Origin: Candidatus Peribacteria bacterium RIFCSPHIGHO2_02_FULL_49_16
GTDB taxonomy: Bacteria > Patescibacteriota > Gracilibacteria > Peribacterales > Peribacteraceae
Assembly: GCA_001788955.1 (NCBI GenBank)
Contig: MFXT01000026.1
Coordinates: forward strand, 65,760-129,759
DNA: 64,000 bases
Direction of reading: 5' to 3'
This document shows positions 1 through 64,000 of the stretch, piece by piece. Position 1 is the first letter of the stretch. Each line of letters starts with the position of its first letter. Under the pieces are notes generated by a model that made no database searches, was not told where the DNA came from, and saw only the letters and a program-made list of their open reading frames with translations. The position numbers and the translations under genes were made by a program.

Positions 1-397
1 ACGTGAATGCCACAGGAAGACTTACAACAAAAAGTGTGATTCCCTGACTCAAGCTGATTACAACATCACCGTTAATCACTGCGCCATAATTAAAAATGAA
101 TAGCAGAGAGATCACCATGCCGTAGAGTCCTTGTGAACCCGGAAGCACCATGAGTGTAATGACCTTTCCGGCAAGTTCCGGCTTTTCTGTAAGCAAACCC
201 GCACCGGCCTGACCAGTCAGACTCACTCCTATGATCGAACCGATACAGGAAAGGAATGTCGCCGTGGCGACGCCGAGAAACGCAAAAGCAAGACCCCATT
301 GGATGCTACCGGCCATAGTCGTGCCCGCATTTTGTGCAAAAGCGGTAAGCGGAGCGAGCAGACCGAGAGTAAGAGCAAGAGATGTAGACGTTCTCAT
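1..397 (-). CDS. atpK: V/A-type ATP synthase subunit K (proteolipid), 3' part off the left edge
   Basis: Membrane rotor (c-ring) subunit of a V/A-type ATPase. The minus-strand ATG at 395-397 opens a frame running off the window edge (132 codons visible). It starts with a hydrophobic N-terminal segment, then a glycine-rich proteolipid hairpin (GSIIGVSLTGQAGAG) and the conserved LPGSQGLYG motif ending the first helical pair. The second hairpin, which should carry the ion-binding glutamate, lies outside the window. It follows subunit I by 39 nt in the same direction, matching the Thermus-type G-I-L(K)-E-C-F-A-B-D order, so the remaining V1 genes are expected to the left. Confidence 0.9.
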   Translation of the reverse strand, partial: MRTSTSLALTLGLLAPLTAFAQNAGTTMAGSIQWGLAFAFLGVATATFLSCIGSIIGVSLTGQAGAGLLTEKPELAGKVITLMVLPGSQGLYGMVISLLFIFNYGAVINGDVVISLSQGITLFVVSLPVAFT

Positions 398-436
398 AGA
401 AAAGAAAGGGAAAGAAGGTAGAAATGAAAAAATAAA

Positions 437-2359
437 CTAGTGTAACGTTCGACGAAATGGAGAAAAGGCGCGACCGCCCCCTTCAAAGAATTGTGAGAAA
501 AATTCAATGAACTGCAACCTGCCTGAATGAATAAAACTCCCCAAGGTATTGAGCGCAATACTCACCAGATGACCGCCGAGCAAAATGACAACAATAACCG
601 GAATCGCGATAAACAGCGGAAAGAGTTTCCCGAGTTCGATGGCCAATTGATTCACCGCAAGTGCCAGTGCGCCCGTGACAAGCCCGAGTGCAAGGATGCG
701 CAGGTAACTCAAGACATTACTCAACATGCTCACGGCAAAATTTAGGACGCCAAGCAGCCCTATAAACGGACGCAGATACCACACGGCTCCATATCCCTTC
801 CCCCACACAAGAAGCGCAATGGCGGCATACAACGTGTATTGTGCCACATCTGTGAGAGACTCGGGTGCAAATACGAAGAAAAGCACAGTCCCCAAAAGAA
901 CATGGCTCGTGAAATCCTGCCACAAAGCCGCGGCACGCTTGCCATGAATCCACTTATGGAGCCCTGCAAGAAAGATACCAAAAAAGAGGTGTGTGATCCC
1001 AAGAACGAGCGATAAATTCTGCAGGAATGTAATGCCGGACTCCACACCCAGATTCCAGATTTGTCCCCGAAAGAGCACCGTTCCATCTATTGTCTGTTTG
1101 GTGAACACAGAAGGAACCTGTTCGGGAAGAAGTCCGAACCATCCGCCAAAGAGAATGCCTATCAAAAACGTGACGATGCCACCAAGAAACAGCAACCACA
1201 AAAGAGGAATTTCTTCAGGTGATTTGCGTAGTTTCAAAAGAACGCCGCCAAAAAGAAGCGCGAGAACGAGGCCGTATCCCGCATCCGTCAGACAAAGTGC
1301 GAAGTATAGCGCAAAAAACGGTGCAAGCATCGCTGTCGGATCAAATTCAGACGATAAAGGAAGTCCGTACAAATTCGTCACACTCTGAAATGGCGTGATC
1401 CATCGGGGATTTTTAAGAAGCACCGGCGGCTCTTCATCCTTTACGATGGGCAGCCGCAAAATTGCCGTCGCAGGAGCACTGGCTTGGATTGTGCGTTCGA
1501 GAAATGCAACTCGCGAACGGGGAACCCAGCCCGTAAGGACGACCGATCCCCATCCTTCATCCAAAGAAGAACGCGCCCGATGACGCTCATCAATCCACCG
1601 CATATACATTTGAGCCAGAAGAAGGTTAGGAAGTTCCGAGGCCAATTGTCTGCGTTCTTCGTTATGTGTTTCTTTTTTACGCAAGAAAAGTTTTTCTTTC
1701 AGTATTGTCTCTTGTACAAGAGCACGCGGATTTCCCGGCAATTGTGGCAATTCCACAGAAGTCCACCCCCATTTCTTTGTGTGCTCTTCAAAAAGCGCGT
1801 GATCTGCTTTCCAAATAATAACATAAACATACGCAACACCGGCGTACTCGTGAACGATATGTATATCGCTCTGCGGACAGTGTGTATCGATGTCTTTTCT
1901 CCATGACAGAATGTGCTTCAGTGGAATCATTCCAAAGAGAAGAATTGTGGTTTCCGTCTCGCGAGGTTCATCGAGAGAATATGATAATGATTGCCAAAGC
2001 TGAAGAAGTGACCGCAAGTGATGCTGCTGCTGTATTTCCCTCTCCGCCTGCGCATCTTCTTCTCCAAGCACATGCAAACGATCAATGATACCACACACAT
2101 CCGTGTGAAATGCCGCATGCGTTACTTGTTCCACAGTGAAAGGTGGACGAAGAGCGTGAAGCGCATCCTGCGACGCGAATTTTTTGAGAAGAGTGATCGC
2201 AAAATCGAGTTCCGCCTTTCGAAAATTTACTTCAACAGACGGCTCCCCCACACCTTCGATAATCTCCATAACTCCCTCCTCATGCAGGATATCAATAAGT
2301 TGCTCTCTTTGAGAGATATGTGTGAGGATTGCCACTTTCTGCATCGCAAGGACAGCCAT
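437..2359 (-). CDS. atpI: V/A-type ATP synthase subunit I (a-subunit homologue)
   Basis: Stator subunit that forms the ion half-channels and holds the peripheral stalks of a V/A-ATPase. The 640 residues have the two-part plan of the family: a cytoplasmic N-terminal half (about 1-330) with helical hairpins, then a C-terminal half with about seven membrane segments. Near the end, SNVLSYLRILALGL holds the conserved arginine that faces the rotor proteolipid. The ATG at 2359 lies 3 nt after the stop of the stalk subunit, implying translational coupling; a second ATG six codons in (MQKVAIL) is an alternative start. Confidence 0.93.
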   Translation of the reverse strand: MAVLAMQKVAILTHISQREQLIDILHEEGVMEIIEGVGEPSVEVNFRKAELDFAITLLKKFASQDALHALRPPFTVEQVTHAAFHTDVCGIIDRLHVLGEEDAQAEREIQQQHHLRSLLQLWQSLSYSLDEPRETETTILLFGMIPLKHILSWRKDIDTHCPQSDIHIVHEYAGVAYVYVIIWKADHALFEEHTKKWGWTSVELPQLPGNPRALVQETILKEKLFLRKKETHNEERRQLASELPNLLLAQMYMRWIDERHRARSSLDEGWGSVVLTGWVPRSRVAFLERTIQASAPATAILRLPIVKDEEPPVLLKNPRWITPFQSVTNLYGLPLSSEFDPTAMLAPFFALYFALCLTDAGYGLVLALLFGGVLLKLRKSPEEIPLLWLLFLGGIVTFLIGILFGGWFGLLPEQVPSVFTKQTIDGTVLFRGQIWNLGVESGITFLQNLSLVLGITHLFFGIFLAGLHKWIHGKRAAALWQDFTSHVLLGTVLFFVFAPESLTDVAQYTLYAAIALLVWGKGYGAVWYLRPFIGLLGVLNFAVSMLSNVLSYLRILALGLVTGALALAVNQLAIELGKLFPLFIAIPVIVVILLGGHLVSIALNTLGSFIHSGRLQFIEFFSQFFEGGGRAFSPFRRTLH

Positions 2360-2362
2360 AGA

Positions 2363-2728
2363 TCACAATGATGAAAGAAAAGCAGGATCCTGTATGTGTG
2401 TCACAAGAGATGCCACCACTCCTTCTATCTTTCCTGCACAAGACTTTTCGAAATTCGCTGTCGTAGCGAATGCCTCCCGTACTCGTGCATCCAACTCCTG
2501 CTGCAATAGGTGTTTTTCCTCTGAAATACGCACGGAAAGCGCCTCCTCCTCTTCGGTAATTGCCGTCTGTTTTTTCTTCAAAAGAAGGCGTGTGTGTTCC
2601 TCCTCTTTCCGAAGAAACGCCTTTCTCTGCTCTTCGATACGTCCCTTCTGTTGCTCTTCGAGCATACGGACGGCAGAAATATCGGGATGCACAGTTCGGG
2701 AGATCTTTTTGGTTCCTGTACCGGACAT
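2363..2728 (-). CDS. V/A-type ATP synthase peripheral stalk subunit (G/H type)
   Basis: Short 121-aa protein that is almost entirely charged coiled coil (about residues 15-100, rich in Glu, Lys, Arg and Gln), as in the G/H subunit that pairs with subunit E in the peripheral stalk. Low sequence conservation makes the call rest mainly on length, coiled-coil character and position directly upstream of subunit I, exactly where Thermus-type operons place it. It is the first gene of the visible operon; grpE lies 52 nt further upstream in the same direction. Confidence 0.75.
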   Translation of the reverse strand: MSGTGTKKISRTVHPDISAVRMLEEQQKGRIEEQRKAFLRKEEEHTRLLLKKKQTAITEEEEALSVRISEEKHLLQQELDARVREAFATTANFEKSCAGKIEGVVASLVTHIQDPAFLSSL

Positions 2729-2780
2729 ACTGTAGATATGGGGAAAAACGCGCGGACTCTACTGACTTTAGTCAAAAAAA

Positions 2781-3278
2781 TCAAGACTCCATACGCCCAA
2801 CTTTCACTTTTGCCGGCCGAAGAACTCTTTCACCAAACAGATATCCTTCTTCGAGAATTTCGAGGACGATATTTTCCTCTCCCGGCCCCACAGCGAGAAC
2901 CTCACAACATGTCGGATCGAGCGGTTTTCCAAGAACATCAATCGTTTTTACATCAAGCGTGGACAGCCATTGCTCTTGTCCATGAATAGCACTACACACT
3001 CCCTTCACCCATTCGTTATCTGCCAAATCTTGTGGAAGATGCGCTTTTGCCCGCTGAAAAGAGTTCAAGACAGGAAGCATCTTTATGAGAGCATCCTGAA
3101 GCGCGTAGCGCCGATGTTCTTCTGCCTCCCGTTCCAGTCGCGCACGAATATTCTGCACATCCGCTTGGGCACGCGCCGCCAGATTTTTAAAACGTTCGAG
3201 TTCCGCACGTAGATGCGTAGACTCATGATCTTTTTGCTTGCCAACCGCCGCTTTCTTCGGTTGCTGTTTCCCGGACAT
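2781..3278 (-). CDS. grpE: GrpE nucleotide exchange factor
   Basis: Co-chaperone that releases ADP from DnaK. The 165 residues show the GrpE plan: a charged N-terminus, a long dimerising coiled coil (about 20-75), then the beta domain ending with the family signature GYLFGERVLRPAKVKVG. An ALQDALIKMLPVLNSFQRA stretch corresponds to the usual motif joining the coil to the four-helix bundle. No dnaK, dnaJ or hrcA lies beside it; it sits upstream of the ATPase operon. No CIRCE copy is visible in front of it, unlike clpC at 37 kb. Confidence 0.92.
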   Translation of the reverse strand: MSGKQQPKKAAVGKQKDHESTHLRAELERFKNLAARAQADVQNIRARLEREAEEHRRYALQDALIKMLPVLNSFQRAKAHLPQDLADNEWVKGVCSAIHGQEQWLSTLDVKTIDVLGKPLDPTCCEVLAVGPGEENIVLEILEEGYLFGERVLRPAKVKVGRMES

Positions 3279-3321
3279 AAAAAGAGTATAACAGGAAATG
3301 TGTTATCCGCGCACCCTGCGG

Positions 3322-3327
3322 TACACT
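3322..3327 (+). promoter_or_regulatory. -10 box of a probable leaderless transcript (antiporter gene)
   Basis: TACACT lies 7 nt upstream of the ATG at 3335, so transcription would begin at or next to the start codon. No Shine-Dalgarno sequence lies between. No convincing -35 box is seen. Confidence 0.5.
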
Positions 3328-3334
3328 GCTCTCT

Positions 3335-4321
3335 ATGCTTATCACAATCGGTGCCACTGTCGCCGGTCTTACCCTCATCATTAAAGGAGCCGACTGGCTT
3401 GTTCGTGGTGCGACAAATTTCGCACGTCATCTTCGCGTTTCCGAATTGACGATCGGTCTTACGGTTGTTGCCTTCGGAACATCCCTTCCCGAACTCGTGG
3501 TTAATGTCTTTAGCAGCATGAACGGTGCAAATGATCTTGCCATCGGAAATATTCTCGGAAGTAATATCAGCAATATTTTCCTTATCATCGCCATAGCCGC
3601 AATCATTGCCCCGTTGCATGTGCACACATCGACTGTATGGAAAGAGCTTCCACTTTCCCTGCTTGCGGCATGTGTCCTTCTTGTCATGGTAAATGATCAC
3701 ATCATCGATGACTTTTCTGTGGCACAATTGAGTCGGACGGACGGCATCACATTCCTCGGTTTCTTCCTCATTTTTCTTTGGTATACCTTTGGCATGCAAA
3801 AAGTGGAAGACGAGCATGAAAGTGAACAGCAAAATATCTTCATTTCTCTTGGCCTTATTCTTCTCGGCGTCATCATGCTTACCGGTGGTGGAAAGCTTAC
3901 CGTCTATGGTGCAATGCTCTTTACGAAAACTCTTGGCATCTCACAGGCATTTGTGGGACTCACTGTCCTTGCCATCGGAACATCGCTCCCCGAACTTGCC
4001 ACCTCCATTAATGCGGCAATGAAACAAAAAGCCGATATTGCTGTGGGAAACATCATCGGAAGCAACATCTTCAATATTTTCTGGATTCTCGGGATCTCTG
4101 CAACAATTAAACCACTGATATTTGAACCGGCTCTGAACATTGATCTCCTCACTATGATTCTCGCAACAATCGTTCTCTTTCTCACCGTTCACACCGGTCA
4201 TATTCACCGACGCCTCCTATTTTGGAAACAAAAAGAGGGACATGTCATCGATCGCAAAGAAGGTATCCTCATGCTCTTTTTGTACGCAGGATATCTGGCA
4301 TACGTAGGGTGGAGAGGATGA
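3335..4321 (+). CDS. Ca2+/Na+ (cation) antiporter, YrbG/CaCA family
   Basis: Inner-membrane cation/Ca2+ exchanger of 328 aa with about ten membrane segments. The two inverted alpha-repeats are clear: VVAFGTSLPEL followed by GNILGSNISNIF (about 45-90), and VLAIGTSLPEL followed by GNIIGSNIFNIF (about 205-250). These hold the ion-coordinating Glu/Asp/Asn residues of the family. An acidic loop (EDEHESEQQ) separates the halves. A -10 box sits 7 nt before the ATG, so the mRNA is probably leaderless. The gene converges on the His-rich lipoprotein gene. Confidence 0.93.
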   Translation: MLITIGATVAGLTLIIKGADWLVRGATNFARHLRVSELTIGLTVVAFGTSLPELVVNVFSSMNGANDLAIGNILGSNISNIFLIIAIAAIIAPLHVHTSTVWKELPLSLLAACVLLVMVNDHIIDDFSVAQLSRTDGITFLGFFLIFLWYTFGMQKVEDEHESEQQNIFISLGLILLGVIMLTGGGKLTVYGAMLFTKTLGISQAFVGLTVLAIGTSLPELATSINAAMKQKADIAVGNIIGSNIFNIFWILGISATIKPLIFEPALNIDLLTMILATIVLFLTVHTGHIHRRLLFWKQKEGHVIDRKEGILMLFLYAGYLAYVGWRG

Positions 4322-4329
4322 TCACCTTA

Positions 4330-4857
4330 TTATGGTGCCACGCATGGAACCGCGGGGTCTGCGATACAATTCTCCGCAGGCGGCTTTCCTTTCCACAGAC
4401 AGGTTTGTGAATAGCGACAGGCATCGTCGGTCATTTGTTCCAATTCATACAGTACCTGTGCACTCGCAGAGGACGTTGTAAGAAAAATTTGATCCATGTC
4501 TTCAAATACGTAATCCAGGTCAAATTCCATCTCTTCACCGTTCACGAACATGCGCCATTCCCGATCTCGCTGGAATGTGAAATCCAATGAATCAAAAAAA
4601 TCTCGCAGAATCAGGCCGGGTTTATGCTGGTGAATGATACGATCGATGTGATCATGAAGATGCAAATACGGATGGAGATGATCATGATCATCCTCTAAGC
4701 CGGACATATGTTCTTTTCCTGAAAAATCCACCTTCTCCCCATCCACCCACACCGCAAAATCCGCATGCGTGTGATTTGGATCCGGATTCTCTGTATACTG
4801 CCTCTCGCAGGCAAAAAATAGAATAGATAGACAAAAGAGGAGAGAAAAGCGTTTCAT
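4330..4857 (-). CDS. Histidine-rich putative lipoprotein
   Basis: Exported protein of unknown function, 175 aa from the ATG at 4857 (MKRFSLLFC). The N-terminus is a lipoprotein signal peptide with a lipobox-like FFAC near residue 20. The mature part begins with NHTHADFAVWVDGE and then a His/Asp-rich stretch (DDHDHLHPYLHLHDH), suggesting metal binding, followed by an acidic domain and a Cys-containing tail. The start was chosen over ATGs further upstream because a good promoter (4868-4896) ends 10 nt before it, and the longer forms would begin inside that promoter. Confidence 0.7.
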   Translation of the reverse strand: MKRFSLLFCLSILFFACERQYTENPDPNHTHADFAVWVDGEKVDFSGKEHMSGLEDDHDHLHPYLHLHDHIDRIIHQHKPGLILRDFFDSLDFTFQRDREWRMFVNGEEMEFDLDYVFEDMDQIFLTTSSASAQVLYELEQMTDDACRYSQTCLWKGKPPAENCIADPAVPCVAP

Positions 4858-4867
4858 AAGAGAATTC

Positions 4868-4896
4868 ATCATCTTAAAAAACTTTCCGTAAGTCAA
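4868..4896 (-). promoter_or_regulatory. Sigma70-type promoter of the His-rich lipoprotein gene
   Basis: On the minus strand TTGACT (4896-4891), a 17-nt spacer and GATGAT (4873-4868) are followed after 10 nt by the ATG at 4857. The leader would be only a few nucleotides. Confidence 0.5.
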
Positions 4897-4922
4897 CATC
4901 ATAGTCCATAATTTCTATCACT

Positions 4923-4999
4923 GCCACGGTAGCTCAGTTGGTTAGAGCGCGGGACTCATAAGCCCGAGGTCGGAGGTTCGATCCCTCCCCGTGGCACCA
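4923..4999 (+). tRNA. tRNA-Met/Ile2-type (anticodon CAT)
   Basis: Complete cloverleaf: acceptor GCCACGG pairs with CCGTGGC, D-arm GCTC/GAGC, anticodon CAT at 4957-4959, T-loop TTCGATC, discriminator A and encoded CCA. The anticodon stem lacks the G-C triplet arrangement of initiator tRNA, so this is an elongator Met tRNA or the Ile2 tRNA whose C34 becomes lysidine. An A-G mismatch seems to close the anticodon stem. Confidence 0.95.
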
Positions 5000-5032
5000 C
5001 GTAAAATATACTTGCCAATCTTGGAACTACTT

Positions 5033-5359
5033 CTACCCGAACGTCAGCACCTTGTCCGATTCCTCAACGAGACGCAGGAGGTCGGTCATGGTTGAGACTG
5101 GGCAAGCCGCGCTTTCGGGCTGTGATCGGTTCTTGAGACAGCTTCCGCAGGCAAGGAGCTGACCTCCGAGAGCGGTGAACTCTTCGACCTTCTTGGAAAC
5201 GCCAAAGCGTTCCGTGTCGGGGATGCGCTCGAGTTCCACTCCCTCGCTCAAAAGAAAGATACGCACGTCGTGCTTTGCTTTCCGCGCCGTGATCGCGAGC
5301 CGCAGCGCGTTCCAGACGCGCTCGGGTTCGTTCGATTGCAGGATGATGCCCAGCTTCAT
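5033..5359 (-). CDS. DsrE-family protein
   Basis: Small cytoplasmic protein of 108 aa with a DsrE-like fold, the family of sulfur-carrier subunits (DsrE, TusD). It opens with KLGIILQSNEPERVWNALRL, typical of the first beta-alpha unit, and has FLLSEGVELE after strand 2. A conserved-position cysteine pair occurs in LLACGSCLK near residue 72. It may carry sulfur or bind metal. It forms a GC-rich cluster with the next two genes; base composition is clearly above that of neighbours, suggesting joint acquisition. Confidence 0.8.
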   Translation of the reverse strand: MKLGIILQSNEPERVWNALRLAITARKAKHDVRIFLLSEGVELERIPDTERFGVSKKVEEFTALGGQLLACGSCLKNRSQPESAACPVSTMTDLLRLVEESDKVLTFG

Positions 5360-5365
5360 GAAGTG

Positions 5366-6067
5366 TCAGGAGAGATCCTTTTTGCGCTCATCAAACTCTT
5401 TCTTGTCGATTTCTCCTTTGGCGTATCGCTCCTTCAGGATGTCGAGCGCGGAGTTTCCTCCCGCCGTACCGGAGCTGCGCGAGAGCCATTTCACGAGCGC
5501 GACGATCCCGGCGATGATGAGTACCCACCAGAGGATCATGAAGATCATGCCGAAGGGCGCGAAGCCACTGAACCCGTATCCCATCATGGACGACATCGTA
5601 TCAGGAGTAGCGCCGTTTGACCAGCTTCCCATCATCGGAGAGTTGTTGTTCCAGCCTCCCCCCATCTTGCCGCCACCCATCATCCCCATCATGGGCATCA
5701 TCATCCCCGCGTTCCCCATAGGGAGCGTTCCGTCTCCTCCGCACCCGCTCATTCGCTTGCCCATGACAACGTGCATCTGTTCTTCGCCTTCCTCGCCCAT
5801 CATCCGTGTCATCATGGCGTTCATCGCCTCGTGCGCGTCGCCCGTCATCTCCCCCATGAAGTATTCACCGAGAGCGGCGAACTGCTCATCGGTAAGATCC
5901 TTGCACTCCACTTCTTCCCGCCCCATCTTCTGCCAGACTTCTTTCCCCTCCGCTTCCTCCTGCGCGGTATGATCGCCGGAGGGTGCCATCATCGCTTCCT
6001 GTGCGGAGGCGATGGGCGAGAGGAGGAGTGTGCCGGTGATGAGAGCGACGGAGAGGCGGTGGAGCAT
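5366..6067 (-). CDS. Exported Met-rich protein with C-terminal SHOCT domain
   Basis: Secreted or membrane-anchored protein of 233 aa. From the chosen ATG at 6067 (MLHRLSVALITG) there is a signal peptide ending near SPIASAQEA. The middle is very rich in Met, Gly, His and Asn (runs such as GMMMPMMGMMGGG), a composition common in copper-handling proteins. One membrane helix (about 175-200) precedes a C-terminal SHOCT motif (LDILKERYAKGEIDKKEFDERK). A start 12 codons earlier also exists but would spoil the signal peptide. Stop is 7 nt from the DsrE-like gene. Confidence 0.75.
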   Translation of the reverse strand: MLHRLSVALITGTLLLSPIASAQEAMMAPSGDHTAQEEAEGKEVWQKMGREEVECKDLTDEQFAALGEYFMGEMTGDAHEAMNAMMTRMMGEEGEEQMHVVMGKRMSGCGGDGTLPMGNAGMMMPMMGMMGGGKMGGGWNNNSPMMGSWSNGATPDTMSSMMGYGFSGFAPFGMIFMILWWVLIIAGIVALVKWLSRSSGTAGGNSALDILKERYAKGEIDKKEFDERKKDLS

Positions 6068-6101
6068 GGTGTGAGGAAGGAATGTCCCGTAGTATACACG
6101 C

Positions 6102-6485
6102 ATGGACTTCGATTACACAGTCATCACAGGCAAAGACTTCGCTTCCGCGTTCGTAAGCGTGCAGGAGGAGATCTCGAAGGCGGGGATGCGCGTCCTTCAC
6201 GTTCATGACGTGCAGGCGACACTCGCGGAGAAAGGTATCAACCGTGATTCGTACAAGATCGTGGAGTTCTGTAACGCAAAGTACGCGAGCGAGTTTCTCC
6301 GAACCGATCCCAAGATCGGTCTTTGTATGCCGTGCAAGATCAACGTGTATGTCCATGAGGGGAAAGTCTGGATCGTTGGGATGCGCCCCATTGTCCTCCC
6401 GCAGTTCTTCCCGCATGTCGATCTGGGAAATATGCCGCAGGAAGTTGATGCCATCGTGCGGTCGATCATCGACAAGGCGAAGTGA
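6102..6485 (+). CDS. DUF302 domain protein
   Basis: 127-aa soluble protein whose body matches the DUF302 family: FDYTVITGKDFASAFVSVQEEISKAGMRVL at the start, YKIVEFCNAKYASEFLRTDPKIG with a cysteine in the middle, and LCMPCKINVYVHEGKVWIVGMRP. The function of DUF302 is unknown; it is often found beside metal- or sulfur-stress genes, which fits the neighbours here. It is divergent from the Met-rich gene with only 34 nt between starts. A TAGTAT/TATACA overlap just before the ATG may serve as -10 box for a leaderless message. Confidence 0.82.
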   Translation: MDFDYTVITGKDFASAFVSVQEEISKAGMRVLHVHDVQATLAEKGINRDSYKIVEFCNAKYASEFLRTDPKIGLCMPCKINVYVHEGKVWIVGMRPIVLPQFFPHVDLGNMPQEVDAIVRSIIDKAK

Positions 6486-6649
6486 GTGCCGAATCCCTAT
6501 GCGCCTTTGGTCATGTGCGGCTCTAACAGTGGTTTTACCAAAGAAGTGCGAATGTGTGGGTTGATCCTGATAGATCCTATGTCCAGTTCGACCACCAAAA
6601 GATATGATCTCTGATGACCCATCCCACCATTCGACTCGACAAGCAATCC

Positions 6650-8350
6650 TTACTTCTCTTTAGAGAAAAACCCGTGCTCACCCGTCTTCATATCCATAAC
6701 GAAATTCTCCTGTGGGAACAGAAAATAGATAAAATCATTGGGAATATGATACTGATCTTCAATTTCCTGCGGCTGCCAGTCAAAAACTTGATAGATGCCA
6801 AGGACATCGATGCCACCCACGTAAATGGTATGAATCTTCGTTTCCTCTGGAAGCGTCTTTCGATACTCCGTCTCCCGATACGTATCGATAATATATTTTG
6901 GCTGAAAGTTATCCCACAAAATGAGCAACAAACGCGATCTCTCTTCAGGAGTAAACATATGAAATGCCGCATATCCGGGGCTGCTGATGGGATAATAAGG
7001 AATAAGATCCGTATCATCATGCTCTAAAATGTATTCGAGAGCTTCTCTGTACGCGAGTCCCCAATAATCCAGTTCGAATTTTCCTTCCACAAAGCGGTTT
7101 GGAATCGAGAAATAGATATATTCCAGTGGATGATTACGGATCATGAAGATGCCAGTCATGAAAAAACTTATGATGAAAAGACTGGAAACCGTAAGCGGCA
7201 AGCCGTAAGCGGCAAGCCCATTGCTTCCTGCTTTCAGTTTTTGCATAAGCCAGCGCACGCCAATAACACCAATGAGTAAAAAGGCGGGATAAATAAAGAA
7301 GAGATGGCGCCACGTATCAAAGATGCCGGCGCGAAGAATAATGACGGCGGCAATAGGACCAAAAAACCAGACAAGAAAAAGAAATTCTTCCTGTTTTTTG
7401 AGAATGAGCGTTGAAAGAGAACGTGCATAACGCATGAAAAAAGACGCACACCCAAGAAGAAAACACGCCGTATAAAGCAGTGGCGTCGAAATGAAGATCC
7501 AGACCGGAATCCAGTGCCACGGGTTGTAACCCAATTTCTCTCCCATATAGAAACCTCCCGGTCCTTTTGTGCTCATATAGCGGAACGCTTCGAGAAAATG
7601 TACAAAAGGATGCGTCCAGAGAAGAGGCCATAAACAAATCGTGAGAACAAACCACAGAACGCAATAAAAAAAGGACCATCGAAACGCATGGAGAAGACGC
7701 ACACTTCTTCCTCCGGATTTCCCAACCCATGCCTGCAGAAAAAGAAACAAGACTGTCAGAACAGGGAGAAGAACGCCGGTCATGCGCAAACTCACAAGGA
7801 GCGCGCATGCAAGCGCGTGCGCAAACACGGTCAAAAGACGCCTGCGTTCGGAAAAACACAAGAGCGTATACATCGATAGAATAAAAAGTGACATCGTCGG
7901 AATATCACGCGAGTTGAAGAACGCATGACCAAAGAGCCGCGGGCTCAAAACAAGCATCACTGCGGGAAGAAGGCCCCAGAACCAACTCTTGAAATGTTTT
8001 CTTCCCAAAAGATAGAGAAAAAACACACCGAGATAAAACACCAAAAAACTTACAAAATGCCGCATGAAAAATACCTGCTGTGCATTCTTCACCGAAAGAA
8101 CCTTTTCGAGTGTGTAAAGAAACAATTCAAAAACCGTACCGTGATACCGTCGCCCGGGATCCGTCGTCCATTCCTTCCCATAAAATACCGTCTCGTATGC
8201 TTCCATTCCCATCACATACTGCGTCTTTTCATCCCAAGAAATTCCATAATTATCGTGCACCAAAACACCGATCACCAATACCACGAGAAAAAACACTCCC
8301 ACAACCATGGTTCCGTATTTTTCAGAGAACATACGCAGCGCTTGATACAT
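6650..8350 (-). CDS. Membrane glycosyltransferase, GT39/ArnT/PMT-like
   Basis: Large integral membrane protein (566 aa) of the lipid-linked-sugar glycosyltransferase superfamily (GT-C fold). It has about ten to twelve membrane helices and, after the first, the loop NYGISWDEKTQYV containing the acidic D-E pair typical of the family's catalytic loop. The C-terminal soluble part (about 440-566) is unassigned. It likely moves a sugar from a polyprenyl carrier onto a protein or lipid on the outer face. A 14-bp tandem duplication (7189-7216) lies within the coding region. The start follows a TACAAT box by 8 nt. Confidence 0.8.
   Translation of the reverse strand: MYQALRMFSEKYGTMVVGVFFLVVLVIGVLVHDNYGISWDEKTQYVMGMEAYETVFYGKEWTTDPGRRYHGTVFELFLYTLEKVLSVKNAQQVFFMRHFVSFLVFYLGVFFLYLLGRKHFKSWFWGLLPAVMLVLSPRLFGHAFFNSRDIPTMSLFILSMYTLLCFSERRRLLTVFAHALACALLVSLRMTGVLLPVLTVLFLFLQAWVGKSGGRSVRLLHAFRWSFFYCVLWFVLTICLWPLLWTHPFVHFLEAFRYMSTKGPGGFYMGEKLGYNPWHWIPVWIFISTPLLYTACFLLGCASFFMRYARSLSTLILKKQEEFLFLVWFFGPIAAVIILRAGIFDTWRHLFFIYPAFLLIGVIGVRWLMQKLKAGSNGLAAYGLPLTVSSLFIISFFMTGIFMIRNHPLEYIYFSIPNRFVEGKFELDYWGLAYREALEYILEHDDTDLIPYYPISSPGYAAFHMFTPEERSRLLLILWDNFQPKYIIDTYRETEYRKTLPEETKIHTIYVGGIDVLGIYQVFDWQPQEIEDQYHIPNDFIYFLFPQENFVMDMKTGEHGFFSKEK
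7189..7216 (-). repeat. 14-bp tandem duplication inside the GT39-like gene
   Basis: CCGTAAGCGGCAAG occurs twice head to tail on the plus strand. It contributes GLPL-type residues to a poorly conserved stretch of the protein and belongs to the word-like microrepeats described in the findings. Confidence 0.7.
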
Positions 8351-8358
8351 CGCACTTC

Positions 8359-8364
8359 ATTGTA
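8359..8364 (-). promoter_or_regulatory. -10 box of a probable leaderless transcript (GT39-like gene)
   Basis: Minus-strand TACAAT, 8 nt before the ATG at 8350; no Shine-Dalgarno motif in between. Confidence 0.45.
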
Positions 8365-8396
8365 CGCGAGGAACTTTTCCATGCTACTCTTCTTGT

Positions 8397-9146
8397 ATGC
8401 AGCAACAGAAAGCCATTCTCTTGTGTTTACACGGATGGGGAGGATCGAAAGAATCATTTACAGAATTACGGGAAGCATTGAAGGATGCGGATATCACCAT
8501 CCTCACACCCGATCTCCCCGGCTTTGGAGAAGAATCAGAACCCCCACGACCCTGGAACACAGATGATTATGCCCTTTGGGCTGAAGAGTGGCTGGCTCGT
8601 CACCTGCAACCTACAACCTGCAACCTACAACCTCTTTACATACTTGGACATTCTCATGGCGGCCGCATCGCCCTAAAAATCGCGCACAATCAATCCCTAC
8701 AACCTATCACGCATCTCTTCCTCTGTGCTGCGGCAGGCATTCGCCGTCCAAAACACACCAAGCGTATCATTGGCCTTACACTTGCAAAAACAGGGAAATT
8801 CGTGCTCTCTATCCCAGGATTCCATCTTCTTGCGCCTTTAGGAAAGAAATTTCTCTACAAGCTCTTCCGTGTCCACAATTATGAACGCGCAAGCCCGATC
8901 ATGCGCCAAACGCTTATCAACGTCACTAAAGAAGATATCCTACCATATTTGGCACAGATCAATTGTCCGACAGACATCTTCTGGGGAGAAGACGACCGAA
9001 TGACGCCGCTTGCAGACGGCATTCTGATGCACAAATCCATAAAAAACAGTGAATTCCACCATTTTTCCCACACCAGCCACCGTGTGCATCGGGATCGCGC
9101 AGAGGAGATTGCCAAGGTGATTCGCGCTAGAATAAGTCAGAAATGA
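8397..9146 (+). CDS. Alpha/beta-hydrolase family protein
   Basis: 249-aa soluble hydrolase. LLCLHGWGGSKESF gives the oxyanion-hole HGW motif, LYILGHSHGGRIAL the nucleophile elbow with Ser near residue 90, DIFWGEDDRMTPL the acid region and TSHRVHRDR the catalytic His near the C-terminus. Substrate is unknown. The nucleophile strand is preceded by an odd inserted word (LQPTTCNLQP) coded by a tandem repeat at 8602-8633. Its stop overlaps the start of the MurF-like gene (ATGA), so the genes at 8.4-12.8 kb are probably one operon for envelope assembly. Confidence 0.85.
   Translation: MQQQKAILLCLHGWGGSKESFTELREALKDADITILTPDLPGFGEESEPPRPWNTDDYALWAEEWLARHLQPTTCNLQPLYILGHSHGGRIALKIAHNQSLQPITHLFLCAAAGIRRPKHTKRIIGLTLAKTGKFVLSIPGFHLLAPLGKKFLYKLFRVHNYERASPIMRQTLINVTKEDILPYLAQINCPTDIFWGEDDRMTPLADGILMHKSIKNSEFHHFSHTSHRVHRDRAEEIAKVIRARISQK
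8602..8633 (+). repeat. Tandem microrepeat within the hydrolase gene
   Basis: Two head-to-tail copies of a 14-nt unit (ACCTGCAACCTACA) plus a partial third. It is translated as LQPTTCNLQP between the cap region and the nucleophile strand, where family members normally have no such sequence. Confidence 0.75.
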
Positions 9147-10558
9147 CCTCTGCTCTCCTCACCCTTCTCGTTCTCACCGCCTCTCTCTCTCCTCTCCTCA
9201 CGTTTGCCGCACTCTGGCAAATGAAGGAATGGCGATGGGATCGATTGCGCGAGCATGTACGAGAAACAGGATGGGGACAACTGGTGGGAAAAGTACGACC
9301 GGCTCTGTTGCTACTTTTAGTCCTCCACATATTCGTTTCCAATGATGGATCTATCATTCTACTCATCCTCTTCGCATTCACAGGATTGAACATCCTGCAG
9401 ATTTTTCTCAAAAAACAACGCTATCCCGTATGGACGAAGAAAGCCATCATGCTCATGGGAACATCCGTCATTATTACTGCAATAATCGGATATATAGTAG
9501 TCGAAAGGTTACTCGTTATTTTTGTTCCAATTTTTCAGCCTCTCATCCTCACTCTGGCCCTAACCCTTTTCCTTCCTCTAGATCGATTTCTCAAAAATCG
9601 AATACTGCAAAAAGCAAAAACTCTTCGCTCGCGGTTTCCTAAACTCGTTGTCATCGGCATCACGGGAAGTGTTGGAAAGACAACCACAAAAGAACTTCTC
9701 GCACATCTTCTGCAGGACAAAAAACCTCTCGTTACCCCGGAGCACGTCAATACCGAACTTGGTGTCGCAAACTGGATAATAGAAAAATTATGCGATGTAC
9801 AACAATTGTCCGAACAAGTCGTGATTATCGAGATGGGTGCCTACTGCAAAGGGGAAATCGCCACTCTTTGCTCCATGACTCAACCAACAATCGGTATCAT
9901 CACCATGATCGGTTCTCAACACCTCGGCCTCTTCGGATCACAGAAACATATCGTTGATGCAAAAGGAGAGCTCTTCGATGCTCTCCCCCATTCCGGCCGT
10001 GCATTCATCAATGCAGAGTCGCCTTTTCTCGATGTTCTCCGAAAAAAATGCCAATGTCCATGCAATGTCATCGAAAAAAAAACAATTCTAAAAAATCCCC
10101 GCTTTAATGCAGATATTGCAATAGTGGTGGCAAAATTCTTGGGTGTAAACGAGCAACAAGTGAACGAGAAACTCGCGACGTTCTCTCTGCCGAAACATAC
10201 ATTCTCTATTCGTAAGCAATCGAATATCACGATCCTCGACGATACGCATAACAGCAGTCCCGAGAGTTTTCGCGTCGCCATCGAATGGGCACGAATCCAG
10301 CCCCAGAAAGAAAAAATCCTCCTCGCCTCCGGCATCATCGAACTGGGAAAAGAATCTGATCGCATCCATGAAGAACTTGGCACTCTTGCCACCTCCGTCT
10401 TCTCCAAAGCTCTTATTGTCAACTCCTCTGCTGCCAAAGCCTTTGCAAAAGGATTTCAAAAACCCTTGTCGCCTATCCCCTGTCACCTATCCTCTCATTC
10501 TCTTCTCTGCTGCATCGGGCGCATTCCTCCATCTTTAATAAAAAAATTCCTTTCATAA
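9143..10558 (+). CDS. MurF-like Mur ligase with N-terminal membrane region
   Basis: ATP-dependent ligase of the Mur family, most like UDP-MurNAc-tripeptide:D-Ala-D-Ala ligase, 471 aa. Residues 1-145 hold about four membrane segments, not part of normal MurF. The central domain has the P-loop GITGSVGKTTTKELL (about 173), then the HVNTELGV and IIEMGAY motifs that bind substrate and metal. The C-terminal domain starts at LDDTHNSSPESF. Its last 40 residues look degenerate and contain a microrepeat-derived word (PLSPIPCHLSSHS). It overlaps the upstream hydrolase by 4 nt. It probably acts in peptidoglycan precursor synthesis at the membrane. Confidence 0.82.
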   Translation: MTSALLTLLVLTASLSPLLTFAALWQMKEWRWDRLREHVRETGWGQLVGKVRPALLLLLVLHIFVSNDGSIILLILFAFTGLNILQIFLKKQRYPVWTKKAIMLMGTSVIITAIIGYIVVERLLVIFVPIFQPLILTLALTLFLPLDRFLKNRILQKAKTLRSRFPKLVVIGITGSVGKTTTKELLAHLLQDKKPLVTPEHVNTELGVANWIIEKLCDVQQLSEQVVIIEMGAYCKGEIATLCSMTQPTIGIITMIGSQHLGLFGSQKHIVDAKGELFDALPHSGRAFINAESPFLDVLRKKCQCPCNVIEKKTILKNPRFNADIAIVVAKFLGVNEQQVNEKLATFSLPKHTFSIRKQSNITILDDTHNSSPESFRVAIEWARIQPQKEKILLASGIIELGKESDRIHEELGTLATSVFSKALIVNSSAAKAFAKGFQKPLSPIPCHLSSHSLLCCIGRIPPSLIKKFLS

Positions 10559-10571
10559 GTTTCAATTTTCA

Positions 10572-11771
10572 ATGCTCAATTTATCTTCTCCTATCAATCA
10601 CACTTTCGCTCCTCACGTCGATACGTGTTATGTATTCCATGCTCTTTGGTTGGCAATGCAGCCATGGAAGTGGAGAAAGGGAAAAGAACAGGAGAAGCTT
10701 CGTGAAGCGCTTGAGCAGTACTTCGATGCAGACGTGACGCTCTTCGCCTCCGGACGCGAAGCACTTCTCGCACTTTTACAATCCCTCAAGGTCAAAGAAG
10801 GCGATGAAGTTATCGTACAAGGTTATACCTGTACCGTCATCCCGAATGCCATTCATGCCACAGGGGCACAACCTGTGTATGCTGACATTGATCCGGAAAC
10901 GTTGAATCTCACAAAAGAAACTGTGGAGCCCCTCATCTCCAATCGCACACGTGCAATCATTTGTCAGCACACTTTCGGTATTCCCGCAGATACAGAAAAA
11001 CTCCGGACACTCTGTGATGAGTACGCGATTCCCCTTATCGAAGACTGCGCTCACATCATTCCCGATGTCAAAGGACCCAAAGAAATCGGAAAATATGGAG
11101 ACTATCTCTTCTTAAGTTTTGGAAGAGATAAGGCGATTTCTGGGATTGCCGGTGGAGCACTTGTGAGAAAGGGGCCACGGATGGCAGGCAAATTCCACAT
11201 GCCAAATACATTCCAAATGCCACATTCCAAAACGATCCGTCTCCTGCTTTATCCTCTTATATATTCCTTTGCGCGGCCGCTGTATGGGATTGGAATTGGA
11301 AAAATGTTTCTATGGCTTTGCGGAAAACTCGGTCTTCTTGTCCCCATTATGACAAACAACGAAAAAAAGGGGCACATGGTCATGACTTTTCACGAAATCC
11401 CCAATGCCATTGCCGGAATCGCCGTTGCACAATTCCAAAAACTTCAGCTAATCAATGACCATCGTCGAATATTGACACAGTTATATTTGCAAGCATGCAA
11501 AGACAACAACTGGAAAACGCTTGATGGCATCACCGAAGATCTTCCCCTGCAAAAATTCCCCCTGTTCATTCAAAACGCAGATTCCATTCGCAATCAATTC
11601 AAAAAATATAATATCCATCTCCATGACGGTTGGACCGGCTGTACGATCATCACAGAAAGTGTTCATGCCAAGACCATCGAAAAACACATTTTGAATCTCC
11701 CGACTCATCCCACAATGACCAACAAACAAGCACAGAAGCTTATACGTTCTCTTAAAAACATTCATCAATGA
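10572..11771 (+). CDS. DegT/DnrJ/EryC1-family PLP aminotransferase
   Basis: 399-aa sugar-aminotransferase-like protein of PLP fold type I. GREALLALLQSLKVKEGDEVI and VQGYTCTVIPNAI form the N-terminal cofactor pocket, IPLIEDCAHI contains the Asp that contacts the pyridine nitrogen, and SFGRDKAISGIAGGA holds the Schiff-base lysine. The family makes amino or deoxyamino sugars from nucleotide-activated ketosugars. Residues about 205-217 hold an odd word (HMPNTFQMPHSK) from a microrepeat. The stop overlaps the start of the FemAB gene (ATGA). It probably modifies a surface glycan or lipid. Confidence 0.87.
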   Translation: MLNLSSPINHTFAPHVDTCYVFHALWLAMQPWKWRKGKEQEKLREALEQYFDADVTLFASGREALLALLQSLKVKEGDEVIVQGYTCTVIPNAIHATGAQPVYADIDPETLNLTKETVEPLISNRTRAIICQHTFGIPADTEKLRTLCDEYAIPLIEDCAHIIPDVKGPKEIGKYGDYLFLSFGRDKAISGIAGGALVRKGPRMAGKFHMPNTFQMPHSKTIRLLLYPLIYSFARPLYGIGIGKMFLWLCGKLGLLVPIMTNNEKKGHMVMTFHEIPNAIAGIAVAQFQKLQLINDHRRILTQLYLQACKDNNWKTLDGITEDLPLQKFPLFIQNADSIRNQFKKYNIHLHDGWTGCTIITESVHAKTIEKHILNLPTHPTMTNKQAQKLIRSLKNIHQ

Positions 11772-12799
11772 TCGCCATTCAACCAGCAACGGATTTGCAG
11801 ACGTGGAATTCCTTTCTCGCATCTCAACCCTTTTCTCCTTTCTTGCAAAGTTTTGAAATGGGAGAAGTCTATCGGGATCTTGGTCAAGAGCCTATTCGAC
11901 TGGAAATATGGGAAGATGGCAAAATCGTGGGAACGTGTTTTGGACATGTGGTACCGGCGAGGAGAGGAAGGCATTTGGCTATACCGTATGGACCAGTAAT
12001 AGCAGCAAGCTGCAGACAGGAAACTGTACGCTTGCTCATGGAAGCATTAAAAGACAGTGCATCAACTCACCATTGTTCATTTATTCGTATAAGTCCCTTC
12101 TGGAAAAACAATTCTCCATACCAAATTCCCTATGCAAAATCTGCCCCTCTGCACCTCTTGGCAGAACACATTTGGCTCCTCGATCTGAAAGAAAAAACAG
12201 GGGAGGATATCTTGAAAGACATGCGAAAAACGACGCGGAACCTTATTCGTCGCGCCGAGAAAGAAGGGGTCCAAGTTCGCGCATCCGATGACCCGCTTCG
12301 CGATCTTCCCATCTTCCTCAAACTCCACGAAGAAACACGCAAACGCCACTCCTTCACTCCCTACACCAATGCATTCTTCGAAGCTCAAGTCAGAAATTTT
12401 CATAAAAAATCACGCACAGATGTAACCTGCACATTATATATAGCAACCTACAATTTAGAACCCATCGCCTCCTCCATCCACATGCACTTCGGAGGCGAAA
12501 CGAGCTACCATCACGGTGCAAGCACGCACAAATATCCCAAAATTCCCGCCAGTTACCTGCTCCAATGGACTGCCATTCAAGATGCCCTCACGCATGGCGA
12601 TCATCTCTACAACTTTTGGGGTGTTGCTCCAAGAGGTCTACAACCTAAAAAACATCCTTTCGCCGGAGTAACCACATTCAAAATCGGCTTCGGCGGCTAT
12701 CCTCTTGAGCTCATGCATTGTATCGACATCCCACTGAAGAGCAGTTATTACCTCACACGAGGATTTGAAACACTTCGAAAGTGGAAACGTGGTTTCTAA
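11768..12799 (+). CDS. FemAB/FemX-like peptidyltransferase (GNAT-type)
   Basis: 343-aa protein resembling tRNA-dependent aminoacyltransferases that build peptidoglycan cross-bridges. It has tandem GNAT-like domains: SFEMGEVYRDLGQEPIRL and GTCFGHVVPARRG in the first, and TRNLIRRAEKEGVQV, FLKLHEETRKRHSFTPY and SSIHMHFGGETSYHHGAS in the second. These are typical FemAB motifs. Its place next to a MurF-like ligase and a DegT enzyme supports a role in wall peptide branching. The gene overlaps its upstream neighbour by 4 nt. Confidence 0.85.
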   Translation: MIAIQPATDLQTWNSFLASQPFSPFLQSFEMGEVYRDLGQEPIRLEIWEDGKIVGTCFGHVVPARRGRHLAIPYGPVIAASCRQETVRLLMEALKDSASTHHCSFIRISPFWKNNSPYQIPYAKSAPLHLLAEHIWLLDLKEKTGEDILKDMRKTTRNLIRRAEKEGVQVRASDDPLRDLPIFLKLHEETRKRHSFTPYTNAFFEAQVRNFHKKSRTDVTCTLYIATYNLEPIASSIHMHFGGETSYHHGASTHKYPKIPASYLLQWTAIQDALTHGDHLYNFWGVAPRGLQPKKHPFAGVTTFKIGFGGYPLELMHCIDIPLKSSYYLTRGFETLRKWKRGF

Positions 12800-12804
12800 A
12801 AACG

Positions 12805-12810
12805 TATACT
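12805..12810 (+). promoter_or_regulatory. -10 box of a probable leaderless transcript
   Basis: TATACT exactly 7 nt before the ATG at 12818, with no Shine-Dalgarno motif between. It lies 5 nt after the FemAB stop codon, so the small membrane gene probably has its own promoter. Confidence 0.55.
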
Positions 12811-12817
12811 TCATTCC

Positions 12818-13120
12818 ATGAGCAAGGAGCAGAAAAAAACCATCACAGAGATGACCATTGATGAAAAACTCACCGTCATCGCCGATTGTATAGAACATAT
12901 GAACAGGCGTGATCGGTGGCGCGCCATCGGCAACATCATCCGCACAATAATTATTCTTCTTCCCATCCTCATCGCTTTGGGAAGCATTTGGTATCTTTAC
13001 GAGAATATTGGAATACTCCTGCAGCAATCACTGGAAACAGTCACGAATCGTTTTGGAGGCGGTACAGAGCAGCTTCTCCTGCAAATTCGCTCAATAATGG
13101 AACAGAATACTCATCAGTAA
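12818..13120 (+). CDS. Small single-span membrane protein, function unknown
   Basis: 100 aa, not recognised as a named family. A charged N-terminus (KEQKKTITEMTIDEKL) leads to an amphipathic segment and one clear membrane helix (TIIILLPILIALGSIWYLY, about 48-66), then a Gln/Asn-rich tail. It is transcribed from its own -10 box and its last 7 nt overlap the convergent SH3 lipoprotein gene. Confidence 0.65.
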   Translation: MSKEQKKTITEMTIDEKLTVIADCIEHMNRRDRWRAIGNIIRTIIILLPILIALGSIWYLYENIGILLQQSLETVTNRFGGGTEQLLLQIRSIMEQNTHQ

Positions 13121-14526
13121 TTGGAGAGACGCTCCATGAGCGAATCTGCACTCATGGTCTTCTGTACAAGGATACTCGGCAGACGCAGTAATTGTTCTCG
13201 CGTAAAACTCATATCGGAAGCAACGCCGATACCAAAGAGATACCCTGCATCTTCCGCCTGATTGGCCACGCGGTTATTCACTCCCCCGCTTGGGTACGCA
13301 ATAGCGACTGGCATGCGATTCGTAAATTTCTCAAGAATATGACGACTTTGCAACATCTCGGTGGAAAGCTGCGCATTCGTGAGTGAACGGAAATCCTCAC
13401 CACTCCATCCTCCGGATTGCACATCAAATCCATTCGCAAGGAGCATGCGCACATCCTGCTCGGTTATATACGACTTGCCCATGTCCTTTAAGAGAGGAAA
13501 GAACGTTGCAAGCACACCCTGCTTCTGTAAGAGATTCGCTGCGGCATGCACCGTTTCTGTCGTGCCATTTGTCAATGCAAGTATAACGCTCTTGGGCGGA
13601 AGACGCACATCCTGTTTTTCTTGTTGCAAAAGCAAATCATACAATTGTCGCATTGTCATAAATCGCATTCCTTCGGACTGCAAACGTTTTATATGTGTTG
13701 ACAGATAATCGGTAATCTCTGTATCGGATAAATCGAATCGCAAAATCGGGAGACGATAGTGATCCTGGCGAACGACGATAGCTGGTAGAAAAGGTGAAAG
13801 ATATTGCACGGCAACATATCCTTCTTTCCCTTCAAACGGCACACGTGCCCATGTGTCATCCATACTGATGGGACGTACCAAAGCTTGTCCGGCAAGCTCA
13901 CCGAGCTTTCCACTATTTGCATCAGGTTCCTTGCGTACATTCAAAAATGCAAAATCTACAAAATATACACCGGAGAATTTTTCTTTTTCTTCTTGTAGAT
14001 TCTGATCACTCGCGATACGTGCAATATAACGCTGTGCTACATATCCTTCACGATCGAGGGATGATACAAGAACACGCGCCCATGCTGCATCGACAAATTC
14101 TATTACCTGAAGGGTGTCTCCCCGAACAAGACGCGCCACAGATTCTGATGTTATCGAAGGATTCGCACGAACATTGAGAAATGCATTGTTCACTTTATAG
14201 AGATCATTTTGAGTCTCCGTACCCGATCGCAATACCCCATACGCATCAAGAAGAGACAAGTCTACAACGCCATCTTCCGGTTCCATCTGCGGACCAAGGG
14301 GTTTCAAAAACGGTACTCCTTCCTCTTGTTCTTTTTCCTCTTCATAAAAAGGGGCAGTAGATCCATCATCATTTTCTACCGTACTCGTCCACTCCCGAAA
14401 ACGCGCGATATCTTCCGCGGTAAATGCAAATTCATCATTTTCACGTCCTGCATTCGAGGCACTACACCCGATAAGGAGTACACTGATACAAAGAGTAATA
14501 TGCCGATACGAATGAATATGTATCAT
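13114..14526 (-). CDS. Lipoprotein with two SH3b domains and a degenerate polysaccharide-deacetylase domain
   Basis: Exported cell-surface protein, 470 aa. A signal peptide ends in a lipobox (LLIGCSAS, Cys near 21). Two bacterial SH3 domains follow: FLNVRANPSITSESVARL (about 113-170) and FLNVRKEPDANSGKLGEL (about 190-245), both likely wall-binding. The C-terminal 230 residues have the NodB deacetylase fold (GVLATFFPLL, IAYPSGGVNNRV, AEDAGYLFGIG). The metal ligands appear lost: the TFDDG motif reads LTNGT and the HxxxH motif reads GGWSG. It is probably a binding protein rather than an active deacetylase. It follows argS in the same direction. Confidence 0.83.
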   Translation of the reverse strand: MIHIHSYRHITLCISVLLIGCSASNAGRENDEFAFTAEDIARFREWTSTVENDDGSTAPFYEEEKEQEEGVPFLKPLGPQMEPEDGVVDLSLLDAYGVLRSGTETQNDLYKVNNAFLNVRANPSITSESVARLVRGDTLQVIEFVDAAWARVLVSSLDREGYVAQRYIARIASDQNLQEEKEKFSGVYFVDFAFLNVRKEPDANSGKLGELAGQALVRPISMDDTWARVPFEGKEGYVAVQYLSPFLPAIVVRQDHYRLPILRFDLSDTEITDYLSTHIKRLQSEGMRFMTMRQLYDLLLQQEKQDVRLPPKSVILALTNGTTETVHAAANLLQKQGVLATFFPLLKDMGKSYITEQDVRMLLANGFDVQSGGWSGEDFRSLTNAQLSTEMLQSRHILEKFTNRMPVAIAYPSGGVNNRVANQAEDAGYLFGIGVASDMSFTREQLLRLPSILVQKTMSADSLMERLSNY

Positions 14527-14538
14527 ACAAACAAAGCG

Positions 14539-16266
14539 TTACATGGATTCCGGAAAACGAAGACAGAGGAGCTCTCCTCCTGTTTTAAGAAGAGATGCAG
14601 TGGAAGACGTAAGGAACAGACGACGCTCACGTTCTATAGGAGATGAGCGCAGAATAGCATCACTATTGTAAAACGCATTGAACCGCTGACACAACAGAAA
14701 GAGATATTGTGCAAGAATATGGGGCATATATTCCATTCTCGCTTCCTCAAGCACACGGGGAAACTGAATCAGAGTATTGACAAGATCGCGCTCATGACCG
14801 GTAAAATTTTCCGTTTCAAGAGCATCTGTCGGCGATCCATTCCATTCTCCTTTACGCACAACGGATCGCGCACGGGCGTATGTATATTGCAAATAGGGAG
14901 CACTGTTGCCATCAAAATGCAAAAATTTTTCCCAATCGAAGGTGATATCCGCATTGCGATTTTGGCTGACAATTCCATAGACCACTGACCCTACTCCCAT
15001 CATCTCTGCAAGCGCTTTCGGATCATCTGTCTGGATTAAATCCCCGCGATCTTTAATGATGGACATGGCACGCCCTACTGCTTCATCCAATATTCTTTCC
15101 AGTCGAATGATAGTGCCCTTGCGCGTGCTCATCGTTGCATCCGCGAAACGCATGCGCCCAACGAGAACATTGCAGAAATGAGGCAATACCCATTGTAATT
15201 TTTGACATGTCGCAATGAGCTGACGAAAGTGCAATTCTTGTGCACGGTCTGTACAAATCAGAATAGATTCCGGATGATAGATATCGATGCGATAGCGCAT
15301 CTGCGCCAGATCACGTGTCGCATAGAGCGTTGCTCCGTCACTTTTACGAACCATGTACGGCGGAAGATGCGTGTCCTCGGGAAATTCTACAATGAGAGCA
15401 CCCTCTTCTCCTTCCGTAAATACACCTTTCTTCACTCCTTCCTCAAGAATTGGTTGCATCTTTCCTTCATAGAAGCTTTCACTGATGTCCGTATCAAAAT
15501 GAACATGCAAGCGATCGTATAGCGCGGAAAGAGAAGATTTTGTGATCGATACCACATCTCGCCAGAACGCCCGCAGCTCTGCATCACCTTCTTCCAGTTT
15601 TCGAAATGCCGCACGTCCTTCGCCCTCGAGAGAAATGTCTTTTTCCGTCTCCTTATGAAATCGCACATAGAGATTCAAAAGTTCATCAATGGAATATTCT
15701 TTCACAGGACGATCATCTCCCCACCGCCTATAGGAAACAGCCAACTTTCCAAATTGTGTTCCCCAATCACCCGTATAGTTCCATGTAAGAACATGATAGC
15801 CGGCGTGGCGGTGCATGTTAGCGATTGCCTGACCGATGATCGTGGAGAGAAGGTGGTGTGCACCAAGGGGCTTGGCAATATTTGGCTGCGAGTATTCCAC
15901 GATAACCGGTGCTTCCTTTGTACGTACAGTCATCGGTTCACTATACGAAACGCTGATCTGCGCTTGTCGAAGAAGCTCCTTTACGGTAAACCACACATTC
16001 ACAAATCCCGGCCCGGCAAGCTCTGATCGTTCTACGAAAGGAAGCATACCAATCGCAGTACAGATAACCTGTGCAATATCGCGTGGCGATTTCCCTATCT
16101 TTGTAGCCAGACGAAGCGCAATCGATGTGGAGACATCTCCATGCTCAACACTACCGGAAACATCCCATTCCACAGAAATATCCGTCATCGAATACGTGTC
16201 TGCGAGCACACGCGTGGTACACTGTGATAATTCATCAAACATACGTGGCCAAAGAATACCATTCAA
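14539..16266 (-). CDS. argS: Arginyl-tRNA synthetase
   Basis: Class I aminoacyl-tRNA synthetase of 575 aa. The N-terminal Add1-type domain is followed by the signature region EYSQPNIAKPLGAHHLLSTIIG, where the HIGH motif is replaced by AHHL-type residues as in some argS lineages, and by NYTGDWGTQFGKL. The KMSKS region reads ATMSTRKGTIIRL. The C-terminal DALR domain includes YLQYTYARARSV. The frame can start at TTG 16266 or at the ATG at 16242 (MFDELSQ); the latter follows a TGG-TATTCT extended -10 by 10 nt. Confidence 0.95.
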   Translation of the reverse strand: MNGILWPRMFDELSQCTTRVLADTYSMTDISVEWDVSGSVEHGDVSTSIALRLATKIGKSPRDIAQVICTAIGMLPFVERSELAGPGFVNVWFTVKELLRQAQISVSYSEPMTVRTKEAPVIVEYSQPNIAKPLGAHHLLSTIIGQAIANMHRHAGYHVLTWNYTGDWGTQFGKLAVSYRRWGDDRPVKEYSIDELLNLYVRFHKETEKDISLEGEGRAAFRKLEEGDAELRAFWRDVVSITKSSLSALYDRLHVHFDTDISESFYEGKMQPILEEGVKKGVFTEGEEGALIVEFPEDTHLPPYMVRKSDGATLYATRDLAQMRYRIDIYHPESILICTDRAQELHFRQLIATCQKLQWVLPHFCNVLVGRMRFADATMSTRKGTIIRLERILDEAVGRAMSIIKDRGDLIQTDDPKALAEMMGVGSVVYGIVSQNRNADITFDWEKFLHFDGNSAPYLQYTYARARSVVRKGEWNGSPTDALETENFTGHERDLVNTLIQFPRVLEEARMEYMPHILAQYLFLLCQRFNAFYNSDAILRSSPIERERRLFLTSSTASLLKTGGELLCLRFPESM

Positions 16267-16279
16267 ACCATATTCACGG

Positions 16280-16285
16280 TATACT
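16280..16285 (+). promoter_or_regulatory. -10 box of a probable leaderless GTG-started transcript
   Basis: TATACT 7 nt before the GTG at 16293. It lies between the divergent argS and coiled-coil lipoprotein genes. Confidence 0.5.
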
Positions 16286-16292
16286 CTCTTTC

Positions 16293-17132
16293 GTGCACAT
16301 ACGTCATCTCCTTGCCATCATTCTGTGCGCTGTACTCTTTAGTGGATGCTCTTTTACAGAAGAGCCACCCATGCAGACCGTCAAAAATGCAAAAAATGCC
16401 ACGATTTTTGCGGAATACATTTTGCAAATTTTCCGCAGATCTTCGATGCCGCAACGACCTGCGGCCAGCTTAGGCGTCCACGTGGGTCGTTCTATAGGTC
16501 ACTATCCAAATCCCACCATACATGGAGCTCTCTATGCCATTGATATTCTCACTCTCTTCTTCACCGAAGAGAGCACGACTGATAAAGATATTGCCATCCT
16601 GCAGCAGCTGGGAAACCAATTACAGATCAATGTAATCGATATGCTTAATCGAAGTACTGATCGTGCGCAAGCTCTCAATCAATACACGGAACATCTACGA
16701 TCTCTTGCAGAAGAAGTACAAAATACCCTTACACGCGTACGATCGCAGGAAAAGGATCTTTCTTCAGAGATACGTATGCAAAAAACGCGTGTAAACCAAC
16801 TTCAGAGGGACATAAACAAACAGTTGATTGAACAGCAGTTTTCGGTTGTAGGAATCCTACAGGAAGAGCTTGTCCGTATGCGAATCGAGTTGGCAGAAGC
16901 AGAGGCGCATGCGCAGCGAATGGAAAGTATTGCCGATACTCTCGAAGATCTCCTCTCTGTCGCTGCAAAGCGTTTGGAAGCCATTGCAAAGAATCGAGAA
17001 GCGCTTATCACGGGGATCAAAATCACCGAACTCCCCGGTACGGCGGAACTTGGAATCATTGAAAAAAGCAATGGGAAAATAAATAGCTTTAGAAAGCCAA
17101 AAAGTGGTCTTCTGGACTTCTCGGATCTTTAA
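16293..17132 (+). CDS. Coiled-coil lipoprotein, function unknown
   Basis: Exported 279-aa protein. The GTG at 16293 was chosen because it starts a compact lipoprotein signal peptide (VHIRHLLAIILCAVLFSGC) and lies 7 nt after a TATACT box; longer versions would run into argS. After the lipobox cysteine, a small N-terminal region is followed by a long heptad-rich coiled coil (about 100-235, Gln/Arg/Glu-rich). It ends in a short basic tail. The family was not recognised. It precedes the VirB4-type ATPase gene by 43 nt, so it may be an envelope partner of that system. Confidence 0.65.
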   Translation: MHIRHLLAIILCAVLFSGCSFTEEPPMQTVKNAKNATIFAEYILQIFRRSSMPQRPAASLGVHVGRSIGHYPNPTIHGALYAIDILTLFFTEESTTDKDIAILQQLGNQLQINVIDMLNRSTDRAQALNQYTEHLRSLAEEVQNTLTRVRSQEKDLSSEIRMQKTRVNQLQRDINKQLIEQQFSVVGILQEELVRMRIELAEAEAHAQRMESIADTLEDLLSVAAKRLEAIAKNREALITGIKITELPGTAELGIIEKSNGKINSFRKPKSGLLDFSDL

Positions 17133-17137
17133 GGAGC

Positions 17138-17166
17138 TTGCGAAATAGCGCTTTTTCTGGCAAAAT
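17138..17166 (+). promoter_or_regulatory. Promoter of the VirB4-type ATPase gene
   Basis: TTGCGA (17138-17143), a 17-nt spacer and an extended -10 (TGG-CAAAAT, box at 17161-17166), then 9 nt to the ATG at 17176. The rpsA promoter at 40.8 kb has the same CAAAAT box with TG one base upstream. Confidence 0.5.
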
Positions 17167-17175
17167 AGTGAGATT

Positions 17176-19164
17176 ATGCTATCAGAAAATATACACAAAA
17201 AAGAGAAGGCACTACGTGCTCTACTAGATGATGTACTTGGATTGGAAGCCAAAACGAGTGCTGTACAGACAGAAAAAGGAGAGGTCAAACTCACCAATGA
17301 GGAACGAGAGGCATTGAAATACTACGAAGAAGGCATTCAGAAAATGCTTGATCTTATTGCGCCTGCCGCCATGCAGATCAAACACAACGATCTCGTGCTG
17401 AATGACAAATATGCGCGCACACTCTATGTATATAACTGGCCGAATTTCATCTATCCCAACTGGCTCTCGCAACTGGTGAATTTTGATGCTGAACTTGAAA
17501 TAGCGCACTTTATTCATCCCAGCAACAATAAAGCGATCATGAGAATGTTGCGTAAAAAAGTGACGGAACTGCACTCATCCATTCGCATGCTGGAACAGCG
17601 TGGTATCGTGCGCGATCCCACATTGGAAGCCGCTCTTCAAGATGCGGAAGAACTTCGCGATCTCCTCGCACGCGGTCAGGAAAAACTTTTTCAATTCGGC
17701 ATGTACATAACGATATATGGAGAAGATGAATTGCATCTAAAAAAACTGCAGACGGAAGTTGAAGCAGTCCTCGGTGGAAAACTCGTTCTCACAAAACCGG
17801 CGTTCTTCCAGATGGAACACGGCTGGACGAGTACACTCCCCTTATGTCTTGATGAGCTTGAAATTAATCGCAACATGAACACCCAGTCCGTGGCAACGAG
17901 TTTTCCATTCAGCAGCAGCGACTTTACGCAGGATCGCGGCATTCTCTACGGCGTGAATCGTCACAATAACAGTCTTGTCATCTTCGATCGTTTCACACTT
18001 CCCAATGCAAACTCCAATATTTTTGCCATTTCCGGTGCAGGAAAATCCTTCATGGCAAAAATGGAAATGCTTCGATATTTGATGTTGGGAATCGATATTC
18101 TTGTCATCGATCCGGAGAATGAATATACCAATCTCTGTGAAGCTGTCGGCGGATCGTTTATTCCTCTTTCGATCCAGAGCCAATTCCGCATCAATCCTTT
18201 TGATCTCCCCAAAGCGGTACGCGGGGAACAGGCTGCAGTTGGTGAAACATTGCGTGCATCAGTGATCAATTTGCATGGACTCTTTAAATTGATGTTGGGC
18301 ACACTTTCTCCCACCGAAGACGGTGTTCTCGACAAAGCCATTCTTGATACATACGCATTAAAGAATATCGCCTTTACCACAGAGAACCCCGGAGAAATGG
18401 AACCACCGACTATGCACGACCTTGTCGATGTACTCATGACAACGGATGGTGGTGAAAACATGGCAAGAACGCTGCAGAAATATACAGAAGGGAGCTTCGC
18501 GGGAATCTTTGATCAACCTACAAACGTCGAACTCGACAACACAATGATTGTGTTCCAGATCCGCGATCTGGAAGAACAACTGCGTCCCATTGCAATTTAC
18601 ATCGCACTGAATTTTTTGTGGAATCGCATTCGTTCAGAATTTAAGCAACGACTTCTGATTATTGATGAAGCATGGAATCTCATGCAATATGAAGACTCCG
18701 CACGGTTCCTCTACGGAATCGTGAAACGCGCACGAAAATACTATCTCGGCATTACCACAATTACACAGGATGTGGATGATTTCGTGGAATCACCGTATGG
18801 ACGACCTATTATCACAAACTCCTCATTGCAAATTCTTATGAAACAATCTCCGGCAACGGTCGATAATTTGCAAAAACTTTTCTATCTTACCGAGGGAGAA
18901 AAATACCTTCTTATGAACTCTGACGTAGGACAGGGAATTCTTTTTGCAGACTACAAGCATGTTGCGACTCAATTTATCGCCGGTCCGGAAGAAACGGCAC
19001 TGATTACAACAAAACCTGGGGAAGTTGCTGCACAAAAACAGCGAAAGAGAGAAGAGACGGCGAATCAGGAAAAAGAAGTTTCTGAACCGAAACCTCTGCC
19101 ACCGGAAGAATCTACTTCGTCTTTAGAAGAACGTGGTAAAGAATCTTCTTCGGCAGAAACCTGA
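17176..19164 (+). CDS. VirB4/TraC-type conjugation ATPase
   Basis: Hexameric P-loop ATPase of the VirB4/TraC/TrbE group that powers type IV secretion or DNA-uptake machines (662 aa). Walker A is AISGAGKS (about 289), Walker B is RLLIIDEAWNLM (about 490), and TQDVDDFVESPYGRPIITNSS matches the conserved motif after Walker B. The N-terminal 250 residues match the CagE/TrbE-like region. The Gln/Glu-rich tail past residue 615 is low complexity and is coded where the gene overlaps nrnA by 100 nt on the opposite strand. Related genes lie at 24.6-25.6, 35.2 and 39.6-40.8 kb. Confidence 0.9.
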   Translation: MLSENIHKKEKALRALLDDVLGLEAKTSAVQTEKGEVKLTNEEREALKYYEEGIQKMLDLIAPAAMQIKHNDLVLNDKYARTLYVYNWPNFIYPNWLSQLVNFDAELEIAHFIHPSNNKAIMRMLRKKVTELHSSIRMLEQRGIVRDPTLEAALQDAEELRDLLARGQEKLFQFGMYITIYGEDELHLKKLQTEVEAVLGGKLVLTKPAFFQMEHGWTSTLPLCLDELEINRNMNTQSVATSFPFSSSDFTQDRGILYGVNRHNNSLVIFDRFTLPNANSNIFAISGAGKSFMAKMEMLRYLMLGIDILVIDPENEYTNLCEAVGGSFIPLSIQSQFRINPFDLPKAVRGEQAAVGETLRASVINLHGLFKLMLGTLSPTEDGVLDKAILDTYALKNIAFTTENPGEMEPPTMHDLVDVLMTTDGGENMARTLQKYTEGSFAGIFDQPTNVELDNTMIVFQIRDLEEQLRPIAIYIALNFLWNRIRSEFKQRLLIIDEAWNLMQYEDSARFLYGIVKRARKYYLGITTITQDVDDFVESPYGRPIITNSSLQILMKQSPATVDNLQKLFYLTEGEKYLLMNSDVGQGILFADYKHVATQFIAGPEETALITTKPGEVAAQKQRKREETANQEKEVSEPKPLPPEESTSSLEERGKESSSAET

Positions 19165-20132
19165 TCGGTCGACATCACTTTCCAGCGCATTTCGCTCTGC
19201 AGCCGGCCGGAAACGGCGAAGCCTGCCGCTTTCTTGTGTCCCCCGCCATGAAAACGACCAGCCATCGTGTTGACATCAACATCATCATGAAGAGTACGCA
19301 GTGATCCTTTCACTTTTCCATCCCGCTCCGACAATACAAGAGAAAAGCGCATGCCCGGAACGGCATTCACATAATCGATCACGCCGGCAAGATCGGAATA
19401 CTTCGCGCCCGTCGCCCGAAAATCCCCTTCCGTCACCGCAGAAATAGCTGCCCCTTCATCACTGACCGTCACTTTTTCCAACACTCTCCCCCACAGTTTT
19501 AGCATGGACATATTCGCCATCCGAAAAAGTGAATTCACGATCAGCTGATGTCGCGCACCCGAGCGCAAAAGCGCCGATACCGTCCGATAGACATTTGCTG
19601 TAGTATTGCTGTGCAGTAATCCGCCGGTATCCGTATACACACCCGTAAGCAAATCGGTTGCAATTTCACAGGTCAAAGGCCAGTTATACACTGCTGCCAA
19701 TGCCAACACAATTTCACATGTTGATGCAGATTCTTCGATGACGATATTTACTTTTCCGAAACGTGTGTTTGATACGTGATGATCAATATTGATCACATTC
19801 CACGACTGATCGAAGCAATGCGGATACTGATGATGAATGCCCGTAAGGCTCGGTTCGGCGCAATCGAGAAAAAGAATCACATCTTCAGACGTCAGATGTA
19901 CCGATTGTTCGATGGACATGGACGATAACAAAAAACAGAGTGATTCGGGAACCGGATCAATACACAAGAGTCGTACATCGCGATTGGAAAACTCTTGCCG
20001 AAGAAGCAAACCACATCCCAAAAGCGAACCAATCGCATCACCATCGGGATTGCGATGACAAACACAAACAATACGTTTTCCATTATCTAGAAGTGTACGA
20101 GTCTGCCGTGCAATACGCTCTGAAAGAATCAT
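19065..20132 (-). CDS. nrnA: DHH/DHHA1 phosphoesterase, NrnA-like (oligoribonuclease/pAp phosphatase)
   Basis: Soluble Mn-dependent phosphoesterase of 355 aa that degrades short RNAs or cyclic-dinucleotide products. CHRNPDGDAIGS (about 25) is motif I, LFLDCAEP motif II, INIDHHVSN the DHH motif III, and YTDTGGLLHSNT motif IV. The DHHA1 domain ends with the GGGHKKAAGF signature (about 305). The last 36 residues (EEDSLPRSSKDEVDSS...) follow the normal end of the family and are encoded antisense to the 3' end of the VirB4-type gene. Confidence 0.92.
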   Translation of the reverse strand: MILSERIARQTRTLLDNGKRIVCVCHRNPDGDAIGSLLGCGLLLRQEFSNRDVRLLCIDPVPESLCFLLSSMSIEQSVHLTSEDVILFLDCAEPSLTGIHHQYPHCFDQSWNVINIDHHVSNTRFGKVNIVIEESASTCEIVLALAAVYNWPLTCEIATDLLTGVYTDTGGLLHSNTTANVYRTVSALLRSGARHQLIVNSLFRMANMSMLKLWGRVLEKVTVSDEGAAISAVTEGDFRATGAKYSDLAGVIDYVNAVPGMRFSLVLSERDGKVKGSLRTLHDDVDVNTMAGRFHGGGHKKAAGFAVSGRLQSEMRWKVMSTDQVSAEEDSLPRSSKDEVDSSGGRGFGSETSFS

Positions 20133-20260
20133 GAAAAGAGATCATGATACGTGCACACAACCGCATGCACACATATCTCATGTTGCTGTTCAAAAGAATA
20201 TATGTGGATTACTCGATGAGTATTTTAGAGGTACACTGTTCATGAATATTGCTACAACAT

Positions 20261-21139
20261 ATGCATCCATTTTCTCTCGTCTTCTGTGGCACACCGGCAT
20301 TTGCTCTCCCATCACTGCACATTCTGTGCAGTGATCCCGCATTTGATGTAAAACTTGTCATCACACAACCCGACAAACCCATCGGACGTGATAAAAATCT
20401 TCACTCACCACCGGTGAAGCACGTTGCAGAAAAATATGGCATCAAAGTCTTGCAACCAAAAAATATGAATAAGGAGCTATCATCTATCAATGATCAGTTG
20501 TCATCTCGTCCAGACTTTCTTGTTGTTGTCGCCTATGGACAAATCCTCTCGCAGGAGATTCTCGATATTCCTGCTATTGCTCCTGTAAATATCCACGCCT
20601 CTCTTCTTCCACGATGGAGAGGAGCATCTCCTCTTCAACACACCATTCTGCACGGAGACACGGTCGGCGGCGTCACTATCCAGCGCATGGAATATGCACT
20701 CGATGCCGGTCCGATCCTCGCACAGAAATCTCTTTTTCTCGATCCGCGGGAAACCACAGTCACTCTGCGCGACAAACTTTCCACGCTTGGGGCAGAACTT
20801 CTTCAGAAAACTCTGAAAGAGCCTTTACATCCTGAATCACAAGACCCGACTAAGGTGACCATGTGTCATAAATTGACACGTGCAGACGGTCACGTACAGA
20901 CGGAAACCATGACGGCAGAAGAAATTGATCGCAGCGTGCGCGCGCTTGTCCCCTGGCCGGGCGTCACACTCTTCAATCAGACAGTAAAAATTCTCGAAAC
21001 TGCGCTTGAACCAATGGAACATGCATATCCGATTCCCTGTGCAGAAAATACAATCCTCTATCTCGTCACTGTGCAACCGCCCGGGAAAAAACCGATGACC
21101 GGTGCAGCATGGGCACGGGGACGACCTACTCCATCCTGA
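20261..21139 (+). CDS. fmt: Methionyl-tRNA formyltransferase
   Basis: Transfers a formyl group from 10-formyl-THF to initiator Met-tRNA (292 aa). The ATG at 20261 gives the usual start (MHPFSLVFCGTPAFALPSL). Catalytic motifs are present: NIHASLLPRWRGASP with the Asn/His pair and a conserved DAGPI motif. The C-terminal anticodon-side domain has IDRSVRALVPWPGV. A microrepeat-derived word (ELSSINDQLSSR) is inserted before the PDFLVVVAYG strand. A TACACT box lies 23 nt upstream. The stop is followed directly by the SLH-protein ATG. Confidence 0.95.
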   Translation: MHPFSLVFCGTPAFALPSLHILCSDPAFDVKLVITQPDKPIGRDKNLHSPPVKHVAEKYGIKVLQPKNMNKELSSINDQLSSRPDFLVVVAYGQILSQEILDIPAIAPVNIHASLLPRWRGASPLQHTILHGDTVGGVTIQRMEYALDAGPILAQKSLFLDPRETTVTLRDKLSTLGAELLQKTLKEPLHPESQDPTKVTMCHKLTRADGHVQTETMTAEEIDRSVRALVPWPGVTLFNQTVKILETALEPMEHAYPIPCAENTILYLVTVQPPGKKPMTGAAWARGRPTPS

Positions 21140-21140
21140 T

Positions 21141-22541
21141 ATGCAACGTGTCATCTTTCTTCTCTGTTTGTTTGCAATCACATCAATAACATACGCGGCA
21201 CCTTTGCTGTCTGGCGATACAGATGGAGACGGTCTTCTTGATACGGAAGAAGACATCAATGGAAATGGCATACTCGATGCGGGAGAAACCAATCCGTTCG
21301 ATGCCGATACTGATGGTGGAGGCGAAGCGGATGGAGCAGAGGTCCGTTCGGGTCGTGATCCGCTCGATCCCAAAGACGATCAAACCGCAGACCCTGATGA
21401 AGACGGCCTCATCAATGCTCGTGAACTTTTGCTTGGCACCAATCCTCTAAAGAAGGATACGGACGGCGATGGCATTCCCGATGGACAGGAGATTGCCATG
21501 GGCCTTCATCCTCTCAATCCAGACACTGATGGCGATGGACTTTCTGATGGGCAAGAAATTGCTCTTGGAACGGATCCTAAAAATCCCGACTCCGACGGAG
21601 ACGGTCTCTCCGATGGAGACGACCCTTTTCCTCTCGAAAAAGCCTTTACAAAAGACACCAACAACAATGGCACTCCCGACGAGTGGGAACAGCATTATCA
21701 CTTCTCATCGAATGAACAAAACGACGGAAACCTCGATACGGACAATGATGGACTCCGTAACACCGAAGAATTCATCTATGGAACTGATCCGAGACAAATA
21801 GATACCGATCATGATGGTATTTCTGATGGTCAGGAAGTACTCGATGGTACAGATCCCAATTTATATGAATGTCTCATATATGAAGAAGATGCGCCGACGT
21901 TCGATGATCTTACAGGACATTGGTCTCTCCCCTACGTGAGGCACTTACAACACACATACGTATTTTCTCATAAAACTCCCATTATCGAGGGATATAAGCA
22001 TGGGACATCCGATTCACGCATCTTTCTTCCGGATCGCAACATTTCCCGTTTCGAACTCTTGAAAATCGCCCTCTTTTCCACATGCACGCAACCCAAAACG
22101 GATGATGCGACTGCACCACTCCCCTTCTCCGATGTGCCGAAAAATCCCCAAACCGATGATGGGAAATTTCGACAGAGTATCCTTGCTGCAGCATACCGAC
22201 TAGATATTGTCCATGGATATCCCGATAACACATTCCGTATGGATGATCCTATAAATCGTGCAGAGGCGCTAAAGATCTTTCTTCGTGCAGCACGATTTAT
22301 CGTGTGGATGAATGAAGAACGCGCTGCAACACCCTTTTCCGATATTTCATCGGACGCATGGTTTACGCCATACGTAGAACAAGCATATGGACTCCATTTT
22401 ATTGAAGGCTACCCCGATAACACATTCCGCCCTGATCAATCGATCACTCGCGCCGAAGCGGCAAAACTCGTTTATTTGCTTCTCATCAGCAATCCGGCAG
22501 TGAATAGCGACGTCATACCAACAGAAAACATGGGACAATAA
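21141..22541 (+). CDS. Surface protein with thrombospondin type 3 repeats and SLH domains
   Basis: Exported 466-aa protein. The signal peptide ends near ITYAAPLL. Residues 20-245 contain at least seven Ca2+-binding TSP3-type repeats of the form DTDGDGLSDGQEIALGTDP, encoded by diverged direct DNA repeats. Residues 250-460 contain about three S-layer-homology segments, two of them with the HGYPDNTFR or EGYPDNTFR signature followed by INRAEALK or ITRAEAAK. Such a protein would be anchored to wall polymer at the cell surface with a Ca-stiffened stalk. A strong terminator follows. Confidence 0.9.
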   Translation: MQRVIFLLCLFAITSITYAAPLLSGDTDGDGLLDTEEDINGNGILDAGETNPFDADTDGGGEADGAEVRSGRDPLDPKDDQTADPDEDGLINARELLLGTNPLKKDTDGDGIPDGQEIAMGLHPLNPDTDGDGLSDGQEIALGTDPKNPDSDGDGLSDGDDPFPLEKAFTKDTNNNGTPDEWEQHYHFSSNEQNDGNLDTDNDGLRNTEEFIYGTDPRQIDTDHDGISDGQEVLDGTDPNLYECLIYEEDAPTFDDLTGHWSLPYVRHLQHTYVFSHKTPIIEGYKHGTSDSRIFLPDRNISRFELLKIALFSTCTQPKTDDATAPLPFSDVPKNPQTDDGKFRQSILAAAYRLDIVHGYPDNTFRMDDPINRAEALKIFLRAARFIVWMNEERAATPFSDISSDAWFTPYVEQAYGLHFIEGYPDNTFRPDQSITRAEAAKLVYLLLISNPAVNSDVIPTENMGQ

Positions 22542-22550
22542 TTGTCCAAA

Positions 22551-22587
22551 AACCGTTGGGTCCTTCATACCCAACGGTTGTGCAGAA
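22551..22587. terminator. Bidirectional intrinsic terminator
   Basis: A perfect 11-bp stem (22551-22561 with 22569-22579) and 7-nt loop, with a T-run after it on the plus strand (22586 onward) and a T5 on the minus strand. It separates two convergent genes. Confidence 0.9.
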
Positions 22588-22595
22588 TTTTTTCT

Positions 22596-22895
22596 TTATG
22601 CATGTTGTTTCATTTCTTGCAAAGCCTCGATGAACTTGTCAAGGTCCTCCGCATCAAACATGATCGTCGTTTTCTGGCCGCCACGGGACTTTTCTGAAAT
22701 TTTGAAGAACTTGCCATTCGACGACTGTTTAAGATCGATGTAAAATGTGCGCTGGCGTGCGTGGATCGTGACTGAATGTATATCCTGTGCAAAACCTCGT
22801 CCGCCACCGTGAGAATATGATGATGATGGAGACGCACCTTCTTCCATAGAAGAATTTCTAACATCGTTCTGTAAATCTGCCATGGGATCGAACAT
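22596..22895 (-). CDS. PUR-domain (DUF3276-like) DNA/RNA-binding protein
   Basis: 99-aa protein matching the small bacterial PUR-alpha-like family: HSVTIHARQRTFYIDLKQSSNGKFFKISEKSRGG, then TTIMFDAEDLDKFIEALQEM. In spirochaetes and Bacteroidota relatives bind single-stranded nucleic acid and regulate transcripts. The N-terminal 35 residues are disordered and Ser/Gly-rich. It is monocistronic and shares a bidirectional terminator with the SLH-protein gene. Confidence 0.85.
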   Translation of the reverse strand: MFDPMADLQNDVRNSSMEEGASPSSSYSHGGGRGFAQDIHSVTIHARQRTFYIDLKQSSNGKFFKISEKSRGGQKTTIMFDAEDLDKFIEALQEMKQHA

Positions 22896-23032
22896 AGAAA
22901 ATATGGTGAAAAAAATAGAAACGCCCCCGATCTCCTTGTACCTTCAAAGCAGTTACTCCTTGGCTTCGATGATGAGAGCAGAGGTATAATAAAAACATTG
23001 GAGCGAAAAAACAAGCCGGTATTTTCATCATA

Positions 23033-24553
23033 CTATTCGACCTGCGGAAACAGAATCTCCGGCTTTCCGACGGTTTTCCAATCTATGCACACTCCCCATG
23101 CTTTCAGATCACCAATGACGAAATCCCTCTGAAGCATTCGCTCTGCATAGGGAACATTCAACTGTCTGGATATCTTCTGTGCGGTTTCGGGAATGAATGG
23201 CAAAAGCGTAAGAGAAAGGTATCGTAGAGCCTCTGCAAGTTGCGACAGAACATTCGCTTTCTCTTTTCCCTTTAATTCCCACGGCTTCTTTTCGTCGATG
23301 TATCGATTACTGTCCACGGCAATCTGTACCGCCTCATGAAGTGCCACACTGCAATCAAATGCATCCATTGCTTTCTTATACATATCATACTTCATCGTAA
23401 TGAAATCCGGCTTTCCAAAATCCACCAGTACACCATTTTCTTTCTGAAAAAGCACGAGAACACGATTGAGGAGATTCCCAATATCATTGCGCAACTTCGC
23501 ATCGTAAAGCTTCCCAAAACGATCCCATGAGAAATCCCCGTCCCGTCCAACGGGGACCTCGTGGAGAAGATAGAACCGCAAGGGGTCAACGCCATAGTGT
23601 TTTATTACATCTTCCGGCTTCACCACATTGCCTAAGCTCTTGCTCATTTTTTGACCTTCATTCGTGAGAAAGCCATGAATCAACAATTTTTGCGGCGGTG
23701 GCACGGGGAGACCGGCATTTTTGAGCATAGCCGGCCAGCAGAGCGCATGAAAACGGGCAATATCTTTGCCTATCACATGCATCACTTTCGCATTTTCCCA
23801 AAAATTTTTGTCTTCATGATCTGTGAAATATCCCAGAGTCGAAATGTAATTCGTCAATGCATCACACCACACATACATCGTCTGCTCTTCATCACCCGGA
23901 ACGGGAATTCCCCATGACAAACTCTTCTTTGGACGAGAGAAAGACACATCTTCAAGCCCCTGTTCTATCAGAGAAAGTGTTTCGGCTGCACGAAATTCCG
24001 GTTCAAGAACGTACCCGTTTTTTCGGTCTTTCAGAAGCGCTTTCAACCACGAAGTATCTCTACTCAAGAGAAAAAACCAGTTCTCTTCCATCACCTCTTC
24101 CGGTGCAATTTTATGGTTCTCGCACATGCCATCAACCAAATCACGCCGTGTCATAAATCGCTCACATCCGCTGCAATAGAGTCCTGTGTAGCTGCGTTTC
24201 TGAAGAACACCGGCCTCTTGCAAGCGTTTCCAGAGTGCGATCACCGTCGGCCAGTGGTGCTCTTTATCGGTCGTGCACACAAAATCGTCGTATGAAATCT
24301 GCAACCGATCAAAGAGATCACGAAACAACGGCGTGTTGCGATCAACAAGTTCCTTTGGAGTAATCCCTTCTTTCTCCGCTGTTCGCTGTATCTTCACGCC
24401 GTGTTCATCAGTCCCCACCTGAAACCGCACTTCATCTCCTTGAAGACGCATCCATCGCGCGCACACATCCGCAAGAACCTTTTCCAGCACATGCCCCATA
24501 TGAGGAGCTGCATTTGGATAATCAATGGCAGTGGTGATGTACTGTCGAGCCAC
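23033..24553 (-). CDS. metG: Methionyl-tRNA synthetase
   Basis: Class I synthetase, 506 aa. YPNAAPHMGHVLEKVLADV holds the HIGH-type motif, a Cys-containing connective insert (CSGCERFMTRRDLVDGMCENH) resembles the zinc knuckle, and GQKMSKSLGNVVKPEDV is the KMSKS loop. The C-terminal dimerisation domain is absent, as in short MetG forms. The GTG start lies 6 nt after a TAGACT box, consistent with a leaderless message. Confidence 0.96.
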   Translation of the reverse strand: MARQYITTAIDYPNAAPHMGHVLEKVLADVCARWMRLQGDEVRFQVGTDEHGVKIQRTAEKEGITPKELVDRNTPLFRDLFDRLQISYDDFVCTTDKEHHWPTVIALWKRLQEAGVLQKRSYTGLYCSGCERFMTRRDLVDGMCENHKIAPEEVMEENWFFLLSRDTSWLKALLKDRKNGYVLEPEFRAAETLSLIEQGLEDVSFSRPKKSLSWGIPVPGDEEQTMYVWCDALTNYISTLGYFTDHEDKNFWENAKVMHVIGKDIARFHALCWPAMLKNAGLPVPPPQKLLIHGFLTNEGQKMSKSLGNVVKPEDVIKHYGVDPLRFYLLHEVPVGRDGDFSWDRFGKLYDAKLRNDIGNLLNRVLVLFQKENGVLVDFGKPDFITMKYDMYKKAMDAFDCSVALHEAVQIAVDSNRYIDEKKPWELKGKEKANVLSQLAEALRYLSLTLLPFIPETAQKISRQLNVPYAERMLQRDFVIGDLKAWGVCIDWKTVGKPEILFPQVE

Positions 24554-24559
24554 GTGGGC

Positions 24560-24565
24560 AGTCTA
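24560..24565 (-). promoter_or_regulatory. -10 box of a probable leaderless GTG-started transcript (metG)
   Basis: Minus-strand TAGACT, preceded directly by TG, 6 nt before the GTG at 24553. Confidence 0.4.
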
Positions 24566-24597
24566 CAGCACATATCTCATTCACTCTATGATCTGTA

Positions 24598-25002
24598 TCA
24601 CGGTCGAAATAGTGGTTCGAGCAGTTTATTCATACCCCTCACAATTGGTTCGGCAGCAAGAACCAGCATAACACCAACAAGTGTGATAATGAAAAACGTT
24701 CGTGCTTTGCTTAACTTCTCCTCGCTCCCCTGCGCCGTAATCATCTGAATGGATGCGTAAATGAGCATACAAATCGCAATTCCAGTCGCGATGGATACAA
24801 TAAGTCCCGTAAAACTCGTTGTCAGTTTCGCTAGTAATCCTTCTCCCGCATCACAAAATATCTGTACAGGACCAGGACACGCCGCCGATTTAATGGCGCC
24901 TATTCCAGGTATTGTTGCATTATCTAATCTCGCTGCAAGCACAGAAGCAGGAAGTATAATAACTCCACAGAGGAGACCAAGAAGGACAACAACAATACGC
25001 AT
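24598..25002 (-). CDS. TrbC/VirB2-like membrane protein
   Basis: 134-aa exported protein with a signal peptide (about 1-24), an extracytoplasmic Cys-containing loop and two long membrane helices (about 62-84 and 100-120). This is the size and topology of VirB2/TrbC pilin-like subunits common in CPR genomes. A polar loop (AQGSEEKLSKART) between the helices is the most conserved-looking part; a similar loop (DESRLSQARL) recurs in the next gene. Probably a component of a type IV secretion- or pilus-like apparatus with the VirB4-type ATPase. Confidence 0.72.
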   Translation of the reverse strand: MRIVVVLLGLLCGVIILPASVLAARLDNATIPGIGAIKSAACPGPVQIFCDAGEGLLAKLTTSFTGLIVSIATGIAICMLIYASIQMITAQGSEEKLSKARTFFIITLVGVMLVLAAEPIVRGMNKLLEPLFRP

Positions 25003-25008
25003 AGAATT

Positions 25009-25632
25009 CTAGAAAATACCGACAACGGCTCGTACGAGAACACGAGCGACATTCAGAATAATGGCACCGCCGATCACCCATGCTATCATATGCCGCGCTT
25101 TATTAAATTCGTCGGGCTTCCCGCGAGCGAGAAGCATGCGAATACCTCCAACAATAATAAAGAAAATAAAGAAGACGTTGAAAATCGTAAGGAGAATATC
25201 CGCAGCGCGTGCCATCAGTGACACGTCAATCTTGATCTTGTCTCCTTCCAGCGGAGGCAAAGTCGCGATACCGGCAACAAATGTTTGGGAGGCAAATGCC
25301 AGAAGCAAGCCCGCCAACACATAAACAATGGAGAGCCGCGCCTGTGAAAGCCTTGATTCATCTCCCATACTCAAGACCATGAGGTATCCTGCCCAGATGA
25401 TGAAGATCACGGCCAAACCTGCAGCAACACGAAGCATAATGGTTCCCACTCCTTGTATCACTTGTCTATATGGCGGCGCATGGATATCGATTTTGCATCC
25501 ACCAGGCACACCCGTACAAAATGCAGAAAAATCAGCTGCAGATGCGATTTCTGTTACCATTCCGATCGAAAAACAGATGCCAAGAAGCACAAAAAACAAA
25601 TGGAGAGGCCGCAAACAAGAACAAAAAGACAT
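25009..25632 (-). CDS. Tandem VirB2-like membrane protein
   Basis: 207-aa protein with signal peptide (about 1-33) and four helices arranged as two VirB2/TrbC-like hairpins, each with a short charged turn (GDESRLSQAR at about 91 and RGKPDEFNKARH at about 175). It looks like an internal duplication of the unit seen in the following gene, 6 nt downstream. The ATG at 25632 was chosen because a strong extended -10 promoter ends 6 nt before it; a longer frame exists but would start inside the promoter. Confidence 0.72.
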   Translation of the reverse strand: MSFCSCLRPLHLFFVLLGICFSIGMVTEIASAADFSAFCTGVPGGCKIDIHAPPYRQVIQGVGTIMLRVAAGLAVIFIIWAGYLMVLSMGDESRLSQARLSIVYVLAGLLLAFASQTFVAGIATLPPLEGDKIKIDVSLMARAADILLTIFNVFFIFFIIVGGIRMLLARGKPDEFNKARHMIAWVIGGAIILNVARVLVRAVVGIF

Positions 25633-25638
25633 CTGATC

Positions 25639-25667
25639 ATTATAGCAAATTTTGCTTGTTTTTACAA
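25639..25667 (-). promoter_or_regulatory. Promoter of the VirB2-like gene pair
   Basis: Minus strand: TTGTAA (25667-25662), 17-nt spacer, TGC-TATAAT extended -10 (25644-25639), then 6 nt to the ATG at 25632. The mRNA would be leaderless. Confidence 0.65.
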
Positions 25668-25719
25668 TAAACACGCGACGTTGCCAGAGAACCGTCTTTC
25701 GTCGTAGGATGCAGGCTCG

Positions 25720-25746
25720 CTCTTCTCATCATCGTTATCATGCGGA
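25720..25746 (+). repeat. First, diverged copy of the tRNA-Gly leader repeat
   Basis: A 27-nt sequence matches the leader directly upstream of tRNA-Gly(GCC) with one mismatch, and ends in the first bases of the tRNA acceptor (GCGGA). It is the outermost of three copies. Confidence 0.75.
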
Positions 25747-25753
25747 CAGAGCT

Positions 25754-25789
25754 TCCACCTTCGTCCGCCTGCGGCGGATCTACGGTGGA
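25754..25789. repeat. Palindromic repeat, copy 1
   Basis: Imperfect inverted repeat starting TCCACCTTCG and ending CTACGGTGGA around a GC-rich inner stem. It shares its ends with copies at 27476-27504 and 27557-27593. Confidence 0.7.
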
Positions 25790-25793
25790 CAAG

Positions 25794-25810
25794 CAGTTGG
25801 GTCGAGTCCG
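25794..25810 (+). repeat. 17-bp direct repeat, copy 1
   Basis: CAGTTGGGTCGAGTCCG occurs here and again at 25846-25862. Its start overlaps D-loop-like tRNA sequence. Confidence 0.7.
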
Positions 25811-25811
25811 C

Positions 25812-25852
25812 CTCTTCTCATCATCGTCATCATGCGGATGTAGCTCAGTTGG
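25812..25852 (+). repeat. 41-bp direct repeat containing the 5' 19 nt of tRNA-Gly(GCC)
   Basis: Identical over 41 bp to 25924-25964, that is, to 22 nt of tRNA leader plus the first 19 nt of the mature tRNA. Downstream the sequence diverges, so this is a truncated tRNA copy that cannot fold into a cloverleaf. Confidence 0.9.
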
Positions 25853-25896
25853 GTCGAGTCCGTCTCGGACGAGCCATGTAAGAATGGCGTCTGATG

Positions 25897-25912
25897 CGCT
25901 CTAGCCAACTGA
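25897..25912 (-). repeat. Inverted 16-nt copy of the tRNA-Gly D-arm
   Basis: The reverse complement matches 25957-25972 of tRNA-Gly(GCC) exactly over 16 nt. It lies 34 nt upstream of the mature 5' end, so it could pair with the D-arm in a precursor transcript. Confidence 0.8.
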
Positions 25913-25945
25913 TTGATATACTGCTCTTCTCATCATCGTCATCAT

Positions 25946-26022
25946 GCGGATGTAGCTCAGTTGGCTAGAGCGTCGCCTTGCCAAGGCGAAGGTCGCGGGT
26001 TCGAATCCCGTCATCCGCTCCA
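25946..26022 (+). tRNA. tRNA-Gly (anticodon GCC)
   Basis: Full cloverleaf with acceptor GCGGATG/CATCCGC, anticodon GCC at 25980-25982, T-loop TTCGAAT, discriminator T and encoded CCA. Upstream there are two partial copies in direct and one in inverted orientation. It is followed 77 nt later by tRNA-Gly(CCC). Confidence 0.97.
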
Positions 26023-26099
26023 CCTTCTGAGGGAAACCTACAGTTTCCCCCAGTATCCCTTTCCCTTACAATAAGTCTTGCGGTTCGGACGTTTTTTTA

Positions 26100-26173
26100 G
26101 CGGGATTAGTACAGTGGCAGTATGCGAGCTTCCCAAGCTCGAGATGCGGGTTCGATTCCCGTATCCCGCTCCA
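26100..26173 (+). tRNA. tRNA-Gly (anticodon CCC)
   Basis: Acceptor GCGGGAT/ATCCCGC, anticodon stem GAGC/GCTC with CCC at 26132-26134, T-loop TTCGATT, encoded CCA. Its CCA end is part of the outer arm of the nested palindrome that starts at 26171. Confidence 0.97.
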
Positions 26174-26263
26174 CGTAAAATTGCGCGCAGCGAAAGCGAG
26201 CAGCAAATTTTACGTGCCACGTGACGGCGAAGCCGTTTTACGTGGCTGCGCGCAATCACGTGG
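26171..26263. repeat. Nested 93-nt palindromic element directly after tRNA-Gly(CCC)
   Basis: The outer arms (26171-26191 and 26245-26263) are nearly perfect inverted copies. Inside, CACGTAAAATT pairs with AATTTTACGTG (26172-26182 with about 26206-26216) and GCCACGT-ACGGC pairs with GCCGT-ACGTGGC further along. Two mutually exclusive folds are possible. No poly-T follows, so it is not a plain terminator. From here to 26431 no gene or further structure was found. Confidence 0.75.
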
Positions 26264-26431
26264 TGCGGCCACCCACAGTTCTAACCAAACATCTGAGTTC
26301 TAACTTCCTTTAGTTCAGAGCTCCAAATAGGAATGACTTTTTCAAGGACCCTCTTTTTGACAGAGACGAGGTGCACAGCGAGACGGAACCGTAATCCCGG
26401 CTACAAGAGCGATGCACAGATGCAGTGTATC

Positions 26432-26467
26432 AAAAAGAACCCCCGCGAAAAAATATCGCGGAGGTTC
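26432..26467 (-). terminator. Intrinsic terminator of the GC-rich orphan gene
   Basis: Minus-strand 12-bp stem (one G-T pair) between 26456-26467 and 26437-26448 with an A/T loop, followed by T5. It lies 25 nt after the stop codon. Confidence 0.85.
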
Positions 26468-26491
26468 AAGGCATCAAGAAGGCGCAAGCCC

Positions 26492-27184
26492 TCAAGACTT
26501 CAAGGTGTCGGACTTCCGGGCGGCCCCGAGGAAGACGTAGCCGTCCGGGCCGTCATCCCAGTAGCGGTCGACGAGCACGCGACCCTCGTAGACGTTGAGT
26601 GCGGCGTGGTTGCCATCCGGGAGCGCTTCAGCGCAACGGCAGAAGTTCCCCTTGAGGAGGTCTTCGCCGGTGACGCCGAGATGCGCTGCCAGCGCGGTCG
26701 CGCCGACGGGCGTGGGCAGGGCCTGAAATGCGGCGTACAGCCGGGCGAGGAGACTCTGCTTTTCATCTCCCGCCTGCTCGTCCCACGTCAGCCGGTTGGA
26801 TGCCGGCACGGGGATGCGGGTGTGGTAGTAGCCCGCCGGAGCCTTCCAGGCTTCCCGTTCCTTGGAGAGATAGTTGACGACCTTGCCGGTCGCCACCAAC
26901 TCTCCGAGTGTCCAGCAGCCGTACCATACGACGACCTCGCCGTCGGCAGCCTTGGGTGTCTCCTCCTTGCAGTTGTTGGGGAGGCCCAAGATACCGCAGA
27001 CGGTCTTGGCGTCGTGGACGAACGACGAGAGGCGGACGGGCCACACGGACACGAGACGTTGCATCGTGGTGGGGTCGGCATCGCACATGGCGAGCCACCG
27101 CTCCACGTCGATTCCGGCATCCGACAACTTGTTGATGCCGAGATCGAGCTTCTTCTTCTCCAGTCGCTTGAGACTGATACCCAT
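26492..27184 (-). CDS. GC-rich orphan gene of unknown function
   Basis: 230-aa soluble protein, family not recognised. From the ATG at 27184 it begins MGISLKRLEKKKLDLGINK; middle segments include CDADPTTMQRLVSVWPVRL and VVVWYGCWTLGELVATG, and a possible helix-turn-helix-like stretch (TPVGATALAAHLGVTGEDLL, about 155-174). Codon usage is strongly GC-biased, unlike its neighbours, which points to transfer. It has a textbook Shine-Dalgarno (AAAGGAG, 8 nt before ATG), a structured leader and its own terminator, so it is a self-contained cassette between tRNA genes. Confidence 0.75.
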   Translation of the reverse strand: MGISLKRLEKKKLDLGINKLSDAGIDVERWLAMCDADPTTMQRLVSVWPVRLSSFVHDAKTVCGILGLPNNCKEETPKAADGEVVVWYGCWTLGELVATGKVVNYLSKEREAWKAPAGYYHTRIPVPASNRLTWDEQAGDEKQSLLARLYAAFQALPTPVGATALAAHLGVTGEDLLKGNFCRCAEALPDGNHAALNVYEGRVLVDRYWDDGPDGYVFLGAARKSDTLKS

Positions 27185-27248
27185 GAGACAACTCCTTTCG
27201 GGAGCTTGAGGAAACCAGTATTGCCGCTGGCTCGGACCTGCTCGGAAT

Positions 27249-27295
27249 GAGACAAGCAGCCTATGCCCTCTAAAAGGGCGCAGAATGCTTGTCTC
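27249..27295 (-). promoter_or_regulatory. Structured leader hairpin of the orphan gene
   Basis: An outer 10-bp stem (27249-27258 with 27286-27295, GAGACAAGCA type) encloses an inner 5-bp stem (27265-27269 with 27275-27279). It ends 64 nt before the start codon and could be a regulatory leader or a recombination-site fold. Confidence 0.55.
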
Positions 27296-27367
27296 TGATC
27301 CAAAAACCTTGACGATGCTCTGAAAGAACACCTTGGTGTAATTTATAACTAAAGGAGGTTTCTGTCA

Positions 27368-27514
27368 ATGGAGCAAAGACAGCGAACATGGCTCAACGAC
27401 ACGGGTAAAATGCAACAATGCAGGTACACCGACACCTCTTCGAGCGCATTTGGCTTGCCAACAAACCTTCGCACTCCCCACTTCGTTCTCCGAGCTACGA
27501 GGGGCAGGTCGTGA
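27368..27514 (+). CDS. Possible 48-aa peptide or truncated gene start
   Basis: An ATG preceded at 9 nt by a perfect Shine-Dalgarno (AAAGGAGG, 27351-27358) opens a 48-codon frame (MEQRQRTWLNDTGKMQQ...). It resembles no family known to me. The second half runs into palindromic repeat copy 2 (27476-27504), so it may be the 5' stump of a gene cut by a repeat. It is divergent from the orphan gene, and both have unusually strong ribosome binding sites for this window. Confidence 0.4.
   Translation: MEQRQRTWLNDTGKMQQCRYTDTSSSAFGLPTNLRTPHFVLRATRGRS
27476..27504. repeat. Palindromic repeat, copy 2
   Basis: CCCCACTTCG at one end and CTACGAGGGG at the other; same TTCG...CTACG plan as copies at 25754 and 27557. 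Confidence 0.55.
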
Positions 27515-27556
27515 CTTCGGTCTGCAAGCCGTCAGCCAGGAGGGCTTGATTGAAAA

Positions 27557-27593
27557 GTCCACCTCCGCTCGCTCTGGCGAGGCTATGGTGGAC
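27557..27593. repeat. Palindromic repeat, copy 3
   Basis: GTCCACC and GGTGGAC arms (27557-27563, 27587-27593) enclose a CGCTCGC/GCGAGG inner stem. It ends 12 nt from the tRNA-Lys 3' end. Confidence 0.7.
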
Positions 27594-27605
27594 AACCTGA
27601 GAGGT

Positions 27606-27681
27606 TGGTGGGTCGGGAGGGGCTCGAACCCTCGACCAATGCCTTAAAAGGGCACTGCTCTACCAACTGAGCTACCGACCC
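27606..27681 (-). tRNA. tRNA-Lys (anticodon TTT)
   Basis: Minus-strand cloverleaf: acceptor GGGTCGG/CCGACCC, anticodon TTT at 27648-27646, T-loop TTCGAGC, discriminator A and encoded CCA. A 5'-end fragment of the same tRNA recurs 100 nt upstream (27763-27782). Confidence 0.97.
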
Positions 27682-27762
27682 ATGTACAAACGTTCTGTGA
27701 AGCAATGAAAGAACAACCGAGCATCATCCTTTTGTATAACGGCTTTGCAGGCAAAGCCTGGG

Positions 27763-27782
27763 CAACTGAGCTACCGACCCAT
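27763..27782 (-). repeat. Partial copy of the tRNA-Lys 5' end
   Basis: 20 nt identical to 27664-27683, covering the first 18 nt of tRNA-Lys and its leader. A small hairpin (GGCTTTG/CAAAGCC, 27741-27758) sits beside it. The rest of the tRNA is missing. No gene was found between 27684 and 27844. Confidence 0.85.
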
Positions 27783-27844
27783 ATAACCTGTACTATAAGC
27801 ACTTCGGCTAGTAGGGAACAGAGCTTTTGCTAATCTATCGATGA

Positions 27845-28669
27845 ATGATCGATTCCCACTGCCATCTTGCAGACAAACAGTTTTTACATGATCTCGAGGA
27901 GATCATTATACACGCGCGTGATGCGGGCGTTGATCACATAATCACGATTGCCGATACGCTGGAGGAAGGAGAGAGGTGCATCGAGATTGCCATGAAGTAT
28001 TCTTCGAGACTTCATGATGCCACCAAAAAATATCCGAATATTTTTGCAACCGTTGGTGTTCATCCGCATAACGCCACGCAATGGCGAATGACCAATGGTC
28101 AAGCTCCAACCATCAAGCTTCGATCACTTCTTGAATCTTCCACAAAAGTAGTTGCTGTCGGAGAAATCGGGTTGGACTACCATTATATGAATTCACCAAA
28201 GGTGATTCAGCAAAATGCGTTCAAAGAACAATTACAACTCGCAAAAGAACTTGGCCTTCCTGCAGTCATTCACTCCCGTGAAGCGCTTGAAGACACGTGG
28301 AATATCATTCGGGAAACATGTCCAGAAAAATGCGTTCTTCATTGCTGTACGGAACAGTGGAAAAACGTGAAAAGATTTATTGATGCAGGATATTTCCTCT
28401 CATTCACCGGCATCGCCACCTATCCAAAGTCCGACGAGATCCGCCACACTATCCGCGAATGTCCACTCAATCAGATAATGATCGAGACGGATGCTCCGTA
28501 TCTGCCCCCCGAAGCTCTCCGAGTACAGAAAGGTACACGGGTGCGCAATGAACCCGCAAACGTCCTCGAAATCGCGAAATGTATCGCGGAAACGAAAGGA
28601 ATTTCTCTGGAGGAAGTGGATCGAATAACGACACGCAATGCGATAAAGTTCTTTACACTGCCCTCGTAG
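27845..28669 (+). CDS. tatD: TatD-family metal-dependent hydrolase/DNase
   Basis: 274-aa TIM-barrel metal hydrolase. MIDSHCHL (metal ligands), VGVHPH, VGEIGLDYHYM, PAVIHSREALEDTW and MIETDAPYLPPEALR are the family motifs in order, ending with VDRITTRNAIKFF. TatD proteins have 3'-5' DNase activity in several bacteria. A microrepeat-like word (WRMTNGQAPTIKLR) sits after the VHPHNAT motif. The stop codon TAG lies inside tRNA-Arg: the gene and tRNA share 10 nt. Confidence 0.93.
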   Translation: MIDSHCHLADKQFLHDLEEIIIHARDAGVDHIITIADTLEEGERCIEIAMKYSSRLHDATKKYPNIFATVGVHPHNATQWRMTNGQAPTIKLRSLLESSTKVVAVGEIGLDYHYMNSPKVIQQNAFKEQLQLAKELGLPAVIHSREALEDTWNIIRETCPEKCVLHCCTEQWKNVKRFIDAGYFLSFTGIATYPKSDEIRHTIRECPLNQIMIETDAPYLPPEALRVQKGTRVRNEPANVLEIAKCIAETKGISLEEVDRITTRNAIKFFTLPS

Positions 28670-28734
28670 GTTAACGGATAGACCGCCAGCCTCCGAAGCT
28701 GGAGATATAGGTTCGATTCCTGTCGAGGGCACCA
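28660..28734 (+). tRNA. tRNA-Arg (anticodon CCG)
   Basis: Acceptor GCCCTCG/CGAGGGC, anticodon stem CCAGC/GCTGG with CCG at 28693-28695, T-loop TTCGATT, encoded CCA. The first 10 nt are also the last three codons and stop of tatD, so 5' processing must cut the tatD message if both come from one transcript. Confidence 0.96.
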
Positions 28735-28923
28735 CTACGACTCTACAATCCCCGATTCGCCGGGGAATATGCGATAGACGTACCCATCTCGTATGTCCCT
28801 GCGACATCTTTCGAGAGCACGATTAATGGGAAGGTTGCGCGTGAACTCATCTTGCGAAGATACAAGCGCTTCTCCAAATGCTTGCATATGTTGAGGTATA
28901 TAGACCTCCTGTGATTCAGGCAT
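28735..28923 (-). CDS. Small protein of unknown function (62 aa)
   Basis: Short frame MPESQEVYIPQHMQAFGEAL... ending in RDIRDGYVYRIFPGESG. Composition is normal for a soluble globular or helical protein. The frame could be extended far upstream, but the extension reads as non-coding (Phe/Cys/Ser-rich). A pyrimidine tract precedes the ATG and no Shine-Dalgarno is seen. Its stop abuts the 3' end of convergent tRNA-Arg. Family not recognised. The 228 nt to the next gene hold only a TATAAT box at 29082-29087 that may serve the DUF378 gene. Confidence 0.45.
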   Translation of the reverse strand: MPESQEVYIPQHMQAFGEALVSSQDEFTRNLPINRALERCRRDIRDGYVYRIFPGESGIVES

Positions 28924-29151
28924 AGAAAGAAAGAAAGAAAAACACGAAAAGGTACAGTCAGTATTCCACAAGGATCTCTTGACGCGACCTTCAGAGAAAG
29001 TGAAGAAGTATGATAGATATTTTATATCTACCACAAGCCAAAAAATCGAATTGCATGATGTGAGAAGAACAGAAGTGAACGTATAATGAACGTGTATCGA
29101 AAAACATAAAAATCTCTTCTCGCAATATTTAATGAACAAAAATTGTTTACA

Positions 29152-29409
29152 ATGAAACACATATTTATTTCTTCCCTTACTATCAGTATGTGCGGTAATT
29201 CGCCAATCGGCAAAGTCGCCGGCGTCCTTATGCTCGTAGGAGGCCTAAACTGGGGCCTCGTGGGCCTCGGAGGCTATATGGGCCAGAACTGGAATGTCGT
29301 GAATATGATTCTCGGCAACTGGCCACAGGTGGAATGGCTCGTCTACCTCCTTGTGGGGTTGAGTGCCGTCTACATGCTCATCAATTGTTCAAAGTGCTGC
29401 AAAAGATAG
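29152..29409 (+). CDS. DUF378 small membrane protein
   Basis: 85-aa protein with two membrane helices and the family signature LMLVGGLNWGLVGLGGY followed by NVVNMILGNWPQVEWLVYLLVGLSAVYML. Function unknown; relatives are found throughout bacteria and often in CPR. It ends with a Cys/Lys tail (NCSKCCKR). The ATG at 29152 is preferred; an internal ATG (MCGNSPIG, 29188) would remove the first, weakly conserved residues. A consensus TATAAT lies about 65 nt upstream. Confidence 0.85.
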   Translation: MKHIFISSLTISMCGNSPIGKVAGVLMLVGGLNWGLVGLGGYMGQNWNVVNMILGNWPQVEWLVYLLVGLSAVYMLINCSKCCKR

Positions 29410-29434
29410 CAATCTGACGTTCAGATCGCTCTAC

Positions 29435-29462
29435 AAAAGGCCGATCATTCCATCGGCCTTTT
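29435..29462 (+). terminator. Intrinsic terminator after the DUF378 gene
   Basis: Perfect 11-bp stem (AAAAGGCCGAT at 29435-29445 with 29452-29462) whose 3' arm ends in TTTT. The next gene's -10 box begins 4 nt later. Confidence 0.85.
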
Positions 29463-29465
29463 GCG

Positions 29466-29471
29466 TATACT
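29466..29471 (+). promoter_or_regulatory. -10 box of a probable leaderless transcript (glycosyltransferase)
   Basis: TATACT 7 nt before the ATG at 29479, squeezed directly behind the preceding terminator. No Shine-Dalgarno. Confidence 0.6.
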
Positions 29472-29478
29472 CCCTGGC

Positions 29479-30579
29479 ATGCGTATCGCTCTTGTTCATG
29501 AGCTCCTCACGATGAAAGGCGGTGCCGAGCGAGTTCTGCGCGTTCTTGCCGCCATGTTCCCCGATGCCCCGATCTATACGCTTCTTTATGATGAAAAGAA
29601 GCTTGGAAATTGGTTTCCCAAGGAGCGTATGGCTCAACTTCCTACAACGTATCGCAATAATCACCACCTCCATCTTTCCCGTTTCCCCACTGCAGTTGAA
29701 ACGTGGAATTTCTCCGAATTCGATTTCGTCATTTCCTCCTCCTCCGCATTCGTCCATGGAATCATCACCAATAGCCAACCAAAGCATTTGTGTTATGTAC
29801 ATTCGCCCGCACGATACTTATGGGATCGAACGCATGATATTCTGGAACGCAGTCATACGGGACTCTTCGGTTCGCTCAAACATGCCTATGCTTCACGCCT
29901 CTTTCATAGACTTCGCACATGGGACAGCGAAGTTGCAGACCGACCGGACAAACTTCTTGCCGCCTCCAAAGAAGTTCAGAAGCGTATAGAGAAATATTGG
30001 AGACGAGAAAGCTCCGTCGTCTATCCGCCCATCGACGATTTTTGGTTTAACAGACCCACAACGTATCTGCCTACAATCTCTTCATACTTCCTCATCGTCT
30101 CATCACTTGTTCCCTACAAACGTATTGAGCTTGCCATCGAAGCCTGTAATCAATTGCAGTTCCCATTGAAAATTGCCGGCAGCGGCTCACATCGCACATA
30201 CCTCGAAAAAATTGCGGGGCAGACAGTAGAGTTTCTTGGGTTTCAAACCGATGAAAAACTTCGTGAACTGTATACGCATGCAACTGCAACACTCTTTCCC
30301 GGCGAAGAAGACTTCGGCCTCGTTCCGCTCGAATCCATGGCCTGTGGAACACCGGTCATTGCATACAAAAGCGGTGGCGCATTAGAAACAATCATCAACG
30401 GACAAACCGGAATATTCTTCGAAGAGCCCACATCAGAATCTCTTGCCGAAACACTGCAAACATTCACTCCTCTTTCCTTTGATCCGAAAACCTGTTGTGA
30501 ACAGGCCGAACAATTCTCACGCAAACGATTTGAAGAAAAAATCACACAGACTATCGATGCATTTTTCGTAACAGGCTAA
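29479..30579 (+). CDS. Glycosyltransferase family 4 (group 1)
   Basis: GT-B fold retaining glycosyltransferase, 366 aa. MRIALVHELLTMKGGAERVL is the typical N-terminal loop of the acceptor domain; YVHSPARYLWD follows. The donor domain has FLIVSSLVPYKRIELAIEA, LKIAGSGSH, VEFLGFQTDEKL, FPGEEDFGLVPLESMACGTPVIAYKSGG (the E-x7-E motif) and ETIINGQTGIFF. It likely transfers a sugar to a lipid carrier or surface glycan. The ATG was chosen because it follows a TATACT box by 7 nt. The 3' end overlaps ruvB by 4 nt (convergent). Confidence 0.92.
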   Translation: MRIALVHELLTMKGGAERVLRVLAAMFPDAPIYTLLYDEKKLGNWFPKERMAQLPTTYRNNHHLHLSRFPTAVETWNFSEFDFVISSSSAFVHGIITNSQPKHLCYVHSPARYLWDRTHDILERSHTGLFGSLKHAYASRLFHRLRTWDSEVADRPDKLLAASKEVQKRIEKYWRRESSVVYPPIDDFWFNRPTTYLPTISSYFLIVSSLVPYKRIELAIEACNQLQFPLKIAGSGSHRTYLEKIAGQTVEFLGFQTDEKLRELYTHATATLFPGEEDFGLVPLESMACGTPVIAYKSGGALETIINGQTGIFFEEPTSESLAETLQTFTPLSFDPKTCCEQAEQFSRKRFEEKITQTIDAFFVTG

Positions 30580-31595
30580 GAGCCTACCATTCCAATTTTC
30601 TCATACGCTTTTCTCGTTGCAATGCGTCCCTTTGGTGTACGTTGGATGAAGCCTTGTTGAATCAGATACGGCTCATATACATCCTCAATTGTTCCCTGCT
30701 CTTCGGCCAGTATCGCTGCAAGCGTTGAGAGTCCAACAGGATTCCCGTTAAAATCGGTCACAAGCACGCGCAGCAGGGCACGATCGGTAGCATCTAATCC
30801 TTCATCATCAATCTCCAGTGACTGGAGTGCATCTTTCACACACGATATCGTTACGACATCTTGTTTTTGTACTAACGCAAAATCACGGACGGCACGCACA
30901 AGACGATTGGCAATGCGCGGCGTGGCTCGACTCGCCTGTGCAAGAAGATGCGTGGCTTGATTCTCAATCCGCACCTCCAGAATGCGTGCAGAGCGATTGA
31001 TGATCTGCCGCACTTCGGGGAGTTCATAAAATCCCAATTTAAAATGATGGAGGAATCGATCACGAAGCGGTGCGGACATCGCCCCGGCCTTCGTCGTCGC
31101 ACCAACGAGAGTGAATGGCTGTAATTGCAAACGGACCGGACGCGCACTCGGCCCTTTGCCAATCATAATATCGAGAACGCTGTCCTCCATCGCTCCATAG
31201 AGCACCTCCTCCAGATGTGGTCGCAGACGATGTATTTCATCTACAAAAAGAACATCTCCTTTCTGCAAACTCGTGAGGAGCGATGCGAGATCTCCCGGTT
31301 TCTCGATGACGGGTCCGCTCGTGATGCGAATCTGCGCGCGCATTTCCTGTGCAATAATATAAGCAAGCGTTGTCTTCCCAAGACCAGGAGGACCATGAAG
31401 CAAAGTATGACCCAAAGGTTCTTTGCGTGTACATGCAGCTTGAATATGCACCATAAGATGTCGCTTGAGGCGCGTCTGTCCGATGTATTCATGCAAGGAT
31501 GTCGGTCGCAAGCTATTTTCCGCATTTTCATAATCCAGAGGTGCTTGCTTCGCATCCGTAAGTTCGGCTTGCCGCTTTGCGCGTTGAACTGCCAC
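30576..31595 (-). CDS. ruvB: Holliday junction branch migration ATPase RuvB
   Basis: AAA+ motor of the RuvABC recombination complex, 339 aa from a GTG at 31595. SLHEYIGQTRLKRHL is the N-terminal signature, GPPGLGKTTLAY is Walker A, VLFVDEIHRL is Walker B, and VGATTKAGAMSAPLRDRF is sensor 1. The C-terminal winged-helix domain includes GNPVGLSTLAAIL and TIEDVYEPYLIQQGFIQRTPKGR. The GTG start gives the usual length and lies 6 nt after a TACCAT box; a TTG 12 codons earlier is possible. No ruvA or ruvC is adjacent. Confidence 0.94.
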   Translation of the reverse strand: MAVQRAKRQAELTDAKQAPLDYENAENSLRPTSLHEYIGQTRLKRHLMVHIQAACTRKEPLGHTLLHGPPGLGKTTLAYIIAQEMRAQIRITSGPVIEKPGDLASLLTSLQKGDVLFVDEIHRLRPHLEEVLYGAMEDSVLDIMIGKGPSARPVRLQLQPFTLVGATTKAGAMSAPLRDRFLHHFKLGFYELPEVRQIINRSARILEVRIENQATHLLAQASRATPRIANRLVRAVRDFALVQKQDVVTISCVKDALQSLEIDDEGLDATDRALLRVLVTDFNGNPVGLSTLAAILAEEQGTIEDVYEPYLIQQGFIQRTPKGRIATRKAYEKIGMVGS

Positions 31596-31670
31596 GGAGC
31601 TATGGTACTGTCTTTCCTTAAAAAGACGCAAAGTATCCGTAGACAGTATGCGCTACACTGCACTCGAAAG

Positions 31671-32225
31671 ATGTCACGCTATAGTCGTACCCTTCTCACC
31701 GGCATCATTCTCACAAGCCTCATCGGTGCGGCAGCAGCCGATCATCTATTTCAGGGTTCTCTTCTTCTTCAATCGGATTCTTCTTTCGAAAATCTGGAAG
31801 AGGCGTCTGTACACATACAAAAACTGCTCACACAAAACAATATCGCCTTTCACAGTACGGAGGAGGCACACATGCTTGATCAACTCCTTCCACAAGAAGA
31901 AATTCACAAATTCACTCTTCTTCAAGAGCACGATCGCATCGGTTCAATTTCATTCGTCCGGACAGAAGATGCATTTGATCTCTTTCTTGCACTGAAGCAG
32001 ACGCTCTCTCTCTCCTTCTCACCGGATGTACGGAATCTGAAAGATGAACAGAAAACCAGCAACAAAGGCCAATCTCTTCTTCTTCAATTCTATGATCCGG
32101 CTTTGAATTCTGAAAGCATGATTTTGGGAGCATCGGTAGATTTTCTCTACGAATTTCATAGTGTAGAAGAACATACAGAAACTATGCAGGACCTCATAAA
32201 GAACCTTTTAGGGATCCAAGATTGA
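31671..32225 (+). CDS. Exported protein of unknown function
   Basis: 184 aa with an N-terminal signal sequence (RTLLTGIILTSLIGAAAADHLF). The mature part is mixed alpha/beta, acidic and without Cys or recognisable motifs; the family is unknown to me. A TACACT box lies 11 nt before the ATG, and GAAAG just before the ATG could act as a weak ribosome binding site. It is divergent from ruvB and 39 nt upstream of rplK. Confidence 0.65.
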   Translation: MSRYSRTLLTGIILTSLIGAAAADHLFQGSLLLQSDSSFENLEEASVHIQKLLTQNNIAFHSTEEAHMLDQLLPQEEIHKFTLLQEHDRIGSISFVRTEDAFDLFLALKQTLSLSFSPDVRNLKDEQKTSNKGQSLLLQFYDPALNSESMILGASVDFLYEFHSVEEHTETMQDLIKNLLGIQD

Positions 32226-32250
32226 CATTCGGAAGAAAATTCTTAAAAAT
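32222..32250 (+). promoter_or_regulatory. Promoter of rplK
   Basis: TTGACA (32222-32227), exact 17-nt spacer, AAAAAT (32245-32250). The predicted leader before the ATG at 32265 is only about 8 nt. The -35 box overlaps the stop region of the preceding gene. Confidence 0.65.
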
Positions 32251-32264
32251 ATCGTCACTCTCTT

Positions 32265-32687
32265 ATGGCAAAACAGATTCAAAAACTTATCAAAGTACAA
32301 GTACGCGGAGGGCAGGCAAACCCAGCTCCTCCACTCGGGCCTGCACTCGGACAGGCCGGTGTTGATATTGGCGGTTTTTGTAATCAATTTAATAATAAGA
32401 CAAAAGACCGCATGGGTCAGCTTATTCCCGTCGTTATCACGGTCTACGATGATCGCAGCTTTTCTTTCATTCTCAAGCAACCACCTGCATCCGCTCTCAT
32501 CAAGGAAAAAGCAAAACTCTCCAAAGGAAGTGGCGAACCGAATAAAATCAAAGTAGGCAAACTCACCAAAGCACAAGTGAAGGAAATCGCAGAAATCAAA
32601 ATGCCTGATCTCAACGCGGGAAATCTCGCTGCAGCAATAAAAATTATCGAAGGTTCTGCATGCAGTATGGGTGTCACCATCGAATAA
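32265..32687 (+). CDS. rplK: Large ribosomal subunit protein uL11
   Basis: 140-aa L11, which binds the GTPase-associated rRNA. The sequence has the N-terminal [26 protein letters not shown] motif, [11 protein letters not shown], and the C-terminal rRNA-binding domain with [15 protein letters not shown]. It normally sits directly before rplA; here a membrane protein gene lies between them. Confidence 0.97.
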
Positions 32688-32769
32688 AGTTCTACGAAAC
32701 GCAACGTGATTCTCATGCAAAATGCATGCAATCTGATTAATCTAGAGAACATTCTTTCCTTTTCTACGT

Positions 32770-33426
32770 ATGTTCCAAGAGTTTATCACCGTAATCTGGG
32801 GACCCGCCGGTATTGTTGCTCTTATCTCCAGTCTTCTTCTCCTCTTCGCGCTCTTTGCATTGATATTGATTCCGAGTCTCGCGCGCGACGCTGCAAAGCC
32901 ACAAGATATCGGTGAAGCGATGTACTGCTATTTTGCACAGAGCACGGGTATTATTCTTATGAGCGTTGGGGGATTGCCGATCCTGTATTCCGTTCTCACA
33001 CGTGTTCCTTTAGCCAGCCTCACATATTCCGCCCTGCTCTTCATTTTTGCGATCGGTGGTCTTGTCTTTCTGTGGCATGATCACATCTCACACCACCTCC
33101 CGGAATCTGCGGTATTGGTCATACGTACTGTCTATCTCTTCGCATGGAAATTTATTGGCTTCATTATTTTTCTCTTCACACTGATCTCATTTGTCCTGCA
33201 CATTCTCCTCAATGGTACGGTAACAACGGACATACTGCTTATCCATCTCATTGTTGCACTCTACGGACTCGTACTCTGGTGGACCACTCGTGAATTTTCT
33301 CTTTCCATACCTCCCTTCTTTCATCATAAAAAGATACGTTTAGCAATGCTGACGCCCTCAAAACCCGAAAAAGCAAAAGCACCCAAGAAGAAGAAAATAA
33401 GGAGAAAAAGGAAAAAAGAAGCCTAG
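32770..33426 (+). CDS. Multi-span membrane protein with basic tail, inserted between rplK and rplA
   Basis: 218-aa membrane protein of unknown family. About five hydrophobic helices (roughly 8-32, 55-75, 82-105, 122-150, 158-178) are followed by a strongly basic, Lys/Arg/Pro-rich C-terminus (KAPKKKKIRRKRKKEA). Such a tail could touch rRNA or acidic lipid; that is inference. It occupies the gap between two ribosomal protein genes that are adjacent in most bacteria and runs in the same direction. Confidence 0.7.
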   Translation: MFQEFITVIWGPAGIVALISSLLLLFALFALILIPSLARDAAKPQDIGEAMYCYFAQSTGIILMSVGGLPILYSVLTRVPLASLTYSALLFIFAIGGLVFLWHDHISHHLPESAVLVIRTVYLFAWKFIGFIIFLFTLISFVLHILLNGTVTTDILLIHLIVALYGLVLWWTTREFSLSIPPFFHHKKIRLAMLTPSKPEKAKAPKKKKIRRKRKKEA

Positions 33427-33488
33427 TCCTTGCTTTTTTTGGACAAAACCGGAAAAATCGACGCTCGCAACACATTCTCTTTTCTTTT

Positions 33489-34163
33489 ATGACACGAGGA
33501 AAAACATACCGTGAAAAACGCACGCTGATTGAGAAAGAATCGTATCCTATTTCACAGGCAATGGATCTTTTAACAAAGGTCAGTAGGGTAAAATTTGATG
33601 CCACAGCCGAAGCGCATATTCGCATCAAGGCAGATACGACAGAGGCAAATCAACTTGTACGCACAACTGTCAATCTTCCGCACGGCACCGGAAAGACTGT
33701 ACGTATTGCCGCCTTTGTTCCGGACGAACTCGCAAAAGACGCAAAAGCAGCGGGAGCAGATATTGTCGGCAATGAAGATCTGATTGCGCAGATAGAAAAA
33801 GGGAAAATCGAATTCGATGCTGCTGTCGCCGTACCGGCAGTGATGAAAAAGCTTGGAAAAGTCGCCAAAATACTCGGTCAGAAAGGCCTTATGCCCAATC
33901 CTAAGGCTGGAACAGTGACAGACAACATCACCAAAACCATCGGGGAGCTTAAAAAAGGACGCATAGAATGTAAGATGGATACATTCGGAATCATTCACGT
34001 TCCTTTTGGCAAAATCTCTTTTGGAAAAGAGAAGCTCGAAGAAAACTTCACTACCCTCATGCAAGCTATAACAGATGCCCGTCCTGCCGGCATCAAAGGA
34101 ATCTATATTTCCTCCGTCACCGTATGCCCGACAATGGGACCGGGAATCAAGATTCAGATATAA
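33489..34163 (+). CDS. rplA: Large ribosomal subunit protein uL1
   Basis: 224-aa L1, stalk protein and often translational repressor of its own operon. Typical features: the N-terminal GKTYREKRTLIEK, FDATAEAHIRI, VNLPHGTGKTVRIA, GQKGLMPNPKAGTVTDNI and the C-terminal GIKGIYISSVTVCPTMGPGIKI. The pyrimidine-rich region before the ATG shows no Shine-Dalgarno. Its presence argues against CPR groups reported to lack L1. Confidence 0.97.
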   Translation: MTRGKTYREKRTLIEKESYPISQAMDLLTKVSRVKFDATAEAHIRIKADTTEANQLVRTTVNLPHGTGKTVRIAAFVPDELAKDAKAAGADIVGNEDLIAQIEKGKIEFDAAVAVPAVMKKLGKVAKILGQKGLMPNPKAGTVTDNITKTIGELKKGRIECKMDTFGIIHVPFGKISFGKEKLEENFTTLMQAITDARPAGIKGIYISSVTVCPTMGPGIKIQI

Positions 34164-34168
34164 GCTGA

Positions 34169-35143
34169 TCACACACGCAAGAGTTGCCGTACTTCTTCCA
34201 ACTTCTCCACTTTTACAAGTTTAGCCCGAAGCTCTGCCGCACCGGGGAATCCTTTTATATAACTACTTAAGTGTTTTCGCATTTCCCGCATCCCACGCCC
34301 CTCCCCCTTCAATCGTACCGCTAATTCACAGTGCTGGAGGATAAAAGGAACCTTTTCTGTAAATGAAATAGCAGTATATTCGTGACTACTCGTTCGCTCG
34401 TTATATGTTGCTCGTTGTAAAGCGTCACAAATCTCTCGCATAACCCACGGGTTCCCAAACGTTCCCCGTCCCACCATAACCCCATCAAGGTTGCCGATCT
34501 TTTTGACGGCATCTTCCGCCGTGTGAATATCACCATTCCCGATTACCGGTACAGATATTTGTCGTTTGAGTTCATAGATCGGTTCCCAGTCTGCGGCCCC
34601 TGAAAATTTTTGATGATATGTCCGACCGTGAATCGCAAACGCATCGGCACCGGCCTCGACGAGTTTTTTACAAAAGGGAATAAGTGTTTCAGATGTATTC
34701 CATCCAAGGCGCGTCTTGACGCTGACAGGAATGGATACGGCTTTCTTGGTGGCATAGACCAGTTCTTGCGCAAGTTCCGGTTTCTGAATCAATGCGGAAC
34801 CGTGGCAGGACGATACGACTTTTGCCGCAGGGCATCCCATGTTGATATCGATACCATCCGCTCCAAGTTCTTCAATAATTTTGGCTGCAGAGAGAAAGTG
34901 ATCTGCATCTTTTCCAAATATCTGCACAATGAACGGACGTTCTCTGTCAACATCGAAGTGCAGCATCTGCATCGTCCGTTTCGCGCCGTAATGGATCGCA
35001 TCCGTACTCAAAAACTCCGTATAGACAATCGTCTCTGGTGCGATACCTTTAATAAATTGCCGGTACGACGCGTCCGTCACTCCTGCCATTGGAGCAAGGG
35101 CAACAAGCGGCCGGGGAGCATCTTTCCAAGAAAATGGACCCAT
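34169..35143 (-). CDS. dus: tRNA-dihydrouridine synthase (DusB-like)
   Basis: FMN-dependent reductase making dihydrouridine in tRNA, 324 aa from the ATG at 35143 (MGPFSWKD). LAPMAGVTDASYRQF and DINMGCPAAKVVSSCHGSALI (active-site Cys) are hallmarks, followed by VKTRLGW, IHGRTYHQKFSG and VIGNGDIHTAEDA for FMN phosphate binding. The start was chosen because upstream residues are not family-like and an AATATA box lies 6 nt upstream. Divergent from the VirB2-like gene. Confidence 0.93.
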   Translation of the reverse strand: MGPFSWKDAPRPLVALAPMAGVTDASYRQFIKGIAPETIVYTEFLSTDAIHYGAKRTMQMLHFDVDRERPFIVQIFGKDADHFLSAAKIIEELGADGIDINMGCPAAKVVSSCHGSALIQKPELAQELVYATKKAVSIPVSVKTRLGWNTSETLIPFCKKLVEAGADAFAIHGRTYHQKFSGAADWEPIYELKRQISVPVIGNGDIHTAEDAVKKIGNLDGVMVGRGTFGNPWVMREICDALQRATYNERTSSHEYTAISFTEKVPFILQHCELAVRLKGEGRGMREMRKHLSSYIKGFPGAAELRAKLVKVEKLEEVRQLLRV

Positions 35144-35225
35144 TGTGTGTATATTCTGCAATTTTTTGTAAAAAAGCAACGAGAACACACTCGAAAAAAA
35201 CCATGAAATGCCCCAATATGCAGAT

Positions 35226-35594
35226 ATGCGTCGCTTGCTCATTGTCGGAGGACTGTTTCTCTGTTTTTTTGTATGGAATGCAAACGTCCTTGAAGCAGCG
35301 TCAATCGTTCCCCAAAATATTCCAGGTTGTAATTTTTTTGAAGGATTAAAAGATCAGGATGGTTTTACCTGCGTGCTCGTTTTTCTAGGAAATATCGCAC
35401 GTTTTCTCCTTGGTTTCACAGGCGTTATCTGCCTCATCATGATCATGATCGGTGGATATCAAATTGCCATCGGATCAGTAATCGGCGACAAGGAGCAAGG
35501 GAAAAGTCGTATTATCTGGTCGCTTGTTGGTCTTCTTGTGTGTATTCTTGCATACGCGATCGTCAATACTGTTGTTGTCATTCTCACCGGTTAA
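35226..35594 (+). CDS. TrbC/VirB2-like membrane protein
   Basis: 122 aa: signal peptide (MRRLLIVGGLFLCFFVWNANVLEA), a Cys-containing extracytoplasmic loop (two Cys, perhaps a disulfide), then two membrane helices (about 57-80 and 95-118) separated by a charged turn (GDKEQGKSR). Same architecture as the genes at 24.6-25.6 kb. Likely a pilin-like or channel subunit of the type IV secretion-like machinery. It is followed after 4 nt by the AI-2E-type transporter gene. Confidence 0.72.
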   Translation: MRRLLIVGGLFLCFFVWNANVLEAASIVPQNIPGCNFFEGLKDQDGFTCVLVFLGNIARFLLGFTGVICLIMIMIGGYQIAIGSVIGDKEQGKSRIIWSLVGLLVCILAYAIVNTVVVILTG

Positions 35595-35598
35595 TCCT

Positions 35599-36846
35599 AT
35601 GTCACACAAGAAAAAAAACACGTTTACATCACTGCGCATTATCGGAAAAAAAGCACAAGACTTGCTGAAAAAAGCAAAAGCAGATGTGGAGCAACAGAAG
35701 CATGTCCCACTCCCAGACGATGGAGAAGAACTTCCGGAACTCGTCATGCATCTCTCTACATGGAGTGTGATGCGTGCGGCATTCATTATCCTCGCCATTA
35801 CCTTCGGTGTGTGGTTTGTTTTTCAGGTACACGACAAAATCCTTCTGCTTTTTCTCGCTTTCTTCGTTGCTGCAATCATCGATCCCGGCGTTCGCTATCT
35901 GGAGTACAAAGGAGTGCCTCGTGGTCTCGCCGTCCTACTTCAGTATTTTCTCGCACTTATTCTCTTTGTTTTTCTCCTTCTGTCACTCATCCCGATCATC
36001 GCTTCGCAGTTGCAACAACTTGCGCTCTTCATCACCGTTGAAGTGGATCAGTTTATTGTAAATCCTCAAATTTCCCTCCCCTTTCTTTCGGAAGCAGTCA
36101 ATATTCGGATGACAAATCTTTTTCAAGGGATGCTGCAAAATATTTCCGTTTACCAGATTGCCGACGCTCTGCAGACTCTCGGTCAGAATCTCTCCATCAC
36201 TGCGCAAGGCTCTGTTCTTTTTGCTACACGACTTGCCGGTTCCGTTCTGAATTTCCTTATTAAGACCATTATTGTTCTGGTGCTCGCGTTTTTCATCCAA
36301 AACGAAAAAGAGCGAATTCATGCCTGGCTGCGCAGCTTCTTTCCACATCACTATCGACAGTACATCGATGGAAAAACCGAGGCGGTGCATATCAAAATCG
36401 GACAGTGGGCACGCGGGCAACTCCTGCTGGGACTCTCTATCGGTCTACTTGTCTTTATTGCTCTCATCATTCTACGCATGCCCTATGCGCTTACTCTTGC
36501 GGTTCTTGCGGGTTTTACAGAATTTATTCCATACGTTGGACCATTTATTGCCGCTGTTCCCGCAGTACTGATCGGACTCACACAAGAAGGACCCCTTTGG
36601 GCGTTGATCATCGCGTGTGTGTATTATGTGATTCAGTGGTGTGAAAACAATCTCCTGGTTCCACTCATCATGAAACGCGCCGTCGGGCTCTCACCTATCG
36701 CCATCATCTTCGCCATGCTTATCGGTGTCAGTTTCGCTCAATTTATCCATCCCGTTCTCGGTCTCCTTCTTGCAATTCCCACAACGACAATCATTGCTAT
36801 TTTTCTTGAAGATTGGCGCATCTTTCGAGAAAGAATGTCAAAATAA
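35599..36846 (+). CDS. AI-2E-type transporter family (PerM-like) membrane protein
   Basis: 415-aa protein with a charged N-terminus and about eight membrane helices. The central FAALIIDPGVRY-like motif and the C-terminal GFTEFIPYVGPFIAAVPAVLIGL signature define the AI-2E/PerM exporter family. Members export autoinducers, organic compounds or cations; substrate here is unknown. The ATG lies 4 nt after the stop of the VirB2-like gene, so the two are probably co-transcribed. Confidence 0.88.
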   Translation: MSHKKKNTFTSLRIIGKKAQDLLKKAKADVEQQKHVPLPDDGEELPELVMHLSTWSVMRAAFIILAITFGVWFVFQVHDKILLLFLAFFVAAIIDPGVRYLEYKGVPRGLAVLLQYFLALILFVFLLLSLIPIIASQLQQLALFITVEVDQFIVNPQISLPFLSEAVNIRMTNLFQGMLQNISVYQIADALQTLGQNLSITAQGSVLFATRLAGSVLNFLIKTIIVLVLAFFIQNEKERIHAWLRSFFPHHYRQYIDGKTEAVHIKIGQWARGQLLLGLSIGLLVFIALIILRMPYALTLAVLAGFTEFIPYVGPFIAAVPAVLIGLTQEGPLWALIIACVYYVIQWCENNLLVPLIMKRAVGLSPIAIIFAMLIGVSFAQFIHPVLGLLLAIPTTTIIAIFLEDWRIFRERMSK

Positions 36847-36938
36847 GTAGACATCATAAGACACCTTGCAAACTTCATCAAAATCCATTCAGAGAACTCC
36901 TCATGAATGCCAAGTTGTGGTAGAATGATTTGAAGACT

Positions 36939-36968
36939 TTGACAGATTGGCACTCGCTCTGTTAGAGT
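36939..36968 (+). promoter_or_regulatory. clpC: Promoter of clpC overlapping CIRCE
   Basis: TTGACA (36939-36944), 18-nt spacer, TAGAGT (36963-36968). The -10 region overlaps the right arm of the CIRCE palindrome. A second possible -10 (TAGAAT, 36921-36926) lies upstream. Confidence 0.6.
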
Positions 36969-36973
36969 GCCAA
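36947..36973. promoter_or_regulatory. CIRCE operator (HrcA binding site)
   Basis: TTGGCACTC, 9 nt, GAGTGCCAA: a perfect inverted repeat of the CIRCE type (consensus TTAGCACTC-N9-GAGTGCTAA), 18 nt before the clpC ATG. Predicts heat-shock control by HrcA. Confidence 0.95.
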
Positions 36974-36991
36974 TTCCTTCCTCCCTCTTCC

Positions 36992-39598
36992 ATGCATCCT
37001 TTCGATCGATTCACACCGAATGCAAAACTCGCACTCCAGATTGCAGAGCAAGAAGCAAAGACAATAAAAAGTCAGTATATCGGTACGGAACACTTGTTTC
37101 TTGGGCTTTTAAGTATCCCTAAATCTTTGGGCTTTTCCATATTCACAGGAGCGGGAGTCACACTGGAAAACGCACGAATTCTCCTGAAAGCAACGAAATC
37201 AAATGATATTGAAGGACAAAATATCAAACATGGTCTCTCTGTTTTTTTGCATAATGTCATCGAACAAGCAGTAATCACCGCACATAAATATCGCCATACG
37301 AACGTGGGAACGGAACACCTTGTTCATGCATTGGTTTCAACCGAAAAGAATGCCGCAACTGTGCTTTTGGAAAACATGCAGGTGGATGTAGAAGAATTGC
37401 GTACACGCGTCGAAGAAATGTTTGGACAAATCAGCCAATTCCGTCAACAGAGTAAAAATATCGAGCAATCACTCGAAGCCTTCTTCCACGGATTGCAGGG
37501 TGCCATTGCCGGTATGCCGGGAGCTGGTGGATCACACGAATCGGAAGGACTAAAAAAGAAGAAGGGCAAAAGTAAAACTCCCGTTCTCGATTATTTTACG
37601 GATGATCTTATTGTCAAAGCAAAAGAGAATAAGATCGATCCGGTCATCGGACGAGATCGGGAGATCGAACGCGTCATTCATATTCTTAGCCGAAAAACGA
37701 AGAATAACCCCATCCTTATTGGTGAACCCGGAGTCGGAAAAACCGCCATCGTAGAAGGTCTAGCACAACGCATTGCATCAGGTATCGTTCCTCCTTCCTT
37801 GAAAGGAAAACGCGTCTTACTTCTTAATATGGGAGCTCTTGTTGCCGGTACCAAGTACCGTGGAGAATTTGAACAACGATTCGAGGATATCATTAAAGAA
37901 GCCACACAGGACGACAGTAATATCATTCTTTTCATAGACGAAATGCATACGGTGATCGGCGCCGGCTCTGCAGAAGGATCACTCGATGCGGCAAATATTT
38001 TGAAACCCACATTGAGCAGAGGCATTCTGCAAGTCATCGGCGCTACCACAACCGATGAATTTCGCACGATTGAAAAGGACCGTGCACTTGCCAGGCGCCT
38101 GCAATCCATCTTTGTAGAGGAACCCAGCGTCGAAGACGCCCTCCAGATCCTCAAAGGTATAAGGGAGTCATTCGAAAAATTTCACATGATTACGATCACG
38201 GATGATGCTCTCGAGGCAGCAGTGAATTTAAGCAAACGATATATCAATGAACGATTTCTCCCGGATAAAGCGATTGATGTTCTTGATGAAGCTGCAGCCG
38301 GAAAGAAAATTATGCACATCACAGAGGAACCGGACATTCAACGTATTGATGAAAAAATGGAAGAACTTATACAGAAACAACAGAAGGCGGTGCGTGCGCA
38401 GAAGTATCATCTAGCATTGAAACTCAAGCAAGAACAACAACTTTTGAAAGAAAAGAAAGAGCGTCTTCTTGATATTCGCGACGGAGACCGTCGAACTCCC
38501 ATCAGTATTACCGGCGACGACATTGCCGATGTTGTCAGTCGTACAACGAATATTCCCGTGACACGACTCCTGCGCTCCGAAGCAAAACGATTGACCAATC
38601 TGGAACAGCAGCTACGAAAATATGTCATTGGTCAGGATGACGCAATTAAAAAAGTGGCACGAGCCATCCGGCGCAGTCGCGTAGGTATCGGTGATATCAA
38701 ACGCCCTATCGGATCCTTCCTTTTCCTTGGACCTACAGGAGTCGGAAAAACGGAACTTGTGCGTACTGTCGCTCGTGAAGTCTTTAATCGGGAAGATGCG
38801 CTCATCAAAATCGACATGTCTGAATTCATGGAACGACATAATATTTCTCGTCTTATCGGAGCAACGGCAGGATATGTGGGATACGAAGAAGGAGGACAGC
38901 TGACCGAAGCCGTTCGCCGCAAACCCTATTCCGTTGTGCTCTTTGATGAAATTGAGAAAGCACATCCCGAATTCTTCAATCTCCTCTTACAGATACTCGA
39001 AGATGGTATCCTGACTGACGGTCAGGGAACGACAGTGGATTTCACAAATACAATCATTGTGATGACGAGCAATATCGGTGCCGAGAAACTGACCAAGCAG
39101 GCAGGAAAAATCGGCTTCAAGCTAGAGGATGAAGCAAGAGCAGAAGAACAGCAGTATGAACAGAAATGCCAGGAGGTTCTCACAGAACTCAAAAATCAGC
39201 TTCGACCGGAATTCCTCAACCGTATTGATCATATTGTGATCTTCAATGCACTTAATCAGGAACATATTCGAAAAATTGTCAAGAATCAGCTTCATTGTCT
39301 CCAAGAACGCCTGCGGGGTCAGGGATTCGAAATGGAAGTGGATCAGAAAGTTATCAATTTTCTTGCAGAAGAAGGATTTGATCCGGAATACGGCGCACGA
39401 CCGGTGCGACGAGTGATTCAGCAGCGTATGGAAGATGAAATCGCAGAACATATCCTGAAAGGCGTTTTTCAGCCAGGAGATTGCATTTCTGTGGTGAAGA
39501 AACGTGATAATCAACTGGATTTCCTTCCAAAAGAGAAACAAGGAAACAAAACCACTAAAAAGAAAAGTACGGTACTCGCGGCAAAGAATGACGAGTAA
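36992..39598 (+). CDS. clpC: ClpC-type AAA+ chaperone/protease ATPase
   Basis: 868-aa Hsp100 unfoldase partnering ClpP. The ATG at 36992 starts the Clp N-domain (MHPFDRFTPNAKLAL..., two repeats to about 145). AAA-1 has Walker A GEPGVGKT and Walker B ILFIDEMHT; a coiled-coil M-domain (about 440-490, short as in ClpC) follows; AAA-2 has GPTGVGKT and VLFDEIEKAHPE. The C-terminus has the RPEFLNRIDHI and EYGARPVRRVIQ signatures. HrcA control is implied by CIRCE directly upstream, replacing CtsR control known in Firmicutes. Confidence 0.96.
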   Translation: MHPFDRFTPNAKLALQIAEQEAKTIKSQYIGTEHLFLGLLSIPKSLGFSIFTGAGVTLENARILLKATKSNDIEGQNIKHGLSVFLHNVIEQAVITAHKYRHTNVGTEHLVHALVSTEKNAATVLLENMQVDVEELRTRVEEMFGQISQFRQQSKNIEQSLEAFFHGLQGAIAGMPGAGGSHESEGLKKKKGKSKTPVLDYFTDDLIVKAKENKIDPVIGRDREIERVIHILSRKTKNNPILIGEPGVGKTAIVEGLAQRIASGIVPPSLKGKRVLLLNMGALVAGTKYRGEFEQRFEDIIKEATQDDSNIILFIDEMHTVIGAGSAEGSLDAANILKPTLSRGILQVIGATTTDEFRTIEKDRALARRLQSIFVEEPSVEDALQILKGIRESFEKFHMITITDDALEAAVNLSKRYINERFLPDKAIDVLDEAAAGKKIMHITEEPDIQRIDEKMEELIQKQQKAVRAQKYHLALKLKQEQQLLKEKKERLLDIRDGDRRTPISITGDDIADVVSRTTNIPVTRLLRSEAKRLTNLEQQLRKYVIGQDDAIKKVARAIRRSRVGIGDIKRPIGSFLFLGPTGVGKTELVRTVAREVFNREDALIKIDMSEFMERHNISRLIGATAGYVGYEEGGQLTEAVRRKPYSVVLFDEIEKAHPEFFNLLLQILEDGILTDGQGTTVDFTNTIIVMTSNIGAEKLTKQAGKIGFKLEDEARAEEQQYEQKCQEVLTELKNQLRPEFLNRIDHIVIFNALNQEHIRKIVKNQLHCLQERLRGQGFEMEVDQKVINFLAEEGFDPEYGARPVRRVIQQRMEDEIAEHILKGVFQPGDCISVVKKRDNQLDFLPKEKQGNKTTKKKSTVLAAKNDE

Positions 39599-39640
39599 CG
39601 CATGGAAAACAGACTGATTTTCTGGTATAATAAAGAGATT

Positions 39641-40099
39641 ATGCCCATCGAAGCAGTCAAAATTCCACAGAACGTGTACATTGAAGACCGCATCATCGGT
39701 CCCATTACACTCAAACAACTTGTTCTCTGCGTCATCGGAGGAGGAATCAGCTACGCTCTGTGGACAGGCTTAAGCAAAGCATATGGTGACCAAGGATTAA
39801 GTATCTTCCTTATCGTCATCAGCCTGATTCCTGCCGTCATTTTCATTGCCTTCGCATTCATCAAAATATACGGACTCTCTCTTATGCGCATCTGTCTTCT
39901 TTCTCTAGAGAAAATGATCAAACCGACAATACGCGTGTGGACTCCGCGCACGGGAGTGAAGATTTCTTATGACATGTATACGAAAGCCAAAAAGAAGACA
40001 GAGGACGACGGTCTGGAGAAAAAGAAAAAACCAACAGCAGAAGAATTGAGTTCACTGCTCGATGTTCCCACTTCTCCCTCTTCACCTGTTCAATCATGA
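39641..40099 (+). CDS. PrgI-family membrane protein
   Basis: 152-aa protein with N-terminal IPQNVYIEDRIIGPITLKQL, the hallmark of the PrgI family linked to conjugative type IV secretion, followed by two membrane helices (about 30-50 and 58-85) and a Lys-rich cytoplasmic tail. PrgI-type genes commonly precede VirB4/TraC ATPase genes. The ATG lies 9 nt after an extended -10 (TGG-TATAAT, 39626-39631). Its stop overlaps the next ATG (ATGA). Confidence 0.87.
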   Translation: MPIEAVKIPQNVYIEDRIIGPITLKQLVLCVIGGGISYALWTGLSKAYGDQGLSIFLIVISLIPAVIFIAFAFIKIYGLSLMRICLLSLEKMIKPTIRVWTPRTGVKISYDMYTKAKKKTEDDGLEKKKKPTAEELSSLLDVPTSPSSPVQS

Positions 40100-40839
40100 A
40101 CAATACCAAGAAAGACACTAAACAGGCAGAAAAAAAGGTATCGAGTACTGTCCGCAAGCGCAAATCACAACAGGCAAACGCAACACAGAGGTACCTTCCC
40201 ATTGCCGAAATCCGCAATGATACCGTCCTTTTAAAAAACGGCGGTCTGCGAGCAATACTGAATGTTGAGGCAACAAATTTCAATCTAAAAAGTGAGACGG
40301 AACAGGAAGCTATTATCGCCGGATACGGTGCATTCATGAATACATTGACCTTCCCTTTACAAATCACCATTCGTTCCTCGCACATCAATGTCGATCCTTA
40401 TCTAAATTTTTTGGGAGAAAAGGCGCAAGGACAGACAAATACACTCTTAAAAGAGCAAACTATTGCGTATATTTCATTCATCAAACGGCTTCTGGAAGTA
40501 TCCGATATTATGAAAAAACAGTTTCTCGTGATCGTGCCCTATGACAAAAGCACGCGAAAAAAGACATTACTCGAAAAATTCTTCGATTGGCTGCACCCGT
40601 ATGATACCGCAGGACATGCTGCAGCACGTTTTCAGGAATTCAATACCATCAAGAAAAAACTCAATGAACGCATGGAACTCGTCGAAGTGGGTTTGAATAA
40701 TATGGGCCTTCATACCAATCGCCTTTCCACAAGACAACTCATCGAGTTATATTATCAGATTTATAATCCTAAAACCAGCCAATACGAGAAAATTCCCGAG
40801 AATCTCGAAGATCTTGCAATCGACAATACAGTTTTGTAG
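40096..40839 (+). CDS. TraC/VirB4 N-terminal-like protein
   Basis: 247-aa soluble protein that resembles the N-terminal (CagE/TrbE-like) domain of VirB4/TraC without the ATPase domain: YLPIAEIRNDTVLLKNGGLRAILNVEATNFNL, then FPLQITIRSSHINVDPYLNFL. The matching ATPase at 17.2 kb lies 23 kb away, so the function may be split between two polypeptides. The Lys-rich N-terminus is disordered. It is co-transcribed with PrgI (4-nt overlap). Confidence 0.8.
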   Translation: MNNTKKDTKQAEKKVSSTVRKRKSQQANATQRYLPIAEIRNDTVLLKNGGLRAILNVEATNFNLKSETEQEAIIAGYGAFMNTLTFPLQITIRSSHINVDPYLNFLGEKAQGQTNTLLKEQTIAYISFIKRLLEVSDIMKKQFLVIVPYDKSTRKKTLLEKFFDWLHPYDTAGHAAARFQEFNTIKKKLNERMELVEVGLNNMGLHTNRLSTRQLIELYYQIYNPKTSQYEKIPENLEDLAIDNTVL

Positions 40840-40845
40840 AATATT

Positions 40846-40874
40846 TTGACAAGAAGTGGCGGAGGTGCCAAAAT
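40846..40874 (+). promoter_or_regulatory. rpsA: Promoter of rpsA
   Basis: TTGACA (40846-40851), exact 17-nt spacer with TG one base before the -10, CAAAAT (40869-40874). The transcript would carry a leader of about 105 nt before the ATG at 40988, unusual here and possibly used for S1 autoregulation. Confidence 0.7.
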
Positions 40875-40987
40875 AACAACTACATATGCTGCTTGTGCAA
40901 GGGTGTATGTCAATTATTTCTTTGTATTTTCTTCCGCTTGCACCGTCTATTTTCATATTTATGCAAATATTGCAGAAAAATACAGTC

Positions 40988-42337
40988 ATGGAACAGCTTC
41001 TTCAAGAGTCTCCTCCCATCCTTCGTCCGCATCCCGGAGAACTTCTTGAGGGAACTATCGTGTTTAAGGGTAAGAATAAAATTCTTCTCGATCTCCAAGG
41101 AGTCGCAACGGGCATTATATCCGGACGGGAGCTGCGTGACTCTTTTAATATATTTCGTACTATCACTCCCGGTGATACCATCAATGCACTCGTACTCGAA
41201 GAAGAAAATGATGAAGGATTGGTGGTGATGAGCTTGCGAATGGCCAGCCAAAAAAAAGCGTGGGATCGTTTTTATACCCTTATTGGAAGCGATCACACGA
41301 TGCCTTTTACTGCCCAAGAGGCAAATAAAGGAGGGCTCCTCGCCAATGTCGATGGCATTCGTACATTTCTTCCTGTCAGTCAATTAGCCCCCGTTCACTA
41401 TCCACGTGTCAGTAATGCGGATTCTGTGGAGATTCTCCAAAGGTTACAGAGATATGTCGGACATACATTCACGGTGAAAATCATCACTATGGATGAAGAA
41501 GCGGGAAAAATTGTCGTTTCTGAACGGGAAGCCATGGCCGAGGAGCGGGCAAAATCCCTTGAAAGTCTACGTCCGGGTGATATCAAGGAAGGTATTGTCA
41601 GTGGAATAGCAAAATTCGGACTCTTCGTGACATTCGAAGGACTGGAAGGACTGGTACATATTTCCGAAATTGCCTGGGGGCATGTGAAAAATCCTACCGA
41701 GCATGCGAAATCCGGAGACAAGGTGCAAGTGAAAGTCATTGGCATCGATGGAGATAAATTGAGCTTAAGTATGAAGCAACTTACCAAAGATCCATGGGAG
41801 GAAGTGGCGGAGCGCTATCCCGTTGGCAAACGCATGCAGGGAACGATTGTTCGTTTTGCCGATTATGGCGCATTCGTGCGACTGGAAAAAGATATCAATG
41901 GACTTATCCATCTTTCCGAACTCGCTCATCATAAAGTTACCGATCCATCCGATGTCCTCACGATCGGTCAAAAAATCGAGGCACAAGTGATTAATATCGA
42001 TATCGATGAACGCCGCATCGGCCTCTCAATTAAGGCACTTCAGCCGATTGATAAGGAGACTTTACAGAAGCTGAAAGAGGAAATGGCAGCAGCGAATTCG
42101 AAAGACTTGAAAGATTCGTCCTCCTTCCCTAAAGCTTCGAACGACAAAAAGGAAGCAAAAAAAGAAATACCAGTCATTCAGGAGGCTTTTGCTCTGGAAG
42201 AGGCGGAATTTGTGGCGTCGAAAACGGGGAAGAAGTATTACGTAATAGATTCCACACAAGGAAAGAAAATAAAACAAGAGAATCGCGTGTACTTTAAAAC
42301 CGCAAAAGAAGCGGAGAAGAGTGGATACGGAAAATAG
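40988..42337 (+). CDS. rpsA: Small ribosomal subunit protein bS1 with extra C-terminal domain
   Basis: 449-aa S1-like protein. Four S1 domains are visible; domains three and four carry GIVSGIAKFGLFVTFEGLEGLVHISEI and GTIVRFADYGAFVRLEKDINGLIHLSEL. After a Lys/Ser-rich linker (about 365-400) a 45-residue C-terminal domain (EFVASKTGKKYYVIDSTQGKKIKQENRVYFKTAKEAEKSGYG) resembles Ada-type metal-binding domains but lacks the usual Cys ligands. The ATG at 40988 was chosen over upstream frames because upstream residues are hydrophobic and leader-like. Confidence 0.9.
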   Translation: MEQLLQESPPILRPHPGELLEGTIVFKGKNKILLDLQGVATGIISGRELRDSFNIFRTITPGDTINALVLEEENDEGLVVMSLRMASQKKAWDRFYTLIGSDHTMPFTAQEANKGGLLANVDGIRTFLPVSQLAPVHYPRVSNADSVEILQRLQRYVGHTFTVKIITMDEEAGKIVVSEREAMAEERAKSLESLRPGDIKEGIVSGIAKFGLFVTFEGLEGLVHISEIAWGHVKNPTEHAKSGDKVQVKVIGIDGDKLSLSMKQLTKDPWEEVAERYPVGKRMQGTIVRFADYGAFVRLEKDINGLIHLSELAHHKVTDPSDVLTIGQKIEAQVINIDIDERRIGLSIKALQPIDKETLQKLKEEMAAANSKDLKDSSSFPKASNDKKEAKKEIPVIQEAFALEEAEFVASKTGKKYYVIDSTQGKKIKQENRVYFKTAKEAEKSGYGK

Positions 42338-42339
42338 TG

Positions 42340-42345
42340 TATGAT
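42340..42345 (+). promoter_or_regulatory. -10 box of a probable leaderless transcript (HAD gene)
   Basis: TATGAT preceded directly by TG, 8 nt before the ATG at 42354. Confidence 0.45.
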
Positions 42346-42353
42346 TCATTTCT

Positions 42354-43031
42354 ATGAAGGCTGTGATCTTCGATTTCGACGGCGTCATCGTGGATAGCGA
42401 GAAATATTGGGATGAAGCAATGAATGCATTTGGACAGGCACATATAAACGGATGGCAACAAGGAGATAATAGTCGCCTCTTTTCAGGTATGACATTGGAA
42501 GGATGTTTTGCAAAACTCTGTGAGCATTTTGGAGTGCATATGACACTGGACGAATTCAAAAATCACATGTGTCACATTTCAGAAAATATTTATCACTCGC
42601 AAGCATCATTGCTGCCAAACGTGCATGCATTGATCACAGATCTCCATGAAAAAAATATTCCGCTTGCCATTGCCTCTTCCTCGAAACGAGTCTGGATCGA
42701 TATTGCAACCCAACGGTTGAACATTCACCATTTCTTCTATACATCGACAACAGGAGACGAGATTCCTCATGGTGAGGGCAAACCAAAACCAACCATCTAT
42801 CTTCGGACTGCAGAACGTCTCAATATGGATCCACGAGATTGCATCGCTATTGAAGATGCACGGCATGGCATTTATGCCGCAAAAAATGCAGGTATGACCT
42901 GTGTCGGTCTCCGCAATGGATTTAATGTTACACAAGACCTTTCTTTTGCAGATCATATTCTTGAGGGATTTTTGGACGTTACAACAGAAACTTTGCGCGC
43001 TATCCACCGCACATGCTGCGCCGCCATTTAA
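42354..43031 (+). CDS. HAD-superfamily phosphatase/phosphomutase (beta-PGM-like)
   Basis: 225-aa hydrolase. IFDFDGVIVDSEKYW holds the nucleophile Asp and acid/base Asp (motif I, DxD), PLAIASSSKR is motif II, GKPKPTIYLRTAERL carries the motif III Lys and CIAIEDARHGIYAA is motif IV. The four-helix cap between motifs I and II is of subclass I, as in beta-phosphoglucomutase and sugar phosphatases. Substrate unknown. Its 3' end overlaps the convergent HIT gene by 4 nt. Confidence 0.9.
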   Translation: MKAVIFDFDGVIVDSEKYWDEAMNAFGQAHINGWQQGDNSRLFSGMTLEGCFAKLCEHFGVHMTLDEFKNHMCHISENIYHSQASLLPNVHALITDLHEKNIPLAIASSSKRVWIDIATQRLNIHHFFYTSTTGDEIPHGEGKPKPTIYLRTAERLNMDPRDCIAIEDARHGIYAAKNAGMTCVGLRNGFNVTQDLSFADHILEGFLDVTTETLRAIHRTCCAAI

Positions 43032-43369
43032 TCTTTTAGACTCTGATTCGATAAAAAATGCAGGTGGAGATAGAACACTTCCTGTCCCCCGCCCTTCCCG
43101 ACATGAAAGGTAAGCCTGTATCCATCAATCCCCTTTTCTTTGGCAAAATTCCGGGCTTTATCGATCAGCATTCCAGGTACATGTTCCGTCGATTTTGTGA
43201 TATCGGCAATGGATGCGACAACATCCCCTTCTTTCTTCGGGATCAATAAGAGATGCAAAGCGGCTTGTGGACGAATATCTTTGAATACCAACACCAGATC
43301 ATCTTCGTAAACAATATCTGCAGGAAGTTCTTTATCCCGAATTTTGTGGAAAATAGTCCGTTCAGTCAT
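43028..43369 (-). CDS. HIT-family nucleotide hydrolase (HINT-like)
   Basis: 113-aa HINT-like protein with IFHKIRDKELPADIVYEDDLVLVFKDIRPQAALHLLLIPKKE, the characteristic N-terminal half, and a C-terminal histidine triad region reading YLHLH instead of HLHLH: the first His is replaced by Tyr, while the central nucleophilic His remains. It probably hydrolyses AMP-lysine or adenosine phosphoramidates. Loss of the first His may lower or alter activity. Confidence 0.9.
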   Translation of the reverse strand: MTERTIFHKIRDKELPADIVYEDDLVLVFKDIRPQAALHLLLIPKKEGDVVASIADITKSTEHVPGMLIDKARNFAKEKGIDGYRLTFHVGKGGGQEVFYLHLHFLSNQSLKD

Positions 43370-43483
43370 GCAGAGATTATTCAGGAAAAAGGGGAAAAAG
43401 GGAAAGTCCGTAGAAAGCTGTATTTTAGCCTATTGAGCATAAAATATTGCAATTTATATGAAAAAAAGGGAAAATAGTAAAGA

Positions 43484-43990
43484 ATGAGTCCAGAGAACCT
43501 CCCCAAAAAAGGACTGGCCAAATCGCTTCCTTCAAAGGAGCCAGAGGAAGTTCGTGTATCGCAACCGGGTCAACAGGCAAAGCTGGAACAGCTTCTTACA
43601 GCGATCAACTCCATTACCCTGCCATCAGAAACTGTCAGTGAAGATATCTCGAGTGATCTTGGCAGTGGCAACAGTAGTCAGGTAAGCCAAAGCAAAACAG
43701 ATGACGCGCAAAAATTCATCAATCGGGAGGAGGCCATTGCTCATATCCCTTCACAGGAACTGATGCAAATGCAGCTCAAAAAACATATCGAGAAAGAGGT
43801 AAAAGAGCTGCGCAGAGAGGCACACCATCTTGTCATCAGCCGAAAGCCCGGTGCTGCAGACAAACTGAACAAACTCTATGCACGCATTCGTAATCTCAAC
43901 GGACTCCTCGCCCAGCTCCTCATATCATCCTACGAAATGGTCAAACGCTTTTTCATCAAAGTCTTCATAGACAAACAACCCATCCTTTAA
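43484..43990 (+). CDS. Hypothetical helical protein
   Basis: 168 aa, family not recognised. The N-terminal 90 residues are polar, Ser/Gln/Pro-rich and probably disordered; residues 95-165 form amphipathic helices (QMQLKKHIEKEVKELRREAHHLV..., then IRNLNGLLAQLLISSYEMVKRFFIKVF). No signal peptide. A TTGCAA/AAAATA promoter pair (43447-43476) ends 7 nt before the ATG, so it is likely an independent leaderless unit. Confidence 0.6.
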   Translation: MSPENLPKKGLAKSLPSKEPEEVRVSQPGQQAKLEQLLTAINSITLPSETVSEDISSDLGSGNSSQVSQSKTDDAQKFINREEAIAHIPSQELMQMQLKKHIEKEVKELRREAHHLVISRKPGAADKLNKLYARIRNLNGLLAQLLISSYEMVKRFFIKVFIDKQPIL

Positions 43991-44017
43991 GATCCTTCTC
44001 CCTACGGGGTGAGAGTA

Positions 44018-44269
44018 CTATTTCTTTCCCTTTTTCCCTCTTTCCAAAACACTCGTTTTTTCGATTTGCCCCATAACCCACTCCAAGATGACATCCACCA
44101 TGCTTAAAGGCTTTAGAATCACTGCCTCTACTTCTGCCGTAAGACCCTCAATGCGTCGCATCACCTTACGTAAGTTCACCACAACAAATAAGACATGATA
44201 CAAGATCACGATAATAAGAATCCCCACAACGACATACACACTCATTAATAAATCAGAAACTTCCATCAT
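44018..44269 (-). CDS. Small single-span membrane protein
   Basis: 83 aa: N-terminal helix (SVYVVVGILIIVILYHVLFVVV, about 10-31), then an amphipathic helix and basic tail (RGKKGKK). It resembles DUF948-like or septum-type small membrane proteins in general plan only. The start codon sits inside a perfect 16-bp palindrome shared with the divergent yidD start. Function unknown. Confidence 0.6.
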   Translation of the reverse strand: MMEVSDLLMSVYVVVGILIIVILYHVLFVVVNLRKVMRRIEGLTAEVEAVILKPLSMVDVILEWVMGQIEKTSVLERGKKGKK

Positions 44270-44275
44270 GATGGA

Positions 44276-44581
44276 ATGAGCGTATCTTTTATCTTCTCCA
44301 TGCGCAATCTCCTACGCCATATCTCAACCCTTTCTCGCAACCTCATTGTATGCGGGATTTTACTGTACCAAAAAACACTGTCACCCGACCATGGGCCGCT
44401 TCGCATACTCTATCCTTACGGATATTGCCGCCATCATCCCACATGCTCGCAGTATGGTAAATACATGCTGCAAGAACACGGTTGTATAACCGGCACTTTC
44501 TTCATCTTGTGCCGCATCCTTTCTTGTCATCCATGGCAGAAAATATCGAAAGAAAAAATGCTCCATGCATCCAATAGATGA
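44276..44581 (+). CDS. yidD: YidD-family membrane protein insertion efficiency factor
   Basis: 101-aa protein with the YidD signature: LLYQKTLSPDHG, then CRHHPTCSQYGKYMLQEHG and a C-terminal RILSCHPW motif. YidD assists YidC-dependent insertion of membrane proteins. The ATG at 44300 (MRNLLRH) gives a more standard length and is an alternative start. It is normally next to rnpA and yidC; here it stands alone, divergent from a small membrane protein gene. Confidence 0.9.
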   Translation: MSVSFIFSMRNLLRHISTLSRNLIVCGILLYQKTLSPDHGPLRILYPYGYCRHHPTCSQYGKYMLQEHGCITGTFFILCRILSCHPWQKISKEKMLHASNR

Positions 44582-44646
44582 AATGGTACACGGAGATCTC
44601 TGTTGAGTTGCACTTCAAGCAACGATAAACTGGTGAGACCATGTAA

Positions 44647-44721
44647 GCGGGTATAGTACAATGGCTAGTACGCCAGCCTTCCAAGCTGGATATACGGGTT
44701 CGATCCCCGTTACCCGCTCCA
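44647..44721 (+). tRNA. tRNA-Gly (anticodon TCC)
   Basis: Acceptor GCGGGTA/TACCCGC, anticodon stem CCAGC/GCTGG with TCC at 44680-44682, T-loop TTCGATC, encoded CCA. It is the third Gly tRNA in the window; with GCC and CCC at 26 kb it covers all four GGN codons. An insertion sequence landed 22 nt downstream. Confidence 0.97.
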
Positions 44722-44732
44722 CGAAGTACATG

Positions 44733-44743
44733 TCCATCATCTA
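44733..44743 (+). repeat. Target-site duplication, left copy
   Basis: TCCATCATCTA directly before the left end of the insertion sequence; identical copy at 45929-45939. Confidence 0.9.
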
Positions 44744-45928
44744 GTAAGCGTTCGGTTTTGGGCGCCTTTTTTCTTATGTCTGAAAAAGGTTTGGCAATTT
44801 CACTTTTCCTCTGCGGGTATGTTCAAGAGAATATGTTCCATTTAATTTCTGAAAAGGTTTTCTGCAATCGGTAAACGGTGTGAATCTCTTACGGAGAATC
44901 CACGCAGAAAGCCAGCGTTCTGCTGTGTGGAACGACTCAAAACCTTGAATGGTTTTGAGTCTGCCTTCCAGTTGGCTATTGAAACTTTCGATGATGTTCG
45001 TGGTTTTGGGACAGGGAACTTTGTACCAGTTTCTGGCATCAACATATGCAGTAAGTTCTGCTGCGTGGGCAAAAATATGGTTCAATGTCGCAATCTTGAT
45101 TGGATCATCGTAGTGCCGTGGTGCTCTCCAGCGAATATGACGTTCGAGATTAGCTTTCCCAAGAACAGGAACATGAAAGATGTGTTTCTCGAGATCAGAG
45201 ACGAAACTCTTAAACGTTTCGTCGCTGCGCACCTGAAGTTGTTTCCTGATGTTTTCTAAAAAATGTACATGGCAAAGCTGTGTAACGATATTGGGAAACA
45301 CATAGCGTGCAGCCATGCGAATGGCTTCGTTGTCATCGCAGGTCACAGCAACAAGCGGATAATCCATGTTCTTGAGTTTCGTGAAGAACTGTATCCATAC
45401 CTCAAAGCTTTCTGAGTTGGTAAGAAGGCAGCAGGGAAGATCATGTGTGGTGTAATCCATGCCATACAAAAATGGAATCTTTCTCTCGTACCCTTTGACC
45501 TTCACGTACTTTCCATCCACAACCAAAGCGCCACAGAAGCGTTTTCTGTTGCAGTAGTCATGCGTCACATCGTTGTTATGCGGAAGAAGCTGCAACTCTT
45601 CTACGATCCTTGTGTATGTTCGATCAAGACTTTTGCCAATACGATGAGCAATGGATCGAATACTCAATCCTTTCAGATGAAGACTGAGAAGAGATTCCGT
45701 ATCTTTTCTACGAAAATCTACATTGAAACGTGTATGGCAATCCTGACAATGAAATCGGTTTATTCCTCTGCGTGTACCCTTTTTCCAGACATGATTGGAG
45801 GAACAGGCAGGACAATGTGGACGACGGCTTTGCGAAGCCCTTTTTTGAACTTTGACATGTTAAATGGGGAGAATGTAGCTAAGACAAGCTACAAAGTACC
45901 ATTTTTAAGCGCCAAAAACCGAACGCTC
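44744..45928. mobile_element. Complete insertion sequence, 1185 bp, MULE/IS256-like
   Basis: Terminal inverted repeats (left AGCGTTCGG... at 44747-44765, right at 45909-45927) match in 18 of 19 positions, and an identical 11-bp direct repeat flanks the element, so insertion is recent or well preserved. It carries one transposase gene on the minus strand. It landed between tRNA-Gly(TCC) and the 3' end of a saccharopine-dehydrogenase-like gene, whose stop codon lies in the right target duplication and is therefore intact. Confidence 0.93.
44774..45858 (-). CDS. Transposase (DDE, MULE type), possibly made by -1 frameshift
   Basis: The main frame (open 45859-44774) encodes an N-terminal zinc ribbon (CPAC...CQDC), a helix-turn-helix (LKGLSIRSIAHRIGKS) and a DDE core: VVDGKYVKV, VTCDDNEAI with QLCHVHFLEN, and NIIESFNSQLEGR. 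No ATG or GTG precedes the zinc ribbon in this frame; the first TTG (45667) would delete it. An ATG at 45858 in the neighbouring frame runs through C-A6-GGG, and a -1 shift there would join the frames to give about 361 aa. Translation could otherwise depend on an unusual start. Confidence 0.85.
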
Positions 45929-45939
45929 TCCATCATCTA
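45929..45939 (+). repeat. Target-site duplication, right copy
   Basis: TCCATCATCTA directly after the right end of the insertion sequence; its CTA at 45937-45939 is the TAG stop of the neighbouring minus-strand gene. Confidence 0.9.
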
Positions 45940-47094
45940 TATGTGAATGGGTTTTCCATTTTTATACACGCGCATGCCGCGCTTATAAAGCTCCCGGAAG
46001 AAGATTTCAGAAGGAACACACTCTTCGGGAGCGGTAACGCCGGTCATCGTAATCTCTCCTCTATGCAACATCGCTGCCATAACGGCAGCCGTACGTCCGG
46101 TATCGACGTTCGATCCTGCACTCCCCCATCCCGGAGTGGTTTTGACCAAACAATCCATCTCCACCCGTTTCGGCTTTCCTTGGGATGTTCCGTAGATCTT
46201 CGCCCATATATCCTCCGTTTCCTTGTACTGTTTTGAACGTGGGATGCGGCGTAAGACATCACTCGTCCAATCGAGCGGAATAATCTTACTTCCCGAAAGG
46301 CAAAGCGGTTCCTTGGAAGCAAATCCCAAATCCAGAAGTGTCTTGATCACCGTATACGAATGTAAAGGAAAGCCGGCTTTGTAATGAACACTCTTCAGAC
46401 CTTTGCTCACAAAATATCGGTGGAACGTGAAAACTTCCGAATGTACGATGCAATAAAGCGATTGACGGCCTACCCCGAGAAAAGACGTCATTCCTTCCAA
46501 AGAACAAGCCTGAACTTCTTCGAAACGACCGTTTTCCAAAACAATCGCCGGCACCGTAAGTTCGTGAATGATGCTCTCGAATGAATACGGGAGTACGAAC
46601 GTTTTCATATTCGAATCCCACGCAAAACCAAGATCAATATGATCCACGAGATCGAAGTCCATCACGGCATACGCCACCATCACATTGGCAATTCCGGGCG
46701 TGGATCCGCAACCAAGAAGTGCCGTCAACTTCTTCCTGCGAAACCGGGCGTCGAATGCAAATTGTTTCTTCGTCATTTCATGGAGCCCTCCCAAGTCCAG
46801 ATAATGCGCATTCGCTCTCAAGCAGGATTCCATCGCATGGCAATTCCATGTCAGTTCTGCGCAATTGAGGACTATCGCGCTCCCAGACGCACGAATGATT
46901 TTTGCTGTCGCCGCAATATTCCGTAAATCGACGGTCGCAAAACGCGCACATTTGTTTTTCAGAAATTTTTTGATCGTGCGGGGTCGGCGGCCACAGAGAA
47001 GCACACGATATCCCGCTTCCAAAAGGTCGCGGGATGCAATGGATCCCTGTTCTCCCGTGGCGCCGATGACAACAAAATCGAATGTCATATTCAA
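45937..47094 (-). CDS. Saccharopine-dehydrogenase-like NAD(P)-binding protein, copy 2
   Basis: 385-aa oxidoreductase of the saccharopine dehydrogenase/carboxynorspermidine synthase superfamily. The Rossmann domain starts VVIGATGEQGSIASRDLL with CGRR for the cofactor ribose; YLDLGGLHEMTKKQ and LLGCGSTPGIANVM are family motifs. Paired with a paralogue 3 nt upstream (about a third similar by eye; both share the DLGG and PGI motifs). With the aldehyde dehydrogenase they may convert a lysine- or polyamine-related semialdehyde; the substrate is not known. Confidence 0.82.
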   Translation of the reverse strand: MNMTFDFVVIGATGEQGSIASRDLLEAGYRVLLCGRRPRTIKKFLKNKCARFATVDLRNIAATAKIIRASGSAIVLNCAELTWNCHAMESCLRANAHYLDLGGLHEMTKKQFAFDARFRRKKLTALLGCGSTPGIANVMVAYAVMDFDLVDHIDLGFAWDSNMKTFVLPYSFESIIHELTVPAIVLENGRFEEVQACSLEGMTSFLGVGRQSLYCIVHSEVFTFHRYFVSKGLKSVHYKAGFPLHSYTVIKTLLDLGFASKEPLCLSGSKIIPLDWTSDVLRRIPRSKQYKETEDIWAKIYGTSQGKPKRVEMDCLVKTTPGWGSAGSNVDTGRTAAVMAAMLHRGEITMTGVTAPEECVPSEIFFRELYKRGMRVYKNGKPIHI

Positions 47095-47097
47095 TGA

Positions 47098-48219
47098 TTA
47101 GAATATTTTCCGCCCATTTTTCCGTACGGACATTCCCCGATGGGCAAGTTCCTGAAAAAACAGTTCAATCGGCACAATTAATTCCGGAGGAAAGACTCCG
47201 GATGTTATCCATTCTCCTCGTACGACCATCTGCGCCACAATTGACGCAGGCGCCGCCGTATCCTTCTCAATCATCTCTCCCAACGTCGGCACATGGACTT
47301 CGAGACGAACAGACGACTTCTTTCGATGACGCATTCCTCGCACGATCACTTGAATGATTTCATATTGTTCAAAGGTCTCCGGTATTGATGGAGGCAGTTT
47401 TTTGAGGATTGCCATTGTCGTCTTGAGATTCTTCTCATCGAGCAAACCCACGGAACGAAGAATCTGTATGTTCTCCACCAGAATATCGGGGAATGCGATT
47501 TTGAAGAACACGTTCTTTGCATGCAGAGTCTTTGGAAGCGTCGCCAGCTCCGAGTGGATCGTGTACTGCGGTTTTTGCCAACCGACAGGTGCGGGAAACT
47601 TATAAGACTCACGACCGGACATCGGATCCACAAATGTCATTGTATTATTTTTCCATACCGCAGACGGCCATGAACATTCTTCAAGAAGAGTCTGCAGAGA
47701 ATAGGAAACAGCGAGAGGCGATATCTTCCGATACACCGACTGATCAAAAACACCGATGCGGATTTCCACATGATCCACTCTATCGAATTCGCAGGCTCCA
47801 TACGATGCCAGAATATTCGTGATTCCCGGAGCAGCACCCATACCCAACACGGCAACAAGATTGGCGCGACGAAATCGCGCATGAAATGCAAATTGTTTGA
47901 GCGTGTAATGATAGAGACCTCCCAAATCGAGATAGTGTGTTTTGGTCTTAAGGCATGCTCTCATGACTGCTTCATTATATTCGTGATGCACGGCATGGAT
48001 AACAAGGTCAATGCCGCGCAATGCTTTGGCGAGCGTTTCTGTTTTTTGCACATCCGCGCGGCGGAAATGCAAATTCTTCGATGCCGGAAATTTCTTCTTC
48101 ATTGTAGAAAGATGGCGTCCCATCACCACGATGGAACCATCGAAGGTTTGCAGAAGGTCCGTGACAATCAATTGTCCGATCGCACCGGCCCCAAGAACTC
48201 CGATACAGGGCTTCTTCAT
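47098..48219 (-). CDS. Saccharopine-dehydrogenase-like NAD(P)-binding protein, copy 1
   Basis: 373 aa. GVLGAGAIGQLIVTDLL is the dinucleotide-binding loop; HYLDLGGLYHYTLKQFAFHARFRRANLVAVLGMGAAPGITNILASYG parallels the same region of the downstream paralogue closely, including the KQFAFxARFRR string, showing recent-to-moderate duplication. Middle and C-terminal domains differ more, suggesting different substrates. Its start overlaps the stop of the aldehyde dehydrogenase gene. Confidence 0.83.
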   Translation of the reverse strand: MKKPCIGVLGAGAIGQLIVTDLLQTFDGSIVVMGRHLSTMKKKFPASKNLHFRRADVQKTETLAKALRGIDLVIHAVHHEYNEAVMRACLKTKTHYLDLGGLYHYTLKQFAFHARFRRANLVAVLGMGAAPGITNILASYGACEFDRVDHVEIRIGVFDQSVYRKISPLAVSYSLQTLLEECSWPSAVWKNNTMTFVDPMSGRESYKFPAPVGWQKPQYTIHSELATLPKTLHAKNVFFKIAFPDILVENIQILRSVGLLDEKNLKTTMAILKKLPPSIPETFEQYEIIQVIVRGMRHRKKSSVRLEVHVPTLGEMIEKDTAAPASIVAQMVVRGEWITSGVFPPELIVPIELFFQELAHRGMSVRKNGRKIF

Positions 48220-49730
48220 CAGGCTTTATGGTAAATCGTGGCATGCCATGGTTTTTTGGCAAGACCCGTTTGGTCTACGTAGATGTGTTTGATCTGTGTG
48301 CACTCTTCCAATGCATACAGCGACAAATCTTTTCCAAAACCACTCTGTTTAAATCCACCATGAGGCATTTCTGATACCAACGCTCCATGTTCGTTTATCC
48401 AGACGGTGCCAAATTGGAGCATATTTGCGCTGCGTATAAGAGTCGTCATGTCTTTTCCCCATACGGATGCAGCAAGTCCATATATGGTGTCATTGGCTTT
48501 TTGAAGCGCGTCATCCACCTTTTTGTAACGGAAGATGCTCAATACGGGCCCGAATATTTCTTTTTGGCAAAGATCGGATGTGTGCGGAACATCGGTGAAG
48601 ATTGTCGGCTCCACAAAAAATCCTTTTGCGCCAAGCCGATTCCCTCCGCACACCAATCGAGCCTTCTTTTTTCCTTCACGAATGAAACGTTCCACACGGT
48701 CACGATGAGCAGCCGAAACGAGCGGCCCCAGATCCGTTGTATCTTTGGACGGATCACCCATAACCATTTTCTTCACTTCACGAAGAAGAAGTTTGAGGAA
48801 TGCATCATGCATATCCTCATGCACATACACGCGCGTGATCGCCGTACAATCCTGTCCAGTATTCCAAAATGCTCCCGCGGTAGCGGCGCGAGCGGCGGCC
48901 TCAATATCCGCATCCGGCAAAATCACCTGCGGCGCTTTCCCCCCAAGTTCCAGATGCACACGTTTCATATTTTTTGTCGCCCGATTCATGAGGATTTTCC
49001 CCGTTTCGATGTTTCCGGTCAGATAAATCATGTTCACATCCCCATGAGAAGCAAGCGCTTCTCCCACTTCCTTGCCGGGTCCCGTCACCACGTTCAGAAC
49101 TCCTTTTGGAAATCCCGCCTTCTCTGCAAGTTTTGCGAGTTCCAGCAAAGTTATTGGTGTCAGGGAAGCGGGCTTGATCACTAACGTATTGCCTGCAGCG
49201 AGCACGGGGCCGATTTTCCAGACGGCAATAAGAAGAGGATAATTCCACGGTACGATCGCCCCAATGACTCCGAGCGGTTCGCGGCGAATCCAGCTGGACC
49301 CAAGAGGCATGCGACGGTTCTTCTCCATATAATTCGCATATTCTCCGAATGGCTTTCCTTCGAGGCATCGGGTGGCGCCAGCAAAAAAACGAAGATTATC
49401 GATTGCCATCGGAAGATCGGACTCCGTCGCATACCGAATAGTTTTTCCGGTGTTGCGCGACTCCAACTCTGCAAAATGCTTCGCATTCTCTTCCAGAAGA
49501 TCAGCGAGTTTCCAGAGGAGTGCGCCGCGCTCTCCTCCCGTTGTGAAGCGCCAATCATTCTCAAAAGCCTTACGCGCCGCCTTTACGGCATGATCCACAT
49601 CTTTTTTTGTGCCGCGCGGCACTCGTGCAATAACCGATTCATCCGCAGGATTGATGATCGGATCGGTTTTCTTGCTCATGGAAGAAACCCACCGTCCGTC
49701 AATGAACATTTGAAGAGAAAGAGGTTTCAT
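48219..49730 (-). CDS. Aldehyde dehydrogenase (NAD(P)+)
   Basis: 503-aa ALDH-superfamily enzyme. VPWNYPLLIAVWKIGPVLAAGNTLVIKPA is the cofactor site, HLELGGKAPQVIL carries the general-base Glu and FWNTGQDCTAITR the catalytic Cys; KEIFGPVLSIFRY follows. It is most like betaine/aminobutyraldehyde-type dehydrogenases, which oxidise amino-aldehydes; together with two saccharopine-dehydrogenase-like neighbours this suggests amino-acid semialdehyde metabolism. First gene of the three-gene unit. Confidence 0.92.
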   Translation of the reverse strand: MKPLSLQMFIDGRWVSSMSKKTDPIINPADESVIARVPRGTKKDVDHAVKAARKAFENDWRFTTGGERGALLWKLADLLEENAKHFAELESRNTGKTIRYATESDLPMAIDNLRFFAGATRCLEGKPFGEYANYMEKNRRMPLGSSWIRREPLGVIGAIVPWNYPLLIAVWKIGPVLAAGNTLVIKPASLTPITLLELAKLAEKAGFPKGVLNVVTGPGKEVGEALASHGDVNMIYLTGNIETGKILMNRATKNMKRVHLELGGKAPQVILPDADIEAAARAATAGAFWNTGQDCTAITRVYVHEDMHDAFLKLLLREVKKMVMGDPSKDTTDLGPLVSAAHRDRVERFIREGKKKARLVCGGNRLGAKGFFVEPTIFTDVPHTSDLCQKEIFGPVLSIFRYKKVDDALQKANDTIYGLAASVWGKDMTTLIRSANMLQFGTVWINEHGALVSEMPHGGFKQSGFGKDLSLYALEECTQIKHIYVDQTGLAKKPWHATIYHKA

Positions 49731-49783
49731 ACCATGTACGTTAGCAACGACACGGAAAACATGCCACTATCGGCAGATCTCTT

Positions 49784-51055
49784 CTACTCCTCAATTACGA
49801 TCTGTCCTTTCATATCCTTGTGTCCTGAACCGCAGGGGATGGAACAGAAAAGGTTATGTGCGCCAACGTCATCCGTCGGAACATCGATCATCACCGTCTG
49901 ACCCGGTGCGACAGGAACATTGATCCCGAGACCAGGGACTGTGAAGCCGTGGGTGCCGCTGACACCCGTCACCTGCAACTGCACTTTCTCGCCTTTTTTC
50001 ACCATGATCACATTCGGACTGAACTTCCAGTTTTCAGAGGTGACTTGGATGATACGCGCGTTTTTTTCGACTGTCTGTGGTTGTTGCTCTGGCGGTATTG
50101 TGCTCTGCTGACTCGTAGGACTGCAGGCGGCAAGAGCGACTGCGACAGTGAACGGGAGAAGGAATGTAAGATACTTCACCACCACATTCTGTGCCCGACG
50201 ACTGAACAGATCAAGTTCTTCTGGTGAACATTCCACCTGATCTCCATAGAACCGTTCGACGACCGTGGCACAAACGGCAGTTGCGCGGATGCCTGCACGA
50301 TGACAAAACGCAGCCATTGCAGACGTTTCCATCTCGATATTGCGCACGCCGCTCTGATACAACATTCGCACATATTCCTCCTGCTCCACATGACCGAATG
50401 ATGGAATAAGTGCGCCATCAAGGCGTCCCTGTTGCTCGTAAAAATCATCCACACTCATTGTTTTTCCGGTGACGACGGGGATATCACCCGCGCTTTTCAA
50501 TAGCGCATCAACCAAACGTTGATCGAACTGCGTTGGTGTGCGCTGCATCTGTCCAAGAACGACTTCTTCGTACCACGGTTCCAGATTCGCATTCAGCGCT
50601 TCTTCAGAAATCACAACCGTTCCCAATTTCACTCCTACTCCTCCCGATGTCCCAATACGGATATACTCGGTGTTTTCACATCCTGCATAGTGCAGAAGTT
50701 TCGTGATTTCATGGAGCATGATAAGAATGGATGGCATACCCATGCCATGAGAAACCGAAATGATCGGCCCTGTTTTGTAGAGAGAAAATCGTTCCGTCTT
50801 CCCTATCGCCTCCACGGAAGAATCAAGAAATAGGCTCTTCGCTGTGATCCGCGCAAAGTTTTCTGCGCGAACAGGACTACCCATCATACAAACAACCTGA
50901 ACATCACCGAACATCTTCTGCAAATCCATCGTCGTATCCAACCCAAAATGGTATAGCACATCTTTTTGAAGATTCTTCAGGTGCGGATTGACCTTCCACT
51001 GCATCATAGGCTTTCGATAATAAGCTCTCTTGCGATTCTTTCGCAATCTCTTCAT
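49784..51055 (-). CDS. Uridine phosphorylase fused in frame to a CuA-type cupredoxin lipoprotein
   Basis: One continuous 423-codon frame with two unrelated parts. Residues 18-291 form a complete nucleoside (uridine) phosphorylase: VVCMMGSPVRAE, EYIRIGTSGGVG and NIEMETSAMAAF. Residue 293 onward is a lipoprotein signal (VKYLTFLLPFTVAVALAAC, lipobox Cys311), a linker and a cupredoxin with all CuA ligands: His369, then C-x3-C-x3-H-x2-M (Cys404, Cys408, His412, Met415). Three GTG codons in a row (50185-50177) could start a separate 131-aa lipoprotein. The cupredoxin part is visibly GC-richer. Confidence 0.88.
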   Translation of the reverse strand: MKRLRKNRKRAYYRKPMMQWKVNPHLKNLQKDVLYHFGLDTTMDLQKMFGDVQVVCMMGSPVRAENFARITAKSLFLDSSVEAIGKTERFSLYKTGPIISVSHGMGMPSILIMLHEITKLLHYAGCENTEYIRIGTSGGVGVKLGTVVISEEALNANLEPWYEEVVLGQMQRTPTQFDQRLVDALLKSAGDIPVVTGKTMSVDDFYEQQGRLDGALIPSFGHVEQEEYVRMLYQSGVRNIEMETSAMAAFCHRAGIRATAVCATVVERFYGDQVECSPEELDLFSRRAQNVVVKYLTFLLPFTVAVALAACSPTSQQSTIPPEQQPQTVEKNARIIQVTSENWKFSPNVIMVKKGEKVQLQVTGVSGTHGFTVPGLGINVPVAPGQTVMIDVPTDDVGAHNLFCSIPCGSGHKDMKGQIVIEE

Positions 51056-51058
51056 AGA

Positions 51059-52702
51059 TTATTTTCTTCCCAATTTCTTCAGAGCCAGTGCGTATCCCGG
51101 ATGGACAGTGAGCGCATTTTCGTAGGAAGCACGGGCATCGGATGCACGGCCAAGTCGTTCATAGGCAACACCGAGGTTATAGTGGAGTTCCGGAATGCCG
51201 AAATCCAGCTCGAGCCCACGTTCAAGGAGCTCTGTCGCTCGCCGCATATCACCCTGTATGAGCACAAGGGCTCCCAATTGCGAATACCCATGCCCATCAC
51301 GGGGTTGAAGCTCAATATAACGCTCAAAAAACGGAATGGCATCGCCGAATTTCTCCCGTACGACAAGCACGCGGCCAAGGTTAAAGAGCGCCCGCGGATT
51401 CTCTTTCACGGCAAGAGATTTTCGATAGAGATCCTCTGCTTCAGAAAGTCTTTTCTCCTTCGCTCGAAATCCCGCAAGATTATTGTATGCAAGATGTGAA
51501 TTACCATAATTGTCAATCACATTCTGAAAAAGTTTCTCGCTCGTCTGCCAAACGAGAGATTGCTGATATGTGAGCCACATAAAAAATGGAAGAATCGGCA
51601 ACATCACAAAGAAAAGATATCGCCATCGCTCTATGGCAACTCCTACAAGAATCAAAAGCGCAATGATCGCAAGATATGCATACCGATCAGATGCAAAATA
51701 GATATCAAACGACCCGCTGTCGCTCCCTTTAAGCACATTGGCAAATGAAGGAAGAAGGAGAAGCAAAAAGAGCAACCATACGAACATCCACAATCGATTT
51801 TTTTTTCTCTGCATCCATGCCCATACCGTGATACCTCCCATCAGCAATACGCCGAGGAGCACGCGCACATTCAAAAGCTCTACGCCATCCGTAAACGGAT
51901 AGAGAATGGCAAGTTTTATGGGAATCAGAAATTTCTGCAGATAAAACGGAACAGAGACAAACGGCAAAAGGGCGATGATCCCGATATCTGTCACCTGTGC
52001 CCGTTTTCCAAAAAGTGCGATGAGAATGAAGATCGTGGAAAGCGCAAAGTAAGGCCATTTCTCTTTTATCATTTTCCGATCAATATAACCGGAAAAGAGC
52101 CAATCGGTCAGAAGAAGAACAATAGGCAAAAGAACAACGGAAACTTTGGAGAGCAGGCCGAGAGTGAAAGCGAGGAGACTGAATATGTGGAGGTTGTCAT
52201 TTTCCCTCCATTTGAGATAACTGCATATACTCACTAAAAAGAAGAAGCTTGATAAAAGATCTTTTCTCGCCGCTCCCCACACCACAGTCTCCACAACTAA
52301 TGGATGAATTGCGAAGAGAAGACCGCAGAAAACAGGGAACAGGTGAGTTGATCTTCGCATCAGTAACTGCACAAATACTGTCACCAGCAGCGCATTGACT
52401 ATATGCAAAATCAGATTCGTCGCGTGCACAACAAATGGTTTGAATTCGCCAAATAACAAATACTCAATCTGGTAGGTCAGCAATGTCAGTGGTATGTAGA
52501 GCTCCGGATCGTATGTCGTAAATGCCCGCTTTACATTCTCCATCGTCAATCCCTTGGCCGTTGGATTATCAATAATCAGAAGCTCGTCATCAAGCGCAAC
52601 AAAGTCATTCGATAATGATGGGAAAAAGACAAGGAACGGCAGAAGAATAATGCATACCTTTATGAGCCATATCTGCCAATGATCTGATCGCAGCATAGAC
52701 AC
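51059..52702 (-). CDS. TPR membrane glycosyltransferase-like protein (TMTC-like)
   Basis: 547-aa protein: about ten membrane segments (residues 10-390) with an acidic loop after the first (LDDELLI), as in GT-C mannosyltransferases, followed by about four TPR repeats (AEDLYRKSLAVKENPRALFNLGRVL, YIELQPRDGHGYSQLGAL, LDFGIPELHYNLGVAYERLG, ASYENALTVHPGYALALKKLG). The plan is that of TMTC-type proteins, which modify secreted proteins with mannose. The start may also be MLRSDHW two codons in. Next gene begins 3 nt later. Confidence 0.8.
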   Translation of the reverse strand: MSMLRSDHWQIWLIKVCIILLPFLVFFPSLSNDFVALDDELLIIDNPTAKGLTMENVKRAFTTYDPELYIPLTLLTYQIEYLLFGEFKPFVVHATNLILHIVNALLVTVFVQLLMRRSTHLFPVFCGLLFAIHPLVVETVVWGAARKDLLSSFFFLVSICSYLKWRENDNLHIFSLLAFTLGLLSKVSVVLLPIVLLLTDWLFSGYIDRKMIKEKWPYFALSTIFILIALFGKRAQVTDIGIIALLPFVSVPFYLQKFLIPIKLAILYPFTDGVELLNVRVLLGVLLMGGITVWAWMQRKKNRLWMFVWLLFLLLLLPSFANVLKGSDSGSFDIYFASDRYAYLAIIALLILVGVAIERWRYLFFVMLPILPFFMWLTYQQSLVWQTSEKLFQNVIDNYGNSHLAYNNLAGFRAKEKRLSEAEDLYRKSLAVKENPRALFNLGRVLVVREKFGDAIPFFERYIELQPRDGHGYSQLGALVLIQGDMRRATELLERGLELDFGIPELHYNLGVAYERLGRASDARASYENALTVHPGYALALKKLGRK

Positions 52703-52837
52703 ACAATAATCCTATCGTTCCCTATCCCCTATTCCCTGTCACGAAAGAACACATTGCAATGGAAAAAATTTAGCATGTCCATAAAAATACTTGTACGATT
52801 CTTTATGTTGATCCTTCTTTTTGAAAGGAGATGACAT

Positions 52838-52981
52838 ATGTTCTTTCTGCGTGTGATCGTCGCATCATGCAAGTTTCCTTTGCTCTATCTTGTGTTTGGC
52901 GTGTTCTGCGTCACTCTCATCGGATGTACATCCGAACACAAGAAACCGGAAGACGGAAAAGAGCTAAAAAAGGACTGCTGA
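52838..52981 (+). CDS. Small lipoprotein (47 aa)
   Basis: Short gene supported by a textbook Shine-Dalgarno (GAAAGGAG, 7 nt before ATG 52838) and a terminator right after it. The product is a hydrophobic signal sequence (MFFLRVIVASCKFPLLYLVF...) ending in a lipobox (TLIGC, Cys30) and a 17-residue charged tail (TSEHKKPEDGKELKKDC). It resembles entericidin-like small lipoproteins only in size and plan. Most genes here lack Shine-Dalgarno sites, so this one stands out as strongly translated. Confidence 0.65.
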   Translation: MFFLRVIVASCKFPLLYLVFGVFCVTLIGCTSEHKKPEDGKELKKDC

Positions 52982-52994
52982 AACAAAAAGAAGT

Positions 52995-53012
52995 AGTCAC
53001 CAGGTGGTGACT
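52995..53012. repeat. Perfect 18-bp palindrome
   Basis: AGTCACCAGGTGGTGACT lies between the small lipoprotein stop and the terminator hairpin. It could be an operator, part of a tandem hairpin terminator or an RNA-stabilising stem. Confidence 0.6.
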
Positions 53013-53016
53013 CTCT

Positions 53017-53049
53017 ATGCGGGAGGATTATTTTCTCCCGCATATTTTT
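53017..53049 (+). terminator. Intrinsic terminator of the small lipoprotein gene
   Basis: 9-bp stem ATGCGGGAG (53017-53025) with CTCCCGCAT (53035-53043), A/T loop, then ATTTTT. It ends 9 nt before the -10 box of idi. Confidence 0.9.
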
Positions 53050-53057
53050 GGATGTGC

Positions 53058-53063
53058 TATACT
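53058..53063 (+). promoter_or_regulatory. Extended -10 promoter of the mevalonate/isoprenoid operon, leaderless
   Basis: TGC-TATACT, 7 nt before the idi ATG at 53071. No -35 box is evident because the terminator occupies that space; the TG extension could compensate. From here to 57305 the genes overlap. Confidence 0.6.
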
Positions 53064-53070
53064 AAAACTT

Positions 53071-53598
53071 ATGCACCGAGACGTGGTCCTCGTTGATCAT
53101 CAAGGAAGCGCAATCGGTGTCATGGAAATTTTTGCCGCCCATGCAGCGCCCGGACATCTGCATCGTGCATTTTCCATCTGTGTGTTTCAAAAGAACAAGC
53201 AAGAGATTCTCATTCAAAAGCGTGCAGATAAAAAACCTCTCTTTTGTTGTCTTTGGAGCAACACATGCTGCAGTCATCCATTTCCCGACGAAGACGTTAT
53301 TCAAGCCGGAGAAAGGCGTTTACAAGAAGAACTCGGGTTCACCTGTCCTCTTCATCAAAAAGGATCATTCGTCTACTACGCAGAGGATCCGAAGAGTGGC
53401 AGAGTGGAATACGAGCATGACACCGTACTTATTGGAGAGGGAACAGGCATCAGAGTCATGCCAAACCCTCAAGAAGTCGAAAACTGCAAATGGGTGCCTA
53501 TTGATAGGCTCCAGAAAGATATTCTGCAGAATCCCAAAAACTACACTCCGTGGTTTGCGAAGGTTTTAAATATAGCTCTACAGTACGCGCATGCCTGA
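53071..53598 (+). CDS. idi: Isopentenyl-diphosphate delta-isomerase, type 1
   Basis: Interconverts IPP and DMAPP. 175-aa Nudix-fold enzyme: LHRAFSICVFQKNKQEILIQKRADKK, the active-site Cys in WSNTCCSHPFPDE, the Nudix-like AGERRLQEELGF and VEYEHDTVLIG with the catalytic Glu. Standard for type I Idi, which needs Mn/Mg and no flavin. First gene of the isoprenoid operon; its end overlaps uppS by 8 nt. The ATG follows the -10 box by 7 nt; an earlier in-frame ATG lies within the terminator hairpin and is rejected. Confidence 0.95.
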   Translation: MHRDVVLVDHQGSAIGVMEIFAAHAAPGHLHRAFSICVFQKNKQEILIQKRADKKPLFCCLWSNTCCSHPFPDEDVIQAGERRLQEELGFTCPLHQKGSFVYYAEDPKSGRVEYEHDTVLIGEGTGIRVMPNPQEVENCKWVPIDRLQKDILQNPKNYTPWFAKVLNIALQYAHA

Positions 53599-54268
53599 CG
53601 AAAAACTGCATCTCGCCATCATTCCCGATGGCAACCGACGCTGGGCCCGCGCACAGGGGTGGCATCCATGGGACGGTCATGCGCAGGCTATGGAAAATTT
53701 TCGCGTTATTTCGGATTGGTGCAGAGAACAGGAAAATATAGAAACACTTACTATCTGGTGCTTCTCTACGGAAAATTGGAAACGTGATCATCAAGAAATC
53801 AATAAACTCATGACTCTTCTCGAAAATTATCTTCAGAAGAACCGTGACGATATGCTCAAAAAACAAACACGCCTTCTGCATTCCGGCAGGAAAGAGCGCA
53901 TTCCTGCATCACTCACTCAAATAATAACGGATATTGAAAAAGAAACTAAACATAATAATAAGTTTACTTTACATCTTGCACTGGATTATGGAGGGAAAGA
54001 CGAGTTATTACGTGCAATTCAGAAAACAAATGACTGCAAAACAATAACTGAAGAGAAGCTTCGCTCCTCCCTTGATCATCCAGAATTATCTGATATCGAC
54101 ATCATCATCCGTACCTCTGGTGAATATCGCACCAGTAATTTTTTTCTCTGGCAAAGCGTGTATGCGGAATGGTTTTTCCTCGAGAAACACTTTCCTGATT
54201 TTGGTATCCCGGATCTTGAGCAGATACTTGACAAGTATCATCAAAGGCGGCGACGATTTGGCGGATGA
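53591..54268 (+). CDS. uppS: cis-Prenyltransferase, undecaprenyl diphosphate synthase type
   Basis: Makes the long-chain polyprenyl diphosphate carrier of wall and glycan synthesis. 225 aa: LAIIPDGNRRWARAQGW holds the catalytic Asp and diphosphate-binding region, TIWCFSTENWKRD the hydrophobic tunnel motif and DIIIRTSGEYRTSNFFLWQSVYAEWFF the C-terminal signature. It is supplied by the IPP/DMAPP made by its operon neighbours, linking the pathway to envelope assembly. Confidence 0.95.
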   Translation: MPDEKLHLAIIPDGNRRWARAQGWHPWDGHAQAMENFRVISDWCREQENIETLTIWCFSTENWKRDHQEINKLMTLLENYLQKNRDDMLKKQTRLLHSGRKERIPASLTQIITDIEKETKHNNKFTLHLALDYGGKDELLRAIQKTNDCKTITEEKLRSSLDHPELSDIDIIIRTSGEYRTSNFFLWQSVYAEWFFLEKHFPDFGIPDLEQILDKYHQRRRRFGG

Positions 54269-55140
54269 ATTCTGTTGGAGTCGCTACCGGAAAAATCATC
54301 CTCTCCGGTGAGTATGCAGTGGTTTTCGGGTATCCCGCAATAGCAATTCCCGCTGAAATTGGAATGCGTGCTGTACGTTCAAAAGAAGTAGTGTGGGAAA
54401 AAGCTCCTACAGAATGGTTCTCTTCCCTCTGCCACATAATTGCTCTCTGCCAAGAACACGGTTCAATAGCATCTGGTGTGACAATTGAAAACCAACTCCC
54501 TCTCGGCTGCGGCATGGGCGCTTCCACTTCCCTCGTCATCGCAGTAACACGCTGTCTCTTTCAAGATTCCCCTCTTCCACACATAAAAAAAATTGCTTCT
54601 TCCATCGAAGACACTCTCAACCCCGGCCACAGTGGCCTGGATTTTGAAGTGATCTGGACCGAAAAACCAATTCTCTTCCAAAAAGGTTCACCACCAAAAT
54701 CTATCAATATATCATTGAATCAATTCATTGATACTTCTCATCATTTTTGTCTTATCGATACCGGAAACCCTGGTGAAACGACACCCGAGCTCGTCTCATG
54801 GGTTCGTTCTCGCATGAGTGATCCCGCTATCTCGGCCGCTCTTCAAACCATCGGCCACTGCACCGAACGACTGTTAAAAGGAGAAGACATCACAGATGTG
54901 TTCAAAGTTCATCACCGCGCACAAATGATTCTTGGCGTCGTTCCGCAAAAGATTCAAAATTTCATCGCAGATATAGAAGAATCCGGCGGCGCTGCGAAAG
55001 TCATTGGTGCGGGAAGTACATCGGGTGGAGGTGGCGTTGTTCTTGCAATAGCCCAGAACACAATTAAAATTGTCTCTTCTTATGATTTCCGTCATCTCCA
55101 CTCCCAACATCGCCTTCACGAAGTACTGGGGAAATCGTAA
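54265..55140 (+). CDS. Mevalonate kinase (GHMP family)
   Basis: Phosphorylates mevalonate at C5. 291 aa: ATGKIILSGEYAVVFGYPAIAIP is the N-terminal mevalonate-kinase signature, LPLGCGMGASTSLVIAV the ATP-binding GHMP motif and KVIGAGSTSGGGGVVLAI the C-terminal motif. NPGHSGLDFEVI takes the place of the usual PSGID motif with the catalytic Asp. The final 59 nt overlap the decarboxylase gene in another frame. Confidence 0.9.
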   Translation: MNSVGVATGKIILSGEYAVVFGYPAIAIPAEIGMRAVRSKEVVWEKAPTEWFSSLCHIIALCQEHGSIASGVTIENQLPLGCGMGASTSLVIAVTRCLFQDSPLPHIKKIASSIEDTLNPGHSGLDFEVIWTEKPILFQKGSPPKSINISLNQFIDTSHHFCLIDTGNPGETTPELVSWVRSRMSDPAISAALQTIGHCTERLLKGEDITDVFKVHHRAQMILGVVPQKIQNFIADIEESGGAAKVIGAGSTSGGGGVVLAIAQNTIKIVSSYDFRHLHSQHRLHEVLGKS

Positions 55141-56164
55141 TGAAAATCTACGCCTTCCGGCAAACGATTCCCTCTCCATGACACTCGATTCACCCACTGT
55201 CAGAATCTCCATCGAACCCGCAGAAACATTCTCTGTACGATCCTGGAACGTCGATGGGTCAGAAAAAACACTTTCTGAAAAAAATATTGCTCGTTTTCAT
55301 TGCCACCGTGAACTTGTAAACCGCTACCTTGCAACTCTTCAGACTGAAGTATCAATTATTCAGCCGTCTCCAAGGCTTTCCAAGAAGAGTCTGCGGGGGG
55401 CAGGGTGGTCGATAAGCAATTATCAATTATCAATTCGATCCCAGATTCCCTCTGCCATTGGTCTTGCTTCCTCCGCCGCCGTCTTTAGTGGTGTTGCAAA
55501 AGCATACGGGGAGCTTCTCCGAAGAGAAGGGCTGGAACTCACTGATGAGCAAATCTCTATTATCGCCCGCCTTGGGTCCGGTTCCGCCTGTCGCAGCATT
55601 CAGGGAGGATTTGTCGCAATAGACGCAGGAATTGGTGACACAATTGACAGCGCAAAAGCAGTGCAGATTGCCGATAATGACCATTGGCCGCTCCACGATA
55701 TTGTCATTGCGCCAAGCCTTGAGGAAAAGAAAGTAGGGTCAACAGAGGGACATCGTTTCGCACACACAAGCCCCTGCTACGCCGAACGCTTGCGCCAAAT
55801 GTCTCGCAGGCAACGAGAATGTATCAATGCCATCCGTACGCGGGATTTTGAAAAGCTCCAGAGAGTCTCTGAAAAAGATGCCCTTGATCTCCATAAAGTC
55901 GCCGAAACCAGCAATCCCCCTCTCCAATACCTGAACCAAGAAACTCATCGCATCATCGGAGAAATCGAAACATTGCGAAAAGAAGAGCATCTCGCCGTCC
56001 TCTTCACCATGGACGCCGGACCTACGGTTCATCTGGTTTGTACCGAAGAGTCCCGCGATCGCATTGCACGGTACGCACACAATCAGCCGCATTGCACGGT
56101 ATTTGAGACAAAGGTGGGAAGTGGTGCACACTGTCAGCATGCATCTACGTCAACTCTCTCCTGA
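55082..56164 (+). CDS. mvaD: Diphosphomevalonate decarboxylase (or phosphomevalonate decarboxylase)
   Basis: 360-aa GHMP-family decarboxylase. STPNIAFTKYWGNRNENLRLPANDSLSMTLD is the family start, IPSAIGLASSAAVFSGVAKAYGELL the ATP motif and LGSGSACRSIQGGF the substrate loop. A microrepeat word (SISNYQLSIRS, from 55417-55435) is inserted just before the ATP motif. Since no phosphomevalonate kinase is present, the substrate could be mevalonate 5-phosphate with an isopentenyl phosphate kinase elsewhere, as reported for Chloroflexi and haloarchaea. Overlaps both neighbours. Confidence 0.9.
   Translation: MISVISTPNIAFTKYWGNRNENLRLPANDSLSMTLDSPTVRISIEPAETFSVRSWNVDGSEKTLSEKNIARFHCHRELVNRYLATLQTEVSIIQPSPRLSKKSLRGAGWSISNYQLSIRSQIPSAIGLASSAAVFSGVAKAYGELLRREGLELTDEQISIIARLGSGSACRSIQGGFVAIDAGIGDTIDSAKAVQIADNDHWPLHDIVIAPSLEEKKVGSTEGHRFAHTSPCYAERLRQMSRRQRECINAIRTRDFEKLQRVSEKDALDLHKVAETSNPPLQYLNQETHRIIGEIETLRKEEHLAVLFTMDAGPTVHLVCTEESRDRIARYAHNQPHCTVFETKVGSGAHCQHASTSTLS
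55417..55435 (+). repeat. Tandem microrepeat inside mvaD
   Basis: CAATTATCAATTATCAATT: two and a half 7-nt units, read as NYQLS in the protein. Confidence 0.75.
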
Positions 56165-57305
56165 AGAACGACGAAAATATCTGGAAAAAGAATTGTGCGC
56201 AGATCTTTCGGCAGTATCTATTGATCCCATGAAGCTCGGTGATGCCGATCAAAAAAACTGCGAACAGATGTTCGGTCATGTGCCAATTCCCATCGGATAT
56301 GCCGGGCCGCTTCCTGTCACATTGAGTTCAGGAGAATGCATTGAAGCACATTTGCCACTGGCAACAACGGAAGGGGCACTCATTGCAAGTATTAATAGGG
56401 GTTGCAAGGCAGTACGTCTTTCTGGAGCAGTGAAAACGGAAGCGAAGTATCATGGAATAACAAGATCCATTGCAATGAAAATAAGAAATCAGACATTAGA
56501 AAGCAGAAACACATCTGAAATGAAAACAGTAGAAATACAAAAACACGCAAACGAGTGGCAGGGTGTAGGGGAAGCGACGAGTAGTCATCTGAAGATTGTG
56601 AAGTACGATATTGATACGCATGAGGATCTGCTTTTTCTCACCATCTATGCCGATACGGACGAAGCGATGGGCATGAACATGGTTACGATTGCGGCGGAGG
56701 CGATTGGCAAATGGATGGAGGAACATTTTGATCTGCAATTCATCACTGTCGCCGGAAACGTGGATAGCGATAAGAAGCCGAGTGTGCGAACACGGGATAG
56801 AGGACGTGGATATGAAGTTACCGCCACAGCGACTATTTCCGAAGCAATTATTCGATCTGTACTCAAGACCACGCCAGAAGTACTTTTGGAAGTTGCGCAT
56901 GCAAAACTGGAAGTAGGATCAGAAATCGCCGGAGCTCTCGGAAAAAACTGCCACGCCGCCAATATCATCGCCGCTCTATATCTTGCAACAGGACAGGACA
57001 TCGCACATGTAGTTGAAGGCTCTTTGACAAACACAATTTTCAGTCTTCACTCTTCATCTGTCAGCATAGCAGTACGCATTCCGGCACTGCTCGTCGGCAT
57101 TCGTGGCGGCGGTACAGGACTCCCCGCCCAATCTCAAGCACTCCGTCTCCTCCTTTCTTCTCTATCCTATAATCTATCACCTGCAAAACGTCTCGCCGAA
57201 ATCATCGGCGCGGCGGTCCTCGCCGGTGAACTTTCATTGCTAGCCGCTCAAGCAAGCCATACATTGGCCCGATCCCATCAAGATCTCGCACGTACTCGTA
57301 TCTAA
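56139..57305 (+). CDS. HMG-CoA reductase, class I (archaeal-like)
   Basis: Rate-limiting reduction of HMG-CoA to mevalonate with NADPH. 388 aa: HVPIPIGYAGPLPVTL, the active-site ATTEGALIASINRGCKA (Glu), MGMNMVTIA, GNVDSDKKPS (catalytic Lys), GKNCHAANIIAALYLATGQD and a C-terminal ASHTLARSHQD with the catalytic His. No membrane domain. The class I type is typical of archaea and eukaryotes. A microrepeat word (SSLSYNLSPAK) sits before the last domain. The ATG at 56139 overlaps mvaD by 26 nt; longer frames are unlikely. Confidence 0.95.
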   Translation: MHLRQLSPEERRKYLEKELCADLSAVSIDPMKLGDADQKNCEQMFGHVPIPIGYAGPLPVTLSSGECIEAHLPLATTEGALIASINRGCKAVRLSGAVKTEAKYHGITRSIAMKIRNQTLESRNTSEMKTVEIQKHANEWQGVGEATSSHLKIVKYDIDTHEDLLFLTIYADTDEAMGMNMVTIAAEAIGKWMEEHFDLQFITVAGNVDSDKKPSVRTRDRGRGYEVTATATISEAIIRSVLKTTPEVLLEVAHAKLEVGSEIAGALGKNCHAANIIAALYLATGQDIAHVVEGSLTNTIFSLHSSSVSIAVRIPALLVGIRGGGTGLPAQSQALRLLLSSLSYNLSPAKRLAEIIGAAVLAGELSLLAAQASHTLARSHQDLARTRI

Positions 57306-57308
57306 ATC

Positions 57309-57314
57309 TATACT
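57309..57314 (+). promoter_or_regulatory. Internal -10 box before the HMG-CoA synthase gene
   Basis: TATACT 6 nt before the ATG at 57321 and 3 nt after the reductase stop; may allow a second, leaderless transcript within the operon. Confidence 0.5.
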
Positions 57315-57320
57315 TCTCTC

Positions 57321-58355
57321 ATGCCTGCCAAAACACATTCAGCGATTATTGGATTCGGCCAGTATCTCCCCAAATATCGTATAAAAACCAAAGACATCGC
57401 TCTACATTGGCAACAGGATCCAAAACACATCGTAGAATCTCTTGGCATACACGAAAAAACTGTACCGGCAGATCATGAAGACAGTTTCACATTTGCTTTT
57501 GAAGCAGCGAAGCAAGCTATCGAGATCGCCGATATTTCTTCATCAGATATTTCCGCGTGTTTTGTGGGATCGGAAAGTCATCCGTATGCTGTGAAACCAA
57601 CGAGCGGGATGCTTGTTTCTGCTCTTGAGCTCCATCCCTTCTCTCATGCAGCCGATTTGGAATTCGCCTGCAAAGCGGGAACGGCTGCGATGCAGATCGT
57701 GGACAGTTTCGTGCGAAGCAAACAAATTGAATATGGACTCGCAATCGGCACCGATCGTGCGCAAGCAAAGCCGGGTGATGTACTGGAATACTCCGCCGCC
57801 GCCGGTGCTGCAGCCATCGTCCTTGGAGCCGAAAAACATAAGAAAGCTCTCTGTCGTATCGATCACACACTCTCTTTTACAACAGATACTCCGGACTTCT
57901 GGCGCAATGAAGGATCACCCCACCCCCAACATGCCGGCCGTTTTACCGGAGAACCCGGATATTTTGCTCATGTGCGCGAGACTATCAAAGGCATGCTTAC
58001 AACACACACTATGCAGCTTGCCGCTATCGATCACGTCATTCTTCACATGCCCAACACCAAATTCCCCATGAAGATCGTAAAAGAATTCGGACTCACAGAG
58101 AAACAAATCGAACATGGTTTCATTGTCCCCGCTATCGGCAATACGTACAGCGCTTGTTCGCTCCTCGGACTCGTACATGTGCTGCAAAAGGCAAAGAAAA
58201 ATGAGACGATCCTCCTTGTCTCCTATGGATCCGGCGCCGGATCGGATGCTTTTCTTATGACTATGGTCCGTGATGGATTGAAATTACCGGGAGAAGAACG
58301 TCAACCGGAATATGTCTCGTACAGTCAATATGCAAAAATGACAAACATCTATTAA
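57321..58355 (+). CDS. HMG-CoA synthase (archaeal type)
   Basis: Condenses acetoacetyl-CoA with acetyl-CoA. 344-aa thiolase-fold enzyme: IIGFGQYLPKYRIKTKDIALHW, the active-site Cys117 in ADLEFACKAGTAAMQ, GTDRAQAKPGDVLEYSAAAGAAA, and a C-terminal NTYSACSLLGLVHVL plus SYGSGAGSDAFLM region. It is shorter than eukaryotic or Gram-positive forms and matches the archaeal type that works in a complex with thiolase and a DUF35 protein; both are encoded directly downstream. Confidence 0.94.
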   Translation: MPAKTHSAIIGFGQYLPKYRIKTKDIALHWQQDPKHIVESLGIHEKTVPADHEDSFTFAFEAAKQAIEIADISSSDISACFVGSESHPYAVKPTSGMLVSALELHPFSHAADLEFACKAGTAAMQIVDSFVRSKQIEYGLAIGTDRAQAKPGDVLEYSAAAGAAAIVLGAEKHKKALCRIDHTLSFTTDTPDFWRNEGSPHPQHAGRFTGEPGYFAHVRETIKGMLTTHTMQLAAIDHVILHMPNTKFPMKIVKEFGLTEKQIEHGFIVPAIGNTYSACSLLGLVHVLQKAKKNETILLVSYGSGAGSDAFLMTMVRDGLKLPGEERQPEYVSYSQYAKMTNIY

Positions 58356-58371
58356 AATCCCCATCACCCGT

Positions 58372-59514
58372 ATGCAAAGAGACATTTTCCTCATCGGTTC
58401 CGGTCAAACACGCTTTGGTGAATGGTGGGATAAAAGTTTGCGTTCTCTTGCAGAGGAGGCCGTAAACATCGCATTGAAGAATGCACCATGTACGGCACTC
58501 GACATCGACATGGTGATCGTGGCAAATATGCTCGGGGAAGTTATAAATAATCAAGCCCATCTCGGCGCACTCGTCTCCAATTTCCTCCCCCATACACCAC
58601 CCGCATTGCGTGTCGAAGCAGCCTGTGCATCCGGTTCTATTGCCATTCATACCGCATGCGCGCTTCTCGAAAGCGGACGCGCGGATACGATCCTCATCGT
58701 TGGAGCAGAAAAAATGACCGACATCAATGCCGAAATCATTTCTCAAGCCCTCATGAGCGCGGCAGATAGTGAACAGGATCAACCCTGCGGTCTGACATTC
58801 CCGGGAATATTCGGTCTCATCGCAAAACGTTACATGCATGAATATGGCCTCACGCGCAAAGAGCTGAATGCCGTAAGTTTCATGCATCACCACTACTCTG
58901 CAAAAAATCCCCACGCCCAATTTCAAAATGCCATATCACCGGAAGAAGTTGAAAAAAGTCCGCTGATTGCCGACCCTCTCCATATGCTCGACTGTTCACC
59001 GGTCAGTGACGGCGCAGCCGCGTGTATTTTGAGCACAAAAAAGAAAAGTTCGTATCGCATTGCCGCATCAAAACTCGCGAATGACACAGTAAGTATCACT
59101 GATCGCGTGTCTCTCACCAGTTTCTCTGCAACACAAAAAGCGGCAAAAAACGCATATGAAGAAGCAGGAATTACTATAAAAAATATTTCGTGCATCGAAC
59201 ATCACGACTGTTTTTCCATTGCCGCAATCATCAACCTTGAGGATCTCGGATTTGCAGAAAAAGGCAAAGGCATCGAATGGTATACAAAACCCATCACCTC
59301 TTCCCTGTCATCTGTCACCTCCATTAATGCGAGCGGCGGCCTCAAAGCCTGCGGCCATCCCGTCGGAGCAACAGGTGTAAAACAACTCATAGAAATCGGA
59401 AAACAATTAGAAAGCACGAATACCCGCTACGGACTCGCACACAACTTTGGCGGCGCCTGTGCCACATGCTGCGTGCATATTTTAGAAAATATTTCCGCTC
59501 CATCTATAACCTAA
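58372..59514 (+). CDS. Acetyl-CoA C-acetyltransferase, archaeal SCP-x-like thiolase
   Basis: Makes acetoacetyl-CoA from two acetyl-CoA. 380 aa: VEAACASGSIAIHTA with nucleophile Cys85, IEHHDCFSI with a catalytic His, and NASGGLKACGHPVGATGVKQL with the second His/Cys motif. The archaeal thiolase type binds HMG-CoA synthase through a DUF35 scaffold; the next gene codes for that domain. A microrepeat word (TSSLSSVTSIN) precedes the NASGG motif. The stop TAA abuts the next ATG. Confidence 0.93.
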   Translation: MQRDIFLIGSGQTRFGEWWDKSLRSLAEEAVNIALKNAPCTALDIDMVIVANMLGEVINNQAHLGALVSNFLPHTPPALRVEAACASGSIAIHTACALLESGRADTILIVGAEKMTDINAEIISQALMSAADSEQDQPCGLTFPGIFGLIAKRYMHEYGLTRKELNAVSFMHHHYSAKNPHAQFQNAISPEEVEKSPLIADPLHMLDCSPVSDGAAACILSTKKKSSYRIAASKLANDTVSITDRVSLTSFSATQKAAKNAYEEAGITIKNISCIEHHDCFSIAAIINLEDLGFAEKGKGIEWYTKPITSSLSSVTSINASGGLKACGHPVGATGVKQLIEIGKQLESTNTRYGLAHNFGGACATCCVHILENISAPSIT

Positions 59515-60444
59515 ATGTTCTCTCCTCCCTCCATTCATCGCGCCATCAAAACTCGTAATAGAAAACTTCAATCCGGAACGATCATTTCCATAACCACAAT
59601 CGCCCACCCACCTCATCCTTTCCCAAAAAAACCACGCACCATCGCCCTCATCGAATTAGAAGACGGCTCTCGAGTTCTCGGCCAGCTTGCCACTTGCTAC
59701 CCTGCCGGTCATTGCCTTTTTATCGGCTACCGCGTCCTTCCCCGTATGATCCTCTCTCATGTCACTCCTCAAGGTCTGCGCGTCTATGAAATCGCCTACG
59801 AACTCGCTGTGGAAAAACACGCAGAAACATTCGACGAAAGTGTCTTCCCCCGCTATATCCTGGCCATTACCGGTCCCTCGGGCGTTGGTAAATCCACTGT
59901 CAGCACACTCCTTGAAAAAGTCTGCAGCCGCTCGATGCAACGCGTACCCATTCTCACGACACGTGAACCGAAACACGGAGATGATGGTGAATATTATTAT
60001 GTTTCCAACAAAGAATTTATGTTGCTCGGCAAACAAGGAAAGCTCGCAACCTGCGCCAAAATCCTCTCAAAAAACGAAGACCGCCATTACGGATACCGAA
60101 GAAGTGACATCGAAGCAATCTGGAAAAATGGCCGCATTCCCGTCGTCGTCACCGAAATGCACCTTCTTGAAGGGCTTGCGAAGAGTTTCGGTCGCCGAGC
60201 GATCCTCTCCTTTGGCCTTCTCCCCCCCGGAAAAAGCCGTCGCGCCATGTTGAGCAATCTCCTCTTTCGACTCCGCAAACGTGGCCGTGAGACCGATATT
60301 CAAATCCACGAACGGCTGAAAAATGCCGTCAAAGAGCTCAAATTCTTCAAAGAACGCGCCGAACTCTTCGATCATATTCTCGTCAATGAGGACATAGATA
60401 TACTGCACAAGAAGATTGCATTCTTTGCTAGACGCAATGCCTAA
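59515..60444 (+). CDS. DUF35 OB-fold domain fused to a guanylate-kinase-like P-loop domain
   Basis: 309-aa protein with two parts. Residues 18-95 match the DUF35 OB fold (GTIISITTIAHPPHPFP, IALIELEDGSRVLGQL), the scaffold joining archaeal thiolase and HMG-CoA synthase; the zinc-ribbon half of DUF35 is missing. Residues 113-309 follow guanylate kinase: P-loop GPSGVGKS (120-127), TTREP (Arg150), EYYYVSNKEF, HYGYRRSDIE and ILVNEDID. By hand alignment to yeast Gmk, GMP-contacting Ser34, Arg41 and Glu69 are replaced (Ile, Lys, Thr) while Tyr50 and Tyr78 remain. It may phosphorylate another substrate, perhaps phosphomevalonate. Confidence 0.85.
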   Translation: MFSPPSIHRAIKTRNRKLQSGTIISITTIAHPPHPFPKKPRTIALIELEDGSRVLGQLATCYPAGHCLFIGYRVLPRMILSHVTPQGLRVYEIAYELAVEKHAETFDESVFPRYILAITGPSGVGKSTVSTLLEKVCSRSMQRVPILTTREPKHGDDGEYYYVSNKEFMLLGKQGKLATCAKILSKNEDRHYGYRRSDIEAIWKNGRIPVVVTEMHLLEGLAKSFGRRAILSFGLLPPGKSRRAMLSNLLFRLRKRGRETDIQIHERLKNAVKELKFFKERAELFDHILVNEDIDILHKKIAFFARRNA

Positions 60445-60543
60445 GAATTTTTATGAATTCATTCCGAGAATAGATTTACAATATAAAGAGTTCTAAAGCG
60501 CAATACCTCCCCACCTCTTGCTTATGGATAATGGGCAACCTCG

Positions 60544-61242
60544 ATGAACGATCCCCGTATCCGCCATCGCATCGAAAAAACGCGAAATAAGTATTCTCGC
60601 GCCATTTTACGTGAAAATACCATCATCATTCGCCTCGCCAAAAATCTATCGGAGCGCGAACGCCGTGAACATATTCAAAACCTCCTCGACCGCATGATGG
60701 ATCAGGTTCGCAAGGAGCGCCACAAAAAGCTTATTCATCCTTTCAGACATCTCTTAAACGGTGGTCAGAATCAAACAGTGAAAATCGCAACCGGGAAGCG
60801 ATATACTTTTACACTCCTTCCGGGAAAACGAACGAAAACTGTAAAAAAAGGAGATGGCTGGCAGATTACAGTGAGTCCACATGTTCGTCGCGAAGCCCTC
60901 CATCGCCTTCTTTGGTCGCTGCTTTCCAAAGCGGAACAGGAACGCGTGGAACGACTTGTCGAACAAATAAATCTCGAAAAAACAAGCGTCCGATATAAAA
61001 ATGTACGACTCTCTTTTGCACAATCCCAGTGGGGAAGCTGTTCACCGTGCGGCACCATTATGGTTAATGCCGCCCTCCTTTTTGTTCCTCCGTCACTCTT
61101 GCACTATGTCATCGTTCACGAACTCGTACACTGTCGTATTCCCAATCATTCTGTTCGCTATTGGAATCTTGTCGAGCAAGCTCTCCCACACTACAAAAAC
61201 GTCTACCACAAATTGCAACAATATCGATTGCCGACTCTCTAG
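60544..61242 (+). CDS. YgjP-like (DUF45) zinc metallopeptidase
   Basis: 232-aa protein of the WLM-related YgjP/DUF45 family: LSFAQSQWGSCSPCGTIMVNAALLFVPPSLLHYVIVHELVHCRIPNHSVRYW contains the zinc-binding HELVH plus downstream His, preceded by the family WGSCS motif. Most members are about 230-240 aa, so this is full length. Natural substrates are unknown. The 99 nt before it hold no clear promoter; it may be read from the isoprenoid operon. Confidence 0.9.
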   Translation: MNDPRIRHRIEKTRNKYSRAILRENTIIIRLAKNLSERERREHIQNLLDRMMDQVRKERHKKLIHPFRHLLNGGQNQTVKIATGKRYTFTLLPGKRTKTVKKGDGWQITVSPHVRREALHRLLWSLLSKAEQERVERLVEQINLEKTSVRYKNVRLSFAQSQWGSCSPCGTIMVNAALLFVPPSLLHYVIVHELVHCRIPNHSVRYWNLVEQALPHYKNVYHKLQQYRLPTL

Positions 61243-61245
61243 GCT

Positions 61246-61899
61246 CTACGGAACTCTTTGTGATTCCAGAATCGCCCGAATACGTGCTCGTGCTGCACGG
61301 TCTTGTGCTATACGACGGGGACGTTGAACGCCTTCGTTTATCATTCGTTGGCAGAGCATGTGAAAGCCAGACAGGAATTTATCCATACCTTCCGGACAGA
61401 TCTGCCCACGAAGATATTGACGCAGTAATGTACGAAAATCCGCATTCAAATCACCATAGGTAAGTTCCGGATCCGGTGCGGCACCGTGAAGTTTCTCTTC
61501 TATCTCTTTAGGGAGCGATTGCGATTCCTCTTTCGATTCATCTGAAGAGGAGACGAAAAAATCCTTTTTTAGAAATTCTTGAATCGCGTTCACATCATTG
61601 ATATCCGGACACTCTACAGCTAAACCCGCCGCATTGACATCACGGCATTTGTCGCGCATATCCGCATAATCTCGACGCCGCTCCACGCGTGTCGTCGTAT
61701 GATAATTGCGAACACGATTGTAAAAAGCTTCTCCATCAAAATCCTCGATATTCCGTCCATAGTAGTCTTGTGATCGATATTGCGCTCCAAGATCAACACC
61801 CGCTCCGCCGAATGTTCCCACAAATACGGAAAATGCAACGATGAAAGCACATGCACCTAGAGAAGACCGCCACAGATGATATTGTTGTTTCTTCTTCAT
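61246..61899 (-). CDS. Exported or membrane-anchored protein of unknown function
   Basis: 217 aa with one N-terminal hydrophobic segment (SLGACAFIVAFSVFVGTFGGAG, about 13-34) as signal anchor or signal peptide. The rest is polar, Arg/Asp-rich and contains four Cys (CRDV, CPDI, CPEG, CQRM), perhaps two disulfides. Family not recognised. It is co-directional with trpS and downstream of it by 32 nt. Confidence 0.65.
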   Translation of the reverse strand: MKKKQQYHLWRSSLGACAFIVAFSVFVGTFGGAGVDLGAQYRSQDYYGRNIEDFDGEAFYNRVRNYHTTTRVERRRDYADMRDKCRDVNAAGLAVECPDINDVNAIQEFLKKDFFVSSSDESKEESQSLPKEIEEKLHGAAPDPELTYGDLNADFRTLLRQYLRGQICPEGMDKFLSGFHMLCQRMINEGVQRPRRIAQDRAARARIRAILESQRVP

Positions 61900-61931
61900 A
61901 AGAATCTCATTATTATATCAAAATATGCCTT

Positions 61932-62888
61932 CTAACACAATCCTACGGCGTGCCTCACTCGCTCTAAGGTGCCTTTTGCAAGAGATTGTGCTTTTTTGGC
62001 GCCCTCCGCCATTATTATCTTCATATCCACATCCTTCTGTTTCCTCCGCTTCTCACGCATCGGGCCAAAATAGTCCATAAATGCCTCCAGGAGACGTTTT
62101 TTAGCATCACCATACGAAACACCCTCTCTGTAATCATCGGCTAATACAGAGGCCTCTTTTTCGAGAAGGAAGAGTTTGTGAAGCTGATAGATCGTACAAC
62201 TTTCCGGTTCTTTTGGATCATTCGCATCCTTTGAATCCGTCACAATCCCGGAAATCGCCTTTTTTATCATAGTTTCGTCGGCAAAAAGCGGGATCGTGTT
62301 TCCATAGCTTTTGCTCATCTTTTGACCATCTGTTCCCGGAACAATGGCAACCTCTTTGTGAATCTGAACATCGGGAATTTTCAAAATGTTTTCGCCATAC
62401 CGATGATTGAATTTCTGCGCGATATCGCGCGTCATTTCCACATGTTGTTTCTGATCCTGCCCCACAGGAACAGTATCCGCATCATAGAGCAAAATATCCG
62501 CTGCCTGCAGAACGGGATAGGTAAAGAGTCCTACACTCGCATCAATTCCTTTTTGCACCTTATCTTTGTAACTGACGGCACGCTCAAGCAGACCCACGGG
62601 AGTGATGCAGCTTAATATCCATTGGAGTTCTGCATGTTCATGCACAGCGGATTGAAAAAACAGAATGCCTTTTTCCGGATCAAATCCACATGCGAGAAGA
62701 TCGTGCACGAGATTTTGGCGATAAAGCCGCGATGTATCCGCATCATGCACCGAGGTCAGCGCATGGAGATCCGCAATAATGAAAATGTTCTCCTCTTCTC
62801 CAAGAAGATCGATATTTGGCTTGATCGAACCAAAATAATTTCCAATATGTGCCTCACCCGACGGCTGCATTCCGGATAAAATTCTCAT
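61932..62888 (-). CDS. trpS: Tryptophanyl-tRNA synthetase
   Basis: Class I synthetase, 318 aa. MQPSGEAHIGNYFGSI holds the HIGH-type motif (HIGN) and DGQKMSKSYGNTIPLF the KMSKS loop; ILLYDADTVPVGQDQKQHVEMTRDIAQKFNHRYG is the Trp-binding region. Standard bacterial length. Start overlaps the RluA-type gene's stop by 4 nt. Confidence 0.96.
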   Translation of the reverse strand: MRILSGMQPSGEAHIGNYFGSIKPNIDLLGEEENIFIIADLHALTSVHDADTSRLYRQNLVHDLLACGFDPEKGILFFQSAVHEHAELQWILSCITPVGLLERAVSYKDKVQKGIDASVGLFTYPVLQAADILLYDADTVPVGQDQKQHVEMTRDIAQKFNHRYGENILKIPDVQIHKEVAIVPGTDGQKMSKSYGNTIPLFADETMIKKAISGIVTDSKDANDPKEPESCTIYQLHKLFLLEKEASVLADDYREGVSYGDAKKRLLEAFMDYFGPMREKRRKQKDVDMKIIMAEGAKKAQSLAKGTLERVRHAVGLC

Positions 62889-63574
62889 ACGACTGCATCG
62901 TACAACCTCTGTAACATCTGCTCAAATGCCTTCGGCAGGAGTGCCTCGATATGAATCTTTTTTCCTGTCATCGGATGCGGAAATTCGAGAGCTTTGGCAT
63001 GCAGAAAAAATTTGCGAAAGCCGTATTCCCGCACAAAGAGTCGATTGAATTTTCGATCACCATACTCTTCATCAAGCACTAATGGATGTCCAAGCATCGC
63101 AAAATGTCGACGAATTTGATGATGCCGCCCTGTCTCGATTTCACACTCCACCAGTGAAACATCCCCAAAACTTTCGATCACCGAGTATTTGGTCACAGCC
63201 TCAACAAAAATCTGTTTTGAATTTTTTGACTTCGGATTTCGTCTTGTCGGAAGCGGCAGACGTATGACTCCTTTCTTCTTCGGCATCCCTTTTACCAATG
63301 TCAGATAATTCTTCTGCCAACCCGTAAATCGTGATTCTCTGATCTTCTGTGCAACAATTTTGTTCCTCGCAAAAGAAACAGTGCCGGATGTTTCAAAATC
63401 CAAGCGGTGAATCGTCTGCAAACCCGGATACTCCTTCTTCAAAAAATCCAGAAGCGGTAATTTTCCCACCTTTCCTTTTCCTTTTACCACAAGTTCGCCA
63501 CTCAACTTACTCACCACAAGAAGATGATTGTCAGAAAAAAGAATTCGATGTGGATCAATAGACATTGATATCAA
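62885..63574 (-). CDS. RluA-family pseudouridine synthase
   Basis: 229 aa without an S4 domain. TIHRLDFETSGTVSFARNK contains the catalytic HRLD Asp, followed by NYLTLVKG, IETGRHHQIRRHFAMLGHPLVLDEEYGD and FLHAKALEFPHP. Small RluA-type enzymes modify 23S rRNA or tRNA; target unknown. The frame can begin at 63574, overlapping the ndk stop, or at ATG 63565 (MSIDPH). Confidence 0.93.
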   Translation of the reverse strand: MISMSIDPHRILFSDNHLLVVSKLSGELVVKGKGKVGKLPLLDFLKKEYPGLQTIHRLDFETSGTVSFARNKIVAQKIRESRFTGWQKNYLTLVKGMPKKKGVIRLPLPTRRNPKSKNSKQIFVEAVTKYSVIESFGDVSLVECEIETGRHHQIRRHFAMLGHPLVLDEEYGDRKFNRLFVREYGFRKFFLHAKALEFPHPMTGKKIHIEALLPKAFEQMLQRLYDAVV

Positions 63575-63990
63575 TCTACAGGAAAACCCAATTCCTGCAG
63601 TTCCTCACGTACGAAAAACAGCCGAATTTCTTCCACTGCATTCTCGGTGCTATCCGAACCGTGAATAACATTACGCGTTCGACTTTTCGCAAAACGACCG
63701 CGGATCGTCTTTGGTTCATCAATACTCCCGATACGATCGCGCACAGACCGAATTACCTCCTCTCCCTCAAGGATCAAAGCCATGCTCGGACCGGAGAGCA
63801 TATACTCTTCAAATTCTGCATAGAATGGCTGACCAAGGATATGCGCATAGTGTTTCCGCATTTGTTCATGCGTGATCTGGATCATCTTCATGGCACGAAT
63901 CCGTCCTTCCATTTCAAGATCACTAATAATCTCGCCGCAAATACGACGCTGAATCGTGTCTGGCCGGAGGAGAATCAACGTACATTCCAT
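63571..63990 (-). CDS. ndk: Nucleoside diphosphate kinase
   Basis: 139-aa enzyme balancing NTP pools. CTLILLRPDTIQRRICGEII is the start, FYAEFEEYMLSGPSMALIL the middle motif and RNVIHGSDSTENAVEEIRLFF the active-site His region. The canonical KPD near the N-terminus reads RPD, so the usual Lys contact is Arg. First gene of the ndk-rluA-trpS unit, overlapping rluA by 4 nt. Confidence 0.96.
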   Translation of the reverse strand: MECTLILLRPDTIQRRICGEIISDLEMEGRIRAMKMIQITHEQMRKHYAHILGQPFYAEFEEYMLSGPSMALILEGEEVIRSVRDRIGSIDEPKTIRGRFAKSRTRNVIHGSDSTENAVEEIRLFFVREELQELGFPVD

Positions 63991-64000
63991 ATCTTGATAG

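Follow-up and report, generated by a model that had tools for sequence, protein, structure and literature searches.

A DUF35/guanylate-kinase-fold fusion protein as a proposed phosphomevalonate kinase of Candidatus Peribacteraceae

How do members of the family Candidatus Peribacteraceae, to which the source organism belongs, convert mevalonate 5-phosphate into mevalonate 5-diphosphate? Peribacteria are very small bacteria that have not been cultured. An analysis of five of their genomes in 2016 reported the genes leading to mevalonate-5P and those starting from mevalonate-5PP, and called the pathway "near-complete" (PMC4736985). The gap in that published pathway is exactly the phosphomevalonate kinase (PMK) step. 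In the window, by which we mean the whole 64,000-nucleotide stretch of DNA analysed, the genes of a mevalonate operon follow each other in the order isopentenyl-diphosphate delta-isomerase (IDI), undecaprenyl/polyprenyl diphosphate synthase (UPPS), mevalonate kinase (MVK), (di)phosphomevalonate decarboxylase (MVD), HMG-CoA reductase (HMGR), HMG-CoA synthase (HMGS), thiolase and a fusion of a DUF35 domain with a P-loop kinase domain (Table 1). We conclude that the fused kinase domain is most probably a PMK derived from guanylate kinase (Gmk) and tethered to the HMG-CoA-forming complex. The genome evidence for this reading is strong, and the original prediction, which had raised it from the letters of the window, is well supported by comparison among sequences. 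Mevalonate-pathway kinases are a known kind of enzyme; what would be new is the fold employed here and its covalent attachment to the HMG-CoA scaffold, and a literature search, with most subscription journals outside it, found no paper linking DUF35 to a PMK of guanylate-kinase type.

Table 1. The mevalonate operon of the window and the parts of its terminal fusion gene (positions in the window; residues numbered along the fusion protein).
Feature	Positions	Strand	Evidence and remarks
Isopentenyl-diphosphate delta-isomerase (type I, Nudix)	53017..53598	+	NF002995 153 bits (cut-off 127); TIGR02150 113 (105.8)
Undecaprenyl/polyprenyl diphosphate synthase	53591..54268	+	TIGR00055 198 bits, cut-off 109.6
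Mevalonate kinase, short divergent GHMP kinase, GEYAVV motif	54265..55140	+	TIGR00549 96 bits, under cut-off
(Di)phosphomevalonate decarboxylase	55070..56164	+	TIGR01240 199 bits, cut-off 171; Y18 N21 R27 type; mechanical ORF limits, likely ATG start near 55082
HMG-CoA reductase	56064..57305	+	PF00368 305 bits; mechanical ORF limits, likely start near 56139
Archaeal-type HMG-CoA synthase	57321..58355	+	TIGR00748 367 bits, cut-off 353
Archaeal-type acetoacetyl-CoA thiolase	58372..59514	+	Top PDB match 6esq_A, E 1e-78
DUF35/guanylate-kinase-fold fusion, proposed PMK	59515..60444	+	309 aa, ATG start
OB-fold DUF35 domain, residues 18-97, without zinc ribbon	59566..59805	+	PF01796 over cut-off
Guanylate-kinase-fold kinase domain, residues 113-309	59851..60441	+	PF00625; Foldseek 1gky
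P-loop GPSGVGKST, residues 120-128	59872..59898	+	K126 in 55/55 intact homologues; R in G044, G063
Acceptor-phosphate site part 1, R150 (Gmk R38) to Y160 (Gmk Y50)	59962..59994	+	Alignments
Family-specific insertion SxxExR190 and Y192 (Gmk Y78)	60067..60090	+	Insertion missing from Gmks
LID with insertion G(K/R)S(K/R)R and R252, R254, R256, R258	60229..60288	+	

The thiolase gene, stop included, ends at 59514, and the fusion reading frame opens on the very next base. Both domains that had been read into this one frame directly behind the thiolase gene score above their curated Pfam cut-offs: residues 20-74 match OB_ChsH2_C (PF01796) with 32 bits (cut-off 27.1), and residues 116-302 match Guanylate_kin (PF00625) with 49.5 bits (cut-off 25.2). 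The N-terminal half is homologous to standalone DUF35 proteins of other Patescibacteria (hhalign E 3e-13), and its DUF35 domain matches the DUF35 of 6ok1 at E 9e-5. No paired CxxC motifs of a zinc ribbon were found at the N terminus, where the structural model has a helix (residues 4-17) and then OB strands. This AlphaFold2 model of the protein alone, a prediction that had been recommended with the first reading of the locus, was built from an alignment in which the window protein stood with three homologous fusions and 31 guanylate kinases. In it the N-terminal helix is followed by an OB barrel and, beyond a linker of low confidence (101-110), by a Gmk-type alpha/beta domain (mean pLDDT 86, pTM 0.67). 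Foldseek ranks 1gky, the GMP-bound yeast guanylate kinase, first for this model (TM-score 0.89 on the target). The modelled fold of the kinase domain is of the guanylate-kinase type, neither the GHMP kinase fold nor the amino-acid-kinase fold.

In archaea, DUF35 holds thiolase and HMG-CoA synthase together. The Peribacteraceae locus resembles that thiolase/HMGS/DUF35 complex (6esq) in its OB domain, in its gene order and in partner enzymes that are closest to 6esq chains, HMGS having 6esq_I as its top PDB match (E 5.5e-98). Unlike the 6esq DUF35, the fusion lacks a zinc ribbon and carries a kinase domain, and the direct match between the two DUF35 chains is weak (E 0.22). In the mechanism that we propose, the N-terminal OB domain would serve as a DUF35 scaffold linking acetoacetyl-CoA thiolase and HMGS. 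The C-terminal domain, a guanylate kinase that would no longer read guanine, would use ATP to convert mevalonate 5-phosphate into mevalonate 5-diphosphate and so fill the missing PMK step.

Such an enzyme would have counterparts of two kinds. Animal PMK (PF04275) is a P-loop NMP-kinase-like enzyme and not of the GHMP fold; the fused kinase is likewise of a P-loop NMP-kinase-like fold and would catalyse the same reaction. Unlike animal PMK, it appears to derive from guanylate kinase, and PF04275 was absent among the Pfam hits of the fusion at E up to 1. With the GHMP-family PMKs (TIGR01220, archaeal PMK, Patescibacteria PMK) the fused kinase would share the reaction and the operon role, whereas the folds are unrelated and the Patescibacteria GHMP PMK appears to displace the fused kinase in some lineages.

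The active site was compared with those of yeast Gmk and 31 bacterial Gmks, and conservation was counted over the full fusions. The fused domain shares with guanylate kinase (EC 2.7.4.8; PF00625, 1gky) its fold, its P-loop, LID arginines and the residues R38, Y50 and Y78, which, with R41, hold the acceptor phosphate in the yeast enzyme. These are retained in the fusion as R150, Y160 and Y192, and R41 is conservatively replaced by K153. Guanine is read in yeast Gmk by Ser34, Glu69, Ser80 and Asp100. Unlike in guanylate kinase, these positions are replaced in the fusion: S34 by I146, S80 by Y194 and D100 by E214, three changes that are almost invariant among family members. The E69 position is T179 in the window protein and variable across the family. 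The hand alignment behind the original prediction had paired Ser34 with Ile146, Arg41 with Lys153 and Glu69 with Thr179, all correctly; the retained pairs Arg38-Arg150, Tyr50-Tyr160 and Tyr78-Tyr192 were missing from it. As the phosphate-site residues are kept and the guanine-reading positions changed, the acceptor is probably a phosphomonoester other than GMP.

A guanylate kinase fold and P-loop could also mark the protein as a second guanylate kinase, and we consider this extremely improbable given the replaced guanine-reading residues. Additionally, the fusion reaches only 80 bits on the equivalog model TIGR03263, below the cut-off of 160.45 (the window genome's own gmk gives 135.5 bits on a matched stretch of 187 aa), and, with the exception of G013, only genomes that have the mevalonate operon carry the fused kinase. 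The separate gmk, a canonical gene elsewhere in the window genome with equivalents of Ser34, Glu69 and Asp100, rules out that the fused domain is simply the genome's guanylate kinase, a possibility that the original prediction had held against itself.

Beyond the attached DUF35 domain, two insertions, one ahead of the YG motif and the other within the LID, further set the fusion apart from guanylate kinase. The first brings R190, and with the second the LID gains R254 and R258 relative to Gmks; R190 and R258 have no counterpart in Gmk. R190 and Y192 are each present in 55/55 intact homologues, as are Y160 (in 0/8 degenerate ones) and R258 (in 1/8). Absent from Gmk, invariant and tracking activity, R190 and R258 suggest a second anionic group on the acceptor. 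They could bind a carboxylate, a group that isopentenyl phosphate does not have.

The enzymes that could otherwise supply this part of the pathway were sought across the genomes. The operon had been described as holding MVK and MVD genes without a GHMP PMK, and neither PF00288 nor TIGR01220 revealed a GHMP PMK anywhere in the window genome, PF00288 matching only the operon's MVK and MVD. No classical isopentenyl phosphate kinase (IPK) scored over the NF040647 cut-off in 74 family genomes. The only amino-acid-kinase (PF00696) match found in the window genome as a possible IPK is the UMP kinase PyrH. IspH was found in none of the 74 Peribacteraceae genomes, which rules out the MEP pathway as the actual isoprenoid route. 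A check of the whole genome for gmk, a GHMP PMK and an IPK had been proposed at the outset, and it returned a normal gmk and neither of the two kinases.

The fusion is widespread in the family. Full fusions, 42-71% identical, occur in 63 of 74 Peribacteraceae genomes, which bears out the earlier proposal to look for it in relatives and excludes chance or assembly error; one genome (G013) has the kinase half only, and the remaining ten are without any fusion. HMGR is present in 62 of the 74 genomes, all 62 of which have the fusion, and is absent from all ten without it. Among 380 genomes drawn from the phylum, only Peribacteraceae had the fusion in full, and a contig scan for the fusion kinase returned mostly ordinary gmk genes along with three Peribacteria-type fusions. 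HMGR also occurs outside the family, in G115.

Fusion-less Peribacteraceae genomes (for example G018, G029, G030 and G040) have neither HMGR nor IspH, and are thus seemingly without their own route to isoprenoid precursors. The lone kinase half (G013:C1:19539-20090; L087:2998-3756, minus strand) has no DUF35 and lies inside a ribosomal-protein gene cluster, on the opposite strand, in a genome without HMGR and without GHMP kinase genes. Its R228, R243 and R254 are changed, and it keeps most acceptor-site residues, a point that counts against a role in phosphomevalonate phosphorylation.

The main alternative is that the kinase acts after decarboxylation, as an IPK with a fold new for that activity. 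Mevalonate 5-phosphate would be turned into isopentenyl phosphate by the decarboxylase of the operon, and the fused kinase would then yield IPP. We regard this as unlikely, and the type of decarboxylase bears on it in both directions. The usual Peribacteraceae decarboxylase has Y18, N21 and R27 in 48/48 readable cases, and the window enzyme has as its top PDB match the A. thermophila enzyme 6n0x, with which the main-lineage decarboxylase shares N21, R27 and H196; a PDB variant, 6n0z, differs from 6n0x at N21K and H196M. We take 6n0x to accept both mono- and diphosphate substrates and the A. thermophila decarboxylase to pair with an IPK. All six checked positions are common to 6n0x and the usual family decarboxylase (window 55070-56164 and homologues), yet, unlike in A. 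thermophila, no classical IPK was found alongside the latter in the family genomes. R27 is listed as an MPD-like feature (eLife 2013 Table 4, PMC3857490). Because the main decarboxylase type matches a dual-specificity enzyme, the main lineage alone cannot separate PMK from IPK; an IPK role fits this lineage, where the acceptor would still be a phosphomonoester, and to that extent the decarboxylase counts against our assignment.

Two genomes with another decarboxylase, G023 and G050, argue for a PMK, indirectly, through the residue signature of that enzyme. Their enzymes carry Y18, K21, S139, S141 and S192, the canonical diphosphate signature (eLife 2013 Table 4, PMC3857490), their fused kinases are intact, and neither a third GHMP kinase nor an IPK match was found in them (completeness is 97% for G023 and 88% for G050, so that the negative for G050 is weaker). 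With a decarboxylase of the diphospho signature, no GHMP PMK found and an intact fusion, something in these genomes must make the diphosphate, and an IPK would leave them without it. The invariant R190 and R258, if they do hold a second anionic group, likewise speak against isopentenyl phosphate as the acceptor.

A further line of evidence comes from genomes that have acquired another kinase. A third GHMP kinase is present in G006, G019, G021, G025, G026, G044, G046, G049 and G063, along with a decarboxylase of another kind that replaces the usual one; in those loci that were read, both genes adjoin each other on the strand opposite the operon. The fused kinase has decayed in eight of these nine genomes, the exception being G026. 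The losses comprise Y160 (8/8), R258 (7/8), Y192 (7/8), R190 (6/8) and R267 (6/8), all lost in 0/55 other full fusions, and P-loop K126 is replaced in 2/8. Decay and the gained GHMP kinase are associated at p = 2.3e-9 by Fisher's exact test with relatedness ignored. The decayed genomes fall in five places on a thiolase+HMGS+HMGR tree, and decay requires at least four changes on the operon tree if reversal is allowed and five if it is irreversible; an independent-pairs test gave 4 to 0 with one tie (p 0.125), too few pairs for significance. Measured against the same neighbour genes, the summed tip branches of the kinase domain come to 1.52 in decayed versus 0.89 in intact lineages, with tip ratios faster in the decayed ones (one-sided Mann-Whitney p 0.015), and those of the OB domain are 1.57 in decayed and intact lineages alike. 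If the gained enzyme is a GHMP PMK, the coincidence of its arrival with the decay of the fused kinase implies that the fused kinase did the PMK job.

By score, the gained kinase would be a mevalonate kinase: it reaches 194-210 bits on the model TIGR00549, over the cut-off, and has the GEH motif, which counts against our reading. The context of related genes in other Patescibacteria overturns that label. There, gained-type kinases 46-61% identical to those of the family stand in operons of the order HMGR, HMGS, thiolase, small ORF, MVK, gained-type kinase, MVD (G399, G355, G382, G414, G374 and G345, from four families), and G328 has the order MVK, gained-type kinase, decarboxylase; some of the Patescibacteria genomes with such an operon are single-contig assemblies. 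As these operons have a separate MVK, the gained-type kinase is left with the PMK role, and on this operon context the gained GHMP kinase of the Peribacteraceae is probably a GHMP PMK. The Patescibacteria kinases concerned (L249:9205-10293, L253:8654-9697, L255:8463-9392 and relatives) pass TIGR00549 and sit between a true MVK and the decarboxylase; they are probably PMKs misnamed by current models. The small ORF in the loci read encodes a DUF35-like protein that lacks a zinc ribbon and is a homologue of the fusion's N-terminal half; in L249, L253, L254, L255 and L256 it is a standalone DUF35 of about 95-100 aa between thiolase and MVK.

The same scores permit a reversed assignment, in which the fused kinase acts as the MVK, the PMK is the operon's short GHMP kinase, and the gained enzyme is an ordinary MVK. 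In known mevalonate kinases the conserved GEH histidine shapes the mevalonate site. The operon MVK (54265-55140) and the examined Peribacteraceae homologues have GEYAVV at that position, and this divergence, with a score below the model cut-off, favours the reversal and weighs against our own. We nevertheless find the reversal very improbable. The top PDB matches of the short kinase are the mevalonate kinases 2x7i and 2oi2, it matches PMK models hardly at all, and in a tree it clusters with the MVKs of other Patescibacteria (support 98), the gained kinase grouping with the third type of GHMP kinase present there. The MVK adjoining the gained-type kinase and decarboxylase in other Patescibacteria is itself a GEH enzyme. 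Additionally, the fused domain keeps the acceptor-phosphate site of Gmk, and mevalonate has no phosphate.

The decayed copies have not been discarded. The fusions of loci G044, G063, G019, G046, G049 and G025 are full length, with dN/dS of 0.06-0.11 within pairs, a low value that counts against our reading and indicates some further role for the kinase domain, suggesting that the decayed kinases are pseudoenzymes retained for a structural role. R227, R243 and W203 are invariant in the decayed copies and R228 is kept in 7/8; R228 and R243 are among the residues changed in the G013 kinase, which has lost DUF35. R227, R228, R243 and W203 may face the scaffold or its partners.

Such purifying selection and invariant residues would also be expected if the domain, instead of being a pathway enzyme, bound nucleotides to regulate the thiolase/HMGS complex or were a structural component of it, with the PMK step carried out by a promiscuous or unrecognised enzyme. 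A regulator was the second option offered by the original prediction, and for the intact forms it does not hold up well: catalytic and acceptor sites and LID arginines are invariant in all 55 and lost specifically where a GHMP PMK arrived, so that we consider this option quite improbable. G026, which combines the gained GHMP kinase with an intact fusion, is a counter-example to simple displacement. Its close relatives G050 and G057 are without the gained kinase, and its arrival in G026 may therefore be recent.

Taken as a history, it is reasonably probable that a third independent PMK arose from guanylate kinase and was covalently tethered to the HMG-CoA scaffold, coupling the fifth step of the pathway to the first two, and that in several lineages it was displaced by an acquired GHMP PMK and persisted as a pseudoenzyme kept as scaffold. 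If so, the mevalonate pathway published for Peribacteria would no longer have a gap, in organisms where no other known isoprenoid route is apparent. Phosphomevalonate phosphorylation would then also have drawn on an NMP-kinase-type fold for a second time, separately from animals, and a late step of the pathway would be joined to the complex that starts it, which is rare. One and the same enzyme occurs here in intact form, in decayed form and, in G026, in a form only recently made redundant; with the unlabelled Patescibacteria GHMP PMK that current models call mevalonate kinase, these versions make up a testable set.

In one assembly, G064, the MVK-MVD-HMGR segment of the operon occurs twice (G064:C47 and G064:C32), possibly reflecting mixed strains.
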